Assembly: GCF_018326265.1 (NCBI RefSeq)
Contig: NZ_AP023360.1
Location: 1,032,501-1,096,500, forward strand
From: Catellatospora sp. IY07-71
Lineage (GTDB): Bacteria > Actinomycetota > Actinomycetes > Mycobacteriales > Micromonosporaceae
DNA: 64,000 nucleotides
Direction of reading: 5' to 3'
This document shows, in pieces, positions 1-64,000 of this stretch (its first letter is position 1; each line of letters begins with the position of its first letter). The notes below the pieces were generated by a model. It searched no databases and was not told the origin of the DNA. It was given only the letters and a program-made list of their open reading frames with translations. The translations under genes were made by a program, and so were the position numbers.

Positions 1-2
1 CC

Positions 3-2555
3 GCCGAGACAGCGACGGCGGCGGATGCCGCACCGGCACGCGCGTCGGCCGGGCTGATCGTCGCGACCGTCGTGGTCGGTGTGTGGGCGGTCGCCGTCGC
101 GGTCGCCTCGCAGTTCGGGCTGGTGCTGACCGGGCAGGTGCTCGGGCAGCTGGGCATGGAGCTGCCCGGCCTGCTGTGGCCGCTGACCGGCGTGCTCGCC
201 CTGCTGGTGGCGGGCATCCCGGCCTGGCTGCTGGCCCGGCTGCCGCGCCATCCGGGGGTACGCGCCGTCGGCGTGGCCTTCGGCCTCGGCGCGATCGCCC
301 TGGGCGTGGGCAGCGCGCTGCGTATCGTGCCCGCCTCCGCCAACGAGCTCTACCTGCTGAGCTACGCGGTCCTGGCCGCCGGCGCCGCCTTCCTGCTCTA
401 CCGCCGCGCCGGCGCCGCCCCAGCCCCGAACGGCACCGCCGCCGAGCCTGCGGCGACCTCCCCGGGAGCCGCCACCGACTCCGGCGGCTTTGCTCTGCAC
501 ACACATACGCACGGTGCGTATTTGTGTGCAGAGCAAAGCCGGTCGCAGCCAGGGGCGCTGGGGTGGGCGGTGCTCGGCGGCGTGCTGGTGCTCGCGCCCT
601 ATCTGTGGGCCGGTGCGCTGGGCGGGCTGACCGAGTCCATTGCCGCGCTGCTGGCGGCACTGGCCACGGGCGCGCTCGCCGCGACGATCCTCGGGCCCGG
701 CCTGTGGCGGCACTTCACCGGCCGGGGCCGGCCGACGCTGGTGGTGGCGGGCGGGCTGGTGGCCGGGGTGGTGCTGGCGCTGCTCGCGGGCGGCACCGGC
801 GCGTCCGGCGTGCAGATCCTGGAGCTGCTGGTGCTCCCGCCGCTGGGCTTCGCGGTCGCCGCCCTCGCCCCGGCCTCGCCGCGCGGCTGGGCGACCCTGC
901 TGCTGGTGAGCATCGCCGCGTTCGGGCCCCTCGGCTTCGTCGACCCCGACGAGATGAACCTCGCCCTGTTCGGCCGGGACGTGCCGTTCTACGCCCTGCT
1001 CGCGGCGCTGGTCGCCTGGCTGGTGGCGCTGGCCGTGGGCGTCGCGTACGGCGCCGGCCTGCTGCGCACCGAACGCGCGCCGACCGGGGCGCACGCGGCG
1101 GGCAGGCCCCAGCCGCCCGCCGGATCGGCGGTGACCTGGTCGGACGAACCCGACCCGGGGCCGCCGCTGCGGGTGGTGCCGCGCACCGGCGGCCGGGCCC
1201 TGGCGGCCGGGCTGGCCACCGCGGTCGCGCTGGGCGCGGGGGCGTACTACCTGTCCACCGGCCGACCGGGCTTCTTCGGCGACCAGCTGTTCGTGGTGCT
1301 CAAGGAGCAGGCGCCGCTGGCGGGGCTGCCCACCACGACCGGCCTCGGGCCGGGCCGTGACGAGCGGGTGACGGCCGTCTACCGGCGGCTGGTCGAGCAC
1401 GCCGAGCGCACCCAGGCGCCCCTGCGCGCCGAGCTGGACCGGTGGAGCCTGAGCTACCAGCCGTACTACCTGGTCAACGCGATCCTGGTGGACGGCGGGC
1501 CGGAGACCCGGGTGTGGCTGGAGTCCCGCTCCGACGTCGACCGGGTGCTCACCGACCAGCGGCTGCGCCCGCTGCCGGCCGAGGTGCCGGTCGAGCACGG
1601 CACCCAGCAGCAGCCGCCCGCCGCGCCGGAGTGGAACCTGACCATGGTCGGCGCGCCCGAGCTGTGGCAGCGCGGCGTCACCGGCAAGGGCATCGTGGTG
1701 GGCTCGTCGGACTCCGGGGTGGACGGTGCCCACCCCGCGCTGGCGGCGAACTACCGCGGCGGCGACGACTCCTGGCTGGACCCCTGGTCCGGCAGCCGTA
1801 CCCCGAACGACCACAACGGGCACGGCACGCACACCACGGCCACGGCGGTGGGCCGGGAGCGGGTCGGTGTCGCGCCCGACGCCCAGTGGATCGGCTGCGT
1901 CAACCTGGAACGCAACATGAGCAGCCCCTCGCTGTACCTGGACTGCATGCAGTTCATGCTGGCCCCGTACGCGCACGGCGGCGACCCGTTCGCCGACGGC
2001 CGCCCGGCCCGCGCGCCGCACGTGCTCAACAACTCGTGGGGCTGCCCGCCGCTGGAGGGCTGCGACGGCACCGTGCTGCGCCCGGCCACGGCGGCGCTGG
2101 CCGCGGCCGGGATCGCGTTCGTCGCGGCGGCCGGCAACACCGGCCCGTCCTGCGGCTCGCTGGACACGCCCCCGGCCACCGATCCGGACGCGCTGACCAT
2201 CGCGGCGGTGGACGAGGACCGGACCGTCACCGGTTTCTCCAGCCGGGGCCCGGCCGACGGCAAGCCGGACCTGGCCGCGCCGGGGGCGGCGGTGCTGTCG
2301 GCGATGCCCGGCGGCACGTACGCCCGGCTCAGCGGCACCTCGATGGCTACCCCGCACGTCACGGGCGTGATCGCGCTGCTCTGGTCGGCCCGGCCGGAGC
2401 TGGTCGGCGACCTGGCCCGCACCGAGCAGCTGCTGCGCGACGCGACCCAGCCCGCGCAGCTCGCGTCCGCCGCCGCCCCGTGCGACGACGAGGCAGCCCA
2501 GGCGGGCGCGGGCATCGTCAACGCGGCGGAAGCGGTCGTCGCCGCCGGCGGGTAG
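3..2555 (+). CDS. Membrane-anchored S8 (subtilisin-like) serine protease, 5' truncated by window edge
   Basis: The reading frame is open to the left edge, so the true start is probably outside the window; GTG at 72 is only the first internal candidate. The first ~390 residues hold about ten hydrophobic segments broken by an Ala/Pro-rich linker, and the C-terminal ~290 residues are a peptidase S8 domain. The catalytic Asp is in SSDSGVDG (~1710), His in NGHGTHT (~1821), Ser in SGTSMATPH (~2340), and the oxyanion Asn in AAAGNTGP. A polytopic N-terminus on a subtilisin suggests a protease tethered at the membrane with the catalytic domain outside. The linker carries a palindrome insertion (485-541). 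Confidence 0.88.
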   Translation, partial: AETATAADAAPARASAGLIVATVVVGVWAVAVAVASQFGLVLTGQVLGQLGMELPGLLWPLTGVLALLVAGIPAWLLARLPRHPGVRAVGVAFGLGAIALGVGSALRIVPASANELYLLSYAVLAAGAAFLLYRRAGAAPAPNGTAAEPAATSPGAATDSGGFALHTHTHGAYLCAEQSRSQPGALGWAVLGGVLVLAPYLWAGALGGLTESIAALLAALATGALAATILGPGLWRHFTGRGRPTLVVAGGLVAGVVLALLAGGTGASGVQILELLVLPPLGFAVAALAPASPRGWATLLLVSIAAFGPLGFVDPDEMNLALFGRDVPFYALLAALVAWLVALAVGVAYGAGLLRTERAPTGAHAAGRPQPPAGSAVTWSDEPDPGPPLRVVPRTGGRALAAGLATAVALGAGAYYLSTGRPGFFGDQLFVVLKEQAPLAGLPTTTGLGPGRDERVTAVYRRLVEHAERTQAPLRAELDRWSLSYQPYYLVNAILVDGGPETRVWLESRSDVDRVLTDQRLRPLPAEVPVEHGTQQQPPAAPEWNLTMVGAPELWQRGVTGKGIVVGSSDSGVDGAHPALAANYRGGDDSWLDPWSGSRTPNDHNGHGTHTTATAVGRERVGVAPDAQWIGCVNLERNMSSPSLYLDCMQFMLAPYAHGGDPFADGRPARAPHVLNNSWGCPPLEGCDGTVLRPATAALAAAGIAFVAAAGNTGPSCGSLDTPPATDPDALTIAAVDEDRTVTGFSSRGPADGKPDLAAPGAAVLSAMPGGTYARLSGTSMATPHVTGVIALLWSARPELVGDLARTEQLLRDATQPAQLASAAAPCDDEAAQAGAGIVNAAEAVVAAGG
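485..541. repeat. 28-bp-arm palindrome inside the protease gene
   Basis: Arms 485-512 and 514-541 are complementary with one mismatch around a single central base. The sequence is more AT-rich than its surroundings (core CTTTGCTCTGCACACA) and is translated into a His-rich stretch, ALHTHTHGAYLCAEQ, in the linker between hydrophobic segments. It looks like an inserted REP/MITE-type palindrome that kept the frame open. Confidence 0.8.
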
Positions 2556-2566
2556 GCTGGGCGTTC

Positions 2567-3460
2567 ATGATCACCCCGTACGAGCCGCAGCACCGCGCCG
2601 CCGTGGCGGACCTGCTCGCCCGCTGCCTGCTGGAGGAGGACGCCGTCGAGGCGGCGGACCTGGTCGAGCTGCTCGGCGGCTCGGCGGGCTTCGTGGCGAC
2701 CGACGGTGACGCCCCCGACGCGGACGTCATCGGGGTGGTGCTGGCCAGCACCGGGCACAAGGACCCGACCGTGGGCCACCTGGACCTGCTCGCCGTGGAC
2801 CCGGCGTTCCGCCGCCAGGGCGTGGCCCGGGAACTGGTCGGCGCGGTCGAAGGCCTGCTGCGCTCGCGCGGGCTGAGCGCGGTCCGGGTCGCCGGCAACC
2901 CGCCCACTCACGCCTGGCCGGGAGTGGACGTGCGCTACACCCCGGCCGTCTGCGCGCTGACCGCACTCGGGTACGCCCACGACCGCACCGCCTGGAACAT
3001 GACCGCCGAGCTGGTCGAGGGCTCCCCGGCGCTGCACGAGACGCGTACCGCGCAGGAGCGGCTGGCCGGCTCGCACGTCGTGGTGCGCGCCGCGACGCCG
3101 GACGACCTGCCCGAGCTGCGCCCGATGATCCTCGCCGAGTGGGGTCCGGCCTGGGCCGCCGAGGTCGAGCGGGCGATCGGCGGCGCCGGCGGCTGCCACC
3201 TCGCGCTGCGCGACGGGCAGGCGGTCGCCTTCGCGGCCTGGGGCGGCTGCCGGCCGAGCTGGTTCGGGCCGATGGGGACACTGCCCGCCGCGGCCGGGCT
3301 GGGCATCGGCGGTGTCCTGCTACGACGCTGCCTGCGCGACCAGGCGGAGCGGGGTGTCACCAGGGCGCAGATCGGCTGGGTCGGCCCGGTGCCGTTCTAC
3401 TCCGGGGCAGCGGGCGCGGTCATCGAGCGGGTCTTCTTCCTCTTCCACAAAGCACTCTGA
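2567..3460 (+). CDS. Tandem GNAT-domain acetyltransferase
   Basis: A 297-residue protein with two GNAT folds. The first (residues ~1-150) has the acetyl-CoA loop RRQGVARELV; the second (~165-297) has a weaker loop, GLGIGGVLLRRC, and ends in a GWVGPVPFYS segment seen in GNATs of this length. The substrate cannot be read from sequence. ATG 2567 was chosen because TAGGCT eight bases upstream fits a -10 box, suggesting a leaderless or near-leaderless message; the frame stays open further upstream across the protease stop. Confidence 0.8.
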   Translation: MITPYEPQHRAAVADLLARCLLEEDAVEAADLVELLGGSAGFVATDGDAPDADVIGVVLASTGHKDPTVGHLDLLAVDPAFRRQGVARELVGAVEGLLRSRGLSAVRVAGNPPTHAWPGVDVRYTPAVCALTALGYAHDRTAWNMTAELVEGSPALHETRTAQERLAGSHVVVRAATPDDLPELRPMILAEWGPAWAAEVERAIGGAGGCHLALRDGQAVAFAAWGGCRPSWFGPMGTLPAAAGLGIGGVLLRRCLRDQAERGVTRAQIGWVGPVPFYSGAAGAVIERVFFLFHKAL

Positions 3461-3517
3461 AATGCGCTTTTTTCACTTTTCGGATTAAGTTCGGAAAATT
3501 CTGGGCACCATGAGGGG

Positions 3518-4939
3518 GTGGCAGCCCCAGCGAGCCCCTTGGCGGAACCGCACGACACCCGCGGCGCAGCGATCATGGTCGCCGCCGCCGCGGCGGTCGG
3601 TGGCTTCCTGTTCGGGTACGACACCGCGGTCATCAACGGCACCGTGGACGCCCTGCGGGACACGTTCCACCTGAACCCCGTGGCGCTCGGCCTGGTCGTG
3701 TCGGCCGCGCTGCTCGGGTGCGCGGTGGGCGCGTGGTTCGCCGGCCCGCTGGCCGACCGGCTCGGCCGGGTCCGGGTCATGGTGATCGCCGCGGCCCTCT
3801 TCCTGGTCAGCGCGATCGGCTCGGGCCTCGCGTTCAGCGCCGTCGACCTCACCTTCTGGCGGGTCATCGGCGGCTTCGGGGTCGGCGCGGCGAGCGTCAT
3901 CGCACCGGCGTACATCGCCGAGGTCTCCCCCGCCCACATGCGCGGCCGGCTCGGCTCGCTGCAGCAGCTCGCGATCGTCAGCGGCATCTTCGTCGCGCTG
4001 CTCGTCGACTACCTGCTTGCCGACGCGGCGGGCGGGGCCATGCAGCCGATGCCGTGGGGCGGCGCGGCCTGGCGCTGGATGTTCGCCTCGGCCGCCGTGC
4101 CCGCCGTCATCTATGCCGTTCTGGCGCTGCAGATCCCCGAGTCCCCGCGCTACCTGGTGCGCCGGGGCAGGCTCGCCGAGGCCCGGGCCGTCATCAAGCG
4201 GCTGATCGGCGGCGACGTCGAGAAGCGGATCACCGACATCAAGCGCACCGTGGCCGGCACCCAGGAGAAGGTCAACCTGGGCGTGCTCAAGGGTCCGCGG
4301 CTCGGGCTGCTGCCGATCGTCTGGGTCGGCATCCTGCTCTCGGTGTTCCAGCAGTTCGTCGGCATCAACGTGATCTTCTACTACTCGTCGACGCTGTGGG
4401 CGTCGGTGGGCTTCAGCGAGTCGGACTCGCTGCTCATCACCGTCATCACCAGCGTGACCAACATCGTCACCACGCTGATCGCGATCGCCCTGGTCGACAA
4501 GATCGGCCGGCGGCCGCTGCTGCTCATCGGCGCCGCCGGGATGGTGCTCACGCTCGGCGTGATGGCCTGGTGCTTCTCCACCGCCACGCAGACCGTCGGC
4601 CCCACCGGCGAGGAGCTGACCACGCTCAGCCCCGCCATCGGCAAGGTCGCCCTGGTCGCCGCCAACCTGTACGTGGTCGCCTTCGGCATGAGCTGGGGCC
4701 CGGTGGTCTGGGTGCTGCTCGGCGAGATGTTCAACAACCGCATCCGCGCCACCGCGCTGGCCGTCGCCGCCGCCGCCCAGTGGATCGCGAACTGGCTGAT
4801 CAGCACCACCTTCCCGGCGCTGGCCAGCATCGGCCTGACCTTCGCGTACGGCCTGTACGCCCTCTTCGCCCTGCTGGCCTTCTTCTTCGTGATGAGATCC
4901 GTCCGCGAAACCAAGGGCCGCGAACTCGAATCCATGTAA
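3518..4939 (+). CDS. MFS sugar porter (sugar/H+ symporter)
   Basis: A 473-residue, 12-TM major facilitator of the sugar porter family. Family motifs are visible: GYDTAVINGT in TM1, ADRLGR in loop 2-3, PESPRYL after TM6, FQQFVGINVIFYYSS in TM7 and DKIGRRPLL in loop 8-9. It imports a monosaccharide with protons; xylose, glucose and arabinose transporters all share these motifs, so the substrate is open. GTG 3518 follows a GAGGGG purine run; ATG 3510 is in another frame. No sugar kinase or isomerase adjoins it. Confidence 0.88.
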   Translation: MAAPASPLAEPHDTRGAAIMVAAAAAVGGFLFGYDTAVINGTVDALRDTFHLNPVALGLVVSAALLGCAVGAWFAGPLADRLGRVRVMVIAAALFLVSAIGSGLAFSAVDLTFWRVIGGFGVGAASVIAPAYIAEVSPAHMRGRLGSLQQLAIVSGIFVALLVDYLLADAAGGAMQPMPWGGAAWRWMFASAAVPAVIYAVLALQIPESPRYLVRRGRLAEARAVIKRLIGGDVEKRITDIKRTVAGTQEKVNLGVLKGPRLGLLPIVWVGILLSVFQQFVGINVIFYYSSTLWASVGFSESDSLLITVITSVTNIVTTLIAIALVDKIGRRPLLLIGAAGMVLTLGVMAWCFSTATQTVGPTGEELTTLSPAIGKVALVAANLYVVAFGMSWGPVVWVLLGEMFNNRIRATALAVAAAAQWIANWLISTTFPALASIGLTFAYGLYALFALLAFFFVMRSVRETKGRELESM

Positions 4940-4953
4940 CCCACCGCCCGCCC

Positions 4954-5032
4954 TTGATCGTCGGACTTGCCAGGCAGTCGGGCGTATCTTGGCCCGGCAT
5001 TCGCCCACCTGCCTGGCAAGTCGGACGATCAT
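4954..5032. repeat. Family B intergenic palindrome, copy 1
   Basis: An inverted repeat of about 79 bp with ~23-bp outer arms built around GTCGGACTTGCCAGGCA, one mismatch between arms. It begins 15 bases after the MFS stop. Other copies: 22466-22541, 52798-52874, 53885-53960. Confidence 0.85.
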
Positions 5033-5062
5033 CGGGCCGGGGTGGGGTGGGGTGGGGACGGG

Positions 5063-5093
5063 AAAGGCCCCCGAGCGGAGCTCGGGGGCCTTT
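5063..5093. terminator. Bidirectional terminator hairpin between sugar porter and groEL
   Basis: A perfect 14-bp GC-rich stem (AAAGGCCCCCGAGC paired with its complement) around a 3-base loop, flanked by A and T runs on both sides. It lies between two convergent genes and would end both transcripts; it is 19 bases past the groEL stop. Confidence 0.88.
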
Positions 5094-5111
5094 CTTCGGG
5101 TCTGACGGAAC

Positions 5112-6863
<1,752 letters not shown>

Positions 6864-6871
6864 TCACCTGT

Positions 6872-6897
6872 TTAGCACTCTCGCCCCCGAGTGCAAG
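6872..6897 (-). promoter_or_regulatory. CIRCE operator 2 overlapping the groEL promoter
   Basis: TTAGCACTC, eight bases, then GAGTGCAAG. One arm is degenerate and the spacer is one base short of the usual nine. On the minus strand TTGCAC and TAAACA lie 16 bases apart inside this site, a plausible -35/-10 pair, so HrcA bound here would block RNA polymerase directly. Confidence 0.8.
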
Positions 6898-6918
6898 CGA
6901 ACACGGGATGATCACAGG

Positions 6919-7890
6919 TCAGCGGAGCCGCCCGGCGAGGTCGGCGGTGCCGATGCCGCGCTCGGCGCCGAGGCGCTCGGCGTACGTGATGAGGACGCCG
7001 CTGAACAGCAGCATGGTGAGCGGCACCTCGACGGCGGCGGTGAGCACGGCCCCGGTGACGGGGATCAGCGGCACGGTGGCCGTCACGCCCAGTGCCGCGC
7101 CGGCCCGGTCGCCGATCGCGCCGACCATCACCTCGGCGAAGGACGAGGCGAGCACCGTCAGCCCCACCAGCAGCAGCCGGGCGGCGTTCGGCCAGAGCGC
7201 GGCGTGGAACAGCCGGAACGAGTCCGCGATCGCGTTGCGCCGCTCGAACAGGTACGCCGGGCCGACCAGCGCGGTGGCCATCGCCAGGTAGACGTAGACC
7301 AGCGCGGTCGGCACCAGTCCCAGGTAGTCGGCGGCGCCCACGCAGCACATCGCCACCGCCGCCACCGCCACGCCCACGAGCACGTAGGCGACCAACTGGT
7401 AGGCGGCGAGGCCGAGGAGGCGGCGCAGCCCGAACCGCAGCGACTGCCCGATGGAGACGGTCAGCCCGGCCGCCTGCCGGGTCGCGTGGTGGGTCGCGGC
7501 GGCGTACCCCAGCAGCTGGGGCAGCAGCACCGCGACGGCGTAGGCGAGCCCCGCGACGAGCAGGGCACCGAGCAGCCTCTCCCCTCGACCGGAGAACAGC
7601 CGCAGATCGAGCTCTCTCAGCTCGGGCGCGATGCCGCGGAGCAGCAGGGTGAAGGCGAGCGCGGGCAGCGTGTGGGTCAGCACGAAGATCACCGCGAGCG
7701 GCCGGGCGCTGCGGCGCAACAGCATGCCGGTGCGGTGGGCCCAGCCTGCGATGTACTGCTCGGGCGGGTTCACCAGCGGATCGTCCGCTGCGGTGAGCCG
7801 CGGCGCGGCCTCCCGATACGCCCCCTCAGGTGGCAGGTAGTCCCCGTCCGGGACGGCGGGATCGGACGGGCCGGGAGCGGGCTGCGTCAT
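6919..7890 (-). CDS. Polytopic membrane protein of unknown function
   Basis: A 323-residue protein: an acidic, Pro-rich cytosolic N-terminus of ~65 residues, then about six hydrophobic segments with the cytosolic stretches RQAAGLTVSIGQSLRFGLRRL and FERRNAIADSFRLFH. The layout resembles DUF975-like or glycerophosphoryl-diester-phosphodiesterase-associated membrane domains, but I see no catalytic motif. ATG 7890 was picked for its GGAG site nine bases upstream. It sits downstream of csp on the same strand with a hairpin between them. Confidence 0.7.
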   Translation of the reverse strand: MTQPAPGPSDPAVPDGDYLPPEGAYREAAPRLTAADDPLVNPPEQYIAGWAHRTGMLLRRSARPLAVIFVLTHTLPALAFTLLLRGIAPELRELDLRLFSGRGERLLGALLVAGLAYAVAVLLPQLLGYAAATHHATRQAAGLTVSIGQSLRFGLRRLLGLAAYQLVAYVLVGVAVAAVAMCCVGAADYLGLVPTALVYVYLAMATALVGPAYLFERRNAIADSFRLFHAALWPNAARLLLVGLTVLASSFAEVMVGAIGDRAGAALGVTATVPLIPVTGAVLTAAVEVPLTMLLFSGVLITYAERLGAERGIGTADLAGRLR

Positions 7891-7927
7891 CTGCGGCTCC
7901 AACGGAGTTCGGCGGCCGGGCAAGCCG

Positions 7928-7960
7928 AAGGGCCCCGATCCGGTGGGATCAGGACCCTTT
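7928..7960 (-). terminator. Hairpin terminator after the cold-shock gene
   Basis: A stem of about 12 pairs with GU wobbles (GGGTCCTGATCC against GGATCGGGGCCC, minus strand) around a CACC loop, 31 bases after the csp stop and followed by the membrane-protein gene. Confidence 0.65.
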
Positions 7961-7990
7961 CGTCTTGCTCAAGCTTTGATGGCCAAGCGG

Positions 7991-8194
7991 TCAGGCGATG
8001 ACCCGGACCTTCTCAGCCTGGGGGCCCTTCTGGCCCTGGGCGATCTCGAACTCAACGCGCTGACCGTCGTCGAGCGCCTTGTAGCCGTCCATCTCGATCG
8101 CGGAGAAGTGGACGAACACGTCCTGCCCTCCGTCGACCGCGATGAAGCCGTAGCCCTTCTCGCTGTTGAACCACTTGACGGTGCCCTGTGCCAC
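7991..8194 (-). CDS. Cold-shock protein (CspA family)
   Basis: A 67-residue single OB-fold domain that binds single-stranded RNA/DNA. RNP1 is KGYGFIAV and RNP2 is DVFVHF; the start [10 protein letters not shown] matches actinobacterial Csp proteins. GTG 8194 is preceded by GAGGAAG six bases upstream. Roughly 200 bp of untranslated region precede it, shared divergently with the next gene; long leaders are usual for csp genes. Confidence 0.95.
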
Positions 8195-8409
8195 GGTGCA
8201 CTTCCTCACTTCTGTAAAGCTGGGTGGCCTTGCCGGCCCACCCCCGGCTGGTGTTGTCAGCCGTCCTCGCACGCTACACGAGCACCGGTGCCCTCGCACA
8301 GCCCCAAAACGGACCTGTAGCGCTCCCATTACAGTTCGACAGTCGGCAATCTGACCATGCGTCCCCACTTGCGCGTGACCGGGCGGGGCATGCGCAGGTT
8401 ACGTGGAAC

Positions 8410-9318
8410 GTGGACAAGCACCGCCGATCCCTCGCCCTTCGTCTGCCGGGCGCGATCATCCCCCTCATGGCCACCACCGTCTGCGCGGTCGGCTTGCTCA
8501 TCACCGGCGGCGCCATGCAGTGGGCGCTGCACACGGGCACCGGTGCGGCACCGGCCACCGCACCCGGTCCCGGCGGCGACCGACGCGACCACGGCGACCC
8601 CGGCACGGCGGCGTCGGCCACCCCGGTGCGGCTGCGGCTTCCTCCGGTCACCCTCGACGTCGACGGCTTCAGCAGCTGGGCGCTGCTGGACCGGCGCACC
8701 GGCGAGATCGCCGGTTCCTCCAACCTGGACGCACCGAGCGACACCATGTCCCTCATCAAGGTATGGCTGGCCGCCGACTTCCTGCGCCGCACCGAGCAGC
8801 CCGACCAGCGCAGCCTGAACCGGCTGATCGCCATGATCCGGGACTCGGACAACAAGGCGGCGTACGAGTTCTACGAGCGCAACGGCGGCCGCGCGGGCAT
8901 CGAGCGCATGGTCGAGCTGTGCGGGCTCACCGAGTCCAAGCCGTACCGGATCGACGGATATTGGTCGAACACGGTCGTCTCGGCGCGGGACGTGGTGCGG
9001 CTGGGCGCCTGCCTGGCCGACGGCCGCGCGGCCGGCCCGCAGTGGACCGACTGGCTGCTGACCCAGATGCGGCTGGTGCGCGGCGTCGGCGACTTCGGCC
9101 CGCGCACCGTCTTCCCGCCGGAGGTGGCCTCGACCATCGCCATCAAGAACGGCTGGCTGCTGCGCACCGAGGACAAGCTCTGGCACCTGGCGTGCCTGGC
9201 GGTGACCGACCGGTGGGCGATGAGCGTGCTGCTGCGCTACCCGTCGCGCTACGGCTTCGACTACGGACGCGAGCTGTGCGCCTCGGTCGCCGAGCAGCTC
9301 AAACCCGCCCTGCCCTGA
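8410..9318 (+). CDS. Exported class A beta-lactamase-like serine hydrolase
   Basis: About 302 residues with an N-terminal hydrophobic segment (~15-38) and a Pro/Gly/Asp-rich linker, then a penicillin-recognising fold. The SxxK motif is SLIK, followed by an SDN motif (RDSDNKAAYE) and KNG in place of KTG (IKNGW). This order matches class A beta-lactamases and low-molecular-weight DD-peptidases; the altered third box makes antibiotic hydrolysis uncertain. GTG 8410 keeps the hydrophobic segment; ATG 8467 would cut into it. Confidence 0.75.
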   Translation: MDKHRRSLALRLPGAIIPLMATTVCAVGLLITGGAMQWALHTGTGAAPATAPGPGGDRRDHGDPGTAASATPVRLRLPPVTLDVDGFSSWALLDRRTGEIAGSSNLDAPSDTMSLIKVWLAADFLRRTEQPDQRSLNRLIAMIRDSDNKAAYEFYERNGGRAGIERMVELCGLTESKPYRIDGYWSNTVVSARDVVRLGACLADGRAAGPQWTDWLLTQMRLVRGVGDFGPRTVFPPEVASTIAIKNGWLLRTEDKLWHLACLAVTDRWAMSVLLRYPSRYGFDYGRELCASVAEQLKPALP

Positions 9319-9340
9319 CCGGCTGCGTCCGGCGGACGTC

Positions 9341-9420
9341 AAGAAGGGCACCTTCTACATCGCAAAGCGAGCAGAGATACAGCTCGTCTCGCTGACGCGA
9401 GCCGACGAAGGTGCCCTTCC
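9341..9420. repeat. Family A palindrome, long variant
   Basis: GAAGGGCACCTTC (9343-9355) and its complement (9407-9419) enclose ~51 bases that contain two smaller hairpins. It lies between the convergent beta-lactamase-like and paaN genes and probably terminates both. Confidence 0.85.
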
Positions 9421-9427
9421 TTTCAGA

Positions 9428-11071
9428 TCAGGCGGGGCGGCGGGACTGGATGATGCGGAAGCGGTTCGCCACGAAGGCGGCATCGGTGAGGGCCGCGTTG
9501 GCGGCGGGGTTGGCGCCGGAGGCGTGGAAGTCGGAGAAGGCCGCGGACTGGTTGACGAAGACGCCGCCGGTCAGGTTCGCCGACAGGTGCACGCCCACCT
9601 CCAGCGCCGCCTGCTCCACCGCGTCCAGCACGGACTCGTCGGTGCTGTAGACGGCGGCGGTGATGGCGCCCTTGGCGCCCACCGTCTCCCGGAAGATCTC
9701 GATGCTGCGCGCGGTCGAGTCGGTCGGGATCGCGAAGGTCACCGGGCCGAAGCACTCGGTGCCGTAGCCGTCGGTCACCTTGACGATCATCGGGGTGCGG
9801 CAGACCGCGTCCGCGTACGCCGGGTGGGCCAGCTCGGCCGAGTCGAGCACGACGTCGCCCAGCTTGCGGGCGGACTCGATCCGGTCCAGCACGTCTTCGT
9901 TGACGATCGCGCCGGTCAGCTCCACGGCCTTGGCCGGGTCGCCGGTGATGGCACGGACCCCGTCGGCGATGCCGGCCACGACCTCGTCGAAGCTCTTGTG
10001 CCCGGCTTCGGTCTCGATGCCGGCCGCCGGGATGAGCAGGTTCTGCGGGGTGGTGCACATCTGGCCGCTGTAGAGGGTCAGCGAGAAGCCGAGGTTGCGG
10101 CACATGCCGGCGAAGTCGTTCGTCGAGTCGACGACGACCGTGTTGACCCCGGCCTTCTCGGTGTACACCTGCGCCTGCCGGGCGTTGGCCTCCAGCCAGT
10201 CGCCGAACCCGGTCGAGCCGGTGAAGTCGATGATGCGCACCTCCGGCCGCAACGCCAGGTCGGCGGCGATCGGGGCCTCGCGGGTGTCGACGGCGAGCTG
10301 CACCGTGTTCGGGTCGAGCCCGGCCTCGGCGAGCACCTCGCGGGCGACCTGCACGGTGATGGCGAGCGGCAGCACCGCGCGCGGGTGCGGCTTGACCAGC
10401 ACCGGGTTGCCGGTGATCAGCGAGGCGAACAGGCCCGGCCACGAGTTCCAGGTCGGGAAGGTGTTGCAGCCGATGACCAGCCCGATGCCGCGCGGCACCA
10501 GGTGGTAGGTCTTGGCCAGGGTGTCGGCCTTCTTCGTCCACACCACGGAGCCGACCTGCCGGGTCTGCTCGGCGTAGCCGTACGCCACCGCCTCCAGCGC
10601 GCGGTCGAGCGCGTGCGGGCCGCCCGCCTGGAAGGCCATCACGAACGCCTGGCCGGTGGTCGCGTGCACCGCGTTGGCCAGCTCGAACACCCGCTTGTGC
10701 AGGCGGGCGAGGATCTCCAGGCACACGCCCGCGCGCACCTGCGGACCCGCGTCGCGCCACGACGGCAGCGCGGCCTGCGCCGCGGCGATCAGGGCGTCGA
10801 CACCGGTGCGGGGGTATCGCACGTCGAGCGCCACCCCGAACGGCGAGCGCTCCGGGGCGACCCACTCGTCGGCGGGCTGGTCCAGCGGGAAGTCCTTGCC
10901 GAGCAGGGCGGTGAACGCGGCCTTGCCGTCGGCGGCGGCGGTCTCGCCGTACACCTTCGGGCTGGGCGACTCCGGGTACGCCGACCAGTAGCCGCGCTCG
11001 GTGATCGCCCGCAGCGCGCTGTTCAGCAGCTCCTCATGGGTGGTGAAGAGATCCGTGGCGGTAGCAGTCAT
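9428..11071 (-). CDS. paaN: Phenylacetate-degradation aldehyde dehydrogenase PaaN
   Basis: A 547-residue aldehyde dehydrogenase-superfamily protein. The cofactor-binding segment is VIGCNTFPTWNS and the catalytic Cys lies in SGQMCTTPQN. Length and the N-terminus ERGYWSAYPESPSPKVYGE match the single-domain PaaN proteins of actinobacteria, which act in the ring-opening branch of phenylacetyl-CoA catabolism. No other paa genes are nearby, so it is an orphan. The start is ATG 11071. Confidence 0.88.
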   Translation of the reverse strand: MTATATDLFTTHEELLNSALRAITERGYWSAYPESPSPKVYGETAAADGKAAFTALLGKDFPLDQPADEWVAPERSPFGVALDVRYPRTGVDALIAAAQAALPSWRDAGPQVRAGVCLEILARLHKRVFELANAVHATTGQAFVMAFQAGGPHALDRALEAVAYGYAEQTRQVGSVVWTKKADTLAKTYHLVPRGIGLVIGCNTFPTWNSWPGLFASLITGNPVLVKPHPRAVLPLAITVQVAREVLAEAGLDPNTVQLAVDTREAPIAADLALRPEVRIIDFTGSTGFGDWLEANARQAQVYTEKAGVNTVVVDSTNDFAGMCRNLGFSLTLYSGQMCTTPQNLLIPAAGIETEAGHKSFDEVVAGIADGVRAITGDPAKAVELTGAIVNEDVLDRIESARKLGDVVLDSAELAHPAYADAVCRTPMIVKVTDGYGTECFGPVTFAIPTDSTARSIEIFRETVGAKGAITAAVYSTDESVLDAVEQAALEVGVHLSANLTGGVFVNQSAAFSDFHASGANPAANAALTDAAFVANRFRIIQSRRPA

Positions 11072-11119
11072 GCCCTCATCATGCCCGACGCCGTGAGCGG
11101 TGCCACCCTCCCGGCTTGA

Positions 11120-11908
11120 TCAGCACTTTCGTGGCTTGGCGCCGTCCAGCAGGCGCACGTACGCGTGGGAGACGTAGATGCCGTCGCCGACCCGGTTCCA
11201 CAGGTCGGTGGTGCGTACCGTGCCCTCGACCTTGTCGCCCTTGACCTGGCACCGGATCGGCAGCCGCGCGTAGTCGCCGGCCCCGCCGCGCAGCGACGCC
11301 TTGACCTTCGGGGCCGAGCGCACCCGCAGCCACTCGCCGTCGGTGTCGACCTCGCCGCGGTCGCCCGCGCCGGTCCACAGGTAGGTGACGTGCACCCAGG
11401 CGTTGTCGGTCAGGCCGAGCCCGTCCCAGAACGCGCCGTCGGCGATGTCGATGCCGGCCGGGTTGCGCACCTCGCGACCGAACTCGTCCTCGCCGTCGTT
11501 GTGGTCGTCCTGGTACGCCGCCTGCGCCTGGGGCTTGCCGCGCGGCAGCTCGTCCCACATGTGCCGGTCCTCGGCCCAGTAGTCGTCCTTGGTGTTCCAC
11601 GGGCCGACGTCCCACACCGGCAGGAACACGCAGCGGTCGTTGCCCTCGTGGCAGACCCGTACGCTCCGGTCGCCCTCACCCCGGTCGTTCAGCGCGCGCC
11701 AGGAGGGCAGCGCCGCGAACCAGTCCCGCTTCTTGATGGTGTGGCCGTTGGCGGTCTTCCAGCCGACCAGCCCCTCGCGGGTGGCGTAGATCTTCGCGAC
11801 CAGGGTGCCGCCCGCGGGCGGGGCCGAACCGGCCGGCGCGCTCGCCACGAGCAGCGCCGGGACCACAGTGAGGGCAGCGATCAGGGACACGAGCAAACGA
11901 CGCCTCAT
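11120..11908 (-). CDS. Secreted barrel-plus-SH3-like protein
   Basis: A 262-residue protein with a clear signal peptide (MRRRLLVSLIAALTVVPALL, cleavage near GSA-PP). The mature part has FLPVWDVGPWNT followed by GIDIADGAFWDGLGL, which resembles the DRGPF...IDLS..A...LG pattern of double-psi beta-barrel (RlpA/expansin-like) domains. The C-terminal ~70 residues (WLRVRSAPKVKASL) look like a bacterial SH3 cell-wall domain. I infer cell-wall or glycan binding; no lytic residues are proven. ATG 11908 follows CAGGGAC; an in-frame TTG lies 12 bases upstream. Confidence 0.65.
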   Translation of the reverse strand: MRRRLLVSLIAALTVVPALLVASAPAGSAPPAGGTLVAKIYATREGLVGWKTANGHTIKKRDWFAALPSWRALNDRGEGDRSVRVCHEGNDRCVFLPVWDVGPWNTKDDYWAEDRHMWDELPRGKPQAQAAYQDDHNDGEDEFGREVRNPAGIDIADGAFWDGLGLTDNAWVHVTYLWTGAGDRGEVDTDGEWLRVRSAPKVKASLRGGAGDYARLPIRCQVKGDKVEGTVRTTDLWNRVGDGIYVSHAYVRLLDGAKPRKC

Positions 11909-11982
11909 GTCCCTGATCAACGATCATGCGCCCGGCCTGGTGCCGGGCGAACCTACAGTTGGTTTCAGGCGAATTGACCGTT

Positions 11983-13023
11983 TTAGGCCGCCGGTTCGGC
12001 CGCAGGCTCCAGATCACGCTGCCAACTCTGGAACGCGGCCATCCGGCGGAACCCCATCTGCTCGTTGATCGAGACCATGTAGCTGTTCTCCGCCGCGTTG
12101 AACGTGTCGATGTGCTCGGTCTGCGGCTCGCCCTCCCGGAAGTACCGCAGGTTGGCCACCTTCACCAGCGCGCCCAGCCGGTGGCCGCGGTGCTTCGGGT
12201 CGACGATGGTGATCTGCTGGAAGGCGTGCCAGGGCGCCTCCCCGATCGAGATGAAGGTCCAGGCGACCAGGTCGCCGGAGTCCTCGTGCACCGCCCCGGT
12301 GTGGTAGGTGCGCCGCTGCCGGGCCGCGACGACCTCCTCGATCCGGCGGAAGCGGGTCACGTCCGGTTTCTCCGGCTCCACCTTGAGATCGCCCATGGGC
12401 GCGTCGGTCATCAACCGCGAGTCGAGGTAGGCCAGGCGCTCCACCAGCTCGACCGGGGCCGCGCCGCGCCACTGCACCAGGCGATAGCCCGTCGCCTTGG
12501 CCCGCGCCGCGGCCTCCATCCCGGCCAGCACGTTCTCGTCCACGTCGGCCGTCGACAGCCGCCGCTGCACCTCGGGCAGCGTGTTCGTGAAGCCGAGCGC
12601 GGTGGCGAACGCCGGACCGGCCTCGTCGGGGGCGGGCAGGCCCGGCAGCGACAGGCTGGAGCTGGAGACCAGCTCGGTGAGCCCGTGCTCGCGCGCGTAC
12701 GCCAGCACGTGCTCGAACATCGCGCGGCCCACGCCCCGGCGCCGGTACGCGGGCACCACCTCCAGCGTGAAGACGAGGTGCTTGAGGTTCTGCTCGGTCA
12801 TGTAGACCAGTTCGAGCCGGCCCACCGGCACGCCGTCCAGCCACGCCACCCGGTCCCGCACGACGCGGGCCGGGAAGCGATGCCTCTGCATCAGCTGCCC
12901 GGCCCGTTCGGATACCCGTGGGAAGTGCGGCGTCTCGTGGTCGCACACCTGGCTCATGACCTGGACCCAGGCGGCGACCGAGGCGGGATCGTCGGCGTCG
13001 ACCGGCGCGATGTGAAGGCTCAT
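11983..13023 (-). CDS. Tandem GNAT acetyltransferase
   Basis: A 346-residue protein with two GNAT domains. The first carries the acetyl-CoA loop RRRGVGRAMFEH (~residues 100-115); the second has KHRGHRLGALVK (~285-300) and ends in ENSYMVSINEQMGF, typical of a large actinobacterial family. The substrate is unknown. ATG 13023 was chosen where the conserved fold begins. It lies between family A repeats and stands as a single transcription unit. Confidence 0.8.
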   Translation of the reverse strand: MSLHIAPVDADDPASVAAWVQVMSQVCDHETPHFPRVSERAGQLMQRHRFPARVVRDRVAWLDGVPVGRLELVYMTEQNLKHLVFTLEVVPAYRRRGVGRAMFEHVLAYAREHGLTELVSSSSLSLPGLPAPDEAGPAFATALGFTNTLPEVQRRLSTADVDENVLAGMEAAARAKATGYRLVQWRGAAPVELVERLAYLDSRLMTDAPMGDLKVEPEKPDVTRFRRIEEVVAARQRRTYHTGAVHEDSGDLVAWTFISIGEAPWHAFQQITIVDPKHRGHRLGALVKVANLRYFREGEPQTEHIDTFNAAENSYMVSINEQMGFRRMAAFQSWQRDLEPAAEPAA

Positions 13024-13079
13024 GCCCGCCAGGGTCCCCCGCCCCATGCCGCCGCGCACCCGGTTTTTGCTCGCGCGTT

Positions 13080-13127
13080 AAGAAGGGCACCTTCTACTAC
13101 GAAAAGCGATAAGAAGGTGCCCTTCCT
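13080..13127. repeat. Family A palindrome at thrC 3' end
   Basis: GAAGGGCACCTTC (13082-13094) and complement (13113-13125) around an 18-base loop. It abuts the thrC stop codon, so it is well placed as the thrC terminator. Confidence 0.85.
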
Positions 13128-13129
13128 TC

Positions 13130-14410
13130 TCAGCCGAGGAGGCCGGCCTCGCGGGCGGCGCGCAGGGAGGGCTTGACCTGGTAGGTGGGGCCGACCAGGG
13201 CGGCGACGGCGTCCAGGGTCTTGAGGCCCTCGCCGGTGTTGTAGACGACGGTCTCCAGGGTGGGGTCGAGCTTGCCGGAGGCGACCAGCTTCGCGGTCAC
13301 GGCGGTGGTCACGCCGCCCGCGGTCTCCGCGAAGACGCCGGTGGTGCGGGCCAGCAGGCGGATGCCGTCGCGGATCTCGTCGTCGGAGGCGTAGTCCATC
13401 CAGCCGCCGGTGCGACGCACCGCCTCCAGCGCGTACAGGCCGGCGGCCGGGTCGCCGATGTTCAGCGACTTCGCGATGCCGGTCGGCTTCACGGGGGTGA
13501 TCACGTCGGTGCCGGCGTGCAGCGCGGTCGCGATCGGGTTGCAGCCCAGCGACTGCGCGCCGAACACCTTCCAGCCGCCCTCCGGCGCCACCGCCAGACC
13601 CGCGCCGACCAGCTCCTCGAACGCCTTGTCCACCTTGGTCAGCAGCTCGCCGGAGGCCATCGGGATGACCACCTGGGCCGGGATGCGCCAGCCGAGCTGC
13701 TCGGCCACCTCGTAGCCGAGCGTCTTGGAGCCCTCGGCGTAGAACGGCCGCACGTTCACGTTCACGAACGCGGTGTCCTCGAACTCGTCGGTCTCGACCA
13801 GCTCCGAGCAGAGACGGTTCACGTCGTCGTAGGAGCCCTCGATGGCGACCAGGTCGCCGCCGTACACGGCGGTCGTGATGATCTTGCCGGGCTCCAGGTC
13901 CCACGGGATGAACACGATCGACGGGACCCCGGCGCGGGCCGCGTGCGCGGCCACCGAGTTGGCCAGGTTGCCGGTCGAGGCGCAGGCGTAGCGGGTGAAC
14001 CCGAGCGCCTTCGCGGCGGTCAGCGCCACCGACACCACGCGGTCCTTGAAGGAGTGCGTCGGGTTGGCCGAGTCGTCCTTCACCCACAGCGGCGCGCGCA
14101 GGCCGATCTCGGCGGCGAGCGCGTCGGCGCGGACCAGCGGGGTGAAGCCGGGGTCGAGCGACACCCGGTCGGCGGCGCGCTGGCCGGCGGGCAGCAGCCC
14201 GGCGTAACGCCAGATGTTCTTGGGTCCCGCCTCGATCTGCGCGCGGGTCACCGTGGCGAGCGCGTCCGCGTCGTACCAGACCTCGAGCGGGCCGAAACAC
14301 TCGTAACACGCGTGCTGCGCGGCGAGCGGGAAGCGGGCGCCGCAGCCGCGGCACTCCAGCCCGCGAGCGGGCGAGTCGACACCGAGCGGCGAGATGACGG
14401 CAGACGTCAT
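13130..14410 (-). CDS. thrC: Threonine synthase
   Basis: A 426-residue PLP enzyme converting O-phosphohomoserine to threonine. An N-terminal zinc-ribbon-like region (CRGCG at ~20, CYEC at ~35) precedes the fold; the PLP lysine is in PTHSFKDR and the phosphate loop in ACASTGNLANS. This two-Cys-pair form resembles the plant-type, long threonine synthase group. No hom or thrB adjoins it. Its leader is a SAM-I riboswitch, linking it to methionine/SAM status, because O-phosphohomoserine also feeds methionine in some organisms. The start overlaps a hairpin (see the riboswitch). Confidence 0.92.
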   Translation of the reverse strand: MTSAVISPLGVDSPARGLECRGCGARFPLAAQHACYECFGPLEVWYDADALATVTRAQIEAGPKNIWRYAGLLPAGQRAADRVSLDPGFTPLVRADALAAEIGLRAPLWVKDDSANPTHSFKDRVVSVALTAAKALGFTRYACASTGNLANSVAAHAARAGVPSIVFIPWDLEPGKIITTAVYGGDLVAIEGSYDDVNRLCSELVETDEFEDTAFVNVNVRPFYAEGSKTLGYEVAEQLGWRIPAQVVIPMASGELLTKVDKAFEELVGAGLAVAPEGGWKVFGAQSLGCNPIATALHAGTDVITPVKPTGIAKSLNIGDPAAGLYALEAVRRTGGWMDYASDDEIRDGIRLLARTTGVFAETAGGVTTAVTAKLVASGKLDPTLETVVYNTGEGLKTLDAVAALVGPTYQVKPSLRAAREAGLLG

Positions 14411-14427
14411 GAGATGTTTCCTCTCAT
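14409..14427 (-). promoter_or_regulatory. Start-codon hairpin of thrC, exclusive with riboswitch P1
   Basis: On the minus strand ATGAGA pairs with TCTCAT across a 7-base loop; the right arm includes the first two bases of the thrC ATG and the loop includes part of the GAGAGGA ribosome site. Five bases of the left arm are also the 3' strand of riboswitch helix P1, so both helices cannot form together. Confidence 0.6.
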
Positions 14428-14533
14428 CTTCCCGGCGTCACCGATCTGGCCCGCCGGACGGAGTTGGCACCTGCCATCGATGGTGGTTGCCGGAGCGTCA
14501 TCGGGCCGTGTCCCTCAGCTCCTCTGGATGAGG
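14421..14533 (-). promoter_or_regulatory. SAM-I (S-box) riboswitch leading thrC
   Basis: Reading the minus strand: P1 5' strand CTCATC (14532-14527), CAGAGGAGCTGAGGGAC, GGCCCGATGA, CCGGCAACC, hairpin P3 CCATCGATGG, the conserved AGGTGCCAACTCC, a P4 stem CCGGCG/CGCCGG, then P1 3' strand GATGAG (14428-14423). Order and conserved bases match the S-box aptamer closely and not SAM-IV. No U-tract terminator follows; the aptamer ends next to the ribosome site, so control should be on translation. Confidence 0.93.
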
Positions 14534-14619
14534 TATTCAGTTGTGCTTGCAGTTAAGCAGAAGCGCTCTGCCCCGGGCCAGCGTTCTCACCCGATGAGAT
14601 GCACACCTCACTGAGGTTG

Positions 14620-14665
14620 GGAAGGGCACCTTCTTATACGCGAAGCGATAAGAAGGTGCCCTTCC
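14620..14665. repeat. Family A palindrome, perfect 18-bp arms
   Basis: Arms 14620-14637 and 14648-14665 are perfectly complementary around ACGCGAAGCG. It lies between the thrC leader and the 3' end of the next minus-strand gene, whose transcript it would end. Confidence 0.9.
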
Positions 14666-14673
14666 TTTCAAAG

Positions 14674-15450
14674 TCAGGGTTTGAGGATGTCGCGTACGGC
14701 CTTCGCGTCGGCGAGCGCGGCGCGCAGGTGGATACGGGCGGCGCGCACGGCGGCGCGGGCGGCGCCGGTCTTGGCGCGGATCGCGGCGGCGTCCGGGCCC
14801 GGTTCGACGGCGAGCAGGGTGTCGGCCACTCCGGCCAGGTCCACGGCGTCGAGTTCGGCCTTGAGGTGGGCGAGCTTCGCCTCGGCGTCGCCGATGTCCC
14901 TGCCCGCGGCCTTGGCGGCGGCGACCGCCTCGGCGAGCTTGCCGTGGGCCTCGCGCAGGCGGGCCAGCGCCGCCGACTCCACGTCGGCCGCGACGGTCAG
15001 GTGCACCTGCGGACGGACCAGCAGGTAGACCCGGTAGTCCTCGACCATGCTGCGGGCGTCGGCGCGGACCGCCTCGACGGTGGTCTCGGCGGCGACCTTC
15101 GCGCGCAGCTCGGTCAGCCCGGCCAGGTCCGCGTCGATGATCTTCTGCAGGGCGGCCTGGTGGGCGTCGGTCAGGCGGGCCGCGTTGCGGATCGCCACGC
15201 CGCTCACTTTGAGCATCGCCAGGCGTCCGTCGATGCGCGCGGTGGTCAGCTTCTTCGCGGCGTCCAGCGTGGCGGCCTTGTCCGCCGCCGCCGGTGACCC
15301 GGCACGCGTGGCCGGAGCCGGAGCAGCGGCCTGGGCGGGCAGGGCGGCAGCGGCCTGGGCGGGCAGGGCGATTGCAGCGCCCAGCGCGGTCACCGCGAGC
15401 AACGCGGCCGTGCTCACCAGGGCGCGGCGGATCAGTGGTTCAGTCCTCAT
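14674..15450 (-). CDS. Exported Ala-rich helical protein
   Basis: A 258-residue protein with a signal peptide ending in LPAQA, duplicated as LPAQAAA-ALPAQAAA by a short direct repeat in the DNA (~15331-15366). The mature part is almost entirely charged, Ala/Leu-rich amphipathic helix without Cys, suggesting a coiled-coil or helical-bundle cell-envelope protein. Its start overlaps the end of the lipoprotein gene by 11 bases, so the two are probably translated together. No known family recognised. Confidence 0.65.
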   Translation of the reverse strand: MRTEPLIRRALVSTAALLAVTALGAAIALPAQAAAALPAQAAAPAPATRAGSPAAADKAATLDAAKKLTTARIDGRLAMLKVSGVAIRNAARLTDAHQAALQKIIDADLAGLTELRAKVAAETTVEAVRADARSMVEDYRVYLLVRPQVHLTVAADVESAALARLREAHGKLAEAVAAAKAAGRDIGDAEAKLAHLKAELDAVDLAGVADTLLAVEPGPDAAAIRAKTGAARAAVRAARIHLRAALADAKAVRDILKP

Positions 15451-15721
15451 CGTTCGGGCTCTCCTCTGCCTTCTTCAGCTGCCCGTCCAGCTCGCCCAGG
15501 AGCCTGTCCAGCTCGGCGATGTCCTGGTCGGCCCGGCCCGCGGCGGCGGCCGGGTCGGCGGGGGCGGTCTCCTGCGGCGCCGGCGCGGCCGGCGTGCTCA
15601 CGGTCCCGGCGGTATCGGGCCGGACCGGCGACTGCGCGTCCCGCCCACCCCCGCCCCGGCACCCGGTCAGCGCCAGCCCCAGGGCCACGGCGACCGCCGT
15701 CATAGCGATGGCACGTCTCAT
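15440..15721 (-). CDS. Small lipoprotein
   Basis: A 93-residue protein with a lipobox, LTGC at residues 18-21, after a short hydrophobic signal. The mature part is Pro/Ala-rich, then an acidic helix DQDIAELDRLLGELDGQLKKAEE. It overlaps the following exported helical protein by 11 bases; the two likely form an envelope-anchored pair. Confidence 0.7.
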   Translation of the reverse strand: MRRAIAMTAVAVALGLALTGCRGGGGRDAQSPVRPDTAGTVSTPAAPAPQETAPADPAAAAGRADQDIAELDRLLGELDGQLKKAEESPNDED

Positions 15722-15794
15722 GGGGGCGACTCTGCGCCCCCTCGGTAAACCCCCGCCCCGCGCAATGTAAGCGTCACGTCAGGCCCGACAACAG

Positions 15795-15869
15795 CGACGA
15801 TCTTGCGCGAACTGTGGGTACGACACGCGCGAATCGGGCGTATCACTAACAGTTCGCGCAAGATCGTCG
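15795..15869. repeat. Family C palindrome, copy 1
   Basis: Perfect 21-bp arms (15795-15815, 15849-15869) with core GATCTTGCGCGAACTGT around a 33-base loop. It lies just downstream of the ABC permease stop. A second copy is at 27530-27596. Confidence 0.88.
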
Positions 15870-15897
15870 TGATCTTGAAGCGGTGGCGCGGGGCGGG

Positions 15898-16779
15898 TTA
15901 GGAGACGACGTCCTTGCGGGTGAAGCGGGCGAAGGCGAGGGCTACGAAGAGGGTGAAGTAGCAGATGGCCGAGATGGTGCCCTTGATGATGTCGTCGAAC
16001 TGCATCGGTGTGGTCAGCAGGCCGAGGTAGGCCTGGGCGAAGTGGGTGGGGAGGAAGTTGCGGAGTTCGCCGAGGGCGGTGATCTGGTCGAGGATCGACG
16101 AGACGATGTAGAGCAGGACCGCGCCGCCGACCGCGCCCAGCGGGGCGTCGGTCAGGACGGAGAGCAGGAAGGCCAGGCCCGCTACGACGAGCATGTTGAC
16201 GCCGAGGAAGCCGGCGGTGGCGAGCAGGCGCAGCACGCCCTCGGCGGGTGGGATCTCGGCGGCCAGGCCGGACTGGAGCGGGTGCCAGCCGTAGCGGAGC
16301 GAGCCGAGCAGCAGGGCCGTGCCCAGCAGGGTCAGCATGGCCAGGGCGGAGTAGCTCAGGGCGACCGCGAGCTTGATGCCGAGCAGGCGGGCCCGGGGCA
16401 CCGGCACGGCGAGCAGGTAGCGCAGGCTCCCCCAGCTCGCCTCGGCGGCGACGGTGTCGCCGTGGAACAGCGCCACCACCACGACCAGCAGGAAGCTGGC
16501 CGAGACGAACAGCGCGAACATGGCGAAGTTCAGGCCGCCGGAGATCGCCGCGTCGGAGAGCTGGGAGAACTGGCCCCGGCCGGAGCGGCCGTCGTCGTCC
16601 TCCCCGCCCAGCTCGAACGCGATCAGCAGGATGACCGGCAGCAGCACCATGAAGCCCAGCGCGAGCTGGGTCCGCTTGCGCCGCCACTGCCGGGCGAACT
16701 CGGTCGCGTAGGTCAGCGTGCGGGCGGGACGGTAACCCGCCGCCGCGCCGTCCGCCTGCGGAACAGCCGTCGTGCTCAT
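15898..16779 (-). CDS. ABC-2 type transporter permease
   Basis: A 293-residue protein with six hydrophobic segments. Segment 1 is FMVLLPVILLIAFE, followed by a Gly/Asp-rich outside loop; the cytosolic FHGDTVAAEASWGSLRYLLAVPVPRARLLGIK is the coupling-helix region seen in ABC-2 permeases. Its ATG overlaps the stop of the ATPase gene (ATGA), so it is the membrane partner of that ATPase, probably in export. Confidence 0.88.
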   Translation of the reverse strand: MSTTAVPQADGAAAGYRPARTLTYATEFARQWRRKRTQLALGFMVLLPVILLIAFELGGEDDDGRSGRGQFSQLSDAAISGGLNFAMFALFVSASFLLVVVVALFHGDTVAAEASWGSLRYLLAVPVPRARLLGIKLAVALSYSALAMLTLLGTALLLGSLRYGWHPLQSGLAAEIPPAEGVLRLLATAGFLGVNMLVVAGLAFLLSVLTDAPLGAVGGAVLLYIVSSILDQITALGELRNFLPTHFAQAYLGLLTTPMQFDDIIKGTISAICYFTLFVALAFARFTRKDVVS

Positions 16780-19679
16780 CGGTCCCCACTTCCCGCCGTC
16801 GACTCGCCCACCAGGGCCAGGAACGCGTCCTCCAGGCGCCGCCGCGGCGTCACCCGGTCGATGCCGACCCCGGCCCGCACCAGCGCGGACACCGCCTCGG
16901 TGCGGCTCAGGTCGCCGAGGTCCACCACGAGCGTGCGCTCGCCGTCGACCGCGTACCCGGCGACGCCGTCGAGCCGGTCCAGCGTCTTGCTGGCCAGGTC
17001 GATGTCGGTGACGTCGAGCAGGGTGGTCGGGCTGTCCCCCACGATCTCGTCGACCCGGCCGGAGGCGACCACCCGGCCCTTGTGCACGACCACCGCGTGG
17101 GTGCAGGTCTGCTCGACCTCGGCCAGCAGGTGGCTGGAGACCAGCACCGCCCGCCCGTTCTCGGCGTAGCGCTGCAGCACCCGGCGCATCTCGGCGATCT
17201 GCGGCGGGTCCAGCCCGTCCGTCGGCTCGTCGAGCACCAGTAGCTCCGGCAGGCCGAGCATGGCCTGGGCCACGGCCAGGCGCTGCTTCATACCGTGGCT
17301 GTAGTTCTTGACCTTGCGCTTGACCGCGTCGCCGAGGCCGGCGATCTCCAGGGCCCGCTCGAACTGGGCCTCCTCCCACGGGCGGCCGGTGGCCCGCCAG
17401 TACGCGGTGAGGTTCTGCTCGCCGGTCAGGTGGGGCAGGAAGCCGGGGCCCTCGACCAGGGCGCCGATGCGGGACAGCACCGGGGCGCCCGGCGCGAGCC
17501 GGTGGCCGAAGATGAGCACCTCGCCCGCGGTGGCCTGGGTGAGGCCCATGAGCACGCGCAGGCTGGTGGTCTTGCCGGCGCCGTTCGGGCCGAGCAGGCC
17601 GACCACCTGGCCGCGCTCCACGGTGAAGCTGATCTCGTCGACCGCGACGAAGTCGCCGTACGTCTTGCGCAGCCCGCGCACCCACAGCGGGGTGTCCGCG
17701 TGCTCGGCCGACACCGAGTGGTCCACCCGCCGGTGCCGCCGCCGGGCCACCACGATGACCACGGCCAGCCCCAGCGCGATCAGCGCCAGCAGCCCCAGCA
17801 GCACGTACAGCCACAGCGTGTCGGCGGTCGCGATGGGCGTCGCGGTGACCGTGGGCAGGGTGACCGCGCCACTGCTCCTGTCGCCGACCGCGACGGTGTA
17901 CTCGACCGGGTCCGCCGGGCCGAGGTACGACTGGTCGGCGGTGGCGATGGTGACGCGCAGCCGGTGCCCGGCCTCGATCTCGTGCACGATCCCGGGCAGG
18001 CTCACCCGCACCGGCTGCGCCTGGGCCAGCTCGGCCGGCAGGCCGGTCAGCCGGACCGGGGCGACCAGCCCGCCGCTGAGCGTGGCGCGGCCGTCGGGGT
18101 CGACGTCGTACAGCTTGACGAACAGCACCGCCTCGCCGGTCGGCGACGCGGCCTTGATGCTGACCTGCGGCGCGCCGACCACGGACACCGTCTGCTCCAG
18201 CGGCGCGGACTCGAAGCGCGCGTGCTGGCCGGGCAGGTCGGTCGCGGCGGCGCCGCTGATCAGGCTGGCCAGCGAACCGGCGCCCGGCAGCGAGGACAGC
18301 GCGGCCGGGGTGCCGTTGGGCGGGTTGGCGATGGCGCGCGCGCGGCCGGTCACCGGCACCTGCAGGGTCTGCCCGCCGCCCAGGCCCGGGTAGTCGGTCA
18401 CCTGGTAGCCGGTGGCCATCTGGCCGCGGTCCACGGCGTCCAGGCCGGTGATCCGGGAGTAGGTGAAGCTGTTCGCGGGCGCGTCGCCGTTGCCCTTGAG
18501 GTAGTGGTCGAACCACGTCGCGATGAGGTACTTGAGCCGATCCTGGTCGGACTGGGGGCCGTCGCCGCCGTCGTGGCCGCCGGTGAACCAGGCCACCCGC
18601 ACCGGGGTCCCGTTGGCGGCGATGCCGCGCGCGTTGGCGTCGGCCTCGGCCAGCGGGAACAGTGAGTCGGTCTCGCCCTGGATCAGCAGCGTGGGTGCCT
18701 TGATCCTGCTCAGGACGGTGGCGGGGCTGCGCTGGGCCAGCATCTGCCGGGCCGGGTCGTCGAGGCGCCCGGTGGCCGCCACCCGCAGGTAGGTCTCGCA
18801 GACATCGGCTGCCCAGCGCCCGCACTGCGGGTCGAGGGCCGCGCCGCCGCGATCGCCGGGCATGCCGCTCGCGTCGCCCGTGCCACCGGCACCGTTGACA
18901 CCTTCGCCGCCCGAGCCGCCGGGCCCGTCGCCGTCGTCGTCACCGTCGCCGCCCGTCGCGCCGAGCGCGTCCAGGTTCAGGCCGCCGCCGCGCCCGCCGC
19001 CCATGCCGGAACCGAAGAAGATGCCCGCCCAGGCCTGCTTGAGCACGCCGTCGCCGGGCTTGTCGGCCAGCGACTGCTGGAACAGCGACTGGCCCAGGTC
19101 GTTCCAGGTGATCATGGGAACGATCGCGTCCAGCCGGGGGTCCTGCGCGGCCAGCATCAGCGACAGGTTGCCGCCGTACGAGCCGCCCATGGCGCCCGCG
19201 CGCGGGTCGCCGGGCTTGTCGAGCATGATCTCCGGCCGGGCGGCCAGGTGGTCGAGCAGGCCCTGAGCGTCCTTGACCTCCCAGTCCGGGGAGTTCAGGT
19301 GGATCTGCCCGGTGCTCGCGCCGAGGCCCTGCGCGGTCCAGGTGAGCACCGCGTAGCCGAGCCCGGCCAGGTCCTTGGCGTCGGCCGAGACGCTGTCCTT
19401 GGTGCCGCCGAACCCGTGCCCGAGCAGCAGCGCGGGCACCTTGCGCGACGCGGACGCGCCGTCGGGTAGGTAGAGGCGGGTGTCGAGGGTGGCCGTCTGG
19501 TCGCCGGCCGGGCCGGTACGCACCGTCACCCGCTCGTCGATCGTGCGGTAGCCGGGGTCGGCGGGCAGGAGCGCCCACGCCACACCACCGGCCAGCACCG
19601 CGGCGGCGAGACCGCCCGCGAGCCACCGTCTGTTCAGCTTCGCCCGCAACCGGGACCCGAACGCGCGCATGCCCGCCAC
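16776..19679 (-). CDS. Fusion: extracellular CocE/S15-type hydrolase joined to an ABC ATPase
   Basis: A 967-residue protein. Residues ~18-40 form a signal anchor; ~45-460 an alpha/beta hydrolase with nucleophile GGSYGG, an Asp in GETDSLFP and His in TGGHDGGDG, interrupted by a ~60-residue Gly/Asp linker; ~470-625 a beta-rich C-terminal domain as in S15/CocE enzymes; ~635-660 a TM helix; ~685-967 an ABC ATPase with GPNGAGKTT, signature YSHGMKQR and Walker B LLVLDEPTDGLDP. The topology puts the hydrolase outside and the ATPase inside. GTG 19679 has a GGAG site; ATG 19670 is possible. Confidence 0.85.
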   Translation of the reverse strand: MAGMRAFGSRLRAKLNRRWLAGGLAAAVLAGGVAWALLPADPGYRTIDERVTVRTGPAGDQTATLDTRLYLPDGASASRKVPALLLGHGFGGTKDSVSADAKDLAGLGYAVLTWTAQGLGASTGQIHLNSPDWEVKDAQGLLDHLAARPEIMLDKPGDPRAGAMGGSYGGNLSLMLAAQDPRLDAIVPMITWNDLGQSLFQQSLADKPGDGVLKQAWAGIFFGSGMGGGRGGGLNLDALGATGGDGDDDGDGPGGSGGEGVNGAGGTGDASGMPGDRGGAALDPQCGRWAADVCETYLRVAATGRLDDPARQMLAQRSPATVLSRIKAPTLLIQGETDSLFPLAEADANARGIAANGTPVRVAWFTGGHDGGDGPQSDQDRLKYLIATWFDHYLKGNGDAPANSFTYSRITGLDAVDRGQMATGYQVTDYPGLGGGQTLQVPVTGRARAIANPPNGTPAALSSLPGAGSLASLISGAAATDLPGQHARFESAPLEQTVSVVGAPQVSIKAASPTGEAVLFVKLYDVDPDGRATLSGGLVAPVRLTGLPAELAQAQPVRVSLPGIVHEIEAGHRLRVTIATADQSYLGPADPVEYTVAVGDRSSGAVTLPTVTATPIATADTLWLYVLLGLLALIALGLAVVIVVARRRHRRVDHSVSAEHADTPLWVRGLRKTYGDFVAVDEISFTVERGQVVGLLGPNGAGKTTSLRVLMGLTQATAGEVLIFGHRLAPGAPVLSRIGALVEGPGFLPHLTGEQNLTAYWRATGRPWEEAQFERALEIAGLGDAVKRKVKNYSHGMKQRLAVAQAMLGLPELLVLDEPTDGLDPPQIAEMRRVLQRYAENGRAVLVSSHLLAEVEQTCTHAVVVHKGRVVASGRVDEIVGDSPTTLLDVTDIDLASKTLDRLDGVAGYAVDGERTLVVDLGDLSRTEAVSALVRAGVGIDRVTPRRRLEDAFLALVGESTAGSGDR

Positions 19680-19768
19680 AGTACGGCTCCGCGCCCCCGG
19701 TCCCCTCAGGGAGAACCCCCAGCGCAGCTGAGAGTTCTTTCAGGTCGCGTACGGGTGGCTTTCAGGCT

Positions 19769-20179
19769 TCAGCGGGTGCTGCGGGTCCGCGCGCGGCTGC
19801 CGCGCAACCGGCGCAGCCGGCCCACCAGCACCGGCTCCAGCTCCAGTGCGGCCGGGTTGTCCAGCAGCGCGTTCAGCAGCTGGTAGTAACGCGTCGCGGA
19901 GAGCCCGAAGCTGTCCCGGATCGCCTGCTCCTTGGCCCCGGCGTGGCGCCACCACTGCTTCTCGAAGGCGAGGATGTGCCGCTCGCGCTCGTCGAGCCCG
20001 TCCTCCACCACGCCGACCGGCGCGGGCAGGTCCGAGTCGACCTCGTCGTCGCTCTCGGCGGGCAGCAGGCCCGCGGAGGCGGGGTCGAGCTGGGACGGCT
20101 CGCGGCGGGGGGTGGGGATCAGGGGCAGCTCGGCCGGGTCGGCTTCGTCGGCACGCGTACGCCGCCTCATCTGCTCCAT
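19769..20179 (-). CDS. DUF3263 helix-turn-helix-like protein
   Basis: A 136-residue protein. The C-terminal ~75 residues (LDERERHILAFEKQWWRHAGAKEQAIRD, then ATRYYQLLNALLD) match the DUF3263 domain of actinobacteria, which resembles a sigma-like helix-turn-helix. The N-terminal 60 residues are charged and Pro-rich. ATG 20179 is preceded by an ideal GGAGGGG site. Its target is unknown. Confidence 0.85.
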   Translation of the reverse strand: MEQMRRRTRADEADPAELPLIPTPRREPSQLDPASAGLLPAESDDEVDSDLPAPVGVVEDGLDERERHILAFEKQWWRHAGAKEQAIRDSFGLSATRYYQLLNALLDNPAALELEPVLVGRLRRLRGSRARTRSTR

Positions 20180-20326
20180 TTTGTCCCCTCCCCGCGAACC
20201 ACGTTCACCGAGTCTAGGTGCCCTGTCGAGATCAACGAAAGGCCGCCGGAGCGGGTTGCCGTGCCACAAAAAGGAAGGCGGCCGAGGTTTGACATACCCC
20301 CGACCGCCTGCCGCTTAACGTGGCCG

Positions 20327-21340
20327 TCAGCTCACGTCACGCCGGCGCATCTGCCAGAAGGCCAGCACCAGCAGCACCGCGATGGCGCCCAGGGTGATCG
20401 AGCCGGTGTCCTGCCAGGTGATGGTCTTCACCTGCTCGACGCACTGGCCGCCCATGCAGTCGGCCGGGTTCGCGAACGGGTTGCCGACCTCCTGCGCCTT
20501 GCCCATCCACGCCTGCAGGTGCGTCGGGATCAGGTACATCTCGAAGAACGGCACCCGCAGCGCCAGCAGCAGGATGGTCAGGCCGACCTGGCCGACGATC
20601 ACCACCGCCAGCGCGACGCCCAGCGCCACACCGGTGTGCCTGCCCAGCGTGGCCAGCGCGAAGCCGAGCACGCCGGCCGCGACGATCAGGCCCGTGCCGC
20701 GCAGCCCGGTCAGGCCCAGCGACTGCCAGGTGCCGGGGGTCATGCCCGCGGTGCTGCCGCGGTACACCGCCGTCGCCCACATCGCCGCGGTCCACAGCGC
20801 CCCGGTGACCACCGCGATCGTGACCAGCCAGCCGATCAGCACGCCGAGCTTGGTGCCCAGCACCGACAGCCGCTTCGGCCGCCAGGTGAGCAGGCTGGAC
20901 ATGGAGCCGGTGCTCCACTCGGCGCCGACGAACGACGCTCCGATCACGAACGCGATCACCGCCATGATCGCCGCCCAGACGATGATCATCTCTTCGAACG
21001 CGCCCTTGAACACGAACGTGGAGGGCATGTAGTACTCGGCGCGGTACCAGTCGCGCTGCGGCTGCTCGCCGCTCTCCACCCACTGGCAGTAGTCCGGCTT
21101 GACGCTGCCCGACGGCGTCTCCTGGCAGGCCTTCAGCTGCCGCTGGAAGTCCTCCATCGCAAAGTTGTACTCCGCCTCGGCCTTGGCCTGCGCCGACGCC
21201 AGCGTCTCCGGGGACACCTTCTGGTTGTCGAAGAACATGGCGGCCCCGATCACCGCCAGGATCGCCACCGCGACGACGATCAGCCACTTGATCAGCCGGC
21301 GCTTGACGAACCTGCGCCGCTCCGCCCTGACGAGACTCAT
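20327..21340 (-). CDS. ABC-2 family transporter permease
   Basis: A 337-residue protein: TM1 at ~18-36, a large outside domain (~40-110) with two Cys that could pair, then five further hydrophobic segments. FVGAEWSTGSMSSLLTWRPKRLSVLGTKLG is the conserved cytosolic coupling region. Its start overlaps the ATPase stop by four bases (ATGA), so the two are coupled in translation. Confidence 0.88.
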   Translation of the reverse strand: MSLVRAERRRFVKRRLIKWLIVVAVAILAVIGAAMFFDNQKVSPETLASAQAKAEAEYNFAMEDFQRQLKACQETPSGSVKPDYCQWVESGEQPQRDWYRAEYYMPSTFVFKGAFEEMIIVWAAIMAVIAFVIGASFVGAEWSTGSMSSLLTWRPKRLSVLGTKLGVLIGWLVTIAVVTGALWTAAMWATAVYRGSTAGMTPGTWQSLGLTGLRGTGLIVAAGVLGFALATLGRHTGVALGVALAVVIVGQVGLTILLLALRVPFFEMYLIPTHLQAWMGKAQEVGNPFANPADCMGGQCVEQVKTITWQDTGSITLGAIAVLLVLAFWQMRRRDVS

Positions 21341-22329
21341 GCTGCCGACACTCCGTCCTGAGCCGTGTCCGGCTTCACGCTCTGATCAACCTGACGGTTC
21401 TGGCCGGGCACCGGAGCGGTGCCGGTCAGCTCAAGGAACACGCTCTCCAGGTCGGCGTGGACCGGAGCCAGCTCCGAGACGTAGAGCTGGCGTTCGGCGA
21501 GCAGCCGGGCGATCAGCGCGGGCTTGTCGACCCCGGTCAGCATCAGGTGGTCGGCGTGCGCCTGCAGCTGCATACCGGCCGCCACCAGCACCTGCGCCGC
21601 GGCGCTCAGGTCCGCCGGGGTCTCCAGGGCGACCCGCACCTGGCCCGACGAGTGCGCCTGCAGCACCTCGGCCACCGGGCCCGCGGCCACCCGCCGGCCC
21701 AGCGAGATGATCGTGACGCTGTCACAGATCAACTGCACCTCGCCGAGGATGTGGCTGGACAGCACGACGGTCATGCCGCCCGCCGACAGCGTCGCCATCA
21801 TGTCGCGCATCTCGCGGATGCCGCCCGGGTCCAGGCCGTTGGCGGGCTCGTCCAGGATCAGCAGCTTCGGCTGCTTGAGCAGCGCCGACGCGACCGCCAG
21901 CCGCTGCTTCATGCCGAGGGAGTACGTCTTGACCCGCTCCTTGGCGCGGTCGCGCAGACCGACCAGCTCCAGCGCCCAGTCGACGCGCGACTGCGGCAGG
22001 TTGCCCGCGTCGGCCAGCAGCGACAGGGTGTCCCGGGCGGAGAAGTGGGGGAAGAACTGCGGGCTCTCCACGATCGCCCCGACGTGCGCGATGACCTGCG
22101 GCAGCTCGGCCGGCACCGGTCGGCCCAGGATCCGCAGGTCACCGCTGTCCGGCTTGATCAGGCCGAGCAGCGTACGCAGGGTGGTGGTCTTGCCGGAGCC
22201 GTTCGGCCCGAGGAAGCCGTGCACCTGGCCCGCTTCCACGTACATCTCGAAGCCGTCCAGCGCGCGGCGGGGTCCGCCCCGGGCACGGTACGTCTTTGTC
22301 AGGCCTTGGATCTCCAAGACAGCGGTCAC
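21337..22329 (-). CDS. ABC transporter ATP-binding protein
   Basis: A 330-residue ATPase of the multidrug/ABC-2 exporter class. Walker A GPNGSGKTT, Q-loop GAIVESPQFF, signature YSLGMKQR, Walker B LLILDEPANGLDP and H-loop VLSSHIL are intact, and an ~80-residue C-terminal extension follows. It forms a two-gene exporter operon with the downstream permease. It is a paralogue of the ATPase half of the fusion protein at 16776-19679, so two related exporters lie within 7 kb. Confidence 0.92.
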   Translation of the reverse strand: MTAVLEIQGLTKTYRARGGPRRALDGFEMYVEAGQVHGFLGPNGSGKTTTLRTLLGLIKPDSGDLRILGRPVPAELPQVIAHVGAIVESPQFFPHFSARDTLSLLADAGNLPQSRVDWALELVGLRDRAKERVKTYSLGMKQRLAVASALLKQPKLLILDEPANGLDPGGIREMRDMMATLSAGGMTVVLSSHILGEVQLICDSVTIISLGRRVAAGPVAEVLQAHSSGQVRVALETPADLSAAAQVLVAAGMQLQAHADHLMLTGVDKPALIARLLAERQLYVSELAPVHADLESVFLELTGTAPVPGQNRQVDQSVKPDTAQDGVSAA

Positions 22330-22465
22330 AGGGACCTCCTAGCTAACGATGACCACCGCACCCTACGAGGTATGCACCCCCCACGCACCCCCGCTCTCCC
22401 CCGATCCTTCACAACCCACCCTCCGCGTCACCCTGCGTGCGCGCCCTCCCCCGCGCCGCGACCAA

Positions 22466-22541
22466 GGTCATCCGATTTGCCAGGCACATGGGGGTATGCG
22501 CGTTCATGATTCGCCCAGGTGCCAGGCAAGTCGGACGATCA
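22466..22541. repeat. Family B intergenic palindrome, copy 2
   Basis: Diverged left arm (CATCCGATTTGCCAGGCA) and intact right arm (TGCCAGGCAAGTCGGACGA). It lies between the ABC ATPase start and the 3' end of the DeoR gene. Confidence 0.8.
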
Positions 22542-22559
22542 AGGACGCCGGACATGGCG

Positions 22560-22597
22560 GCCCGCGGCCCGCGGCCCGCGGGCCGCGGGCCGCGGGC
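22560..22597. repeat. Perfect 38-bp all-G/C palindrome at DeoR 3' end
   Basis: Built from CCCGCGG units and their complements with no loop; all 38 bases are G or C. It ends four bases before the DeoR stop codon complement and could act as a terminator or a cruciform. Confidence 0.85.
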
Positions 22598-22600
22598 GGC

Positions 22601-23386
22601 TCAGGCGACGATGACGTTGAGGTCGGCGGCGCGGAAGGCGGCGACGGCGGCGGGGTCCGCGTTGGAGTCCGTGATCAGGGTTTCGATGCGCTCGACGGCG
22701 CAGATGCGGGCGAACGCGTGGCTGCCCAGCTTGGACGAGTCCGCGATGATGGCGACGCGCTTGGCCCGCGCCACCATCAGCGAGTTCATCGCCGCCTCGC
22801 CCTCGTGGTGGGCGGCCGCGCCGAGCGTCACGTCGATCGCGTCCACGCCGAGCAGCACCAGGTCGAGGGTGACCTCGCGCAGGATGCCGCCGCCGAGCGG
22901 GCCGACCAGCTCGAACGACTGCGGGCGCACCACGCCGCCGGTGACCACGATCTTCATCCGGGAGCGGACCAGCAGCTCGTTGGCGATGTTCAGCGCGTTG
23001 GTGACGACGGTGAGCTGCGCGCCCTCGGAGGTCGAGTTCAGCTCGGGGCGCACGGCCAGCGCCCGCGCCACCTCGGTGGTGGTGGTGCCGCCGTTGAGGC
23101 CGACCACCATGCCGGGCTGCACGAGCGCGGCCGCGGCGGCGCCGATGCGCTGCTTCTCGGCCGAGTGCTTGGCGGTCTTGTAGCGCAGCGGCAGGTCGTA
23201 CGAGACGCCGCTGGCCACCGCCCCGCCCCGGGTACGGGTGATCATCTGCTGCTGGGCGAGCTGGTCGAAGTCGCGGCGGATGGTGGCCTGGGAGACGTCG
23301 AGCCGCTCGGCGGCCTCCTCGACGGTGACCCGGCCGGAGTCGGTGAGCAGTTCCAGCAGCGCGTTCCAGCGGGCGTACCGGTCCAC
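22601..23386 (-). CDS. DeoR/GlpR-family transcriptional regulator
   Basis: A 261-residue repressor: an N-terminal helix-turn-helix (VTVEEAAERLDVSQATIRRDFDQL, ~20-43) and a DeoR sensor domain with LNGGTTTTEVA and the tail YVxVADxxK-like AIIADSSKLG. Sensor domains of this family bind sugar phosphates. GTG 23386 is chosen for its GGAGGAT site. It is divergent from the amino-sugar operon and almost certainly controls it, as AgaR does in N-acetylgalactosamine clusters. Confidence 0.92.
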   Translation of the reverse strand: MDRYARWNALLELLTDSGRVTVEEAAERLDVSQATIRRDFDQLAQQQMITRTRGGAVASGVSYDLPLRYKTAKHSAEKQRIGAAAAALVQPGMVVGLNGGTTTTEVARALAVRPELNSTSEGAQLTVVTNALNIANELLVRSRMKIVVTGGVVRPQSFELVGPLGGGILREVTLDLVLLGVDAIDVTLGAAAHHEGEAAMNSLMVARAKRVAIIADSSKLGSHAFARICAVERIETLITDSNADPAAVAAFRAADLNVIVA

Positions 23387-23432
23387 CGATCCTCCGTTTG
23401 CGCGATTTCTGAGCGGATGCGTGCACACTAGT

Positions 23433-23528
23433 GCGCGAAACCGGCCCATGCAACGCGATGTGCTGCGCGTATGTGACTCTTGAGTTGCCTTCGGCGGAGG
23501 CGTCACGCAGAATAGCGCGCGAAACACC
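23433..23528. promoter_or_regulatory. Candidate DeoR operator repeats
   Basis: GCGCGAAACCGG (23433-23444) and GCGCGAAACACCG (~23517-23529) recur in the 188-bp divergent region between the DeoR gene and the SIS gene, with a related inverted GCGATTTC near 23402. Repeated GAAA-containing motifs are usual for DeoR proteins. Confidence 0.4.
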
Positions 23529-23574
23529 GTACTTTCGAACCGTTACGCGCACGCCTGCTGGAGGGGTCGCCGCC

Positions 23575-24450
23575 ATGACGTACGTCGCCGAAGAGATCAA
23601 CAGCCAGCCTGACCTCTGGCGACGCGCCGCGGCCGAGGCCGCCGGAGCGGCCGGGGCGCTGCCCGCACCCGGCGAGCGCGTCGCCGTCGTGGGCTGCGGC
23701 ACCTCCTGGTTCATGGCGATGGCGTACGCGAGCCTGCGCGAGGCGGCCGGCCAGGGCGAGACCGACGCCTTCGCGGGCTCGGAGTTCCCGATCGACCGGC
23801 CCTACGACCGGATCATCGCGATCACCCGGTCCGGCACCACCACCGAGGTGCTCGACATCCTGCGCAAGGCCGGCGACCGCAGCACGGTCCTGGTCGGCGA
23901 CATGGACACCCCGGCCGTGACGCTGGCCCGCGACGTGATCGCGCTGCCCTGGGCCGACGAGCGCTCGGTCGTGCAGACCCGCTTCGCCACCAGCGCGCTC
24001 ACCCTGCTGCGCGCCTCGCTGGGCGCGGACCTGGCCAAGGCCGCCGACGACGCGCAGCGCGCGCTCGCCCTGCCGCTCCCGCTGGACCCGGCCACCATCG
24101 AGCAGGTCACCTTCGTGGGCCGCGGCTGGACCAACGGCCTGGCCCAGGAGGCGGCGCTGAAGTGCCGCGAGGCGGCCACCTTCTGGACCGAGGCGTACCC
24201 GGCGATGGACTTCCGGCACGGCCCGATCTCGATCAGCGCCCCCGGCCGCGCGGTGTGGGCCTTCGGCGAGGTCCCGGCGGGCCTGCGGGCCGACGTCGAG
24301 GCGACCGGCGCGGCCTTCGTGCACGACGCGGACATCGACCCGGTCGCGCACCTGATCGTCGCGCAGCGTTTCGCCGTCGCGCTCGCCGAGCACCGGGGCC
24401 TCAACCCGGACGAGCCGCGGCACCTGACCCGCTCGGTCGTCCTGTCATGA
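23575..24450 (+). CDS. SIS-domain sugar isomerase/deaminase (AgaS-like)
   Basis: A 291-residue protein with two SIS domains. Domain 1 has VVGCGTSWFMA and TRSGTTTEVLD; domain 2 has FVGRGWTNGLAQEAALKCREAA and FRHGPIS, where the conserved Glu and His sit. Such proteins isomerise or deaminate hexosamine-6-phosphates. With the kinase, deacetylase and aldolase downstream, an AgaS role (galactosamine-6-P to tagatose-6-P) is the best fit; a GlmS-isomerase-like role on glucosamine-6-P remains possible. ATG 23575 follows GGAGGGG. Confidence 0.85.
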   Translation: MTYVAEEINSQPDLWRRAAAEAAGAAGALPAPGERVAVVGCGTSWFMAMAYASLREAAGQGETDAFAGSEFPIDRPYDRIIAITRSGTTTEVLDILRKAGDRSTVLVGDMDTPAVTLARDVIALPWADERSVVQTRFATSALTLLRASLGADLAKAADDAQRALALPLPLDPATIEQVTFVGRGWTNGLAQEAALKCREAATFWTEAYPAMDFRHGPISISAPGRAVWAFGEVPAGLRADVEATGAAFVHDADIDPVAHLIVAQRFAVALAEHRGLNPDEPRHLTRSVVLS

Positions 24451-24587
24451 GTACGCGCATCCTGGCATCCGGCGCGGCCGCGATCGCCGGCCGCCCGCCC
24501 CGCGCGCCGGTCCCCCGCACGCGCCGGGCCACCGACGAGGCCAGGGGCGTGCCGGTCCCGGGCGTACGCAGCAGGGAGAGGGCATGA
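24447..24587 (+). CDS. Possible 46-residue linker ORF, ATGA-coupled on both sides
   Basis: ATG 24447 overlaps the SIS stop and its own TGA overlaps the ROK start (ATGA at both ends). The product is Arg/Pro/Ala-rich with no recognisable domain. It could be a real micropeptide or only a path by which terminating ribosomes reach the next start. Confidence 0.3.
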   Translation: MSTRILASGAAAIAGRPPRAPVPRTRRATDEARGVPVPGVRSRERA

Positions 24588-25519
24588 CCACCGCTCACGA
24601 GCCCGCCGACGTCGTCGTCTCGATCGACGTCGGCGGCACCGGCATGAAGTGCGCCCTGGTCGGCACGGACCACCGGGTACGCCACACCGAGCGCCACGCC
24701 ACCGGCCGCGAGCGCGGTCCGCAGGCGGTGCTCGGCACCATCCTCGACGTGGCCGCCGGACTGGCCGCGACCGCCGCCGAGCGCGGCTGGCGTCCGGTCG
24801 GCGCGGGCGTGGTCGTGCCCGGCATCGTGAACGAGGCCGACGGCATCGCCACGTACTCCTCGAACATCGGCTTCCGCGACGTGCCGCTGCGCCAGGAGGT
24901 GCACGCGCGCACCGGCCTGCCCACCGCGGTCGGCCACGACGTGCGCGCCAGCGGCCTGGCCGAGGCCCGCCTGGGCGCCGGGCGGGGCCGCAGGCACGTG
25001 CTGGTCGTGCCGATCGGCACCGGCATCGCCGCCGCGCACGTCGTCGACGGCGCCGTGATGGCGGGCGCGCACGGCGCGGCCGGGGAGATCGGCCACATCG
25101 TGGTCCGCCCCGCCGGCCCGCTCTGCGGCTGCGGCCTGCGGGGCTGCCTCGAAGCGGTCGCCTCCGCCAGCGCGGTGGAGCGGCGCTACGCCGAGCTGGT
25201 CGGCACACCGGCCACCGCGGCGCAGGTCGCCGGGCGGCTGGGCACGGACAAGCACGCCGACCGGGTATGGGCCGAAACCGTGGACGCGCTGGCCGACGGC
25301 CTGCTCACCGGCCAGGCCCTCTACGACCCCGAGCTGGTCGTCATCGGCGGCGGCCTGGCCGAGTCCGGCGAGACGCTGCTCGCGCCCCTGCGCGACGCGC
25401 TGGGTAAGAAGGTCACCTTCCACCGCGTGCCCGAGATCGTGCGCGCCGAGCTGGGCGACGAGTCCGGCAGCCTCGGCGCGGCCCTGATCGCCCTGGACCT
25501 GGTCGGGGAGCGGGCATGA
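24584..25519 (+). CDS. ROK-family sugar kinase
   Basis: A 311-residue kinase: ATP-phosphate loop SIDVGGTGMKCALVG, substrate segment GHDVRASGLAEAR, PIGTGIAAA, the ROK His GEIGHIVV, and the zinc cluster CGCGLRGCLE. It phosphorylates a hexose or N-acetylhexosamine at O6. In this operon it would make GalNAc-6-P or GlcNAc-6-P, the NagA substrate. GAGAGGGC precedes the ATG. No transporter gene accompanies it. Confidence 0.9.
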   Translation: MTTAHEPADVVVSIDVGGTGMKCALVGTDHRVRHTERHATGRERGPQAVLGTILDVAAGLAATAAERGWRPVGAGVVVPGIVNEADGIATYSSNIGFRDVPLRQEVHARTGLPTAVGHDVRASGLAEARLGAGRGRRHVLVVPIGTGIAAAHVVDGAVMAGAHGAAGEIGHIVVRPAGPLCGCGLRGCLEAVASASAVERRYAELVGTPATAAQVAGRLGTDKHADRVWAETVDALADGLLTGQALYDPELVVIGGGLAESGETLLAPLRDALGKKVTFHRVPEIVRAELGDESGSLGAALIALDLVGERA

Positions 25520-25578
25520 CCGCACCGCATCCGCAGCGCCATCGAGCCCCCGCCGAGCGAAACGAGGAGCAGGCATGA
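25516..25578 (+). CDS. Possible 20-residue linker ORF, ATGA-coupled on both sides
   Basis: ATG 25516 overlaps the ROK stop, and TGA 25576-25578 overlaps the nagA start. It repeats the arrangement of the 46-residue ORF at the previous junction. The GAGGAGCAGGC before nagA lies inside it. Function, if any, is coupling of translation. Confidence 0.3.
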   Translation: MTAPHPQRHRAPAERNEEQA

Positions 25579-26672
25579 CCGTCAGCGGACGGATCGTCAC
25601 CCCCGGCGGCGTCGTCGAGGGCACGCTGAGCATCGACGGAGACCGTATCGGCGCCGTCGCGCCCACCGCGTCGGCCGCGGACCGCTGGATCCTGCCGGGG
25701 TTCGTGGACATCCACACCCACGGCGGCGGCGGGCACACGTTCACCACCGGCGACGCCGCCTCGGCGCGCGGGGCGGCCGCGTTCCACCTGCGCCACGGCA
25801 CGACCACGCTGCTGGCCAGCCTGGTCTCGTCCCCGTTCGCGCTGATGCGGGACGCGGTGCTCGCGTACGCGCCGCTGGTCGCCGAGGGCGTGCTGGCCGG
25901 CGTGCACTTCGAGGGGCCGTACCTGTCGCACGCGCGCTGCGGCGCGCAGAACCCCGAGTTCCTGCGCGACCCGTCGCTCGACGAGCTGACCGAGCTGATC
26001 AAGCTGGCCGACGGCACACTGCGCATGGTCACCATCGCCCCGGAGCGGCCCGGCGCGCTCGACGCGATCCGGCTGCTCGCCGAGCACGGCGTGGTGGCCG
26101 CGGTCGGTCACACCGACGGGTCGTACGCCGAGGTCAACGCCGCCATCGAGGCGGGCGCGACGGTCGCCACGCACCTGTTCAACGGCATGCGCCCGGTGCA
26201 CCACCGCGAGCCGGGGCCGATCGTGGCGCTGCTGGACGCCCCGTCGGTGATGTGCGAGCTGGTGGCCGACGGCGTACACCTGCACGACGGCACGCTGCTG
26301 TTCGCCGCGCACGCGGCCGGACCCGCGCGGGCCGCGCTGATCACCGACGCGATGGACGCCGCGGGCATGGCCGACGGCGAGTACGACCTCGGCGGCCAGG
26401 CCGTGATCGTGGCCGACCGGGTCGCCCGGCTGGCCCGGGACGGCAGCATCGCGGGCAGCACCCTCACCATGGACGCGGCGGTGCGCCAGGCGCTCGGCGC
26501 GGGACTGTCCATGACGGACGTGGCGGCGATGGCGGCGACCACGCCCGCCCGCGCCGTCGGCCTCGGCGACCAGGTCGGCGCGCTGCGCCCCGGCCTGCGC
26601 GCCGACCTCGTGGAACTGGACTCCGAGCTGCGGGTGGTCCGCGTGATGAAGTCGGGAGAGTGGATCCGATGA
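25575..26672 (+). CDS. nagA: N-acetylhexosamine-6-phosphate deacetylase
   Basis: A 365-residue amidohydrolase that removes acetate from GlcNAc-6-P or GalNAc-6-P. The metal motif is PGFVDIHTHGGGG, Glu is in HFEGPYLS, His in VGHTDGSY and ATHLFNGM, the catalytic Asp in ITDAMDAAG, and the tail reads RPGLRADLVELD. GAGGAG precedes ATG 25575. Its stop overlaps the aldolase start (ATGA). Confidence 0.93.
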   Translation: MTVSGRIVTPGGVVEGTLSIDGDRIGAVAPTASAADRWILPGFVDIHTHGGGGHTFTTGDAASARGAAAFHLRHGTTTLLASLVSSPFALMRDAVLAYAPLVAEGVLAGVHFEGPYLSHARCGAQNPEFLRDPSLDELTELIKLADGTLRMVTIAPERPGALDAIRLLAEHGVVAAVGHTDGSYAEVNAAIEAGATVATHLFNGMRPVHHREPGPIVALLDAPSVMCELVADGVHLHDGTLLFAAHAAGPARAALITDAMDAAGMADGEYDLGGQAVIVADRVARLARDGSIAGSTLTMDAAVRQALGAGLSMTDVAAMAATTPARAVGLGDQVGALRPGLRADLVELDSELRVVRVMKSGEWIR

Positions 26673-27514
26673 CCCTGGTCTCCACCGGGAAGCTGGTCGC
26701 CGAAGCGGCCGCCGCGCGCACCGGCGTGGCCGCGTTCAACGTCATCACCCTGGAGCACGCCGAGGCGATCACCGCGGGCGCGACCGCCGCGGGCCGCCCG
26801 GTGATCCTCCAGATCAGCGAGAACGCCGTGAAGTTCCACGGCGGGCAGCTCGGCCCGCTGGCCGCCGCCACCCGCGCCGTCGCCGAGCTGGCCGCGGTCG
26901 ACGTCGCCCTGCACCTGGACCACGTCGAGTCGGTCGCCCTGCTGCACCAGGCCCCCGACCACGGCTTCTCCTCGGTCATGTTCGACGCCTCGGCCCTCCC
27001 CTACGCCGACAACGTCGCCGCCACGAAGACCGCCGCCGAGTTCTGCCACGAGCACGGCCTCTGGCTGGAGAGCGAGCTGGGCACCGTCGGCGGCAAGGAC
27101 GGCGCTCCGCCACTCGGCGCCCACGCCCCCGGCGCCCGCACCGACCCCGCCGAGGCCGCCGCGTACGTCACCCAGACCGGCGTCGACGCCCTCGCCGTCG
27201 CCGTCGGCTCCTCCCATGCCATGACCACCCGCGACGCCGCCCTGGACCACGACCTGATCGCGGCCCTCAAGTCCGCCGTCTCCGTCCCCCTGGTCCTGCA
27301 CGGCTCCTCCGGCGTCGGCGACGCTGAGCTCCGCCGCGCCGTCACCGGCGGCCTGGTCAAAATCAACATCGGCACCGCCCTGAACATCGCCTTCACCGGC
27401 GCGGTCCGCGAGGTCCTCGCCACCGACTCGAAGCTCGTAGACCCCCGCAAATACCTGAAGCCCGCCCGCCAAGCCATCTCCGACACCGTCCGCCACTTCC
27501 TCACCCTCCTCTGA
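26669..27514 (+). CDS. Class II aldolase (tagatose/fructose-bisphosphate type)
   Basis: A 281-residue zinc aldolase: AAFNVITLEHAEA, first zinc His in ALHLDHVES, VMFDASALPY, Glu in ELGTVGGKD, HGSSGV and KINIGTALN. It splits tagatose-1,6- or fructose-1,6-bisphosphate to triose phosphates. Placement after nagA and the SIS gene favours the KbaY/GatY-like role, completing amino-sugar breakdown; the intervening 6-phosphofructokinase-type step is not encoded here. It overlaps nagA by ATGA. Confidence 0.9.
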   Translation: MTLVSTGKLVAEAAAARTGVAAFNVITLEHAEAITAGATAAGRPVILQISENAVKFHGGQLGPLAAATRAVAELAAVDVALHLDHVESVALLHQAPDHGFSSVMFDASALPYADNVAATKTAAEFCHEHGLWLESELGTVGGKDGAPPLGAHAPGARTDPAEAAAYVTQTGVDALAVAVGSSHAMTTRDAALDHDLIAALKSAVSVPLVLHGSSGVGDAELRRAVTGGLVKINIGTALNIAFTGAVREVLATDSKLVDPRKYLKPARQAISDTVRHFLTLL

Positions 27515-27529
27515 CCCCTCTGCGGCGCC

Positions 27530-27596
27530 GATCTTGCGTGAACTGTGGGGATGACACACTCCAATCCGGCGAATGGGCAACAGTTCGCGCAAGATC
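27530..27596. repeat. Family C palindrome, copy 2
   Basis: Arms 27530-27546 and 27580-27596 (GATCTTGCG[T/C]GAACTGT, one mismatch) around a 33-base loop. A further partial arm, GATCTTGCGCG, follows at 27602. It sits between the aldolase stop and the start of the next gene. Confidence 0.88.
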
Positions 27597-27622
27597 AACA
27601 TGATCTTGCGCGGGGCGGCCTT

Positions 27623-28501
27623 GTGCGGGTCGACACCCTGCGCGACGAGAGGATCGCGGCGGCAGGGGTGACGGTGCTGCTGGTCCGGGATGACCTCGTG
27701 GATCCGGAGTTGCCGGGGAACAAGTGGCGCAAGCTGAAGTACAACCTGGTGGCGGCGCGGGAGCAGGGGTTCGGGACGCTGCTGACCTTCGGCGGGGCGT
27801 ACTCCAACCATCTCCGCGCGGTCGCCGCGGCCGGTCGCCGGTGCGGCCTCCGGACCATCGGGGTGGTACGCGGGGAGGAGCACCTGCCGCTCAACCCGTC
27901 CCTGGCGTACGCCGCCGCGCAGGGCATGGCGCTCACCTACCTCGACCGCGAGACCTACCGCCGCAAGCACACGCCCGAGGTCCTCGCGCGGCTCGAACGG
28001 GACTGGGGTGCGTGCTACGTGATCCCCGAGGGCGGCAGCAACGCACTCGCGGTCAAGGGCTGCGCCGAGCTGCCCGGTGAGATCGGCACCCACTTCGACG
28101 TGATCTGCTGCCCGGTCGGCACCGGCGGCACGCTCGCGGGCCTGGCGGCCGGGTTGTCGAGCGGGCAGCGCGCGCTCGGGATAGCAGTACTCAAAGGCGC
28201 GGGCTTCCTCGCCGACGAGGTCCGCGAGCTGCTACGACAGGCCCTCGGCGCCCCGACGGACAACTGGGCCGTCGACCTCGACCACCACTACGGCGGCTAC
28301 GCCAAGCGCACCCCGGGCCTCGACGCCTTCGTCGCCGACTTCAAGCTCCGGCACGGGCTGGCGCTCGACCCGATCTACACCGGCAAGCTGCTCGCGGGAC
28401 TGTATGACCTGATCGCACAGGACGCCTTCCCGCCCGGCACCCGCCTGGCCGTCGTCGTCACCGGCACCGCACCACTTGACGCACCGCATGGTGGTGCATA
28501 G
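27623..28501 (+). CDS. PLP enzyme of the D-cysteine desulfhydrase/ACC deaminase family
   Basis: A 292-residue fold-type II PLP enzyme. The PLP lysine is in PGNKWRKLKYN, followed by FGGAYSNHLRAVAAAG, the EGGSNALAVKGCAEL segment and the phosphate-binding loop CPVGTGGTLAGLA. It could release pyruvate and ammonia from D-cysteine or ACC; sequence alone does not decide. GTG 27623 is used because the frame further upstream runs back through the family C palindrome, which is unlikely to be coding. Confidence 0.85.
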   Translation: MRVDTLRDERIAAAGVTVLLVRDDLVDPELPGNKWRKLKYNLVAAREQGFGTLLTFGGAYSNHLRAVAAAGRRCGLRTIGVVRGEEHLPLNPSLAYAAAQGMALTYLDRETYRRKHTPEVLARLERDWGACYVIPEGGSNALAVKGCAELPGEIGTHFDVICCPVGTGGTLAGLAAGLSSGQRALGIAVLKGAGFLADEVRELLRQALGAPTDNWAVDLDHHYGGYAKRTPGLDAFVADFKLRHGLALDPIYTGKLLAGLYDLIAQDAFPPGTRLAVVVTGTAPLDAPHGGA

Positions 28502-28504
28502 CCT
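28476..28504 (+). promoter_or_regulatory. Promoter/operator of the mazEF-like pair
   Basis: TTGACG (28476-28481), a 17-base spacer and TAGCCT (28499-28504), placing +1 at the GTG of the antitoxin (28511). The spacer holds GCACC...GGTGC half-sites, a candidate autoregulatory operator. Confidence 0.5.
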
Positions 28505-28510
28505 GGTGCA

Positions 28511-28846
28511 GTGAAGAGGATGAGTGTCACCGTCACCGACGGCATCGCGGAGACGGTGCAGGAGCTGGGCGTCGAGTCGGCGCTGCGGCACGCGCTCGAA
28601 CTCTGGTATGCACAGCGCGGCGACGTTCCCGATCTCAGCAGCGAGGGTGCGCGCGTCCGCGCGCTGCTCGACGTGGCGGACGCGACGCTGCGCGGCATCT
28701 CCCTCGAGGTCGGCTACGAGCACATGGCCACCTGGCACAACGGCCAGGCTGAGGCGGAGCGCGCGGCACACCGGACCCGACGGGCCCGCTCCGTGGCCGA
28801 GTGGACGGCCGAGGAGGCCGCGCACGCGACCGGCGAACGCCGGTGA
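28511..28846 (+). CDS. MazE-like antitoxin
   Basis: A 111-residue acidic protein with a short N-terminal beta/helix region (RMSVTVTDGIAETVQELG) of ribbon-helix-helix character and a charged helical C-terminus. It would bind and neutralise the toxin encoded next and repress the operon. GTG 28511 is chosen because a -10 box ends seven bases upstream, giving a leaderless message; ATG 28520 is the alternative. Its TGA overlaps the toxin GTG (GTGA). Confidence 0.75.
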   Translation: MKRMSVTVTDGIAETVQELGVESALRHALELWYAQRGDVPDLSSEGARVRALLDVADATLRGISLEVGYEHMATWHNGQAEAERAAHRTRRARSVAEWTAEEAAHATGERR

Positions 28847-29166
28847 GGACGCCGGTCCGGGGTGAGGTCTACTTCGTCGACCTGGGCGCCGAGCTGGGGC
28901 GCAAGCCCTTCGCAGTGGTCAGCAACAACCACCGCAACCGCAACCTGTCCACGGTGCTCGCCGTCCGGATCACCACCACGAACCGGAACACGCACATCGA
29001 GACCGTCGTGCCGCTCGGCAGCGACTGCGGTCCTCTCGCGGGGTGGGTGCTGTGCGACGACGTGGAGAAGCTGTGGCGTGACGAGCTGACCGCTCCGGCG
29101 GGTGCGCTCGGGCCGTACACGATGGCCGCCGTCAACGCCGGGCTGCGCGCCGCGCTCGCGCTCTGA
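28843..29166 (+). CDS. MazF/PemK-type mRNA endoribonuclease toxin
   Basis: A 107-residue protein. RGEVYFVDLG, KPFAVVSNNHRNRN, VRITTTNRN and GWVLCDDVEKLWRDEL follow the MazF/PemK order (GEV, P.VVVS, T/S.., D.. at subunit interface). It cuts single-stranded RNA when free of antitoxin. It overlaps the antitoxin by four bases, the usual translational coupling of type II modules. Confidence 0.88.
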   Translation: MRTPVRGEVYFVDLGAELGRKPFAVVSNNHRNRNLSTVLAVRITTTNRNTHIETVVPLGSDCGPLAGWVLCDDVEKLWRDELTAPAGALGPYTMAAVNAGLRAALAL

Positions 29167-29170
29167 ACGG

Positions 29171-30391
29171 TCAGCCCTTGCGGCGGTGGATCACGTAGGC
29201 GAGCACGCCCAGGCCGAGCATCCCGGCCCCGGCGAGCACCGTCGGCTCGGGCAGGGTCATCGCGAGCACGACGCAGCCGACCAGCCCGAGCGCCGCGACG
29301 GCGCGCAGGTGGCGCGGGCCGCCGAGGGTCCACGCGGCCGCGTTGGTGATCGCGTAGTAGGTCAGCACCGCGACGCTGGAGAAGCCGATCGCGCCGCGTA
29401 CGTCCGCGGCCAGCACCACCACGATGATCACCACGGCGACGGTCAGCTCGGCCAGCCACGGCGTGGCGTACGCCGGGTGCACCGCTTCCAGCCGTTTCGG
29501 CAGGTCGGCCCGGCGGGCCATGGCCAGCACGGTGCGCCCGACCCCGGCGAGCAGGCTCAGCAGCACCCCGCACACCGCGATCCCGGCCCCGACCCGCACC
29601 GCCGGTGCGAACTGCGGCAGCCCGGCGGCGCGCACCACGTCGGCGAGCGGCGCGGCGGACCGGGCGAGCGCCGGCATGCCGAGCACGCTCAGGCAGGTCA
29701 CCGCAACGGCGAAGTACACCACCAGCACGATGCCGAGCGCGACGGGCACCGCCCGCGGGATGGTCCGCGCCGGATCGCGCACCTCCTCGCCCAGCGTGGC
29801 GATGCGGGCGTACCCGGCGAACGCGAAGAACAGCAGCCCGGCCGCGCCGAACGGCCCGGCGGGCCCGGCCGCGCCCGCCTCGGGCGCACCGCCACCGGCC
29901 AGCCCCGCGACGACGGCCGTGGCGAGCACCGCCAGCGTCACCGCGACCAGGATCCGGGTGGCCAGGGCGGTCTTGGTCACGCCCCGGATGTTGACGGCGG
30001 TCAGCACGACGACGGCCGTGACCGCGAGCACCCGGGCCTGCCCCGGCCACAGGTAGTACCCGATGGTCAGCGCCATCGCGGCGCAGCTCGCGGTCTTGCC
30101 GATGACGAACGCCCACCCCGCGAGGAACCCGGTGAACGCGCCCAGCCGCTCCCGCCCGTACACGTACGTGCCGCCGGACTCCGGGTAGCGGGCTGCCAGC
30201 CGCGCGGAGCTGGCCGCGTTGCACGCCGCCACGAACGCCGCGATGCCGAGCCCGAGCAGCAGCGCACCGGCGGTCCCGGCGGCGGCCGCAGCGGGCCCCC
30301 ACACCACGAACACGCCCGCGCCGAGCATCGCGCCCAGCCCGATGACCACGGCGTCCCCGAACCCCAGCCGCCGCGCCAACGTCGAGATCAC
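29171..30391 (-). CDS. APC-superfamily amino acid permease
   Basis: A 406-residue, ~12-TM transporter. GLGAMLGAGVFVVWGPA in TM1 is the unwound substrate helix, followed by ARYPESGGTYVYGRERLG, and FAFAGYARIATLGEEVRDPARTIPRA in TM6. It imports or exchanges an amino acid; the specific substrate is not evident. GTG 30389-30391 is the start. It converges with mazF, whose stop is only four bases away. Confidence 0.87.
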   Translation of the reverse strand: MISTLARRLGFGDAVVIGLGAMLGAGVFVVWGPAAAAAGTAGALLLGLGIAAFVAACNAASSARLAARYPESGGTYVYGRERLGAFTGFLAGWAFVIGKTASCAAMALTIGYYLWPGQARVLAVTAVVVLTAVNIRGVTKTALATRILVAVTLAVLATAVVAGLAGGGAPEAGAAGPAGPFGAAGLLFFAFAGYARIATLGEEVRDPARTIPRAVPVALGIVLVVYFAVAVTCLSVLGMPALARSAAPLADVVRAAGLPQFAPAVRVGAGIAVCGVLLSLLAGVGRTVLAMARRADLPKRLEAVHPAYATPWLAELTVAVVIIVVVLAADVRGAIGFSSVAVLTYYAITNAAAWTLGGPRHLRAVAALGLVGCVVLAMTLPEPTVLAGAGMLGLGVLAYVIHRRKG

Positions 30392-30423
30392 GCCCGCAGG
30401 CTAGCCCGCCCCGCGCGAAGAAC

Positions 30424-30475
30424 GGAAGGGCACCTCCTTAACGCCCGGTGTACACCAGGGGCACCTTCGCCCCGC
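30424..30475. repeat. Family A repeat, degenerate direct form
   Basis: GGAAGGGCACCTCCTTAACG (30424-30443) and a second half-copy GGGGCACCTTCGCC in the same direction, separated by GGTGTACACC. It resembles the head-to-tail form at 52056-52106. Confidence 0.65.
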
Positions 30476-30483
30476 AGGGTGCA

Positions 30484-30541
30484 GTTTCCGGGAAACCGCA
30501 CGAATCCGCGGCCACGTTCCCGCAGTTTCCCCGAAACTGCG
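30484..30541. repeat. Paired GTTTC hairpins
   Basis: GTTTCCGGGAAAC (30484-30496) and CGCAGTTTC-CCC-GAAACTGCG (30521-30541, 9-bp stem) lie in the gap between two minus-strand genes; the second hairpin could end the upstream PAP2 transcript region or start a separate repeat family. Confidence 0.6.
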
Positions 30542-30563
30542 GGCCACACGCGCGGAGCCCCGG

Positions 30564-31238
30564 TCAGCGGCGGGGCGGGAGGATCGCGTCCCAGTCGACG
30601 CGGTGGATGAGGCGGTCGAGGAGCAGGCCGAGGGCGAGCGCGGCGATCCCGTCGGTGAGCCAGTGGTGCGACAGGTACGTCGTCGTGCAGAGCACGATCA
30701 CCGGCGGCGCGACCCGCATCCAGCGCACCAGCGTGGGCGAGAGCCGGAACAGCCGCGAGGCCAGGATGACGATGACGCCCCACCAGACGATGGCGTTGAC
30801 CACGTGCCCGGACGGGTACGAGTTCGAGTAGTTCACCGCCAGCGGGTTGAAGAACTCGACCGCGTTGGGCAGGGCGCTGCTCGGCGCGTCCCGGTGCGTC
30901 CACAGCTTCAGCGGCCCGATGGTGAGGTACGTCAGCAGGAACCCCATCACCCCGGGCAGCAGCACCCGCAGGTCCCGGGTCCGGATGAGCAGGGTCACCG
31001 TCAGCCCGCCGGTGAGGATCCACATCACCAGCCAGCCCTGGCCCAGGTAGTTCAGCACCCGCGCGATCCAGTACACCCACTCCGGCCGGTGGGCCTCCAC
31101 CCACGAGGCCACCCCGAGGTCGAGGCTCGCCGTGACCCCGCGCGCCGCGAGCACGGTGACCAGCACCAGCACCGCGAGCAGCGCGGCGTCCCACCACCAG
31201 CTGTCGAAGCGGCTCAGCCGCCGGGTCGGAATCCGCAC
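30564..31238 (-). CDS. PAP2-family membrane phosphatase
   Basis: A 224-residue protein with six predicted TM helices. The acid-phosphatase signature is spread as KLWTHRDAPS, YPSGHVVNA and SHHWLTD, with catalytic His in the second and third boxes. It probably dephosphorylates a lipid phosphate such as undecaprenyl pyrophosphate or phosphatidate at the outer face of the membrane. Confidence 0.87.
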   Translation of the reverse strand: MRIPTRRLSRFDSWWWDAALLAVLVLVTVLAARGVTASLDLGVASWVEAHRPEWVYWIARVLNYLGQGWLVMWILTGGLTVTLLIRTRDLRVLLPGVMGFLLTYLTIGPLKLWTHRDAPSSALPNAVEFFNPLAVNYSNSYPSGHVVNAIVWWGVIVILASRLFRLSPTLVRWMRVAPPVIVLCTTTYLSHHWLTDGIAALALGLLLDRLIHRVDWDAILPPRR

Positions 31239-31300
31239 CGGCCCACTATGCCTGACCGGGGGCGCGGCGGCCCGCGGCCTTCACCCGATCTCCACAGCGC

Positions 31301-32635
31301 TCACCGCAGGTCGGCGAGCTTCTTGCTGATCAGCTCCAGGCGTACCCCCGAGTTGGGGCAGCCGCCGAAGTGGTGCAGCGCGATGACCTTGTTCGTCCTG
31401 CGGGACAGCACCGGCGAGCCGGACGAGCCGCCCTCGGTGTCGCAGTAGTAGGAGATGTCGGTGTCGTCGGCGTACCCGTCGTAGGCGTTGCTCTCCACCG
31501 CGCAGTTGCCGGCCCGGTCCCGGTCGCTGCTGACCGCCACCATCGCGGGCGCCCCGGCGGGGTGCTGCGGGATGTACAGCTCCTCGCCCTTCTCCGGGCG
31601 GCGCAGGTCCAGCTCCAGGTAGCCGAACTTCTCCACCAGCGCGAAGTCGGTCACCGAGAACAGGCTGAAGTCGAGGGTGCGGTCGGTGGCGATCAGCTCG
31701 CTCAGCCACACCTTGGTGGGCCGGAACACCTCGTAGCCGCCGCACTCGGCGCACTGGTAGTTGAACCACACCTCGACGTCGGCGGTCTCGTTCTTGTCGG
31801 CGACGCAGTGATTGTTGGTGAGCAGCAGGTTCTTCGGGCCGACCCGCCAGGCGGTGCACAGCTCGACGCCGCCGATGAGCATCCGGGCCACCGCCTTGGA
31901 GCGCCGGTAGACCACCGGGTCCGAGCTGCGGTAGCAGACCGCGTCGGCCTTCTGGTCGGAGCCGCAGATGCTCTCCTCCCGCCCGCCGGTGGCGGCCGCG
32001 CGCTTTTCTCTCTGGTACGCGTCGGAGGCCGCGCCACGCTCCGCCTCGGTGTACCCCCGGCTGATCTTGTCGATCACCACGCCGAGCTGCGCGACCGTGC
32101 CGCTCAGCCCGAGCAGGTCGAGGTTGCCGCTGTGCAGCTCGACGACCGCGGTGTCGCCGGTGACCGACATGGCCCAGCGGCCCGCGCCGCCGAGCACCGT
32201 GCCGACCGGGTCGCCGTCGATGCGGTGCACCTCGGTGCGCTTCGGGTCGCTGACCGTCAGGTAGTCGCCGGGCAGCAGCAGGAGCTGCGCGAAGTGCACC
32301 TTGACGTACTCGGCGCCGGGGTGGCGCAGGGTCGCGGTGTGGTCGGCGCCCAGGTAGCCGAGCACGGCGTGCGCCGCCTCGACCCGGCCCGCCTCGGCCC
32401 GGCCCGGCTTGCGCACGGTGCCGTCGGCCTTGCCGGCAGCCTCCACCGTCGCGGCCCGCGCACCGGTCCCGGCCTCGGCTGGCGACGCCCCCTGCAATGC
32501 GGTCGCGAGCTCGCGCGACTCGGCCGGCGCGGACGCGGGCGCGGGGGTCCGGTCGCCGAGCACCGCGGCACCCGCCGTGGTGGCCAGAGCGAGTGCGGCA
32601 GAGATTCCCATCACCAGCGCGACCGTACGGCGCAT
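31301..32635 (-). CDS. Secreted trypsin-like (S1) serine protease
   Basis: A 444-residue preproprotein: a signal peptide, a ~190-residue N-terminal pro-region, then a chymotrypsin-fold domain with His in LLTNNHCVA, Asp in RTLDFSLF and Ser in GGSSGSPV. The WFNYQC and GSSGSP contexts resemble lysyl/glutamyl endopeptidase-type S1 enzymes, and paired Cys fit an exported protein. ATG 32635 has a GGAGGC site. Confidence 0.85.
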   Translation of the reverse strand: MRRTVALVMGISAALALATTAGAAVLGDRTPAPASAPAESRELATALQGASPAEAGTGARAATVEAAGKADGTVRKPGRAEAGRVEAAHAVLGYLGADHTATLRHPGAEYVKVHFAQLLLLPGDYLTVSDPKRTEVHRIDGDPVGTVLGGAGRWAMSVTGDTAVVELHSGNLDLLGLSGTVAQLGVVIDKISRGYTEAERGAASDAYQREKRAAATGGREESICGSDQKADAVCYRSSDPVVYRRSKAVARMLIGGVELCTAWRVGPKNLLLTNNHCVADKNETADVEVWFNYQCAECGGYEVFRPTKVWLSELIATDRTLDFSLFSVTDFALVEKFGYLELDLRRPEKGEELYIPQHPAGAPAMVAVSSDRDRAGNCAVESNAYDGYADDTDISYYCDTEGGSSGSPVLSRRTNKVIALHHFGGCPNSGVRLELISKKLADLR

Positions 32636-32745
32636 GCGACCAGCCTCCTGATCAATCCTGGACAAGCTCCCTACGTGCAACGACGCAACACTGTGGCCGG
32701 TGCCTCGGCCGAAAAGGGGATGCCGGGTCCGCTGGCGCGAATCCG

Positions 32746-32751
32746 TAGGCT
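32746..32751 (+). promoter_or_regulatory. -10 box TAGGCT for a leaderless message
   Basis: TAGGCT ends six bases before the GTG at 32758, the spacing expected when transcription starts on the start codon. No convincing -35. Confidence 0.45.
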
Positions 32752-32757
32752 GTTCGC

Positions 32758-34026
32758 GTGCGGATCACCTCTGCCCTCGTCGACCCGGCTCTGCTCGACC
32801 TCCCCTGGTCCACGCCACTGGAAGAGTGGCCTGCCGACCATCTCGTCGCGCTGCCCCAGGGCATCTCCCGGCACGTCGTCCGCTTCGTGAAGCTCCAGGG
32901 CACTGTGTACGCGGTGAAGGAGACCCGCGAGAAGATCGCCGAGCGGGAGTACGACCTGCTCCGCGCGCTGGAACGCATCGACGCCCCCGCTGTCGAGGCG
33001 GTCGCCATCGTCGCCGACCGGGTCGCCGCCGACGGCGAGCACCTGGAGCCGGTGCTGGTCACCCGGCACCTGCAGTTCTCCCTGCCGTACCGGGCGCTGT
33101 TCTCCCACACGCTGCGCCCCGAGACGATGAACCGGCTGCTGGACGCGCTCGCCGCGCTGCTGGTACGCATGCACCTGCTCGGCTTCTTCTGGGGCGACTG
33201 CTCGCTGTCCAACACCCTGTTCCGCCGCGACGCGGGCGCCTTCGCGGCGTACCTGGTCGACGCCGAGACGGGCCAGCTCCACCTGCGGCTGTCCCCCGGC
33301 CAGCGCGGCGAGGACCTGGAGATCGCGCGCACCAACATCTTCGGCGAGGCGCTCGACCTGCAGGCCGCGGGCCTGCTGCACGAGGGCATCGACCCGGAGC
33401 ACGTCTCCGACGAGGTGGTGCGCCGCTACGAGGTGCTCTGGCACGAGCTGACCCACGAGCAGGAGGTCGAGGCCGACACCCGCCGGCAGATGGACAAGCG
33501 CATCCGCCGCCTCAACGAGCTGGGCTTCGACGTCGAGGAGGTGTCGATGTCGGTCGTCGAGGAGGGCGGCCACCGCAGCATCATGCTGCGCCCGAAGGTC
33601 GTCGACGCCGGCCACCACACCCGCCGCCTGCTCCGCCTCACCGGCCTCGACGCCGAGGAGAACCAGGCCCGCGCCCTGCTCAACGACCTCGACGCGTACC
33701 GGGCCGAGTCCGAGGACCTGCCCGACGAGGCCCAGGCCGCGCACCGCTGGCTGACCGAGGTGTTCGCGCCGGTGATCCGGGCCGTGCCGCCGCACCTGCG
33801 CGGCAAGCTGGAGCCGCCGGAGCTGTTCGTGCAGATCATCGAGCACCGCTGGGCGCTGAGCGAGACCGCCGGCCGCGACGTGGGCCTCGCCCCGGCCGTG
33901 CAGTCGTTCCTCAGCACCGTGCTGGTCCACCGCCCGGACGAGCAGGCGGTGCTCGGCTTCGACCCCGACGACGACCTCGACCCCGACCTGATCCCCGACG
34001 AGGACGCCGACCTCGACCCGGTGTAA
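32758..34026 (+). CDS. DUF4032 kinase-like protein
   Basis: A 422-residue cytosolic protein. VYAVKETREKIAEREYDLLRALE resembles a kinase Lys/Glu pair, and HLLGFFWGDCSLSNTLFRRDAG followed by YLVDAETG resembles the catalytic and metal loops of Rio/lipopolysaccharide-kinase folds (GD..N and D.E). The rest matches DUF4032; the tail is an Asp/Pro repeat. Substrate unknown. GTG 32758 appears to be a leaderless start. Confidence 0.8.
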   Translation: MRITSALVDPALLDLPWSTPLEEWPADHLVALPQGISRHVVRFVKLQGTVYAVKETREKIAEREYDLLRALERIDAPAVEAVAIVADRVAADGEHLEPVLVTRHLQFSLPYRALFSHTLRPETMNRLLDALAALLVRMHLLGFFWGDCSLSNTLFRRDAGAFAAYLVDAETGQLHLRLSPGQRGEDLEIARTNIFGEALDLQAAGLLHEGIDPEHVSDEVVRRYEVLWHELTHEQEVEADTRRQMDKRIRRLNELGFDVEEVSMSVVEEGGHRSIMLRPKVVDAGHHTRRLLRLTGLDAEENQARALLNDLDAYRAESEDLPDEAQAAHRWLTEVFAPVIRAVPPHLRGKLEPPELFVQIIEHRWALSETAGRDVGLAPAVQSFLSTVLVHRPDEQAVLGFDPDDDLDPDLIPDEDADLDPV

Positions 34027-34145
34027 CCCGTCCGGGCGCTGGGCGATCCGCAAAACTGCAGGTAGCGTGGCCGCCCGGTCCGGGCGCGCCTTTCCTGGGG
34101 CGCGGGTAACCCCGCCGGGCCGCAGGCAGCGAAGGGATCGCGACG

Positions 34146-34877
34146 ATGCGGTCACGGAGGCGCCGGGCCACCCCTGCCCGGCTCACCGCCCAGCGTGCCG
34201 GGACCCTGTCCCGCGGCCCGCTGCCGGGCTGGCTGCGTTCCCTGCTGGTGCTCGGCGTCGGCGTCGCCGCCGCGCTCACCCTGGCCGCGCCAGGCAACGC
34301 GCAGACCCCGCCCGACGTGGCCGCGACCCATACCATCCGGGCTCTGACCAGCGGCGACCTCGCCGCGGTCCCGGCGGACTTCCCCCGGGTCATGCGGTAT
34401 GAGCCGAGCACCGCGCGCCTGGCCGACGGCTCGGTACGCGTGATCAACCCGAAGGGCTCCTGCTCGGTGCCCGGCGAGGGCCGCCCGTTCGACTTCGCGG
34501 TGCCCTGCCAGGCCCACGACTTCGGCTACGACCTGCTGCGCTACGCCGAGCGCCGGGGCGCGCCGCTGGACGCCTCCGCGCGCGCCGAGATCGACACGCT
34601 GCTCGACCACGACCTGCGGGTGCAGTGCCGGGCCGGCTCGGCCCCGGCCAGCTGCGACGCGACCGTGGCGCTGTTCGCGGCGGGAGTCGGCTTCAACTCC
34701 TGGCGGCAGGTGTCCGGGCCGCCGGTGGACACCTCCGGGCTGCCGCGCACCGCCGGCCTGGTGCTGCTGACCCTGACCGGCGGCGGCTGCGTGGTCACGG
34801 CGCGGCGGCGCCTGCTCCCTCGGCGACCGGGTCCACGTCGTCTCCGGTTCCGGCTGCCTGGCGCATCAGCCGGCTGA
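34146..34877 (+). CDS. Secreted prokaryotic phospholipase A2
   Basis: A 243-residue protein with an Arg-rich N-terminus and signal helix (LRSLLVLGVGVAAALTLA). The catalytic motif is VPCQAHDFGYDLLRYAE, where the His-Asp pair and the flanking Cys match actinomycete PLA2s; two further Cys (QCRAG, ASCD) would pair. A second hydrophobic stretch near the C-terminus could anchor it. Its last 83 bases run antisense over the 3' end of the RCK gene. Confidence 0.82.
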   Translation: MRSRRRRATPARLTAQRAGTLSRGPLPGWLRSLLVLGVGVAAALTLAAPGNAQTPPDVAATHTIRALTSGDLAAVPADFPRVMRYEPSTARLADGSVRVINPKGSCSVPGEGRPFDFAVPCQAHDFGYDLLRYAERRGAPLDASARAEIDTLLDHDLRVQCRAGSAPASCDATVALFAAGVGFNSWRQVSGPPVDTSGLPRTAGLVLLTLTGGGCVVTARRRLLPRRPGPRRLRFRLPGASAG

Positions 34878-36564
34878 GCCCGTCCCGGGTGGCCACCACC
34901 GTGATCCGGTCGCGGGCCTTGAGGGTCCGGTTGGGCGCGGGCCGCCACAGCGGCCGGGGCTCGCCGAACTCGGCCAGCGCGACGGCGCGCACCGCACCGG
35001 CCGCGTCGACGACCGCGACGCGCTGCCCGTCCAGCGCCGAGCCGGGACCGACCACCACCTCGGCGACCAGCAGCACCCGCCGCTCGACCGAGATGGTGCC
35101 GATCACCTCGCGTTCCATGAGCGCCTCCGCGAAGGCGGGCGCGGCCAGATACGACACGCTCCGGGTGAAGCGGATGCTGAACGTCTTACGCACCCGCGCG
35201 GCCAGGTCGCCGTCGAACAGCCGGACCAGCACCCGCAGCTGCGGCTTGAGGTTGCGGCCGTGCAGCGCCGCCTCCAGGTTGATGACGTCGTTGCTGGCCA
35301 GCGCCATCAGCGCGCGGCAGTCCTGCACGTGCGCCGCGCGCAGCGTACTCTCCCGGCTCGCGTCGCCGATGATCAGCGGGATGCCCAGCTCGCGGGCCAG
35401 CGGCACGCCGCGCGCCTTCTCGTTGACGTCGATCGCGACCAGCGGCACGTCCCGGTCGTAGAGCAGGCGCAGCACCCGGGTGCCCACGTTGCCGAGGCCG
35501 ACCAGCACCACGTGGTCGCTCTCGGGCAGGCTCAGCCGGCCCTGCGCCACCGCGAGCCGCGCGTTGACCAGGCCCTCGACCACCATCGCGGTGACCAGCG
35601 GCACCAGCGCCACGCCCGCCAGCGACACCATGAGCTGCAGCACCTGCTGCCAGCCGGGCAGGTCGGCGTTGAGCTGCGGGCCGCCGAGCGCGTTGACGAG
35701 CACGACGTACACCCCGTCCCAGAAGGAGTGCACCTCCTCGGCCTGCGTACGCGCGAAGGCGAAGCCCGCCCCGACGAGGATCAGCAGCACGACCGCCACG
35801 GCGATGCGGAACTGCCGCGAGACCAGGGTCCGCGCGGTGTCCACGACCGCCGACAGGCGCCACCGGCGGGCGCTGCGCTGCACCGTGCGGGCGACCGACA
35901 CCACCGTCTCCTCCACCGAGGAGGTCACCCGCGCCTCGGCCAGCACCAGGTCCGCCCGGCCCGGGTCGGCGGGCAGCAGGTCGGGCGCGGTGCCGCCGGT
36001 GGTCGTGTCCACCAGCCCGCACACCACGTCGTCGGGAGACACCTCGGCCCGCCGGGCCACCACCAGCGTCCGCCCGCCGACCGGCAGCGGGGCCGCGTTG
36101 ACCTCGTCCAGCGCGAGGGCGACCAGGGCCGGTGAGGCGATCTCGGCGTCGGACAGCACCCGCGCGTTGCCGAGCAGCTCCTCGATGCCCCGGCCGAGGT
36201 GCGAGTTGTACATCCGGACCACCAGCCGCAGCCCCGGCACCAGCTCGCGGGCCTGCAGCGCGACGTGGATGTTGCCGACGTCGTCCTGCACGGCCAGCGC
36301 CAGCCCGAGCGCGGTGGCCAGATCCGCCTTGGCCAGCGCCCGCTCGTCGACCCGGTCCGCGACCACCACGCGCACCCGCGGCAGCTCGCCGAAGTCGCGC
36401 GCGTCGCGCTTCTGGTCGGGCGTCATCAGCACGACGACGTCCACGCCGTAGCGGGTGGTCAGCTGTTCGGCCAGCCGATACGCCAGGCCGTCGGCGCCGT
36501 TGACGACGAAGTGGTTGTTGCGGGCACGGCGGAGGTTGGCCACTACCGAGGAGGGGGTGAGCAC
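34795..36564 (-). CDS. Two-RCK-domain potassium-channel-like protein
   Basis: A 589-residue protein: RCK/TrkA-N domain 1 (~15-130), a middle region with two TM helices (~255-275 and ~315-345) around the loop FWDGVYVVLVNALGG, then RCK domain 2 (NAD fold VVLVGLGNVGTRVL, ~360) and a C-terminal TrkA-C-like part. The loop lacks the TVGYG selectivity filter, so it may be an altered pore or a regulator rather than a true K+ channel. GTG 36564 is the start. Confidence 0.75.
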   Translation of the reverse strand: MLTPSSVVANLRRARNNHFVVNGADGLAYRLAEQLTTRYGVDVVVLMTPDQKRDARDFGELPRVRVVVADRVDERALAKADLATALGLALAVQDDVGNIHVALQARELVPGLRLVVRMYNSHLGRGIEELLGNARVLSDAEIASPALVALALDEVNAAPLPVGGRTLVVARRAEVSPDDVVCGLVDTTTGGTAPDLLPADPGRADLVLAEARVTSSVEETVVSVARTVQRSARRWRLSAVVDTARTLVSRQFRIAVAVVLLILVGAGFAFARTQAEEVHSFWDGVYVVLVNALGGPQLNADLPGWQQVLQLMVSLAGVALVPLVTAMVVEGLVNARLAVAQGRLSLPESDHVVLVGLGNVGTRVLRLLYDRDVPLVAIDVNEKARGVPLARELGIPLIIGDASRESTLRAAHVQDCRALMALASNDVINLEAALHGRNLKPQLRVLVRLFDGDLAARVRKTFSIRFTRSVSYLAAPAFAEALMEREVIGTISVERRVLLVAEVVVGPGSALDGQRVAVVDAAGAVRAVALAEFGEPRPLWRPAPNRTLKARDRITVVATRDGLSRLMRQAAGTGDDVDPVAEGAGAAAP

Positions 36565-36729
36565 GCCCGGATGCTATCGACCGCGCACCACTCGAACCAC
36601 CCTTGAGGGATCGTCGTCCGTGCCTTTCCCGCGACGATATGCCCCATTTGGTCGTTGCTCCTTCCGACGAATGCACCAAACAGCGCCCTGCTCCAACGGG
36701 CGCCCCGGTCAGCAATCGAATGGATGGAC

Positions 36730-38550
36730 ATGAACAAGTGGTTCTACCGTGCCGTCGGCGCCGTAGGCGTGGCGAGCGGCGTCATGCTTCTGGGCAATGG
36801 CGTCGCGCACGCTGAAGGTCTCGCCGAGGCCAAGCCGACCGCCGATCCCCAGGCCATGCGAGGGCTGGTGGCCGACCTCTTCTCCCCGACGGGCGGCCTG
36901 CACGACCTGGGCCTGTCGCTGGACACGCCCGACACCCGGGTGAGCGCCGGCCTGGTCGCCGACGGCCCGCTCGCCATCACCCGCGGCGCGGGCAACGTCG
37001 GCATCACCGCGCACGCGCCCGGCATCCAGGACATCTCGCTCGCCGGGAAGCTCCCGCGCCTGTCCGACATGGCGCCGCGGACCAACCTGCTCAGCAGCGC
37101 GACCAGCCTGCTCACCGGCGTCACCGCGGAGTCCGGCCGCGTGGAGGCGCTGCCCCTGCCCGGCCTCGACATGCTGTCCAGCGGCCCGCTCGGCGGCCTG
37201 CTCGGCGGCACCCCCGGCGGCAGCCCCATCGCCGGCCTCAGCAACGGCCCCATCGGCGGGCTCGCCAACGGCCTGATCGGTGCCGACGGCAACGGCACCG
37301 TCGGCGGCCTGACCAGCGGCCTGCTCGGCGGCGACGCCAGCCCGCTCGGCGGCCTGACCGGCGGGCTCACCGGCGGCGACAGCCCGCTCGGCGCCCTGGG
37401 CGGCCTGACCGGCGGCGACTCCAGCCCGCTGAGCGCCCTCGGTGGCCTGACCGGCGGGCTCACCGGCGGGGACAAGGCCGGCAGCCCGCTCGACGGGCTC
37501 ACCGGCGGCCTCACGGACAGCCTCACCGGCGGCCTGGCCGGCGAGCGCAACAACGCGCCCGCCCCCGCACCGCGCCCGCTGGGCGACATCAGCCAGGACC
37601 ACTTCGGCGACTGGCTGGACACGCCCGGCGACCTGCCCGTCGACCAGGTCATGCGGCAGGCCGTCATCGACCCGCTGGTGGACACCGCCGCGCTCGACCC
37701 GGCCGACGCGCAGGGCGTCACGCTCGACCCCGGCCTGTCCGCGCAGGTCGCCGACGCCACCTCGCAGATCGTGCCGGCCCTCATCGCCGACGCGATGGGC
37801 AAGAACAGCAGCATCGACGACCTGCTCGCCGCCACCGACATCGGCGCCACCGAGGCCGGACCGGCCGAGGGCCTGCCCATCGTCGACAAGCTGCCGCTCG
37901 TCGGCGACGTGCTCGGCAACGGCGGCCCGCTGGACGGCGTCCTCGTCGTCGGTGACATCGCCAAGCAGCTCCCCGGCGTACGCGACGTCGTCAACGGCAA
38001 GCTCGGCCTCGACACCGTGACCAAGCTGCCCATCGTCGGCGGCATGCTCAGCAGCGGCATCGTGCAGGGCGGCAAGCCCGGCAGCTCGCTGCCCATCGTC
38101 GGCTCCGTCCCGATCGTCGGCGACGCCCTCGGCAAGGTCACCGGCAACCTGTCCGGCCTGAACCCCGGCCGCGGCGCCAACCTGCTCAACCGCGAGCCGG
38201 TCGTCGGCACCGCGCTGCCCGTCGCCCAGACGCTGCCGGCGCCCGCCATGGTCGCCGCCCAGCCGCACGTCGGGCGCCACCGCGCCACCGAGCGCCCGGT
38301 CGCCGGTGAGGACGCGGAGTACGCCGAGTCGGCCACCGAGGCGGCCCCGCTGCCCGGTCTGGGTGACCTGCCCCTGCTCGGCTCGCTGACCGGCGGCGCC
38401 GGTGGCGGCCTGCCGCTGGTGGGTGACCTGCTGGGCGGGCTGCCGCTCGTCAGCAGCCTGCCCATCCTCGGCGACATGGGCACCTCCATGGAGGTCCTGC
38501 GCAACCTGCCCGTGGTCGGCACGGCCGCCGGGCTGCTCCCGCTGGGCTGA
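36730..38550 (+). CDS. Large exported Gly/Leu-rich low-complexity protein
   Basis: About 606 residues. The signal peptide (WFYRAVGAVGVASGVMLLG, cleavage near AHA) is followed by ~130 residues of Gly-Leu repeats (GGLTGGLTGGD, GGLLGG), a helical middle with DPLVDTAALDPAD, and then many LPIVG/LPLVG/VPIVG pentapeptides. No enzyme motif. It may be a structural surface or aerial-coat protein. ATG 36730 or ATG 36724 could start it; neither ribosome site is strong. Confidence 0.7.
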   Translation: MNKWFYRAVGAVGVASGVMLLGNGVAHAEGLAEAKPTADPQAMRGLVADLFSPTGGLHDLGLSLDTPDTRVSAGLVADGPLAITRGAGNVGITAHAPGIQDISLAGKLPRLSDMAPRTNLLSSATSLLTGVTAESGRVEALPLPGLDMLSSGPLGGLLGGTPGGSPIAGLSNGPIGGLANGLIGADGNGTVGGLTSGLLGGDASPLGGLTGGLTGGDSPLGALGGLTGGDSSPLSALGGLTGGLTGGDKAGSPLDGLTGGLTDSLTGGLAGERNNAPAPAPRPLGDISQDHFGDWLDTPGDLPVDQVMRQAVIDPLVDTAALDPADAQGVTLDPGLSAQVADATSQIVPALIADAMGKNSSIDDLLAATDIGATEAGPAEGLPIVDKLPLVGDVLGNGGPLDGVLVVGDIAKQLPGVRDVVNGKLGLDTVTKLPIVGGMLSSGIVQGGKPGSSLPIVGSVPIVGDALGKVTGNLSGLNPGRGANLLNREPVVGTALPVAQTLPAPAMVAAQPHVGRHRATERPVAGEDAEYAESATEAAPLPGLGDLPLLGSLTGGAGGGLPLVGDLLGGLPLVSSLPILGDMGTSMEVLRNLPVVGTAAGLLPLG

Positions 38551-38567
38551 TCGGCAGCGCCTCACTT

Positions 38568-38607
38568 GAGCGAAGCTCCCGCCATGCTGTCGGCGGGAGC
38601 TTCGCTC
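38568..38607. terminator. Perfect 16-bp hairpin after the low-complexity gene
   Basis: GAGCGAAGCTCCCGCC pairs perfectly with 38592-38607 around an 8-base loop, then ATT. The core GAAGCTCCCGCC recurs in the hairpin at 47973-48023. Confidence 0.85.
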
Positions 38608-38661
38608 ATTCCGAGGATCCGGGGCTGACAGCCGGGCGTCCGGCCGCGCACAATGCGCTGC

Positions 38662-39123
38662 GTGGCTCCCCTTGCCGTAAGCCGCTCGCACCGGCTCACC
38701 CCGCTGCCCGCCCTCGGGCCGCTCTACCTCGTCGGGCTCGTCATCTGCGTGATCCTCTTCGTCGAGGCGATCCGCGACGGGCGGTACACCGACCCGATGC
38801 TCATCGCGCTCGTGCTGCTCGGCGGCGCGTGCTACCTCGGCGTGCAGCAGGGGGTGTACCTGGTCGGGGATCGCGTGGTGCTGCGGTTCCCGCTGGCGCG
38901 AACGGCGATCCCGCTGCGCGAGGTGCGCGCCTTCACCATCCGGCACGAGGACGGCTCCCTCGGCGACAAGCGCGTGCTGTGGATCGAGCTCAACGACGGC
39001 GGCGAGTTCCGCACCCACGTGGGCGTCAGCCGCAACCTGTTCACCCCGGCCGTCCGCCTTCCGTTCGAGAAGATGGTCGCCCTGGTGGAACGCCTCGACG
39101 AGCACCGCCGCCAGGCAGGCTGA
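38662..39123 (+). CDS. PH-domain membrane protein
   Basis: A 153-residue protein with two TM helices (~17-33 and ~45-62) followed by a bacterial PH-like domain (VYLVGDRVVLRFPLARTAIPLREVRAF). Function unknown. GTG 38662 is preferred because CACAAT ends seven bases upstream, a leaderless arrangement; ATG 38653 lies inside that -10 box. Confidence 0.68.
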   Translation: MAPLAVSRSHRLTPLPALGPLYLVGLVICVILFVEAIRDGRYTDPMLIALVLLGGACYLGVQQGVYLVGDRVVLRFPLARTAIPLREVRAFTIRHEDGSLGDKRVLWIELNDGGEFRTHVGVSRNLFTPAVRLPFEKMVALVERLDEHRRQAG

Positions 39124-39214
39124 AGCGGGCGCGAAGAATTTCCGCGTACAGCTGCAACCTCCGCCCGCGGCCGGCGTGTCCCTCCCGGAACTCGACCAGA
39201 CCAGGGAGACGAGG

Positions 39215-41239
39215 ATGCGGGGATCCATACGGGGGCTCGCCGCGCTGACCGCGGCGGCGCTGCTCGGCGCGCTGATGACAGCGCCGTTCGAGACGGGCGC
39301 GACGGCGGCGGCCGACGACGGGGTGCTGTTCCCGTTGCGGCTCGGCAAGTTCAACGGCAAGGGCCAGTTCCCGACGGGCAGCCTTCCGGGCGCCTGCGTG
39401 ACGGCGTACGCCGACGACGACTCGGTGCTCGCTCAGCGCTGCGGCGACAGCACCGGAAACTATGACCTGACCCTGCCGGAAGGGGTGCCGTTCCGGCTGC
39501 ACGCCACCGCGCCCGGCCACGCCGACGTCTGGGCGCCGACCGTCGGCGACAAGAGCCTCGCCGTGCGGTACCGCGCGACGCGGTACCTCTCCAGCTACAG
39601 CAGTCCCGACCTGCTCTACCTGACGCCCGGCGGTGCGGGCGGCGTGACCGGCCGGCTGACGGACCAGGCGGGCGGACCGATCGCCGGGGCCACCGTCGAG
39701 ATCATGCGCAAGCCGCTGGACGGTTTCCCCTGGTCGTCGCTGGCGGTCACGGATGCCGACGGCCGGTACCGCGTCGGCAACGTGCCGCCGGGCCAGTTCA
39801 AGGTCGCCATCGGCTCGTTCGCGCCCGCGGCGCCGGTCGTGGTCGCCGCCGGCGCGGACACCACCTACGACTGGCAGGCTGCCGAGCCGGTCGGCGTGGT
39901 GGTGCTCAAGGTGCGCGACCAGGTGACCAAAGCGCCCGTGCGCAGCAGCTGCCCGTCCATGACCTACTACGTCTGCGCCACCGACGGCGAGCACCGGCTG
40001 CTCGTCAGAGCCGGCGACTTGTCGCTGACCGCGGGTGGCGAGACCACCGAGCCGGGTAGCTGGATCGACCGCAGCCTCAACTTCTTCCACCTCACCGACC
40101 GGCCGTACTTCAGCGCGAGCACCCCGGTGCACGTGGCGGCCGGCGGCACGACGACGGCGACCCTGGACCTGCCGCCGGCCGCCTACCTGGCCGCCGGGGT
40201 CCGCGGGCCCGACCAGAACTCGATGCCCCAGGGCTGCCTGCACCCCGTGCCGGTGCTGCCCTGGCACGCGCCGGTGGACAAGCGCTACGTGTCGGGCACC
40301 GTCACCTGCGTCGGGGCCGAGCCGATCCGCATGGGCCCCTACCCGCTGCACCCGCTGCAGCTCTTCGTCAGCCCCGAGAACTGGACGGGCGGCTACGGCG
40401 CCCAGTGGGTCGGACCGGACGGCGGTGTCGGCGACCAGCGCCTGGCGAAGGTCTTCGCGCTCCGGCACGGCCACAACCTCCTCGACCCGATCACGATGGA
40501 CGAAGACGCCACCATCCAGGGGGCGGCCTGGGATCCGGCGGCGCAGCAGCCGGCCTTCGGATGCATACAGCCTTTCCCCGCCTCGCCGTATCTGGCCCGC
40601 GCCTTCCACGACGAGGCCCCCTACCGGCGCGACGAGCGCTGCACGGGAGAACACCGCGCCCACCTGTTCCGTCTCGACATGCTGGGCCCCTACCGGTGGC
40701 CGGTTTACTTCACCGGCGAGGAATACGCGTCCATGTGGTCGGGCGGGGTAAGTGACCGCCTGCGGGCGGAACTGATCCCGGCGCGCGCGTTCACCCTGCC
40801 GGGTGCCTTCGACCTCGAGGTCAAGAAGGCGAGCCGGATCACCTTCACCACGGCGGCGACCGACGTGACCGTCTACAACGCGTACAGCGGCGACGTCGAG
40901 CCTGCGGCGGTGGCCGCGCCGGTGTTCGTGAGCTTCTCGCTGGGCGAGCGCCGATGCTGGTACCGCCAGCACGGCCCCACGCCGCGCGGCGGTGCGGTGC
41001 GGCTGCGCAACCCGTACGTGATCGAGCCCCGCCCCGGCGCGCAGACGATCACGCTATCGGCACAGAACTGCGCGGACCAGCCGCCACGGCTGCTCACGCC
41101 CGTCGCCGCCACGGGCACGCCCGTCGCGGTCGGCCCCATGTTCCGTTCGGCCGTCACGGGGGCGGTCCGGGCGGCAGGGACGGCCGCGGCACGGTGGGGC
41201 ACGCCTACGGCCGCGCGGCTCGCCCTCGTGAAGCCGTGA
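39215..41239 (+). CDS. Secreted protein with carboxypeptidase-regulatory-like domains
   Basis: A 674-residue protein: a signal peptide (RGLAALTAAALLGALMTAP), two beta-sandwich segments of CarboxypepD_reg type (ACVTAYADDDSVL...; GRLTDQAGGPIAGATVEIMRK...GRYRVGNVPPGQFKV), then a long region without a recognised family, Cys-rich in its second half. No catalytic centre seen. ATG 39215 follows GGGAGACGAGG. Confidence 0.72.
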   Translation: MRGSIRGLAALTAAALLGALMTAPFETGATAAADDGVLFPLRLGKFNGKGQFPTGSLPGACVTAYADDDSVLAQRCGDSTGNYDLTLPEGVPFRLHATAPGHADVWAPTVGDKSLAVRYRATRYLSSYSSPDLLYLTPGGAGGVTGRLTDQAGGPIAGATVEIMRKPLDGFPWSSLAVTDADGRYRVGNVPPGQFKVAIGSFAPAAPVVVAAGADTTYDWQAAEPVGVVVLKVRDQVTKAPVRSSCPSMTYYVCATDGEHRLLVRAGDLSLTAGGETTEPGSWIDRSLNFFHLTDRPYFSASTPVHVAAGGTTTATLDLPPAAYLAAGVRGPDQNSMPQGCLHPVPVLPWHAPVDKRYVSGTVTCVGAEPIRMGPYPLHPLQLFVSPENWTGGYGAQWVGPDGGVGDQRLAKVFALRHGHNLLDPITMDEDATIQGAAWDPAAQQPAFGCIQPFPASPYLARAFHDEAPYRRDERCTGEHRAHLFRLDMLGPYRWPVYFTGEEYASMWSGGVSDRLRAELIPARAFTLPGAFDLEVKKASRITFTTAATDVTVYNAYSGDVEPAAVAAPVFVSFSLGERRCWYRQHGPTPRGGAVRLRNPYVIEPRPGAQTITLSAQNCADQPPRLLTPVAATGTPVAVGPMFRSAVTGAVRAAGTAAARWGTPTAARLALVKP

Positions 41240-41286
41240 CCGGCGACCAGGGGCTATGACGATCACGGACGTGGGGCCGCCTCCTC

Positions 41287-41292
41287 TACACT
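41287..41292 (+). promoter_or_regulatory. -10 box TACACT for the ECF sigma gene
   Basis: TACACT lies 38 bases before the TTG start at 41325, which has its own GGAG site seven bases upstream. A transcript from here would start after ATG 41256, supporting the later start. Confidence 0.4.
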
Positions 41293-41324
41293 CAGGCGCC
41301 CCCGTCCATGATCGGAGTCTTCGC

Positions 41325-41816
41325 TTGACCGCCCCACCGGACTTCGCCGAGTTCTACGCCGCGACGTTCGGCCGGCTCGCGGCGCAGCTCCACGCGTTCA
41401 CCGGAGACCTCGCCGAGGCGCAGGACCTGGTCCAGGAGGCGTTCAGCCGGGCCTATCCCCGCTGGGAGCGCATCGCCGCGTACGACGACCCGGCAGCCTG
41501 GGTGCGCCGCGTCGCCTGGAACCTCGCGATCAGCCGCTGGCGGCAGGTGCGCCGGGTCATGCACTGGCGGCGCGACCTGGTCGCCGACGACATACCCGGC
41601 CCGGACGCGGCCAACGTGGACCTGATCCGCGCGCTGCGGCTGCTGCCCGCCAAGCAGCGGCAGGTCGTGGTCATGCACTACATGAGCGGGCTGAGCATCA
41701 CCGAGATCGCCGACTTCACCGGCGCCGCCGAGGGCACCGTGAAGTCCTGGCTGCACCGAGCGCGTACGGCCCTCGCCGTACACCTGGAGACGTCGGAGGA
41801 GGTGTCCCGTGGCTGA
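41325..41816 (+). CDS. ECF sigma factor (SigE/SACE-like)
   Basis: A 163-residue sigma-70-family factor. Region 2 is FAEFYAATFGRLAAQLHAFTGDLAEAQDLVQEAFSRAY; region 4 is LRLLPAKQRQVVVMHYMSGLSITEIADFTGAAEGTVKSWLHRAR. TTG 41325 is chosen over ATG 41256 because of its ideal GGAG spacing, the upstream -10 box, and because region 2 starts right after it. It overlaps the next gene by eight bases. Confidence 0.88.
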   Translation: MTAPPDFAEFYAATFGRLAAQLHAFTGDLAEAQDLVQEAFSRAYPRWERIAAYDDPAAWVRRVAWNLAISRWRQVRRVMHWRRDLVADDIPGPDAANVDLIRALRLLPAKQRQVVVMHYMSGLSITEIADFTGAAEGTVKSWLHRARTALAVHLETSEEVSRG

Positions 41817-42540
41817 ACGTGATCCGTTCGCGGCACGGTTCGACGACCTCGCGGCGGCGTCCGCGGCCGCCTCCCCGCCGCCCGGCATCCCCGCCCTGAT
41901 CACGCGGGTGCGCCGCCGACGCGCGCGGCGGGCCGCGGTGCTCGCGGTGGCGGCGGTGCTCCTGGTCTCGCCGTTCACCCTGTGGAAGCCGTTCGATACG
42001 ACACCGCACCCGGTCGCGACGGCGACGCCGGGCACGTCGGCCTCGCCGAGCGCGTCCCCGTCGCCGAGCGCCACCGCGCAGCCGCAGCAGCCGATCGCCT
42101 CGCCGAGCCGGACCAGCCCCAGCGGCAGCCCGAAGCCCCGGCCGAGCAAGTCGCCGGCCGCGGCTCGCACCTGCACGCCCAACGTGTACGGCGACGTCGG
42201 TGAGGTGAGCGTCGCCGAGGACGAGATGTGGGCCTCGCCCGCGTGCGCGAACGCGACGGTCCGGTTCTTCTGGGTCACCTACCGGACGGCGGCCGACGGC
42301 ACCCGCGTCAAGTACCGGTCCGTCTCGTACACGCTCAGTCATGCGAAGCCGAGCGTGTCATTTTCGCCGCTGCAACCGCCGGAAGGCTGTGGATACAGCG
42401 AGCACGTGGTGCGTGGCTCCCTCTCCGTGCCGGCGACCCTGCCGACGTCGGTGACGTATGGCAACGCGGGTTCGTACTGGTCGGGACGGGGCGGGGTCAT
42501 GCTGGGGAGATACTTCAGCTCGGAGTGCCCAGAGGCGTGA
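41809..42540 (+). CDS. Membrane-anchored partner of the ECF sigma factor
   Basis: A 243-residue protein: ~40 cytosolic residues with a basic RRRRARR stretch, one TM helix (~45-62), a Ser/Pro/Thr-rich stalk, and an extracytoplasmic domain with four Cys (RTCTPNVYG, SPACANA, GCGYSE, SSECPEA). The position and one-TM layout fit a sensor/anti-sigma role, but there is no zinc anti-sigma motif. GTG 41809 overlaps the sigma stop. Confidence 0.7.
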   Translation: MAERDPFAARFDDLAAASAAASPPPGIPALITRVRRRRARRAAVLAVAAVLLVSPFTLWKPFDTTPHPVATATPGTSASPSASPSPSATAQPQQPIASPSRTSPSGSPKPRPSKSPAAARTCTPNVYGDVGEVSVAEDEMWASPACANATVRFFWVTYRTAADGTRVKYRSVSYTLSHAKPSVSFSPLQPPEGCGYSEHVVRGSLSVPATLPTSVTYGNAGSYWSGRGGVMLGRYFSSECPEA

Positions 42541-42629
42541 CGGGGGCGGCGGAGCCTGCATTCCACGCTGGGGCGGTTGGACCCGGACGGTCGTGCAAGC
42601 TGGCCGGGTCCTGGGCTTCAGCCTGGGCG

Positions 42630-42852
42630 CTACTCCTCCGGCACGTACACCCCACGGCCCAGGCGAACCCACCACCACGCCCTGGATGCGCAGGTCCCGA
42701 ATGACCCGGGCGATCGTCGCAACAGACACCGGCGCGTAGATCTCGGTCAGCTGTGAGTACGAGGGCAGCCGCGAACCCGGCGGGTACTCGCCGGTCTTGA
42801 TCCGGGCGGCGATGTCTGCGGCGATCTCGGTCGAGCTCATGGGCACGGGCAT
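42630..42852 (-). pseudogene. Short GntR-type winged-helix regulator, frameshifted
   Basis: MSSTEIAADIAARIKTGEYPPGSRLPSYSQLTEIYA and VSVATIARVIRDLRIQGVVVG are a GntR winged helix. After VVVGSPG an extra base in the run near 42655-42660 shifts the frame; removing it would give RGVYVPEE and a TAG at 42630-42632, the usual ending of effector-less GntR proteins of actinomycete plasmids. As read, the frame runs on antisense to the upstream gene. Either a true mutation or a sequence error. Confidence 0.65.
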
Positions 42853-42930
42853 GGCAGATCCTCGGGTTGGCGTACCCCAAGTCAAGCGCACTCACTCAGA
42901 TCACCACCAGAGCATGACGCACCTCTTGAT

Positions 42931-42959
42931 ATAAGTTAGATAGCTGAGATAAGTTCTAT
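42931..42959. promoter_or_regulatory. AT-rich direct-repeat operator by the GntR remnant
   Basis: ATAAGTTAGAT (42931-42941) and ATAAGTTCTAT (42949-42959) repeat at an 18-bp period in the most AT-rich stretch of the region, upstream of the GntR remnant. The 356-bp gap 42853-43208 otherwise holds only this and the hairpin at 43033-43070. Confidence 0.5.
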
Positions 42960-43032
42960 CGGGGTCCTCGGGGTTGGCGCTTTGAGGGCTCCGCGGGTGG
43001 CCGGATCGCACCCCGGCCCACCCGGGCATGAG

Positions 43033-43070
43033 GCCCCGTCGCGCTGGCCAAAGTGACGGCGCGACGGGGC
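43033..43070. terminator. 12-bp perfect hairpin in the island gap
   Basis: GCCCCGTCGCGC (43033-43044) pairs perfectly with 43059-43070 around a 14-base loop. There is no U-tract. Confidence 0.55.
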
Positions 43071-43208
43071 TACAGCTAGCAGCCAGAGCCTGGCGGCGAT
43101 GCCGCCTATGCCACCAACTCAGCGTGGCGACCTAGGTGAGACATCACTGCGGATGCTCGGTTAGCGATCTTGGGTGCACATTCCCTCGCGCAGAACGGAG
43201 GTCGACCA

Positions 43209-43571
43209 GTGTCACATCGAGACCAAAAGCAGGTCGTCAACCTGCTGTCCAACCTGGAGCAGGCAGTGCCCGCAGTACACCCCACTTGGTGCGAACTCGC
43301 GCACCCTGACCACTGGCCGGTGCACTCGGCACACGTCGGCGAGATCAGCTACGGCCCCACCCTGACCCTCACAGTGGAAATCGTCGATGTTGGACTGGGT
43401 AGCGGACCCCGAATTGCGGTCGAGGTGACCGACTCGCAGGACAGCGGCAGCGGCGACGTCTACGAACTGCCCGCGCAGGCAGCCCGGGATTTGTCGATGC
43501 TGTTGGCGGCCGGCGCAGACATCCTGTCCGGCTGCACCGGCCAGCCGCTGAAGCTGGGGGCGCCACAATGA
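43209..43571 (+). CDS. Small protein with HPxWC motif (DUF6907-like)
   Basis: A 120-residue protein. HPTWCELAHPDHWPVHSAHVG followed by a beta-rich region resembles short proteins that travel with actinomycete mobile elements (DUF6907 group); the match is by eye. GTG 43209 has an ideal GGAGG site seven bases upstream. Its stop overlaps the next start (ATGA), opening a chain of very small genes. Confidence 0.6.
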   Translation: MSHRDQKQVVNLLSNLEQAVPAVHPTWCELAHPDHWPVHSAHVGEISYGPTLTLTVEIVDVGLGSGPRIAVEVTDSQDSGSGDVYELPAQAARDLSMLLAAGADILSGCTGQPLKLGAPQ

Positions 43572-43624
43572 TCACATGCGGTCGGAAGTTGGCCTGGCTA
43601 CCACGTGGGCAGGTGCAGGCGTGA
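43568..43624 (+). CDS. 18-residue micro-ORF
   Basis: MITCGRKLAWLPRGQVQA, starting in an ATGA overlap with the upstream gene and ending in a GTGA overlap with the next micro-ORF. Supported only by its chained position. Confidence 0.3.
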   Translation: MITCGRKLAWLPRGQVQA

Positions 43625-43701
43625 CCGCTGCACTCATCATCGCCGTAACACTGCACCTAATCGCGGCCGTATTCGCCGTAGTCGCATTCGGGAGGAGCTG
43701 A
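43621..43701 (+). CDS. 26-residue single-TM micropeptide
   Basis: The product is one hydrophobic helix (ALIIAVTLHLIAAVFAVVAF) with a short polar tail. It starts at the GTGA overlap and contains the GGAGGAGC ribosome site of the next ORF in its last codons. A membrane micropeptide is plausible. Confidence 0.4.
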   Translation: MTAALIIAVTLHLIAAVFAVVAFGRS

Positions 43702-43702
43702 C

Positions 43703-43771
43703 ATGGCCACCAAGCCGAAGCGGGTTCGCCCGCCGGTCGCTCGGCCCATCGTCAATGAACTAGCGCGCTGA
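43703..43771 (+). CDS. 22-residue basic micropeptide
   Basis: MATKPKRVRPPVARPIVNEL-AR, with a near-perfect GGAGGAGCTGAC ribosome site, the best in the chain. Lys/Arg/Pro-rich; no family. Confidence 0.4.
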   Translation: MATKPKRVRPPVARPIVNELAR

Positions 43772-44013
43772 TCAAGCGCCGACATGGCGCTTCCTGCTTC
43801 GGCCGGTAGCGATCGGTTCCTGGCGAGGTGTGGCTTCCGCTGCTTGGGGTCTGGTCCAGGTCGGCGCGCCGCAAGCTGGCGTGTCGGCTGGCCTTCCCGA
43901 AGACCCCGGCGCGAGCCGCTCGCGGGCGGGCGGTCGCACACGCGGCCGCCCGCTTGCGCCTTGACCCTCGTAGAGAAAGTTTCGACAGACCTATGGCGTT
44001 ACTTCTGTGTGCT

Positions 44014-44057
44014 GTCCCGGTAGATGCTTGACATCGGCGTCCCAGTAGCTGCTTGAC
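44014..44057. repeat. Two tandem 19-bp motifs, left end of cassette
   Basis: GTCCCGGTAGATGCTTGAC and GTCCCAGTAGCTGCTTGAC, 25 bp apart, two differences. Confidence 0.75.
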
Positions 44058-44080
44058 AGCTGCTGGGCTACGTGGCGAAC

Positions 44081-44800
44081 TCAGGCGCAGCTCGGTTCGC
44101 TATCACGCTCAGTGTCTGCACCGACGACCGACCGGAGGCGCTGCCGCTCGGCCTCGGTGCCGATAGCGGTGCGGTGTTCGGGGTGGTCGATGTAATGCCT
44201 GATGGCTGCGGTTAGGAACGTGTAGTCCACCGCGAAACCTCGGGGGATCGTTTCCGTTCGCTCTCGGCGGGTTGGCCCGACCAGAGTCAACCTGACGCCC
44301 CGGCCCACGCGTGGGCCAGCCTCGACGAGTTCGGCGCCGGTGATGCCGTCCCAAGACGCGCTCGGGAAGCCGAGCCCGCGCCCCTCCAGTCCGGCGGGCG
44401 TAAGTATGAGCCGAGGCCGAAGGGCGGGAATGATCGAGATGACAAGGCTCATCGAAGCGGCACCGGCGAGGTTGGCTACAAGATCCGCCGCGCCCGAGCC
44501 GGACGGTATTGCAGCCAGGTGCGGTGCAGCCAGATATCCGCCGGCGATGAACATCCCGCCGTTCGGCCACCGCGGCGTGGTGGTGAACGAGCCTGCCACC
44601 ACCTGGAATCCAGCTGACGGCCACGGCCAGCGCCATACCGCCACGCTGTAGACCGCCAGGACTGTCAGCGGCACCAGCAGGTAGCCAGCGAGTCCGCCGG
44701 ACTGCCACAGTGGCTCGGTCGCCAAACCTAGAGCAGTGCCCAGAGGCCAGCAGAGAACTGCCGTGGCGGCGGGATGCCAAAGTCTCCGACGACGGAACAT
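44081..44800 (-). CDS. Membrane protein with PH-like tail, cargo of the cassette
   Basis: A 239-residue protein. The first ~150 residues hold about four hydrophobic segments; the rest (RLILTPAGLEGRGLGFPSASWDGITGAELVE) looks like a bacterial PH domain on the cytosolic side, ending in a charged tail. Function unknown. ATG 44800 is chosen before MFRRRRLW; GTG 44818 is possible. G+C is visibly lower than in flanking chromosomal genes. Confidence 0.6.
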   Translation of the reverse strand: MFRRRRLWHPAATAVLCWPLGTALGLATEPLWQSGGLAGYLLVPLTVLAVYSVAVWRWPWPSAGFQVVAGSFTTTPRWPNGGMFIAGGYLAAPHLAAIPSGSGAADLVANLAGAASMSLVISIIPALRPRLILTPAGLEGRGLGFPSASWDGITGAELVEAGPRVGRGVRLTLVGPTRRERTETIPRGFAVDYTFLTAAIRHYIDHPEHRTAIGTEAERQRLRSVVGADTERDSEPSCA

Positions 44801-44927
44801 GGCGCACACCATAACCACCGCCGTCTGGCCGAGCGGCGCTGGTCAGCAGCAAGGGAAGGTCCCAAGGGGGTCTGTAGCCGGCTCTCTGCCGCTCGACAAG
44901 AAGTTCGATCGCTTGTCTAGGGCTCCG

Positions 44928-44946
44928 GTCAAGCAGGTACTGGGAC
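44928..44946. repeat. 19-bp motif, right end of cassette, inverted
   Basis: GTCAAGCAGGTACTGGGAC; its complement differs from the 44039-44057 motif at one central base. Confidence 0.75.
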
Positions 44947-45028
44947 TAGACATATGGCGTTACTTCACTGCCATATGAGGTCGCTGCCGTGCGGGCGAGC
45001 CCTGCTCAGCTCGTCTTCAGATAAGCGG

Positions 45029-45104
45029 TGGAGCCGACCGCGGGACTTGAACCCGCAACCTTCCGATTACAAGTCGGGTGCGCTACCAATTGCGCCAGGC
45101 CGGC
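45029..45104 (-). tRNA. tRNA-Thr (anticodon TGT)
   Basis: On the minus strand: acceptor GCCGGCC pairing with GGTCGGC, D-arm GCGCAATTGGTAGCGC, anticodon stem-loop CCGA-CTTGTAA-TCGG, T-arm GCGGGTTCAAGTCCCGC, then discriminator T and encoded CCA. The loop reads TGT, for ACA codons. Its 3' end faces the island scar. Confidence 0.96.
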
Positions 45105-45275
45105 ATGCACGACCTCGCCGGTCGTACCCAGCGATGGTACGCGTCCCCACGCTCCCAGCGCCTACCGGATTCCCCGGAGTTTCGTACCGATCATTACCAT
45201 GAAGTCCGTTTTGCCTGGCAGATGCGTTCCACATGATGATCCACGGGCTTGCTGACACGCCGTGGCCGGGCTAGG

Positions 45276-45304
45276 TTGACGAACGCCGGGTTCGTGCATA
45301 CGTA
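45276..45304 (+). promoter_or_regulatory. Promoter of msiK
   Basis: TTGACG (45276-45281), 17-base spacer, TACGTA (45299-45304); about 64 bases before the GTG start. The 263-bp gap from the tRNA holds nothing else clear. Confidence 0.6.
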
Positions 45305-45367
45305 TTCGGCACTTCACTTTCACTCGGATCGTCCGGCACGTTCCTGCCGGTGGAAGGACACACCCCC

Positions 45368-46459
45368 GTGGCTACCGTCACCTATGCGAAGGCGTCCCGG
45401 ATCTACCCGGGCACCGACCGCCCCGCCGTCGACCAGCTCGACCTCCAGATCCAGGACGGCGAGTTCCTCGTCCTCGTCGGCCCGTCCGGCTGTGGCAAGT
45501 CCACCAGCCTGCGGATGCTGGCCGGTCTTGAGGACGTCGACCAGGGCGCGATCTACATCAACGACAAGGACGTCACGAACCTCCCGCCGAAGTCGCGGGA
45601 CATCGCGATGGTCTTCCAGAACTACGCCCTCTACCCGCACATGACGGTGTACGAGAACATGGCGTTCGCGCTCAAGCTGCGCAAGACCCCGAAGTCGGAG
45701 ATCGACGTCCGGGTCAAGAAGGCCGCGCAGATGCTGCAGCTGGAGGAGTACCTCAACCGCAAGCCGAAGGCGCTCTCCGGCGGTCAGCGCCAGCGTGTCG
45801 CCATGGGCCGCGCCATCGTGCGTGAGCCGCAGGTCTTCCTCATGGACGAGCCGCTGTCGAACCTCGACGCGAAGCTGCGTGTGCAGACCCGTTCGCAGAT
45901 CGCCACGCTGCAGTCGCAGCTGGGCATCACCACGGTGTACGTCACGCACGACCAGGTCGAGGCCATGACCATGGGTCACCGGGTGGCCGTGCTGCTCGAC
46001 GGTGTGCTGCAGCAGTGCGACACCCCGCGTGCCCTGTACGACAAGCCGTCGAACGTGTTCGTCGCGGGCTTCATCGGCTCGCCGGCCATGAACATCAAGA
46101 CGGTCCAGCTGACCGACGCCGGCGCGGTGTTCGGCCAGATGGTGCTCCCGCTGACCCGCGAGCAGGTCGCCGCGGCGCAGGCCGAGGGCGGCAACGGCCA
46201 GGTCACCGTGGGCTTCCGCCCGGAGGACTCGGACCTGGTGGGCGCGAGCGAGGGCGGCATGCCGATCGTCGTGGACCTGGTCGAGGACCTGGGCGCGAAC
46301 GCGAACGTGTACGGCCACGCCGCGATCAACGGTGGCGAGGAGCGGTTCGTGGTCTCCACGTCCCGCCAGGCCATGCCGAACCTCGGTGACACCGTGTTCG
46401 TGAAGCCGGTCGTGGGCAGCCACCACGCGTTCCACGCCGCCTCGGGTGTGCGTATCTGA
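45368..46459 (+). CDS. msiK: Multiple-sugar ABC importer ATPase (MsiK/UgpC type)
   Basis: A 363-residue ATPase: Walker [11 protein letters not shown]-loop [11 protein letters not shown], signature LSGGQRQR, Walker [15 protein letters not shown]-loop [13 protein letters not shown], and a C-terminal OB/TOBE regulatory domain ([10 protein letters not shown]). Sequence follows Streptomyces MsiK, which energises several separate sugar importers in trans; its stand-alone position without permease or binding protein fits that. GTG 45368 starts the conserved MATVTY. Confidence 0.93.
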
Positions 46460-46477
46460 CGCAGGCAACAGCAACGA

Positions 46478-46508
46478 GGGGCGGGGCCGAAAGGTCCCGC
46501 CCCTTCTT
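46478..46508 (+). terminator. msiK terminator
   Basis: GGGGCGGGGCC, GAAA loop, GGTCCCGCCCC, then TTCTT: an 11-pair stem (one GU) with a U-rich tail, 18 bases after the stop. Confidence 0.9.
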
Positions 46509-46563
46509 CGTGTTCGCGTGCCGATCTTCGCCTTGCCGTGCGGAACCGGGTAAGGATGAAGCC

Positions 46564-47955
46564 ATGACGGAGTATCGAGTCGAGCACGACACGATGGGCG
46601 AGGTGCACGTGCCCGCCGACGCGCTGTGGGGCGCGCAGACCCAGCGTGCGATCGAGAACTTCCCGGTTTCGGGTACACCCCTGCCGTACTCCCTGATCAT
46701 CGCCTTGGCGCAGATCAAGGAGGCGGCGGCGGAGGCGAACGCGGCCACCGGGACGCTGGACAGCGAGACGGCGGGCGCGATCGCGTCGGCCGCGCGGCAG
46801 GTCGCCGACGGCGACTTCGCGGCGCACTTCCCGGTGGACGTGTTCCAGACCGGATCGGGCACGTCGACGAACATGAACATGAACGAGGTGCTGGCGCGCC
46901 TGGCCGGGCAGCGGCTGGACCGCCCGGTGCACCCGAACGACCAGGTGAACGCATCGCAGTCGAGCAACGACGTGTTCCCCTCGGCGATCCACCTGGCGGC
47001 GCTGCGGCTGGTGGCGCACGACCTGCGCCCGGCGCTGCTGGAGCTGGAGGACGCGCTCTCGCTCAAGTCGGAGGAGTTCGCGCACGTGGTGAAGTCCGGG
47101 CGGACGCACCTGATGGACGCGACGCCGGTGACCCTGGGCCAGGAGTTCTCCGGGTACGCCCACCAGGTGCATCGGGCCGCCGAGCGCATCGCCTCGGCGC
47201 TGCCGCACGTGGCGGAGCTGCCGCTGGGCGGCACGGCGGTGGGCACCGGCGTGAACGCGAGCGCCGCGTTCCGGCGCGAGGTCTACCGCCGGCTGGCCGC
47301 GAACACGGGGCTGCCGGTGGCGGAGGCGGAGAACCACTTCGAGGCGCACGGGGCCCGCGACGCGCTGGTGGAGCTGTCCGGTCAGCTGCGGGTGGCCGCC
47401 GTCAGCCTGTACAAGATCGCCAATGACATCCGCTGGATGGGCTCCGGCCCCCGGGCGGGCCTGTCCGAGCTGCGCATCCCCGACCTGCAGCCGGGCTCCT
47501 CGATCATGCCGGGCAAGGTGAACCCGGTGATCTGCGAGTCGGTACGGCAGGTGTGCGCGCAGATCATGGGCAACGACGCGGCCGTGGCCTTCGCGGGCTC
47601 GCAGGGCGACTTCGAGCTCAACGTGATGCTGCCGCTGATCGCCCGCAACCTGCTGGAGTCGATCACGCTGCTGGCCGGGGCGAGCCGGCTGTTCGCGCGC
47701 CGCTGCGTCGTCGGGCTGAAGGCGAACGAGGAGGTGGCCCGCCTGTACGCGGAGGGCTCGCCCTCGATCGTCACCCCGCTGAACCGGCACATCGGCTACG
47801 AGGAGGCGGCGGCCGTCGCGAAGCAGGCGCTGGCCGAGAACAAGACGATCCGCCAGGTGGTCGTCGAGCGGGGCCACGTCGACGCGGGCAGGCTCACCGA
47901 GCAGGAGCTGGACGCGGCCCTGGACGTGCTCGCGATGACCCGCCAGCCCGGCTGA
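46564..47955 (+). CDS. fumC: Class II fumarate hydratase
   Basis: A 463-residue cofactor-free fumarase of the TCA cycle, from the aspartase/fumarase superfamily. [47 protein letters not shown] and the signature loop [12 protein letters not shown] with the catalytic Ser are present. ATG 46564 is preceded by AAGGATG. A separate class I fumarase lies 6 kb downstream on the other strand. Confidence 0.96.
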
Positions 47956-47972
47956 CCGGCCTGGCGATCGAC

Positions 47973-48023
47973 GACTGAAGCTCCCGCCGTGCTGCTGAAA
48001 CAGCAGTGGCGGGAGCTTCAGTC
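47973..48023. terminator. Bidirectional hairpin between fumC and rlmB
   Basis: GACTGAAGCTCCCGCC pairs perfectly with 48008-48023; inside is a second stem TGCTG/CAGCA. It shares GAAGCTCCCGCC with the hairpin at 38568-38607. Confidence 0.87.
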
Positions 48024-48039
48024 AGGTGAAGCGAGAGCG

Positions 48040-49161
48040 TCAGGCGGTCGCGCGGCGGCGGGCTACCTCGGCGAGGGCGACCGCGGCCGCGACGGAGGCG
48101 TTGAGCGACTCCACCTCGGACACGATCGGGATGCTCACCCGCAGGTCGCAGGTCTGCCCGACGAGCCGGCCGAGGCCGCGGCCCTCCGAGCCGACGACCA
48201 CGACCAGCGGGCCGACCGCGGCCTCCAGTTGGTAGAGGTCGGTCTCGCCGTCCGCGTCCAGGCCCACGACCACGAAGCCCTCGGCCTGGGCCTGCTTGAG
48301 CGCCCGGGTCAGGTTGGTCACCTGGGCCACGGGCAGCCGGGCCGCGGCGCCCGCGCTGGTGCGCCAGGCGGTGGCGGTGATGCCCGCGGCGCGGCGCTCC
48401 GGCACGAAGATGCCCTGTGCGCCGAACGCGGCCGCGGACCGGATGACCGCGCCGAGGTTGCGCGGGTCGGTGACCCCGTCCAGCGCGACGAGCAGCGGCT
48501 CCGGGTGCTCGGCCGCGGCGGCCAGCAGGTCCTCGAAGCTCTCGTACGCGAACGGCGGCACCTGGATGCCGACGCCCTGGTGCAGCACGCCCCCGGTGAG
48601 CCGGTCCAGCTCGGCCCGGGTGATCTCCAGGATCGGGATGCCGCGGTCGCCCGCGGTGCGCACGATCTCGGTGATGCGCTCGTCGATGTCGATGCCCTGC
48701 GCGAGGTAGAGCGCGGTGGCCGGCACGTGCGCGCGCAGCGCCTCGACCACCGGGTTGCGGCCGACGAGCAGCTCCGGCGCGTCCCTCGGGGTGAGCGACT
48801 TGCGGCCGGGCGCGACCCGCGGGCCCATCCGCGTGGCGGCGCCCCGCGCGGCCTGGGTGCGCCGGGTCGGCGCCCCCTTGCCGGTGCCGCCCTTACCCCA
48901 GGTGGTGTCCTTGGTGCCGGGCTTTCCGATCTTGGGGGTACGCCCCTCGGCGGCCGCCGCCTTACGCTCCTTGTCCTGCTTCCAGGCGGTCTTCGACGGC
49001 AGCTTCTCGGTGCCCGAATAACCCTTGTGCCAGGGCCGCTCGTCGGCGGGCAGGGTCTTGCCACGCCCCTTCAGGGTGTCCTTGCCCTTGCCGCCCGTCC
49101 CCTTGGTCGCGGTCTTCTTACTGACCTGGCGTACGTTCCGGCGTTGCGAGTTGCCCGGCAT
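48040..49161 (-). CDS. rlmB: 23S rRNA (guanosine-2'-O-)-methyltransferase RlmB
   Basis: A 373-residue SPOUT methyltransferase that modifies G2251-equivalent in the ribosomal P loop. A ~125-residue Lys/Gly-rich N-terminal extension precedes the substrate-binding domain (LLVGRNPVVEALRA) and the knotted domain with NLGAVIRSAAAFGA, VVGSEGRGLGRLV and IPIVSEVESLNASVA. Its ATG overlaps the cysS stop by one base (TAATG), so the two form an operon. Confidence 0.94.
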   Translation of the reverse strand: MPGNSQRRNVRQVSKKTATKGTGGKGKDTLKGRGKTLPADERPWHKGYSGTEKLPSKTAWKQDKERKAAAAEGRTPKIGKPGTKDTTWGKGGTGKGAPTRRTQAARGAATRMGPRVAPGRKSLTPRDAPELLVGRNPVVEALRAHVPATALYLAQGIDIDERITEIVRTAGDRGIPILEITRAELDRLTGGVLHQGVGIQVPPFAYESFEDLLAAAAEHPEPLLVALDGVTDPRNLGAVIRSAAAFGAQGIFVPERRAAGITATAWRTSAGAAARLPVAQVTNLTRALKQAQAEGFVVVGLDADGETDLYQLEAAVGPLVVVVGSEGRGLGRLVGQTCDLRVSIPIVSEVESLNASVAAAVALAEVARRRATA

Positions 49162-50576
49162 TACAGTTCACTTCCGATCGTCCAGCGTGGACCGTGCGGG
49201 GTGTCCTCCACCACGACTCCGGCCTGTTTGAGCTGGTCGCGCACGGCGTCCGCGGCGGCCCAGTCCTTGCGTGCCCGGGCAGCGGTGCGCTGCTCCAGGG
49301 CCAGTGCCACCAGCGCGTCCACCGTGCCGCGCAGCCCCTCGCCACCCTTGCCCGACGCCCACGCGGGGTCGAGCGGGTCGAGGCCGAGCACGGCGAGCAT
49401 CGCCCGTACGCTGCCCAGCGCCCCGGCGGTGGCCTTGTCCTCACCGGCGGCCAGCGCCGTGTTGCCCTCGCGCACCACCTCGTGCAGCGCGGCGAGCGCG
49501 GCGGAGGTGTTGAGGTCGTCGTTCATCGCCTCGGCGAACTCGGCGCACAGCGGCCCCGGCTCGACCACGCCGACGATCTCGACGGCCCGCTGCACGAAGC
49601 CCTCGATGCGGCGGTACGCCGTGGCGGCCTCCTCCAGCGCCTGCCAGCTGAAGTCGATGCGGGCCCGGTAGTGCGGGGCGAGCAGGTAGTAGCGCAGGTC
49701 GGCGGGGCGGATGCCGCGCTCGGTGACCGCGTCGAGGTCGATCACGTTGCCCAGCGACTTGCTCATCTTGGCTTCGCCGAGGTTGAGCAGGCCGTGGTGC
49801 ACCCAGAACCGGGCGAACGGCAGCCCGGCGGCGCGCGACTGCGCCTGCTCGTTCTCGTGGTGCGGGAAGACCAGGTCGAGGCCGCCGCCGTGGATGTCGA
49901 ACTCGGCGCCCAGGTAGCGCTTGGCCATCGCGGAGCACTCGATGTGCCAGCCGGGCCGGCCGCGTCCCCACGGCGAGGGCCACTCGGCGTCGTCCGGCTC
50001 CTCGGCCTTGGCGCCCTTCCACAGCGCGAAGTCGCGCGGGTTGCGCTTGGCCCGCTCCGGCCCGTCGGCGGCGGCCTGCATCTCGTCCGGCTTCTGCCCG
50101 GACAGGGCGCCGTACTCCGGGAACGAGCCGACGGCGAAGTAGACGTCGCCGCTGCCGTCGTTGCCCGGGTACGCGTTGCCGCGCTCGATCAGCTCGGTGA
50201 TCAGCTCGTGCATCTCGGGCACGTGCCCGGTGGCGCGCGGCTCGTACGTCGGCGGCAGCACGTTCAGCGCCCGGTAGGCCGCGGCGAGGATCACCTCGTT
50301 GGCGTACGCGATCGACCAGAACGGGCGACCCTGCTCCAGCGACTTGGCGAGGATCTTGTCGTCGATGTCCGTGATGTTGCGCACGAACACCACGTCCAGG
50401 CCCGCGTGCAGCAGCCAGCGCCGCAGCACGTCGTAGTTGACGCCCGAGCGCAGATGGCCGATGTGCGGGCCGGACTGGACGGTGAGACCACACAGGTACA
50501 CGGAGGCCTGACCGGGAACGCGCGGCACGAAGTCGCGCACCTGTCTGGTCGCGGTGTCAAAGAGTCTCAACGTCAC
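49161..50576 (-). CDS. cysS: Cysteine-tRNA ligase
   Basis: A 471-residue class I aminoacyl-tRNA synthetase. HIGH motif GPHIGHLR, zinc ligands CGLTV, GWHIECSAM and HHENE, and KMSKS are intact. GTG 50576 starts at VTLRLFDTATRQ; TATCCT ends six bases upstream, suggesting a leaderless message, whereas the frame further upstream is non-homologous. It is followed by rlmB with a one-base overlap. Confidence 0.96.
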   Translation of the reverse strand: MTLRLFDTATRQVRDFVPRVPGQASVYLCGLTVQSGPHIGHLRSGVNYDVLRRWLLHAGLDVVFVRNITDIDDKILAKSLEQGRPFWSIAYANEVILAAAYRALNVLPPTYEPRATGHVPEMHELITELIERGNAYPGNDGSGDVYFAVGSFPEYGALSGQKPDEMQAAADGPERAKRNPRDFALWKGAKAEEPDDAEWPSPWGRGRPGWHIECSAMAKRYLGAEFDIHGGGLDLVFPHHENEQAQSRAAGLPFARFWVHHGLLNLGEAKMSKSLGNVIDLDAVTERGIRPADLRYYLLAPHYRARIDFSWQALEEAATAYRRIEGFVQRAVEIVGVVEPGPLCAEFAEAMNDDLNTSAALAALHEVVREGNTALAAGEDKATAGALGSVRAMLAVLGLDPLDPAWASGKGGEGLRGTVDALVALALEQRTAARARKDWAAADAVRDQLKQAGVVVEDTPHGPRWTIGSEL

Positions 50577-50626
50577 CGGACAAGGATAGTCAATGGGAGC
50601 GCCGTATTTATCACCGCGCCCGCCGG

Positions 50627-51292
50627 TCACCCGGCGAGGCTCGTCACCGCGTCGGGCAGCTCGTCCAGGGAGCCGATGACCACGTCCGCGCGGACCGGCC
50701 CGGCGGCGGGGGCGCCCGCCCGGTTCAGCCACACGGTACGCAGGCCCGCGCCCGCCGCACCGGCCACATCGTGCTCGTAGTTGTCGCCGACGTACACCAC
50801 CTCGTGCGGCAGCGCCTGGGCTGCGGCCAGCACCGCCTCGAAGAACCCGCGGGCCGGCTTCTTCGGCACGCCGCCCCGCAGCGCGTAGATCTCGAACGCG
50901 AACCGGCCGCCCAGCCCGCACCGGTGTGCCTCGCTGTTGGCGTTTGTGGCGTACCCGAGCCGGTAGTCGCGGCTCAGCTTGTCCAGCACCGCCGTCGCCC
51001 CCGGGAACGGCCGCGAGTGCGCGAACCGCACCTCGAAGAACAGCTCCAGCCAGCGGTCCAGCTCGTGCTCGCGGCCCGCGCGGGCCAGCGTGTACCGCAT
51101 CGCGGTGGCCCGGATCTCCCGCGCGTCGCGGTCGGCGAGCGAGATCCAGTGATCGTCGGCGTCGGCGTGGAACAGCTCCAGGGTCAGCGCCGGGTCGGCC
51201 ACCGCGGCGGTGACCGCGCTCAGCCCGGCCGTGACCGCGGTGTGGATGTCCACCAGGGTGTCGTCGGCATCGAAGGCGACAGTCGTGATCAT
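50627..51292 (-). CDS. HAD-family hydrolase, copy 1
   Basis: A 221-residue HAD phosphatase: motif I FDADDTLVD, motif II ATNANSEAH, motif III KKPARGFF, motif IV VYVGDNYEHDV; a helical cap lies between I and II. Substrate unknown. About 45% of residues appear shared with the neighbouring copy by eye, with identical motif spacing, indicating tandem duplication. Confidence 0.87.
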   Translation of the reverse strand: MITTVAFDADDTLVDIHTAVTAGLSAVTAAVADPALTLELFHADADDHWISLADRDAREIRATAMRYTLARAGREHELDRWLELFFEVRFAHSRPFPGATAVLDKLSRDYRLGYATNANSEAHRCGLGGRFAFEIYALRGGVPKKPARGFFEAVLAAAQALPHEVVYVGDNYEHDVAGAAGAGLRTVWLNRAGAPAAGPVRADVVIGSLDELPDAVTSLAG

Positions 51293-51356
51293 CGGTACAC
51301 GTTAGCGGAACCGCAGGTCACAGCCCTGCAACGTCACCCACCGGGGTGACCGCGTC

Positions 51357-52034
51357 TCATGTCGCGAGACGGGCGAGCGCCGCCGGCAGGTGCGCCAGGC
51401 GATCGATCACGGCATCCGGCACGACCGCGCCCGGCACCGCGCGGCCCGCACGGTTCACCCAAACCGTGCGCATCCCCGCCGCGGCAGGCGCCTCGACATC
51501 GTGGTGGTAGTTGTCGCCGACGTACACCACCTCGTGCGGGTGCACCCCAGCCGCTTCCAGCACCGCCGCGAAGAACGCCGGGGACGGCTTCTTCGGCAGG
51601 CCGTTCTGGTGCGCGTACAGCTCGAACGCGAACTCCCCGCCCAGCCCGCACCGGTCCGCGATCGAGTTGCCGTTCGTGGCGTACCCGAGCAGATAGGAGG
51701 AGCGCAGCTCGGCCAGCATGGCCAGCGCGTCGGGGAACGGCCGGGTCTCCCGGAACCGCACCGCGAAGAACGCCTCCACCTGCGTGTCCAGGTGATGCTC
51801 CAGACCGAACCGGGCCAGCGAGCGCCGCAGCGCCTCCCGCCGGATGTGCGGCACCGGCGCGTCCGGATCCTCGGCGAACACGGAGTTCCAGTCGTCACGC
51901 AGGTGATCCCGGCTCAGCTCCGCCCCCGGATCGATGCTCCTCACCTCGGCCCGCACCGCCTCCAGCGCCGCCTCGACCGCCGGTCGCAGGTCCAGCAGGG
52001 TCTCATCCGCGTCGAACGCCACCGCCTTGATCAC
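51357..52034 (-). CDS. HAD-family hydrolase, copy 2
   Basis: A 225-residue HAD phosphatase: motif I FDADETLLD, motif II ATNGNSIAD, motif III KKPSPAFF, motif IV VYVGDNYHHDV. It shares the segment CGLGG.FAFE.YA with copy 1. The two copies are 64 bases apart on the same strand, upstream of cysS. Confidence 0.87.
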   Translation of the reverse strand: MIKAVAFDADETLLDLRPAVEAALEAVRAEVRSIDPGAELSRDHLRDDWNSVFAEDPDAPVPHIRREALRRSLARFGLEHHLDTQVEAFFAVRFRETRPFPDALAMLAELRSSYLLGYATNGNSIADRCGLGGEFAFELYAHQNGLPKKPSPAFFAAVLEAAGVHPHEVVYVGDNYHHDVEAPAAAGMRTVWVNRAGRAVPGAVVPDAVIDRLAHLPAALARLAT

Positions 52035-52055
52035 GCAGCCACTGTATCCGGGGAA

Positions 52056-52106
52056 GGAAGGGCACCTTCTTAACGCTTTCCGTAGAGGAAGGGCACCTTC
52101 TTAACG
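52056..52106. repeat. Family A repeat, head-to-tail form
   Basis: GGAAGGGCACCTTCTTAACG occurs twice in the same direction, at 52056-52075 and 52087-52106, instead of as an inverted pair. Confidence 0.85.
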
Positions 52107-52174
52107 TGGCGCCGGCCCGGGTGCCGCCTCCTCCGGCGGTCGGGCGGGCGCGGCCCGCTCTTAGTCTTGATCCC

Positions 52175-52792
52175 GTGGACACCGCCCAGACGCTCGACCG
52201 TGGCCTGCGCCTGCTCACCCTCGTCGCAGACACGCCCGGCGGGCTGACGGTCACCGAGGCCGCCAACCACCTCGGCGTCGGCCGCGCCGTGGTGTACCGC
52301 CTGGTCACCACCCTCACCGAGCACGCCCTCATCCGGCGCGACTCCGGCGGACGGCTGCGCCTCGGCCTCGGGCTCCTGCACCTGGCCCGCCGCGCCCAGC
52401 CGCTGCTCGCCGACGCCGCGCTGCCCGCCCTGCGCCGCCTCGCCGACCAGGTCCGGGCCACCGCGCACCTGACCGTCGCCGACGGCGACGAGGCCGTCGC
52501 GGTGGCCGTCGTCGAGCCCAGCGCGACGATGTTCCACGTCGCCTACCGCACCGGCTCCCGGCACCCGCTCGCCGCCGGCGCCGCCGGTCGCGCGATCCTC
52601 TCCGAGGCCGAGGGCTGGACCGTCTCCTCCGGCGAGCTGCAGCCGGGGGCGTACGGCATCGCGGCCCGGGTACACCACGTCGAGGGCCTGCGGGCCAGCG
52701 TCGGCGTGGTCGCCCTCGCCCCCCTCGACCCCGACACCGTCGGCCCCCTCGTCGTCGCCACCGCCCACGCCATCACCACCGCCCTCACCTGA
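52175..52792 (+). CDS. IclR-family transcriptional regulator (short)
   Basis: A 205-residue regulator: winged helix (LTVTEAANHLGVGRAVVYRLVTTL) and an IclR ligand domain with YRTGSRHPLAAGAAGRAIL. At 205 residues it is ~45 shorter than typical IclR proteins. GTG 52175 fits a leaderless start: TAGTCT ends seven bases upstream. No target operon adjoins. Confidence 0.85.
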   Translation: MDTAQTLDRGLRLLTLVADTPGGLTVTEAANHLGVGRAVVYRLVTTLTEHALIRRDSGGRLRLGLGLLHLARRAQPLLADAALPALRRLADQVRATAHLTVADGDEAVAVAVVEPSATMFHVAYRTGSRHPLAAGAAGRAILSEAEGWTVSSGELQPGAYGIAARVHHVEGLRASVGVVALAPLDPDTVGPLVVATAHAITTALT

Positions 52793-52797
52793 CCCCG

Positions 52798-52874
52798 TGA
52801 TCGTCCGACTTGCCTGGCATATGGGCGTATCTTGAGCGCGCATTCGCCCAGGTGCCTGGCAAGTCGGACGATCA
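52798..52874. repeat. Family B palindrome, copy 3 (perfect arms)
   Basis: 22-bp perfect arms (52798-52819, 52853-52874), core GTCCGACTTGCCTGGCA, starting five bases after the IclR stop and running into the first DnaA-like box. Confidence 0.9.
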
Positions 52875-52948
52875 TCCACAGCGGTTGTCCACATCCGTCC
52901 ACAGGTGATCCACACAGTTATCCACAGGGGGCGGGCGAGTTATCCACA
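52872..52948 (+). promoter_or_regulatory. Cluster of six DnaA-box-like 9-mers
   Basis: TCATCCACA (52872), TTGTCCACA (52885), CCGTCCACA (52895), TGATCCACA (52906), TTATCCACA (52918) and TTATCCACA (52940), all in one direction. Start spacings are 13, 10, 11, 12 and 22 bp, close to helical turns. Two match the E. coli consensus and one the high-GC actinobacterial form. No dnaA, dnaN or parAB is near, so this is more likely a DnaA-binding/titration or regulatory locus than oriC. Confidence 0.65.
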
Positions 52949-52991
52949 GGGCCGTGCACAGGGATCGGGAATCTCAGGCACGCTGTCCGGC

Positions 52992-53885
52992 GTGCGACGC
53001 ATCGACCGACCCCGACCACTCGCCTGGCAGGTGTTCCGCGGCTCCGACGCCCTGCGGGACGGCCTGCTCACCCCCGACCAGCTGCGCGGCGCGAACTGGA
53101 TGAGCCTCGGCTACAACGTCTTCGCCGACAGCCGACTCGAACACGACCATGAGCTGAGCTGCCGCGGACTGGCGCTCGACCTGCCGGAGCGCGCCTGCTT
53201 CGCCGGCCCGTCGGCGGCGTACCTGCACGGCGTCCCGCACGCCGCGTCACCCGGCGACCGGGTGCACCTCGTCGTCCCCACCGGCACCCGGCTCAACCAG
53301 CGCAAGCAGGCCGTCGTCCACCGCATGATGCTCGACGAAGGCGAGGTCGGCACCCACCGCGGCTATCCCGTGACCAACCCTCTGCGCACCTGCTGGGATC
53401 TCGCGCTGTGGCTCGACGTCCTGCCCGCCGTCACGATCATCGACGCGCTGCTGCACGCCAAGCTGGTCAGCGCGGCGGAGCTGAGCGAGCTGACCCGGGC
53501 CCGGTGGGGCAGGCACGGCGCGGCGAAGGCGGCGAAGGCGTTCGGGCTCGCGGACGGCCGGGCCGAGTCGCCGCAGGAGTCACGGCTGCGCGTGGGGCTG
53601 GTCCGCAACGGCGTGCCCCGGCCTGAGCTGCAGTTCCCCGTCCCGGTGGCGGGCCGGGTGCTGCATCCCGACCTGGCGTGGCCGGAATTTCGGGTCGCCG
53701 TCGAGTACGACGGCGAGTGGCACGACGCCCCCGACCAGTTCCACCTGGACCGCCGCAGGCTGAACCTGCTCGTCGGCGAAGGCTGGATCGTCCTGCACGT
53801 AACCAGCCGCCGCCTGCGCACCGACTTCCCCGCCCTGGTCCGCGAGATCAAATCCGCCCTCCGCACGCGCGGCTGGCGTCCCTAG
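52992..53885 (+). CDS. Endonuclease-like protein with AbiEi/DUF559-type layout
   Basis: A 297-residue protein. The C-terminus, HPDLAWPEFRVAVEYDGEWHD...LNLLVGEGWIVLHVTSRRL, matches the PD-(D/E)xK-like VSR/DUF559 fold: Asp in HPDLAW, Glu in VEYDGEWH. The N-terminal half resembles AbiEi-type antitoxin/winged-helix proteins common in actinobacteria. Its target is unknown. GTG 52992 was chosen; the frame further upstream passes through the DnaA-like boxes. Confidence 0.7.
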   Translation: MRRIDRPRPLAWQVFRGSDALRDGLLTPDQLRGANWMSLGYNVFADSRLEHDHELSCRGLALDLPERACFAGPSAAYLHGVPHAASPGDRVHLVVPTGTRLNQRKQAVVHRMMLDEGEVGTHRGYPVTNPLRTCWDLALWLDVLPAVTIIDALLHAKLVSAAELSELTRARWGRHGAAKAAKAFGLADGRAESPQESRLRVGLVRNGVPRPELQFPVPVAGRVLHPDLAWPEFRVAVEYDGEWHDAPDQFHLDRRRLNLLVGEGWIVLHVTSRRLRTDFPALVREIKSALRTRGWRP

Positions 53886-53960
53886 ATCGCTCGACTTGCC
53901 TGGCAGATGGGCGAAAGCGCGCTCAAGATACGCCCAAGTGCCAGGCAAGTCGAATGATCA
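53885..53960. repeat. Family B palindrome, copy 4 (reverse orientation)
   Basis: Arms GATCGCTCGACTTGCCTGGCA and TGCCAGGCAAGTCGAATGATC with several mismatches. The loop is in the opposite orientation to copy 3 (GCGCTCAAGATACGCCC against GGGCGTATCTTGAGCGC). It begins in the stop codon of the preceding gene. Confidence 0.85.
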
Positions 53961-53987
53961 AGCCACGGGCCGCGGGCGGCGGGGCGA

Positions 53988-55643
<1,656 letters not shown>

Positions 55644-55692
55644 GGCGAAAAGCGTACTCATGTGTCGAGGGGTCGCAGAATTCGCGGCCCGG

Positions 55693-57006
55693 CTAATCGA
55701 ACGCGAGGTAACCGAGATCACGCCGCTGGCCCAGCAACAGGCCCTTCGCGTCGGCGGCGAGCACCTCGGCCTCGGTGCGGACCTCGCGGCGGACCCGGCC
55801 GGTGGCGGGGTCGAGCACGATCACCCGGTCGGGCGCCCGATCGACGAGCACCACCACGCCGCTGCGGATCGCGGCGGACGCCTCCGGGTTGACCTTGCGG
55901 GTCCACAGCTGCTTGGGCTTGGTGGGGCGGTCGGCGTCGTGCTCGTACATGGTCAGCTTCTTGCCGTCGGCGGAGCGGACCAGCGCCCGCTGCGCGTCGA
56001 CGGCGACGAGGTGCTCGCCGGCCGCGCAGGTCAGCACGGGTTTGCCGAGGCCCGTCTCGATGAGCTGTTCACGGCCGTCGGGCAGCACGGAGACCAGCAC
56101 GGTGTCCGTGCCGGTGGGCTGGTCGCGCTGGTCGCACCCGCCGCCGCCGATGGTGCGCAGGTGCTGGCCCTTCGGGATCGACCAGACCTTGCCGCCGACG
56201 GTGTCCCGCGCGGTCACCTGGATGTCGCAGCCGCCGTCGCGCGGGGTGGCGACACTGTGCAGCACGCGGCCGCCCGCGACGACGATGCGCTCGCGGCGCC
56301 CCGGCTCCACCGGGTCCCGGGTCGCCTCGCCCAGTGCCGGGCTGACCACGTACACCTTGCCGTCGATCGGGAAGCCGAGCAGCTGCGGCATCTTGCCGGG
56401 CTCGTGCGACGGGGCGATCCGGTCGGCCCCCAGCGGCACGCTGCCGAGCAGCTCCGGGTTGTCGGCGAAGAGCACGAACCCCATCCCGGGCAGGCCGGTG
56501 GACCACTTCTCATCGCCGCTGGCGGGCTCGCGGGAGGTCAGCTCGCAGTCCTGGGGGGTACGGCAGGACACCTCCAGCAGCTGATCGTCGAAGGTCCACA
56601 CGGCCGAGGCCTTCTCGTCGCGGCGGATCACCAGGCCCGTCGCCGGGTCGATCACCTGGTATCCCTTGACCAGCAGCTTGCCGGCGACGACGACGGTGCG
56701 CTCGGGCGGCCCGGCCACCGCGGCCCAGTCCGCCGGGGTCGACCACACCCGGCGGCCACTGCCCCGGCTCAGGGCCTCGACCGAGTCGCGGTGCTCGACG
56801 ACGATGTGGTCGGGCAGCAGCGTGACGGTCTGCGGGGTGCCGCCCAGGCGCTCCTGCCAGCGGGCGGCCGGATCGGCGATGGGGCCGCTCGTGTTGATCC
56901 AGTTCCACAGGTCGGGGAACGGGTTCCAGACGCCGGTGCTGACCAGCACGGTCAGCGCGACGGCACCCGCTACGAGCCAGCCCGCGCCAGCCCTCCCCTG
57001 AGCCAT
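55693..57006 (-). CDS. Membrane-anchored beta-propeller (PQQ-like) protein
   Basis: A 437-residue protein: one N-terminal TM helix (~8-25) and an outside domain of repeated beta blades ([40 protein letters not shown]) typical of PQQ-like propellers. Four Cys may form disulfides. Function unknown. ATG 57006 follows TATCCT by six bases, again a leaderless pattern. Confidence 0.72.
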
Positions 57007-57053
57007 CCGCAAAGGATAGCCAGGACGCGCTCAAACGTGAGTGACTGTCCGAA

Positions 57054-57539
57054 TCACCCGTGTCGGGCGGCTTTCCCCACCAGCGGCAGCGTCCGGTACG
57101 GCAACTGCTCGGCGAGCGCGATCAGCGTGGAGGCGCGCACGATGCCCTGGTACGCCACGATCTCGTCGATGACGCGTTGCAGGTCGGCATTGGAGCGGGC
57201 GACGATCCGGCAGAGCAGGTCCCCGCCCCCGGTGATGGTGTACGCCTCCAGCACCTCGGGGATCGTCGACAGGTGCGCGGCGACCGGGTCGTGGCCGCCG
57301 CTCTGCCGGATCTCCAGCGTGATGAACGCGGTGACCCCGTAGCCGATCGCCGCCGGGTCCAGCTCCGGCCCGAAGCCCTTGATGACGCCGCGCGCGACGA
57401 GCCGGTCCAGCCGGGCCTGCACGGTGCCCCGCGCCACCTTCAGGCGGCGCGAGGCCTCCAGCACGCCGATCCGCGGCTCGGCCGCGAGCAGCTCGATCAG
57501 CCGTACGTCCAGCTCGTCCACGCCGACGGTCACCGGCAC
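57054..57539 (-). CDS. Lrp/AsnC-family regulator
   Basis: A 161-residue regulator: helix-turn-helix (IGVLEASRRLKVARGTVQARLDRLVARGVI) and RAM ligand domain (EAYTITGGGDLLCRIVARSN). In related actinobacteria such a gene lies divergent from hpd; here an ECF pair separates them. I infer control of aromatic amino acid breakdown. GTG 57539 is the start. Confidence 0.88.
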   Translation of the reverse strand: MPVTVGVDELDVRLIELLAAEPRIGVLEASRRLKVARGTVQARLDRLVARGVIKGFGPELDPAAIGYGVTAFITLEIRQSGGHDPVAAHLSTIPEVLEAYTITGGGDLLCRIVARSNADLQRVIDEIVAYQGIVRASTLIALAEQLPYRTLPLVGKAARHG

Positions 57540-57545
57540 ATCATG

Positions 57546-58784
57546 TCACCGCGGGCCGAGGATGTTCTGCTGCCCGTCCGCGGTCCAGGTGCGGCCGCCG
57601 GCCCGGATCTGCACGGAACGGGGCAGCGCCCCGGCGACCCCGTCCTTGCCGCCGAGCCGGGCCGCGAACCAGCCGCCGGAGAAGCGCAGCGTCACCTTCC
57701 GGCCGTCGGCCAGCGTCACCGTGCCCGACTCGGCCCCGGCCGGGGCACGCCCGACGATCCAGCCCTCGCCGTATCCGGCGTCGGCCACCCACCGCATCGG
57801 CTGCCACGGTGCGGCGCCCGCCGCGGCGACGACGCTGAGCAGCGAGACGTGGTTGCCGCTGCGGTCGCAGACCATGACGGCGCCGTCCACGGCATGGACG
57901 AGCAGTGGCTGCGTGGCATCCCGAAAGGAGAACCGCCGCGGCGGCTGCGACGGCCCCCCAGCGACCCGGCCGCGGTCGGCGGCGGCCCGGCAGATCTGCT
58001 CCGCCGACTCGGTCAGCTGCTCCTCGGGCAGATAGTCGACGCCTGAGTCGAGGATCGTCGCCGTCGCCGTGTGCGCCCGGACGACCGCGCCGTTGAGCCC
58101 GCCCTCGGGCGCCCACAGCAGGAACAGGCCGCCGTCCAGCCTGGCCTCGATGACCCTGCCGTCCGGGCTGACGGCGTCGACCCGGGTCACTCCCGCGGGC
58201 ACCCGGCCTACGAAGTAGTCGGCGCTCGCGACCTCGCTCGGGCTTCCGTCCAGGTGCGAGATGGAGCCGTACCGCGGGATGCGGGCACCCACGTCAGGCA
58301 GCAGCCGCTGCGTGGGCTGTGCGTACGTCATGCTGATGCCGAGGCCGCTCGGCGACCGCTCGCAGTCGGCGACCACCTGGTCGTTGCCGTACACCCGAAT
58401 GCCCAGCTCCGGCTCCAGCGCTTCCATGCGCAGCGGCGGCAGCTCGGCGCGGTCCTCCGGCGCCAGCTTGCTCCGATCGCTGTCCAGCCACTTGCGGCGG
58501 CAGTCCTCGGCGAAGCCCGCGTGCCACGCCGGGCTCGCCGCGCTGGGGGTGGCCCCGGGTGTGGCGCTGGTCGTCGCCAGCGGTGCCACCTCTCCGGCGG
58601 GCGGCGAGGGCCATACCAGGAACCCTGCTGCCACGACCGCCGCGGCGGCGCCTACGGCAGCCCAGGCGACCAGGCGGCGGCGTGAGCCGCGCCCGGCCCG
58701 CTGTTCGATCTCGCTCACCGTCATGGTGAAGCGCTCCTCCCCGTATTCATCGGTGAGCCTCGCCCGCAGGTCGTCGACGGTCAT
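57546..58784 (-). CDS. Membrane-anchored partner of the second ECF sigma factor
   Basis: A 412-residue protein: ~35 cytosolic residues, one TM helix (~38-57), a Ser/Pro/Thr stalk, and two similar outside domains (VGRVPAGVTRVDAVSPDGRVIEARLDGGLFLLW and VGRAPAGAESGTVTLADGRKVTLRFSGGWFAARL). The duplicated extracytoplasmic domain suggests a sensor. ATG 58784 has a GGGAGGTGG site and overlaps the sigma stop by one base (TGATG). Confidence 0.75.
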   Translation of the reverse strand: MTVDDLRARLTDEYGEERFTMTVSEIEQRAGRGSRRRLVAWAAVGAAAAVVAAGFLVWPSPPAGEVAPLATTSATPGATPSAASPAWHAGFAEDCRRKWLDSDRSKLAPEDRAELPPLRMEALEPELGIRVYGNDQVVADCERSPSGLGISMTYAQPTQRLLPDVGARIPRYGSISHLDGSPSEVASADYFVGRVPAGVTRVDAVSPDGRVIEARLDGGLFLLWAPEGGLNGAVVRAHTATATILDSGVDYLPEEQLTESAEQICRAAADRGRVAGGPSQPPRRFSFRDATQPLLVHAVDGAVMVCDRSGNHVSLLSVVAAAGAAPWQPMRWVADAGYGEGWIVGRAPAGAESGTVTLADGRKVTLRFSGGWFAARLGGKDGVAGALPRSVQIRAGGRTWTADGQQNILGPR

Positions 58785-59278
58785 CACGCCACCTCCCGGG
58801 TGGGGTTGAGGGCCGCCAGACCGGCCGGAGCGAGTTGATGACGCAGGGACTGCACGGCACGGTGCAGGTGGGCGGTGACGGTGCCCTCGGCGATGCCGAG
58901 CAGCTCGGCAGTCTCCGCCACGCTCAGGTCGGTGATCAGCCGCAGCGCGACCACCTCCCGCTGCCGCCGGGGCAGCGCGGCCAGCTCGCGCCGCAGACCC
59001 CCGTCGCGCTCGGCCTCGGCGGCCGCGCGGTCCGGCAGGTCGCCGAGCACCTCGCGGCGCAGCCGCCGCCAGACCGAGCGCCGCACGTTGAGCGCGGTGC
59101 GCAGCACCCACGCGGTCGGGTTCGGGTGCACCCGCACCGTCGCCCAGCGCGCGCAGGCGCGGGCGTACGCCTCGGCCACCGCGTCCTCGGCGCCGGCCCG
59201 GTCGCCGCCGCCCGCCGCGAGCACGGCCCGGAACACCGCGTCCTTGCCGCTGAGGTAGAACTCAGCGAAGTCGTCCAT
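58784..59278 (-). CDS. ECF sigma factor (SigE/SACE-like), second
   Basis: A 164-residue factor: region 2 DFAEFYLSGKDAVFRAVLAAGGG...AEDAVAEAYARAC, region 4 LAALPRRQREVVALRLITDLSVAETAELLGIAEGTVTAHLHRA. ATG 59278 follows GGGGAG. Size and partner layout match the pair at 41325-42540, so both are paralogous modules. Confidence 0.88.
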   Translation of the reverse strand: MDDFAEFYLSGKDAVFRAVLAAGGGDRAGAEDAVAEAYARACARWATVRVHPNPTAWVLRTALNVRRSVWRRLRREVLGDLPDRAAAEAERDGGLRRELAALPRRQREVVALRLITDLSVAETAELLGIAEGTVTAHLHRAVQSLRHQLAPAGLAALNPTREVA

Positions 59279-59359
59279 CCCGTGTCTCCCCTTGTCACCG
59301 GGGATACGCCCGGGAGCCCGGTGAGCCTTACAGGGTTCGGTAACGAATTGATAACTGGT

Positions 59360-60633
<1,274 letters not shown>

Positions 60634-60642
60634 CCCCCGCAA

Positions 60643-60690
60643 GGAAGGGCACCTTCTTGTCGTTTTACGTATAGGAAGGTGCCCTTCTTA
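60643..60690. repeat. Family A palindrome after hpd
   Basis: GGAAGGGCACCTTCTT and, on the right, AGGAAGGTGCCCTTCTT around a short AT-rich loop. It begins ten bases after the hpd stop and likely ends its transcript. Confidence 0.87.
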
Positions 60691-60744
60691 ACCTCTGAAA
60701 ACCGGTGGTCCGGCCACCTGCGAGGACATGGAAGGATGTCACGC

Positions 60745-61419
60745 ATGACCTCCCCCTCCCCCTCGCCGTTCCCGCCGCCGGCGCCGCAGCCCGGCGCCCC
60801 GGGCGCGCCCGCCACGCCGTGGTCCACGCAGCCCGCGGGCTGGGTGCCGCCGCCCCCGCCGCCCGGCGCCTACCAGCCGCTCGCGCTGCCGCTGGCCCCG
60901 AACGGGCTGCCCCTGGCGAGCTTCGGCGACCGCCTGCTGGCGTTCCTGCTGGACGCCCTCATCGCGAGTGCGATCAGCATGGTCGTCACCCTGCCGGTGA
61001 CCTTCATCTGGATGTTCAGCTGGATCTCCACCATCGAGGAGTCGGCCAACAGCTACGACCCCTACGGCAACCCCGCGCCGCCGGACTTCTGGGCGCTGTT
61101 CGGCCCGATGATGATCTTCTTCGTGGTGGTCTTCGGCTTCTCCCTGGTCTTCACGTACCTCTACTACGTGGAGTACCAGCTGCGTAAGGGCGGCCAGACC
61201 GTCGGCAAGAAGACCATGAAGATCCGCGTGGTGATGGCGAACCCGGCCGAGGTGCTGGACCGGGGCGCGCTGACCAAGCGCTGGGCCGTGGAGCGCGTGG
61301 TGGGCATGTTCGTGCCGTTCTTCAGCTACCTCGACGGCTTCTGGCAGCTGTGGGACAAACCGCTGCAACAGTGCCTGCATGACAAGGCCGCGCGGACCGT
61401 CGTGGTGAAGGTCGGTTAA
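60745..61419 (+). CDS. RDD-family membrane protein
   Basis: A 224-residue protein: a Pro-rich N-terminus (~55 residues), then an RDD domain with ASFGDRLLAFLLDALIAS in TM1, a second TM at ~130-150 and GGQTVGKKTMKIRVV. RDD proteins are mostly uncharacterised; some are Na+/H+ antiporters. ATG 60745 is nine bases from GGAAGG. It runs with the next RDD gene. Confidence 0.85.
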   Translation: MTSPSPSPFPPPAPQPGAPGAPATPWSTQPAGWVPPPPPPGAYQPLALPLAPNGLPLASFGDRLLAFLLDALIASAISMVVTLPVTFIWMFSWISTIEESANSYDPYGNPAPPDFWALFGPMMIFFVVVFGFSLVFTYLYYVEYQLRKGGQTVGKKTMKIRVVMANPAEVLDRGALTKRWAVERVVGMFVPFFSYLDGFWQLWDKPLQQCLHDKAARTVVVKVG

Positions 61420-61428
61420 ATAACAGTC

Positions 61429-62328
61429 ATGACGATCAGCCCAGGGTGGTACAAGGACCCCGCCGATCCCGGCACGCAGCGCTACTGGGACGGCGAGGGC
61501 TGGCTTGGCGCGCCCCTGCCCGCCGACGCCACCCCGCCGGACGGGCCCCCGGCCGCGCCCCCACCGCCTCCGCCGCCGGCTGACCCGGCCCCGGCCGAGC
61601 AGCCGGTGCACAAGGTCAGCGGGGCACGCGACGGGGCCACGCCGCCCGTGCTGCCCGCGCCGCACCCGCCGACCGGCGGCCCCGGCGCGCCGACCGGGAC
61701 ACCGGGCAGCCGTACGCTGCCCCCCGGCTGGCCGTATCCCGTGCCGCAGCCACCGGTGCGCCCGCACGGCATGCCGCTGGCCACGCCGGGCGCGCGCCTG
61801 GTCGCGCGGATCATCGACACGGTCGCCCTGGTGCTGCTCAACGTCGTCGTCAACGGCTGGTTCGTGTACCTCTTCCTGCGCGACTACATCCCGTACACGC
61901 AGGCGGTCACCAACAAGTGGCTGGAGACCGGCCAGCTGCCGCTGGACATCCAGCGGCCCGCGCAGATGGACGCGCTGCTGTTCGTGATCGTCCTGATCGC
62001 GCTGGCGCTGTGGTTCGCGTACGAGGTCCCGGCGACCGCCCACACCGGGCAGACGCTCGGCAAGCGGATGGCGAAGGTCAAGGTGGTCCGCGCGGAGAGC
62101 CTGGAGCCGCTCGGCATCGGGCGGGCCTGGCGCCGGTGGAGCCCGCTGGCCATGCCGCTGCTGCTGCTCACCTGCTGTGGACCGTTTTTCGTGATCCTGC
62201 AGTTCGCCGACGTCATATTTCTCCTGATCGACCGCCAGCAGCGCATGGCCTGGCATGACCGGTCCGCGGGCACCTTCGTGGTGCACCCGCCGGAGCCGGT
62301 CCGGACCGACAAGAAAGGTGGCATGTGA
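61429..62328 (+). CDS. DUF2510 + RDD membrane protein
   Basis: A 299-residue protein: N-terminal DUF2510 ([24 protein letters not shown]), ~80 residues rich in Pro and Ala, then RDD ([34 protein letters not shown]). A paralogue of the gene before it, nine bases away; its stop overlaps the aminotransferase start by one base (TGATG), so all three appear co-transcribed. Confidence 0.88.
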
Positions 62329-63386
62329 TGGGCAAGCGGACCCTCACCAGGGCTGACCTCGACGCCCTGCCGAACTACGTGCCGGGCCGGTCCGTGCCCG
62401 GCGCGATCAAGCTGGCCAGCAACGAGGTGCCGTACGGCCCGCTGCCCGGCGTCGTCGAGGCGGTGGCCGAGGCCGCCGCCAACGTGCACCGCTACCCCGA
62501 CATGGGGGTCGCGCAGCTGCGCGACCGGCTCGCCGACCGGCTGGGCGTGCCCGCCGAGCGGGTCGTCACCGGCTGCGGCTCCGTCGCGCTCGCCGAGCAC
62601 CTGGTGCGCGCCACCTGCGTGCCCGGCGACGAGCTGCTCTACTCGTGGCGCTCGTTCGAGGCGTACCCGATCATCGCGCACACCACGGGCGCGACGTCGG
62701 TGCGCGTGCCGAACACCGCCGAGCACGGCCACGACCTGCACGCGATGGCCGCCGCGGTCACCGATCGCACCCGGATGATCCTGGTCTGCAACCCGAACAA
62801 CCCGACCGGCAGCAGCGTACGCAAGGCCGAGCTGGACGAGTTCCTGGCCGCCGTGCCGGAGGACGTGCTGGTCGTGCTCGACGAGGCGTACCTGGAGTTC
62901 GTCACCGACCCCGGCGTGCCCAACGGCGTCGAGGTGTACGGCGACCGGCCCAACGTGGCCGTGCTGCGCACCCTGAGCAAGGCGTGGGGCCTGGCCGGCC
63001 TGCGCGTCGGCTACCTGGTGGCGCACCCCGAGGTGGCCGGTGCGGTGCGCAAGGTGGTCACCCCGTTCTCGACCAGCCTGCCCGCGCAGGCCGCGGCGCT
63101 GGCCGCGCTGGACGCCGAGGCGGAGATGCGCCGCCGCTGCGACCTGGTCATCGCCGAGCGCGACCGGGTGCAGATCGCGCTGGCGAAGGTGCTGCCGGGC
63201 GTGCCCGCCAGCCAGGCCAACTTCGTGTGGCTGCCGCTGGGCGAGCGCGCGGTGCCGTTCGCGCAGCACTGCGAGGCCGAGGGCGTCATCGTGCGGCCGT
63301 TCGCCGGTGAGGGCGTGCGCGTCACCATCGGCACGCCGGAGGAGAACGACGCGTTCCTGCACGCCGCGGACAAGTTCCTCGGCTGA
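62328..63386 (+). CDS. Histidinol-phosphate/aromatic aminotransferase (HisC2/Pat type)
   Basis: A 352-residue fold-type I PLP aminotransferase. [29 protein letters not shown] and the PLP lysine in [15 protein letters not shown] are present. Length and the N-terminus match the HisC2/Pat group, which transaminates aromatic amino acids. Proximity to hpd favours tyrosine or phenylalanine as substrate; a histidine-biosynthesis role is possible. ATG 62328 is preferred to GTG 62325. Confidence 0.87.
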
Positions 63387-63401
63387 GCGCGTACCGACGA
63401 A

Positions 63402-63446
63402 AAAGACCGCCGCCGGCCCGCGTGAGCGAGCCGGCGGCGGTTCTTC
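63402..63446. terminator. Bidirectional terminator
   Basis: ACCGCCGCCGGC (63406-63417) pairs with 63430-63441; A run before and TTCTT after. It lies between the aminotransferase and the convergent PKD gene. Confidence 0.88.
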
Positions 63447-63457
63447 CATGTCAGCCG

Positions 63458-64000
63458 TCAAGCCGCGGCGACCGTGATCTGCCGCGTGGTGCTGGCGGCC
63501 TTGCCCCAGCCGTCCGTCACGGTGAGCGTCACCGTGTACGTGCCGGCCGCGGGGAAGGTGTGCGACATCGACGACGCCGTGCTCTGCGCCGTGCCGTCAC
63601 CGAAGTCCCAGCGGTAGGTGAACGTGTCGCCGACGTTCGGGTCCGTGGACCCGACCCCGGAGATGTTGCACACCAGCAGCGTGCACGACGGCGTGTTGAT
63701 CACCGGCGTGGGCGCCGCGTTGCCCGGGGGCTCCGTGATGGTCACCGGCAGCGTCTTCGTCGCCGTCAGGCCGTACTCGTCCCGCACCGTCAGGACCACG
63801 TTGAACGTGCCCGGAGCGGTGTAGGTCTTGGTGGCCACCGCGCCGGAGCCGGTGCCCTGCCCGAAGTTCCACGAGTACGTCAGCGCCGGGGTGTTCTCGT
63901 CGGTCGAGGTGCGGCCGTCGAAGGTGCAGACGTTGTTCGTGCAGGCCACCGTGAAGTTGGCGACCGGCGCGTTGTTCGGCGGCACCTGCACGGTCACCGT
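63458..64000 (-). CDS. PKD-domain secreted protein, C-terminal part
   Basis: The frame enters from the right edge, so only the C-terminal ~180 residues are seen: two PKD beta-sandwich domains, with YSWNFGQGTGSG and YRWDFGDGTAQST plus TYTVTLTVTDGWG. The first domain has paired Cys (TVACTNNVCTF), the second CTLLVCN. Usually C-terminal to a secreted protease, chitinase or lectin; the enzyme part is outside the window. Confidence 0.87.
   Translation of the reverse strand, partial: TVTVQVPPNNAPVANFTVACTNNVCTFDGRTSTDENTPALTYSWNFGQGTGSGAVATKTYTAPGTFNVVLTVRDEYGLTATKTLPVTITEPPGNAAPTPVINTPSCTLLVCNISGVGSTDPNVGDTFTYRWDFGDGTAQSTASSMSHTFPAAGTYTVTLTVTDGWGKAASTTRQITVAAA

Follow-up and report, generated by a model that had tools for sequence, protein, structure and literature searches.

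A SAM-I riboswitch in front of a probable metM gene annotated as threonine synthase in Catellatospora, and its likely role as a translational OFF switch

The 64,000-nucleotide stretch of the Catellatospora sp. IY07-71 genome analysed here (the window) contains a SAM-I riboswitch directly in front of a gene which is recognized as a threonine synthase gene by protein family models. We consider it probable that this riboswitch turns off the translation of metM, the product of which makes homocysteine. An earlier note on the same DNA had named the gene threonine synthase; the comparative evidence assigns it instead to the MetM group, and the genes annotated as threonine synthase behind SAM-I aptamers in Actinomycetes are most probably metM genes. 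The SAM switch would then exert ordinary end-product control of methionine synthesis. The positions of all features are summarized in Table 1.

Table 1. Features of the window discussed in the text, with their positions and the basis of each assignment.
Feature	Position	Strand	Basis or remark
MetM-type PLP enzyme gene (metM-type), 426 aa	13130..14410	-	matched by threonine synthase model TIGR00260
Start codon of the metM-type gene	14410-14408	-	read from the sequence
SAM-I riboswitch aptamer (S-box)	14421..14534	-	RF00162, full model 1-108
P1 5' strand CUCAUC	14527..14532	-	sequence and cmscan alignment
P1 3' strand GAUGAG	14423..14428	-	3' half doubles as the beginning of the predicted Shine-Dalgarno region
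Predicted Shine-Dalgarno pairing region UGAGAGGAA	14418..14426	-	4 nt inside P1; RNAduplex against the 16S 3' end
Alternative hairpin across the start codon, AUGAGA/UCUCAU	14409..14427	-	excludes P1
Terminator-like hairpin at the metM end	13110..13132	-	2 overlapping sites, 0.7 expected from shuffles
Dispersed palindrome GGAAGGGCACCTTCTTA	9342-9420, 13081-13126, 14620-14665, 25405-25421, 30424-30440, 52056-52103, 60643-60690
msiK RNA motif	45309-45364	+	RF01747, 49.6 bits
tRNA	45032-45104	-	RF00005

The SAM-I aptamer

Rfam cmscan identified a single SAM-I match (RF00162) in the window. With 78.3 bits (E 9.9e-17) it lies well above the gathering score of 44.4 bits, and the aptamer already recognized in the earlier note is a genuine member of the SAM-I family, for which binding of SAM is predicted. 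No second SAM-I match was found in the 8.6 Mb genome among the 150 of 365 first-look candidates that were scored. The two strands of P1 are strikingly uniform. In 40 loci drawn from other families the cmscan matches start with NNCTCATC and finish with GATGAGNN without exception; the P1 5' strand is CTCATC in all of them, and GATGAG is found at the 3' end of all 40, a count which is independent of the patterns used to locate leaders. GATGAG is also the P1 3' strand in 119/119 leaders, a number biased toward that motif because these leaders were located by patterns preferring it.

Identity of the gene

The protein encoded by the window gene is identical over 426 residues to a protein of Catellatospora bangladeshensis. 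It matches the threonine synthase model TIGR00260 with 229.8 bits at a cut-off of 167.1. The host genome encodes a second paralogue, 34% identical to the window gene, which matches the same model with 306.5 bits. TIGR00260 thus accepts both paralogues, because both score over its cut-off. The second paralogue is the canonical ThrC: it, and not the window gene, lies between hom and thrB, among further interspersed genes, and it scores 462 bits against the M. tuberculosis threonine synthase 2d1f, compared to 128.5 bits for the window gene.

MetO is reportedly the sulfur carrier for a homocysteine synthase named MetM. According to PMC12172450, MetM was found in Streptomyces by Hasebe et al. 2024 (Appl Environ Microbiol e01247-24), a SAM riboswitch lies upstream of metM in S. 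albulus, and a cyanobacterial gene resembling S. albulus metO carries the annotation of a sulfur-carrier-family protein. The window gene shares with the metM/metO pair of S. albulus the threonine-synthase-like enzyme and the SAM riboswitch upstream, and a separate canonical ThrC is encoded in its genome, as would be expected for a MetM. The likeness is one of description and genomic context, and the function here is a prediction. Unlike S. albulus, the window and its close relatives have no metO or other carrier gene adjoining metM; the next gene after the window metM is an acetyltransferase-like ORF. Three ThiS-family matches are located elsewhere in the host genome.

Neither MetX (best match 26.7 bits) nor MetA was found in the host genome, and the two other genomes of its family in the survey sample (G095 and G196) are without MetX at E<=1e-40. 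The search for Cys/Met PLP enzymes gave ten matches in the host genome, seven of them marked over cut-off. The strongest lies at C1:572137 (L026), the one at C1:2580750 (L028) is a cystathionine gamma-lyase by NCBIfam, and the one at C1:4067301 (L027) stays below every cut-off shown. We do not see that these matches change the MetM reading.

One of the loci examined in the host genome (L025:4581-5255, corresponding to C1 ~2521580-2522254) encodes a ThiS/MoaD-like carrier with a PF02597 match over cut-off. It is one open frame together with a hotdog thioesterase domain and lies behind a glycosylhydrolase-like gene. This carrier is a candidate partner of MetM where metO is missing.

Distribution in Actinomycetes

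The comparative survey covered 296 genomes of the class, and those in which the window gene has a relative at E<=1e-60 were counted as MetM genomes. Such a relative is present in 194 genomes and missing in 102. SAM-I was found in 191 of the 194, compared to 11 of the 102 others, in a RF00162 scan run with stricter filters at which some weak matches were lost. In 79 of the 80 close loci (L029-L108) the aptamer was identified by cmscan ahead of the gene, the one exception (L074) beginning inside the gene at a contig end. For 40 further loci drawn from the 194 genomes, all of them from other families and spread over genera, an upstream aptamer was seen in every case. The association of gene and switch is already in print: a Streptomyces lividans reannotation (PMC8079986) lists a two-gene unit for 'threonine biosynthesis' that is preceded by a SAM riboswitch.

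As in S. albulus, a carrier gene lies downstream in 29 of the 40 other-family loci (L109-L148). It is CysO-like and its product ends in AVAGG or at most two residues from it. The eleven loci without carrier include all five of family f19. For the 80 close loci no carrier match was obtained beside metM at E<=1e-3, two of them (L075 and L080) having almost no downstream sequence; the gene appears to have been moved or replaced there.

The distribution of MetX is anti-correlated with that of MetM. At E<=1e-40 it is encoded by 89 of the 194 MetM genomes and by 93 of the 102 others (odds ratio 0.08). A clean replacement of MetX by MetM was rejected as an absolute rule: the same 89 genomes carry both, and in them MetM need not be the only route. 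Because of the SAM-I association, the carrier synteny, the anti-correlation with MetX and the separate canonical ThrC, we infer that the window gene is probably a metM rather than a threonine synthase gene.

Layout of the leader

The predicted Shine-Dalgarno (SD) region forms a duplex of -9.7 kcal/mol with the anti-SD sequence that we assumed for the 16S 3' end. This value is the best duplex of a crude RNAduplex scan, run on L029, which is identical to the window in this stretch. The earlier note had mentioned, as an opposite reading of its own proposal, that P1 could cover part of the ribosome site and turn the gene off. The analysis supports this second reading. The best predicted SD overlaps the P1 3' strand in 114 of 116 leaders, in 104 by at least three nucleotides; the remaining three of the 119 leaders were dropped from this set, the pattern having missed their P1 5' strand. 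The P1 3' strand ends 8-20 nt ahead of the start codon in all 119 leaders, and 10-16 nt ahead in the 79 close ones.

Judged by its sequence, this layout is the 'direct' translational OFF arrangement of SAM-I, for which Barrick and Breaker 2007 (PMC2258182) describe SD sequences in the 3' side of P1, likewise in Actinobacteria. Two features differ from that description: our leaders are enriched in a hairpin that joins the P1 3' strand to the spacer (see below), and family f20 has a good SD outside P1. In f20 the SD overlapping P1 is rather far from the start (15-16 nt), and a nearly equal one (-9.2 vs -9.7 kcal/mol) lies wholly outside P1, which would therefore leave it uncovered. The direct arrangement is accordingly weak in this family.

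The hairpin over the start codon

The earlier note had observed that the 3' strand of P1 can also pair with the region of the start codon, and this was confirmed. AUGAGA (14427-14422) pairs with UCUCAU (14414-14409) at -6.0 kcal/mol (p=0.016 against 500 shuffles of the spacer, computed on the letter-identical L029), and this hairpin is also part of the minimum-energy fold predicted for the window leader without constraints. The hairpin and P1 are mutually exclusive, because some bases are common to both.

The earlier note had made conservation of this hairpin one test of its proposal, and in its exact register the hairpin fails that test. Conservation was counted by register and not by covariation; GATGAG is invariant, as are nearly all of the start codons, which makes covariation of the usual kind impossible for a start-codon hairpin. 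In the exact register all six pairs are present in only 12 of 119 leaders, five in 31, and three or fewer in 56, pairs 1 and 2 (GATGAG motif and start codon) being almost uninformative in these counts. A sequestering hairpin of fixed register, as one would expect for an ON riboswitch, is not conserved across the 119 leaders.

A looser hairpin, in which the P1 3' strand or SD region pairs with the spacer in any register, is enriched beyond chance across families. Among 78 distinct leaders it is more stable than expected at p<0.5 in 74 and at p<0.05 in 31, with a median of 0.07. In each of the 17 families the median falls below 0.5 (Fisher 3.7e-4); several families consist of one sequence each. 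For 79 control genes of the same genome the median is 0.48; 44 of them lie below 0.5, and 5 below 0.05. An automatic ORF filter run on L022-L028 and the window supplied these controls, some of which may have miscalled starts or be metM itself. The family medians are lower than these controls (Mann-Whitney p 2e-5). In two leaders (L058 and L113) the hairpin is absent (0.0 kcal/mol), and its loop holds the purine-rich SD-like bases in several families. In a switch whose P1 already overlaps the predicted SD, the enriched hairpin could be a competitor which holds P1 open without SAM, or a repressor.

Folding models and the direction of control

The start codon of the window leader is predicted to be almost equally accessible with P1 forced (0.08) and P1 forbidden (0.09). 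The most stable predicted fold of this leader lacks P1 and P4, the ensemble energy being -64.1 kcal/mol compared to -57.7 kcal/mol with P1 forced; both values were computed without any SAM term. For 116 leaders the global accessibility model gave 10 ON-like, 38 OFF-like and 68 neutral predictions. A crude SD-coupled local model predicted ON for 33, OFF for 72 and neutral behaviour for 11; six Catellatospora loci (L029-L034) came out as OFF by 1.4-2.0 kcal/mol, family f20 as ON in 5/5. Two-state folding was dropped as proof of direction, the global model being mostly neutral and the SD-coupled one mixed by family.

SAM-I switches usually turn genes off when the end product is plentiful. We favour an OFF switch because repression by SAM of a gene that makes homocysteine would be ordinary end-product control, while activation would amount to positive feedback. 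In the proposed mechanism MetM, working with a sulfur-carrier protein, would convert O-phosphohomoserine into homocysteine. At high SAM the ligand would bind the aptamer and fix P1 (CUCAUC:GAUGAG), the 3' strand of which carries or abuts the SD; the ribosome would be kept off, and homocysteine synthesis would fall. At low SAM P1 would open and its 3' strand would become free for the short hairpin with the spacer ahead of the start codon. This hairpin would act as a competitor of P1 rather than as a repressor, with SD-like purines often lying in its loop. Several observations speak against this explanation. The hairpin is built like that of an ON switch, in that P1 frees both start codon and spacer, and it is commoner than in the control genes. 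The SD-coupled model gives ON for 33 leaders, and P1 would leave a good SD of family f20 uncovered. The missing carrier gene beside metM in the window and its close relatives, and the presence of MetX in 89 MetM genomes, weigh against it as well.

Alternative explanations

The earlier note had proposed such an ON switch: without SAM the P1 3' strand would cover the start codon and the spacer and so hide the ribosome site, while SAM would fix P1, open the hairpin and raise translation. The adenine (add) riboswitch of Vibrio vulnificus is comparable. There the ligand turns translation on, and in its absence the ribosome site is likewise covered by downstream pairing of the P1 3' strand. Unlike in add, P1 itself overlaps the predicted SD here, and the gene probably makes the precursor of the ligand. 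The exclusive hairpin with its unusual stability and the ON predictions of the SD-coupled model for some leaders are consistent with the proposal, but the scarcity of the exact register, the two leaders without any hairpin, the near equal accessibility of the window start codon and the global model all argue against it. The physiological reason given for it is also lost once the gene is a probable metM, for which an ON switch would mean positive feedback on methionine synthesis. Plant threonine synthase, the analogy drawn there, is activated by SAM allosterically at the level of the protein and produces threonine. It uses O-phosphohomoserine, as the window enzyme presumably does, and the window gene is related to it in sequence (1e5x, 94.5 bits). 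In its own genome, though, the canonical threonine synthase is the other paralogue and not the window gene, and the analogy falls together with the thrC identity. The proposal therefore keeps its exclusive and enriched hairpin and is otherwise weakened. That the hairpin is a true repressor, with SAM raising the translation of MetM in some or all Actinomycetes, seems unlikely to us. If true, it would be the first SAM-I ON switch, a feed-forward control on the precursor of its own ligand, which could for example restore homocysteine while SAM is consumed.

It is very unlikely that the gene encodes a true second threonine synthase repressed by SAM, for example to balance the flux through the aspartate family. 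The TIGR00260 score over cut-off would fit such an enzyme, as would the name given to the SAM-regulated pair in the S. lividans reannotation and the threonine synthase and threonine deaminase activity of a cyanobacterial MetM homologue reported in PMC12172450. Against it stand the canonical ThrC that the same genome encodes between hom and thrB, the carrier synteny, the SAM-I association and the anti-correlation with MetX. Still another explanation would be that the aptamer is a relic which has lost its regulatory role, as one might suppose because the window leader is predicted to fold most stably without P1 and P4. The retention of SAM-I in nearly all MetM genomes, the invariant P1 strands and the high RF00162 score make this highly improbable.

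Other elements

The terminator-like hairpin at the end of metM is at the same time a copy of the dispersed palindromic repeat GGAAGGGCACCTTCTTA, for which 13 matches with at most three mismatches were found, compared to 0.02 expected by chance. Copies lie on both sides of metM. They possibly represent a palindrome family that is mobile or terminator-like. In two related genomes of family f15 a c-di-AMP riboswitch (RF00379) is located near metM (L119:2856-3012 and L122:355-531).
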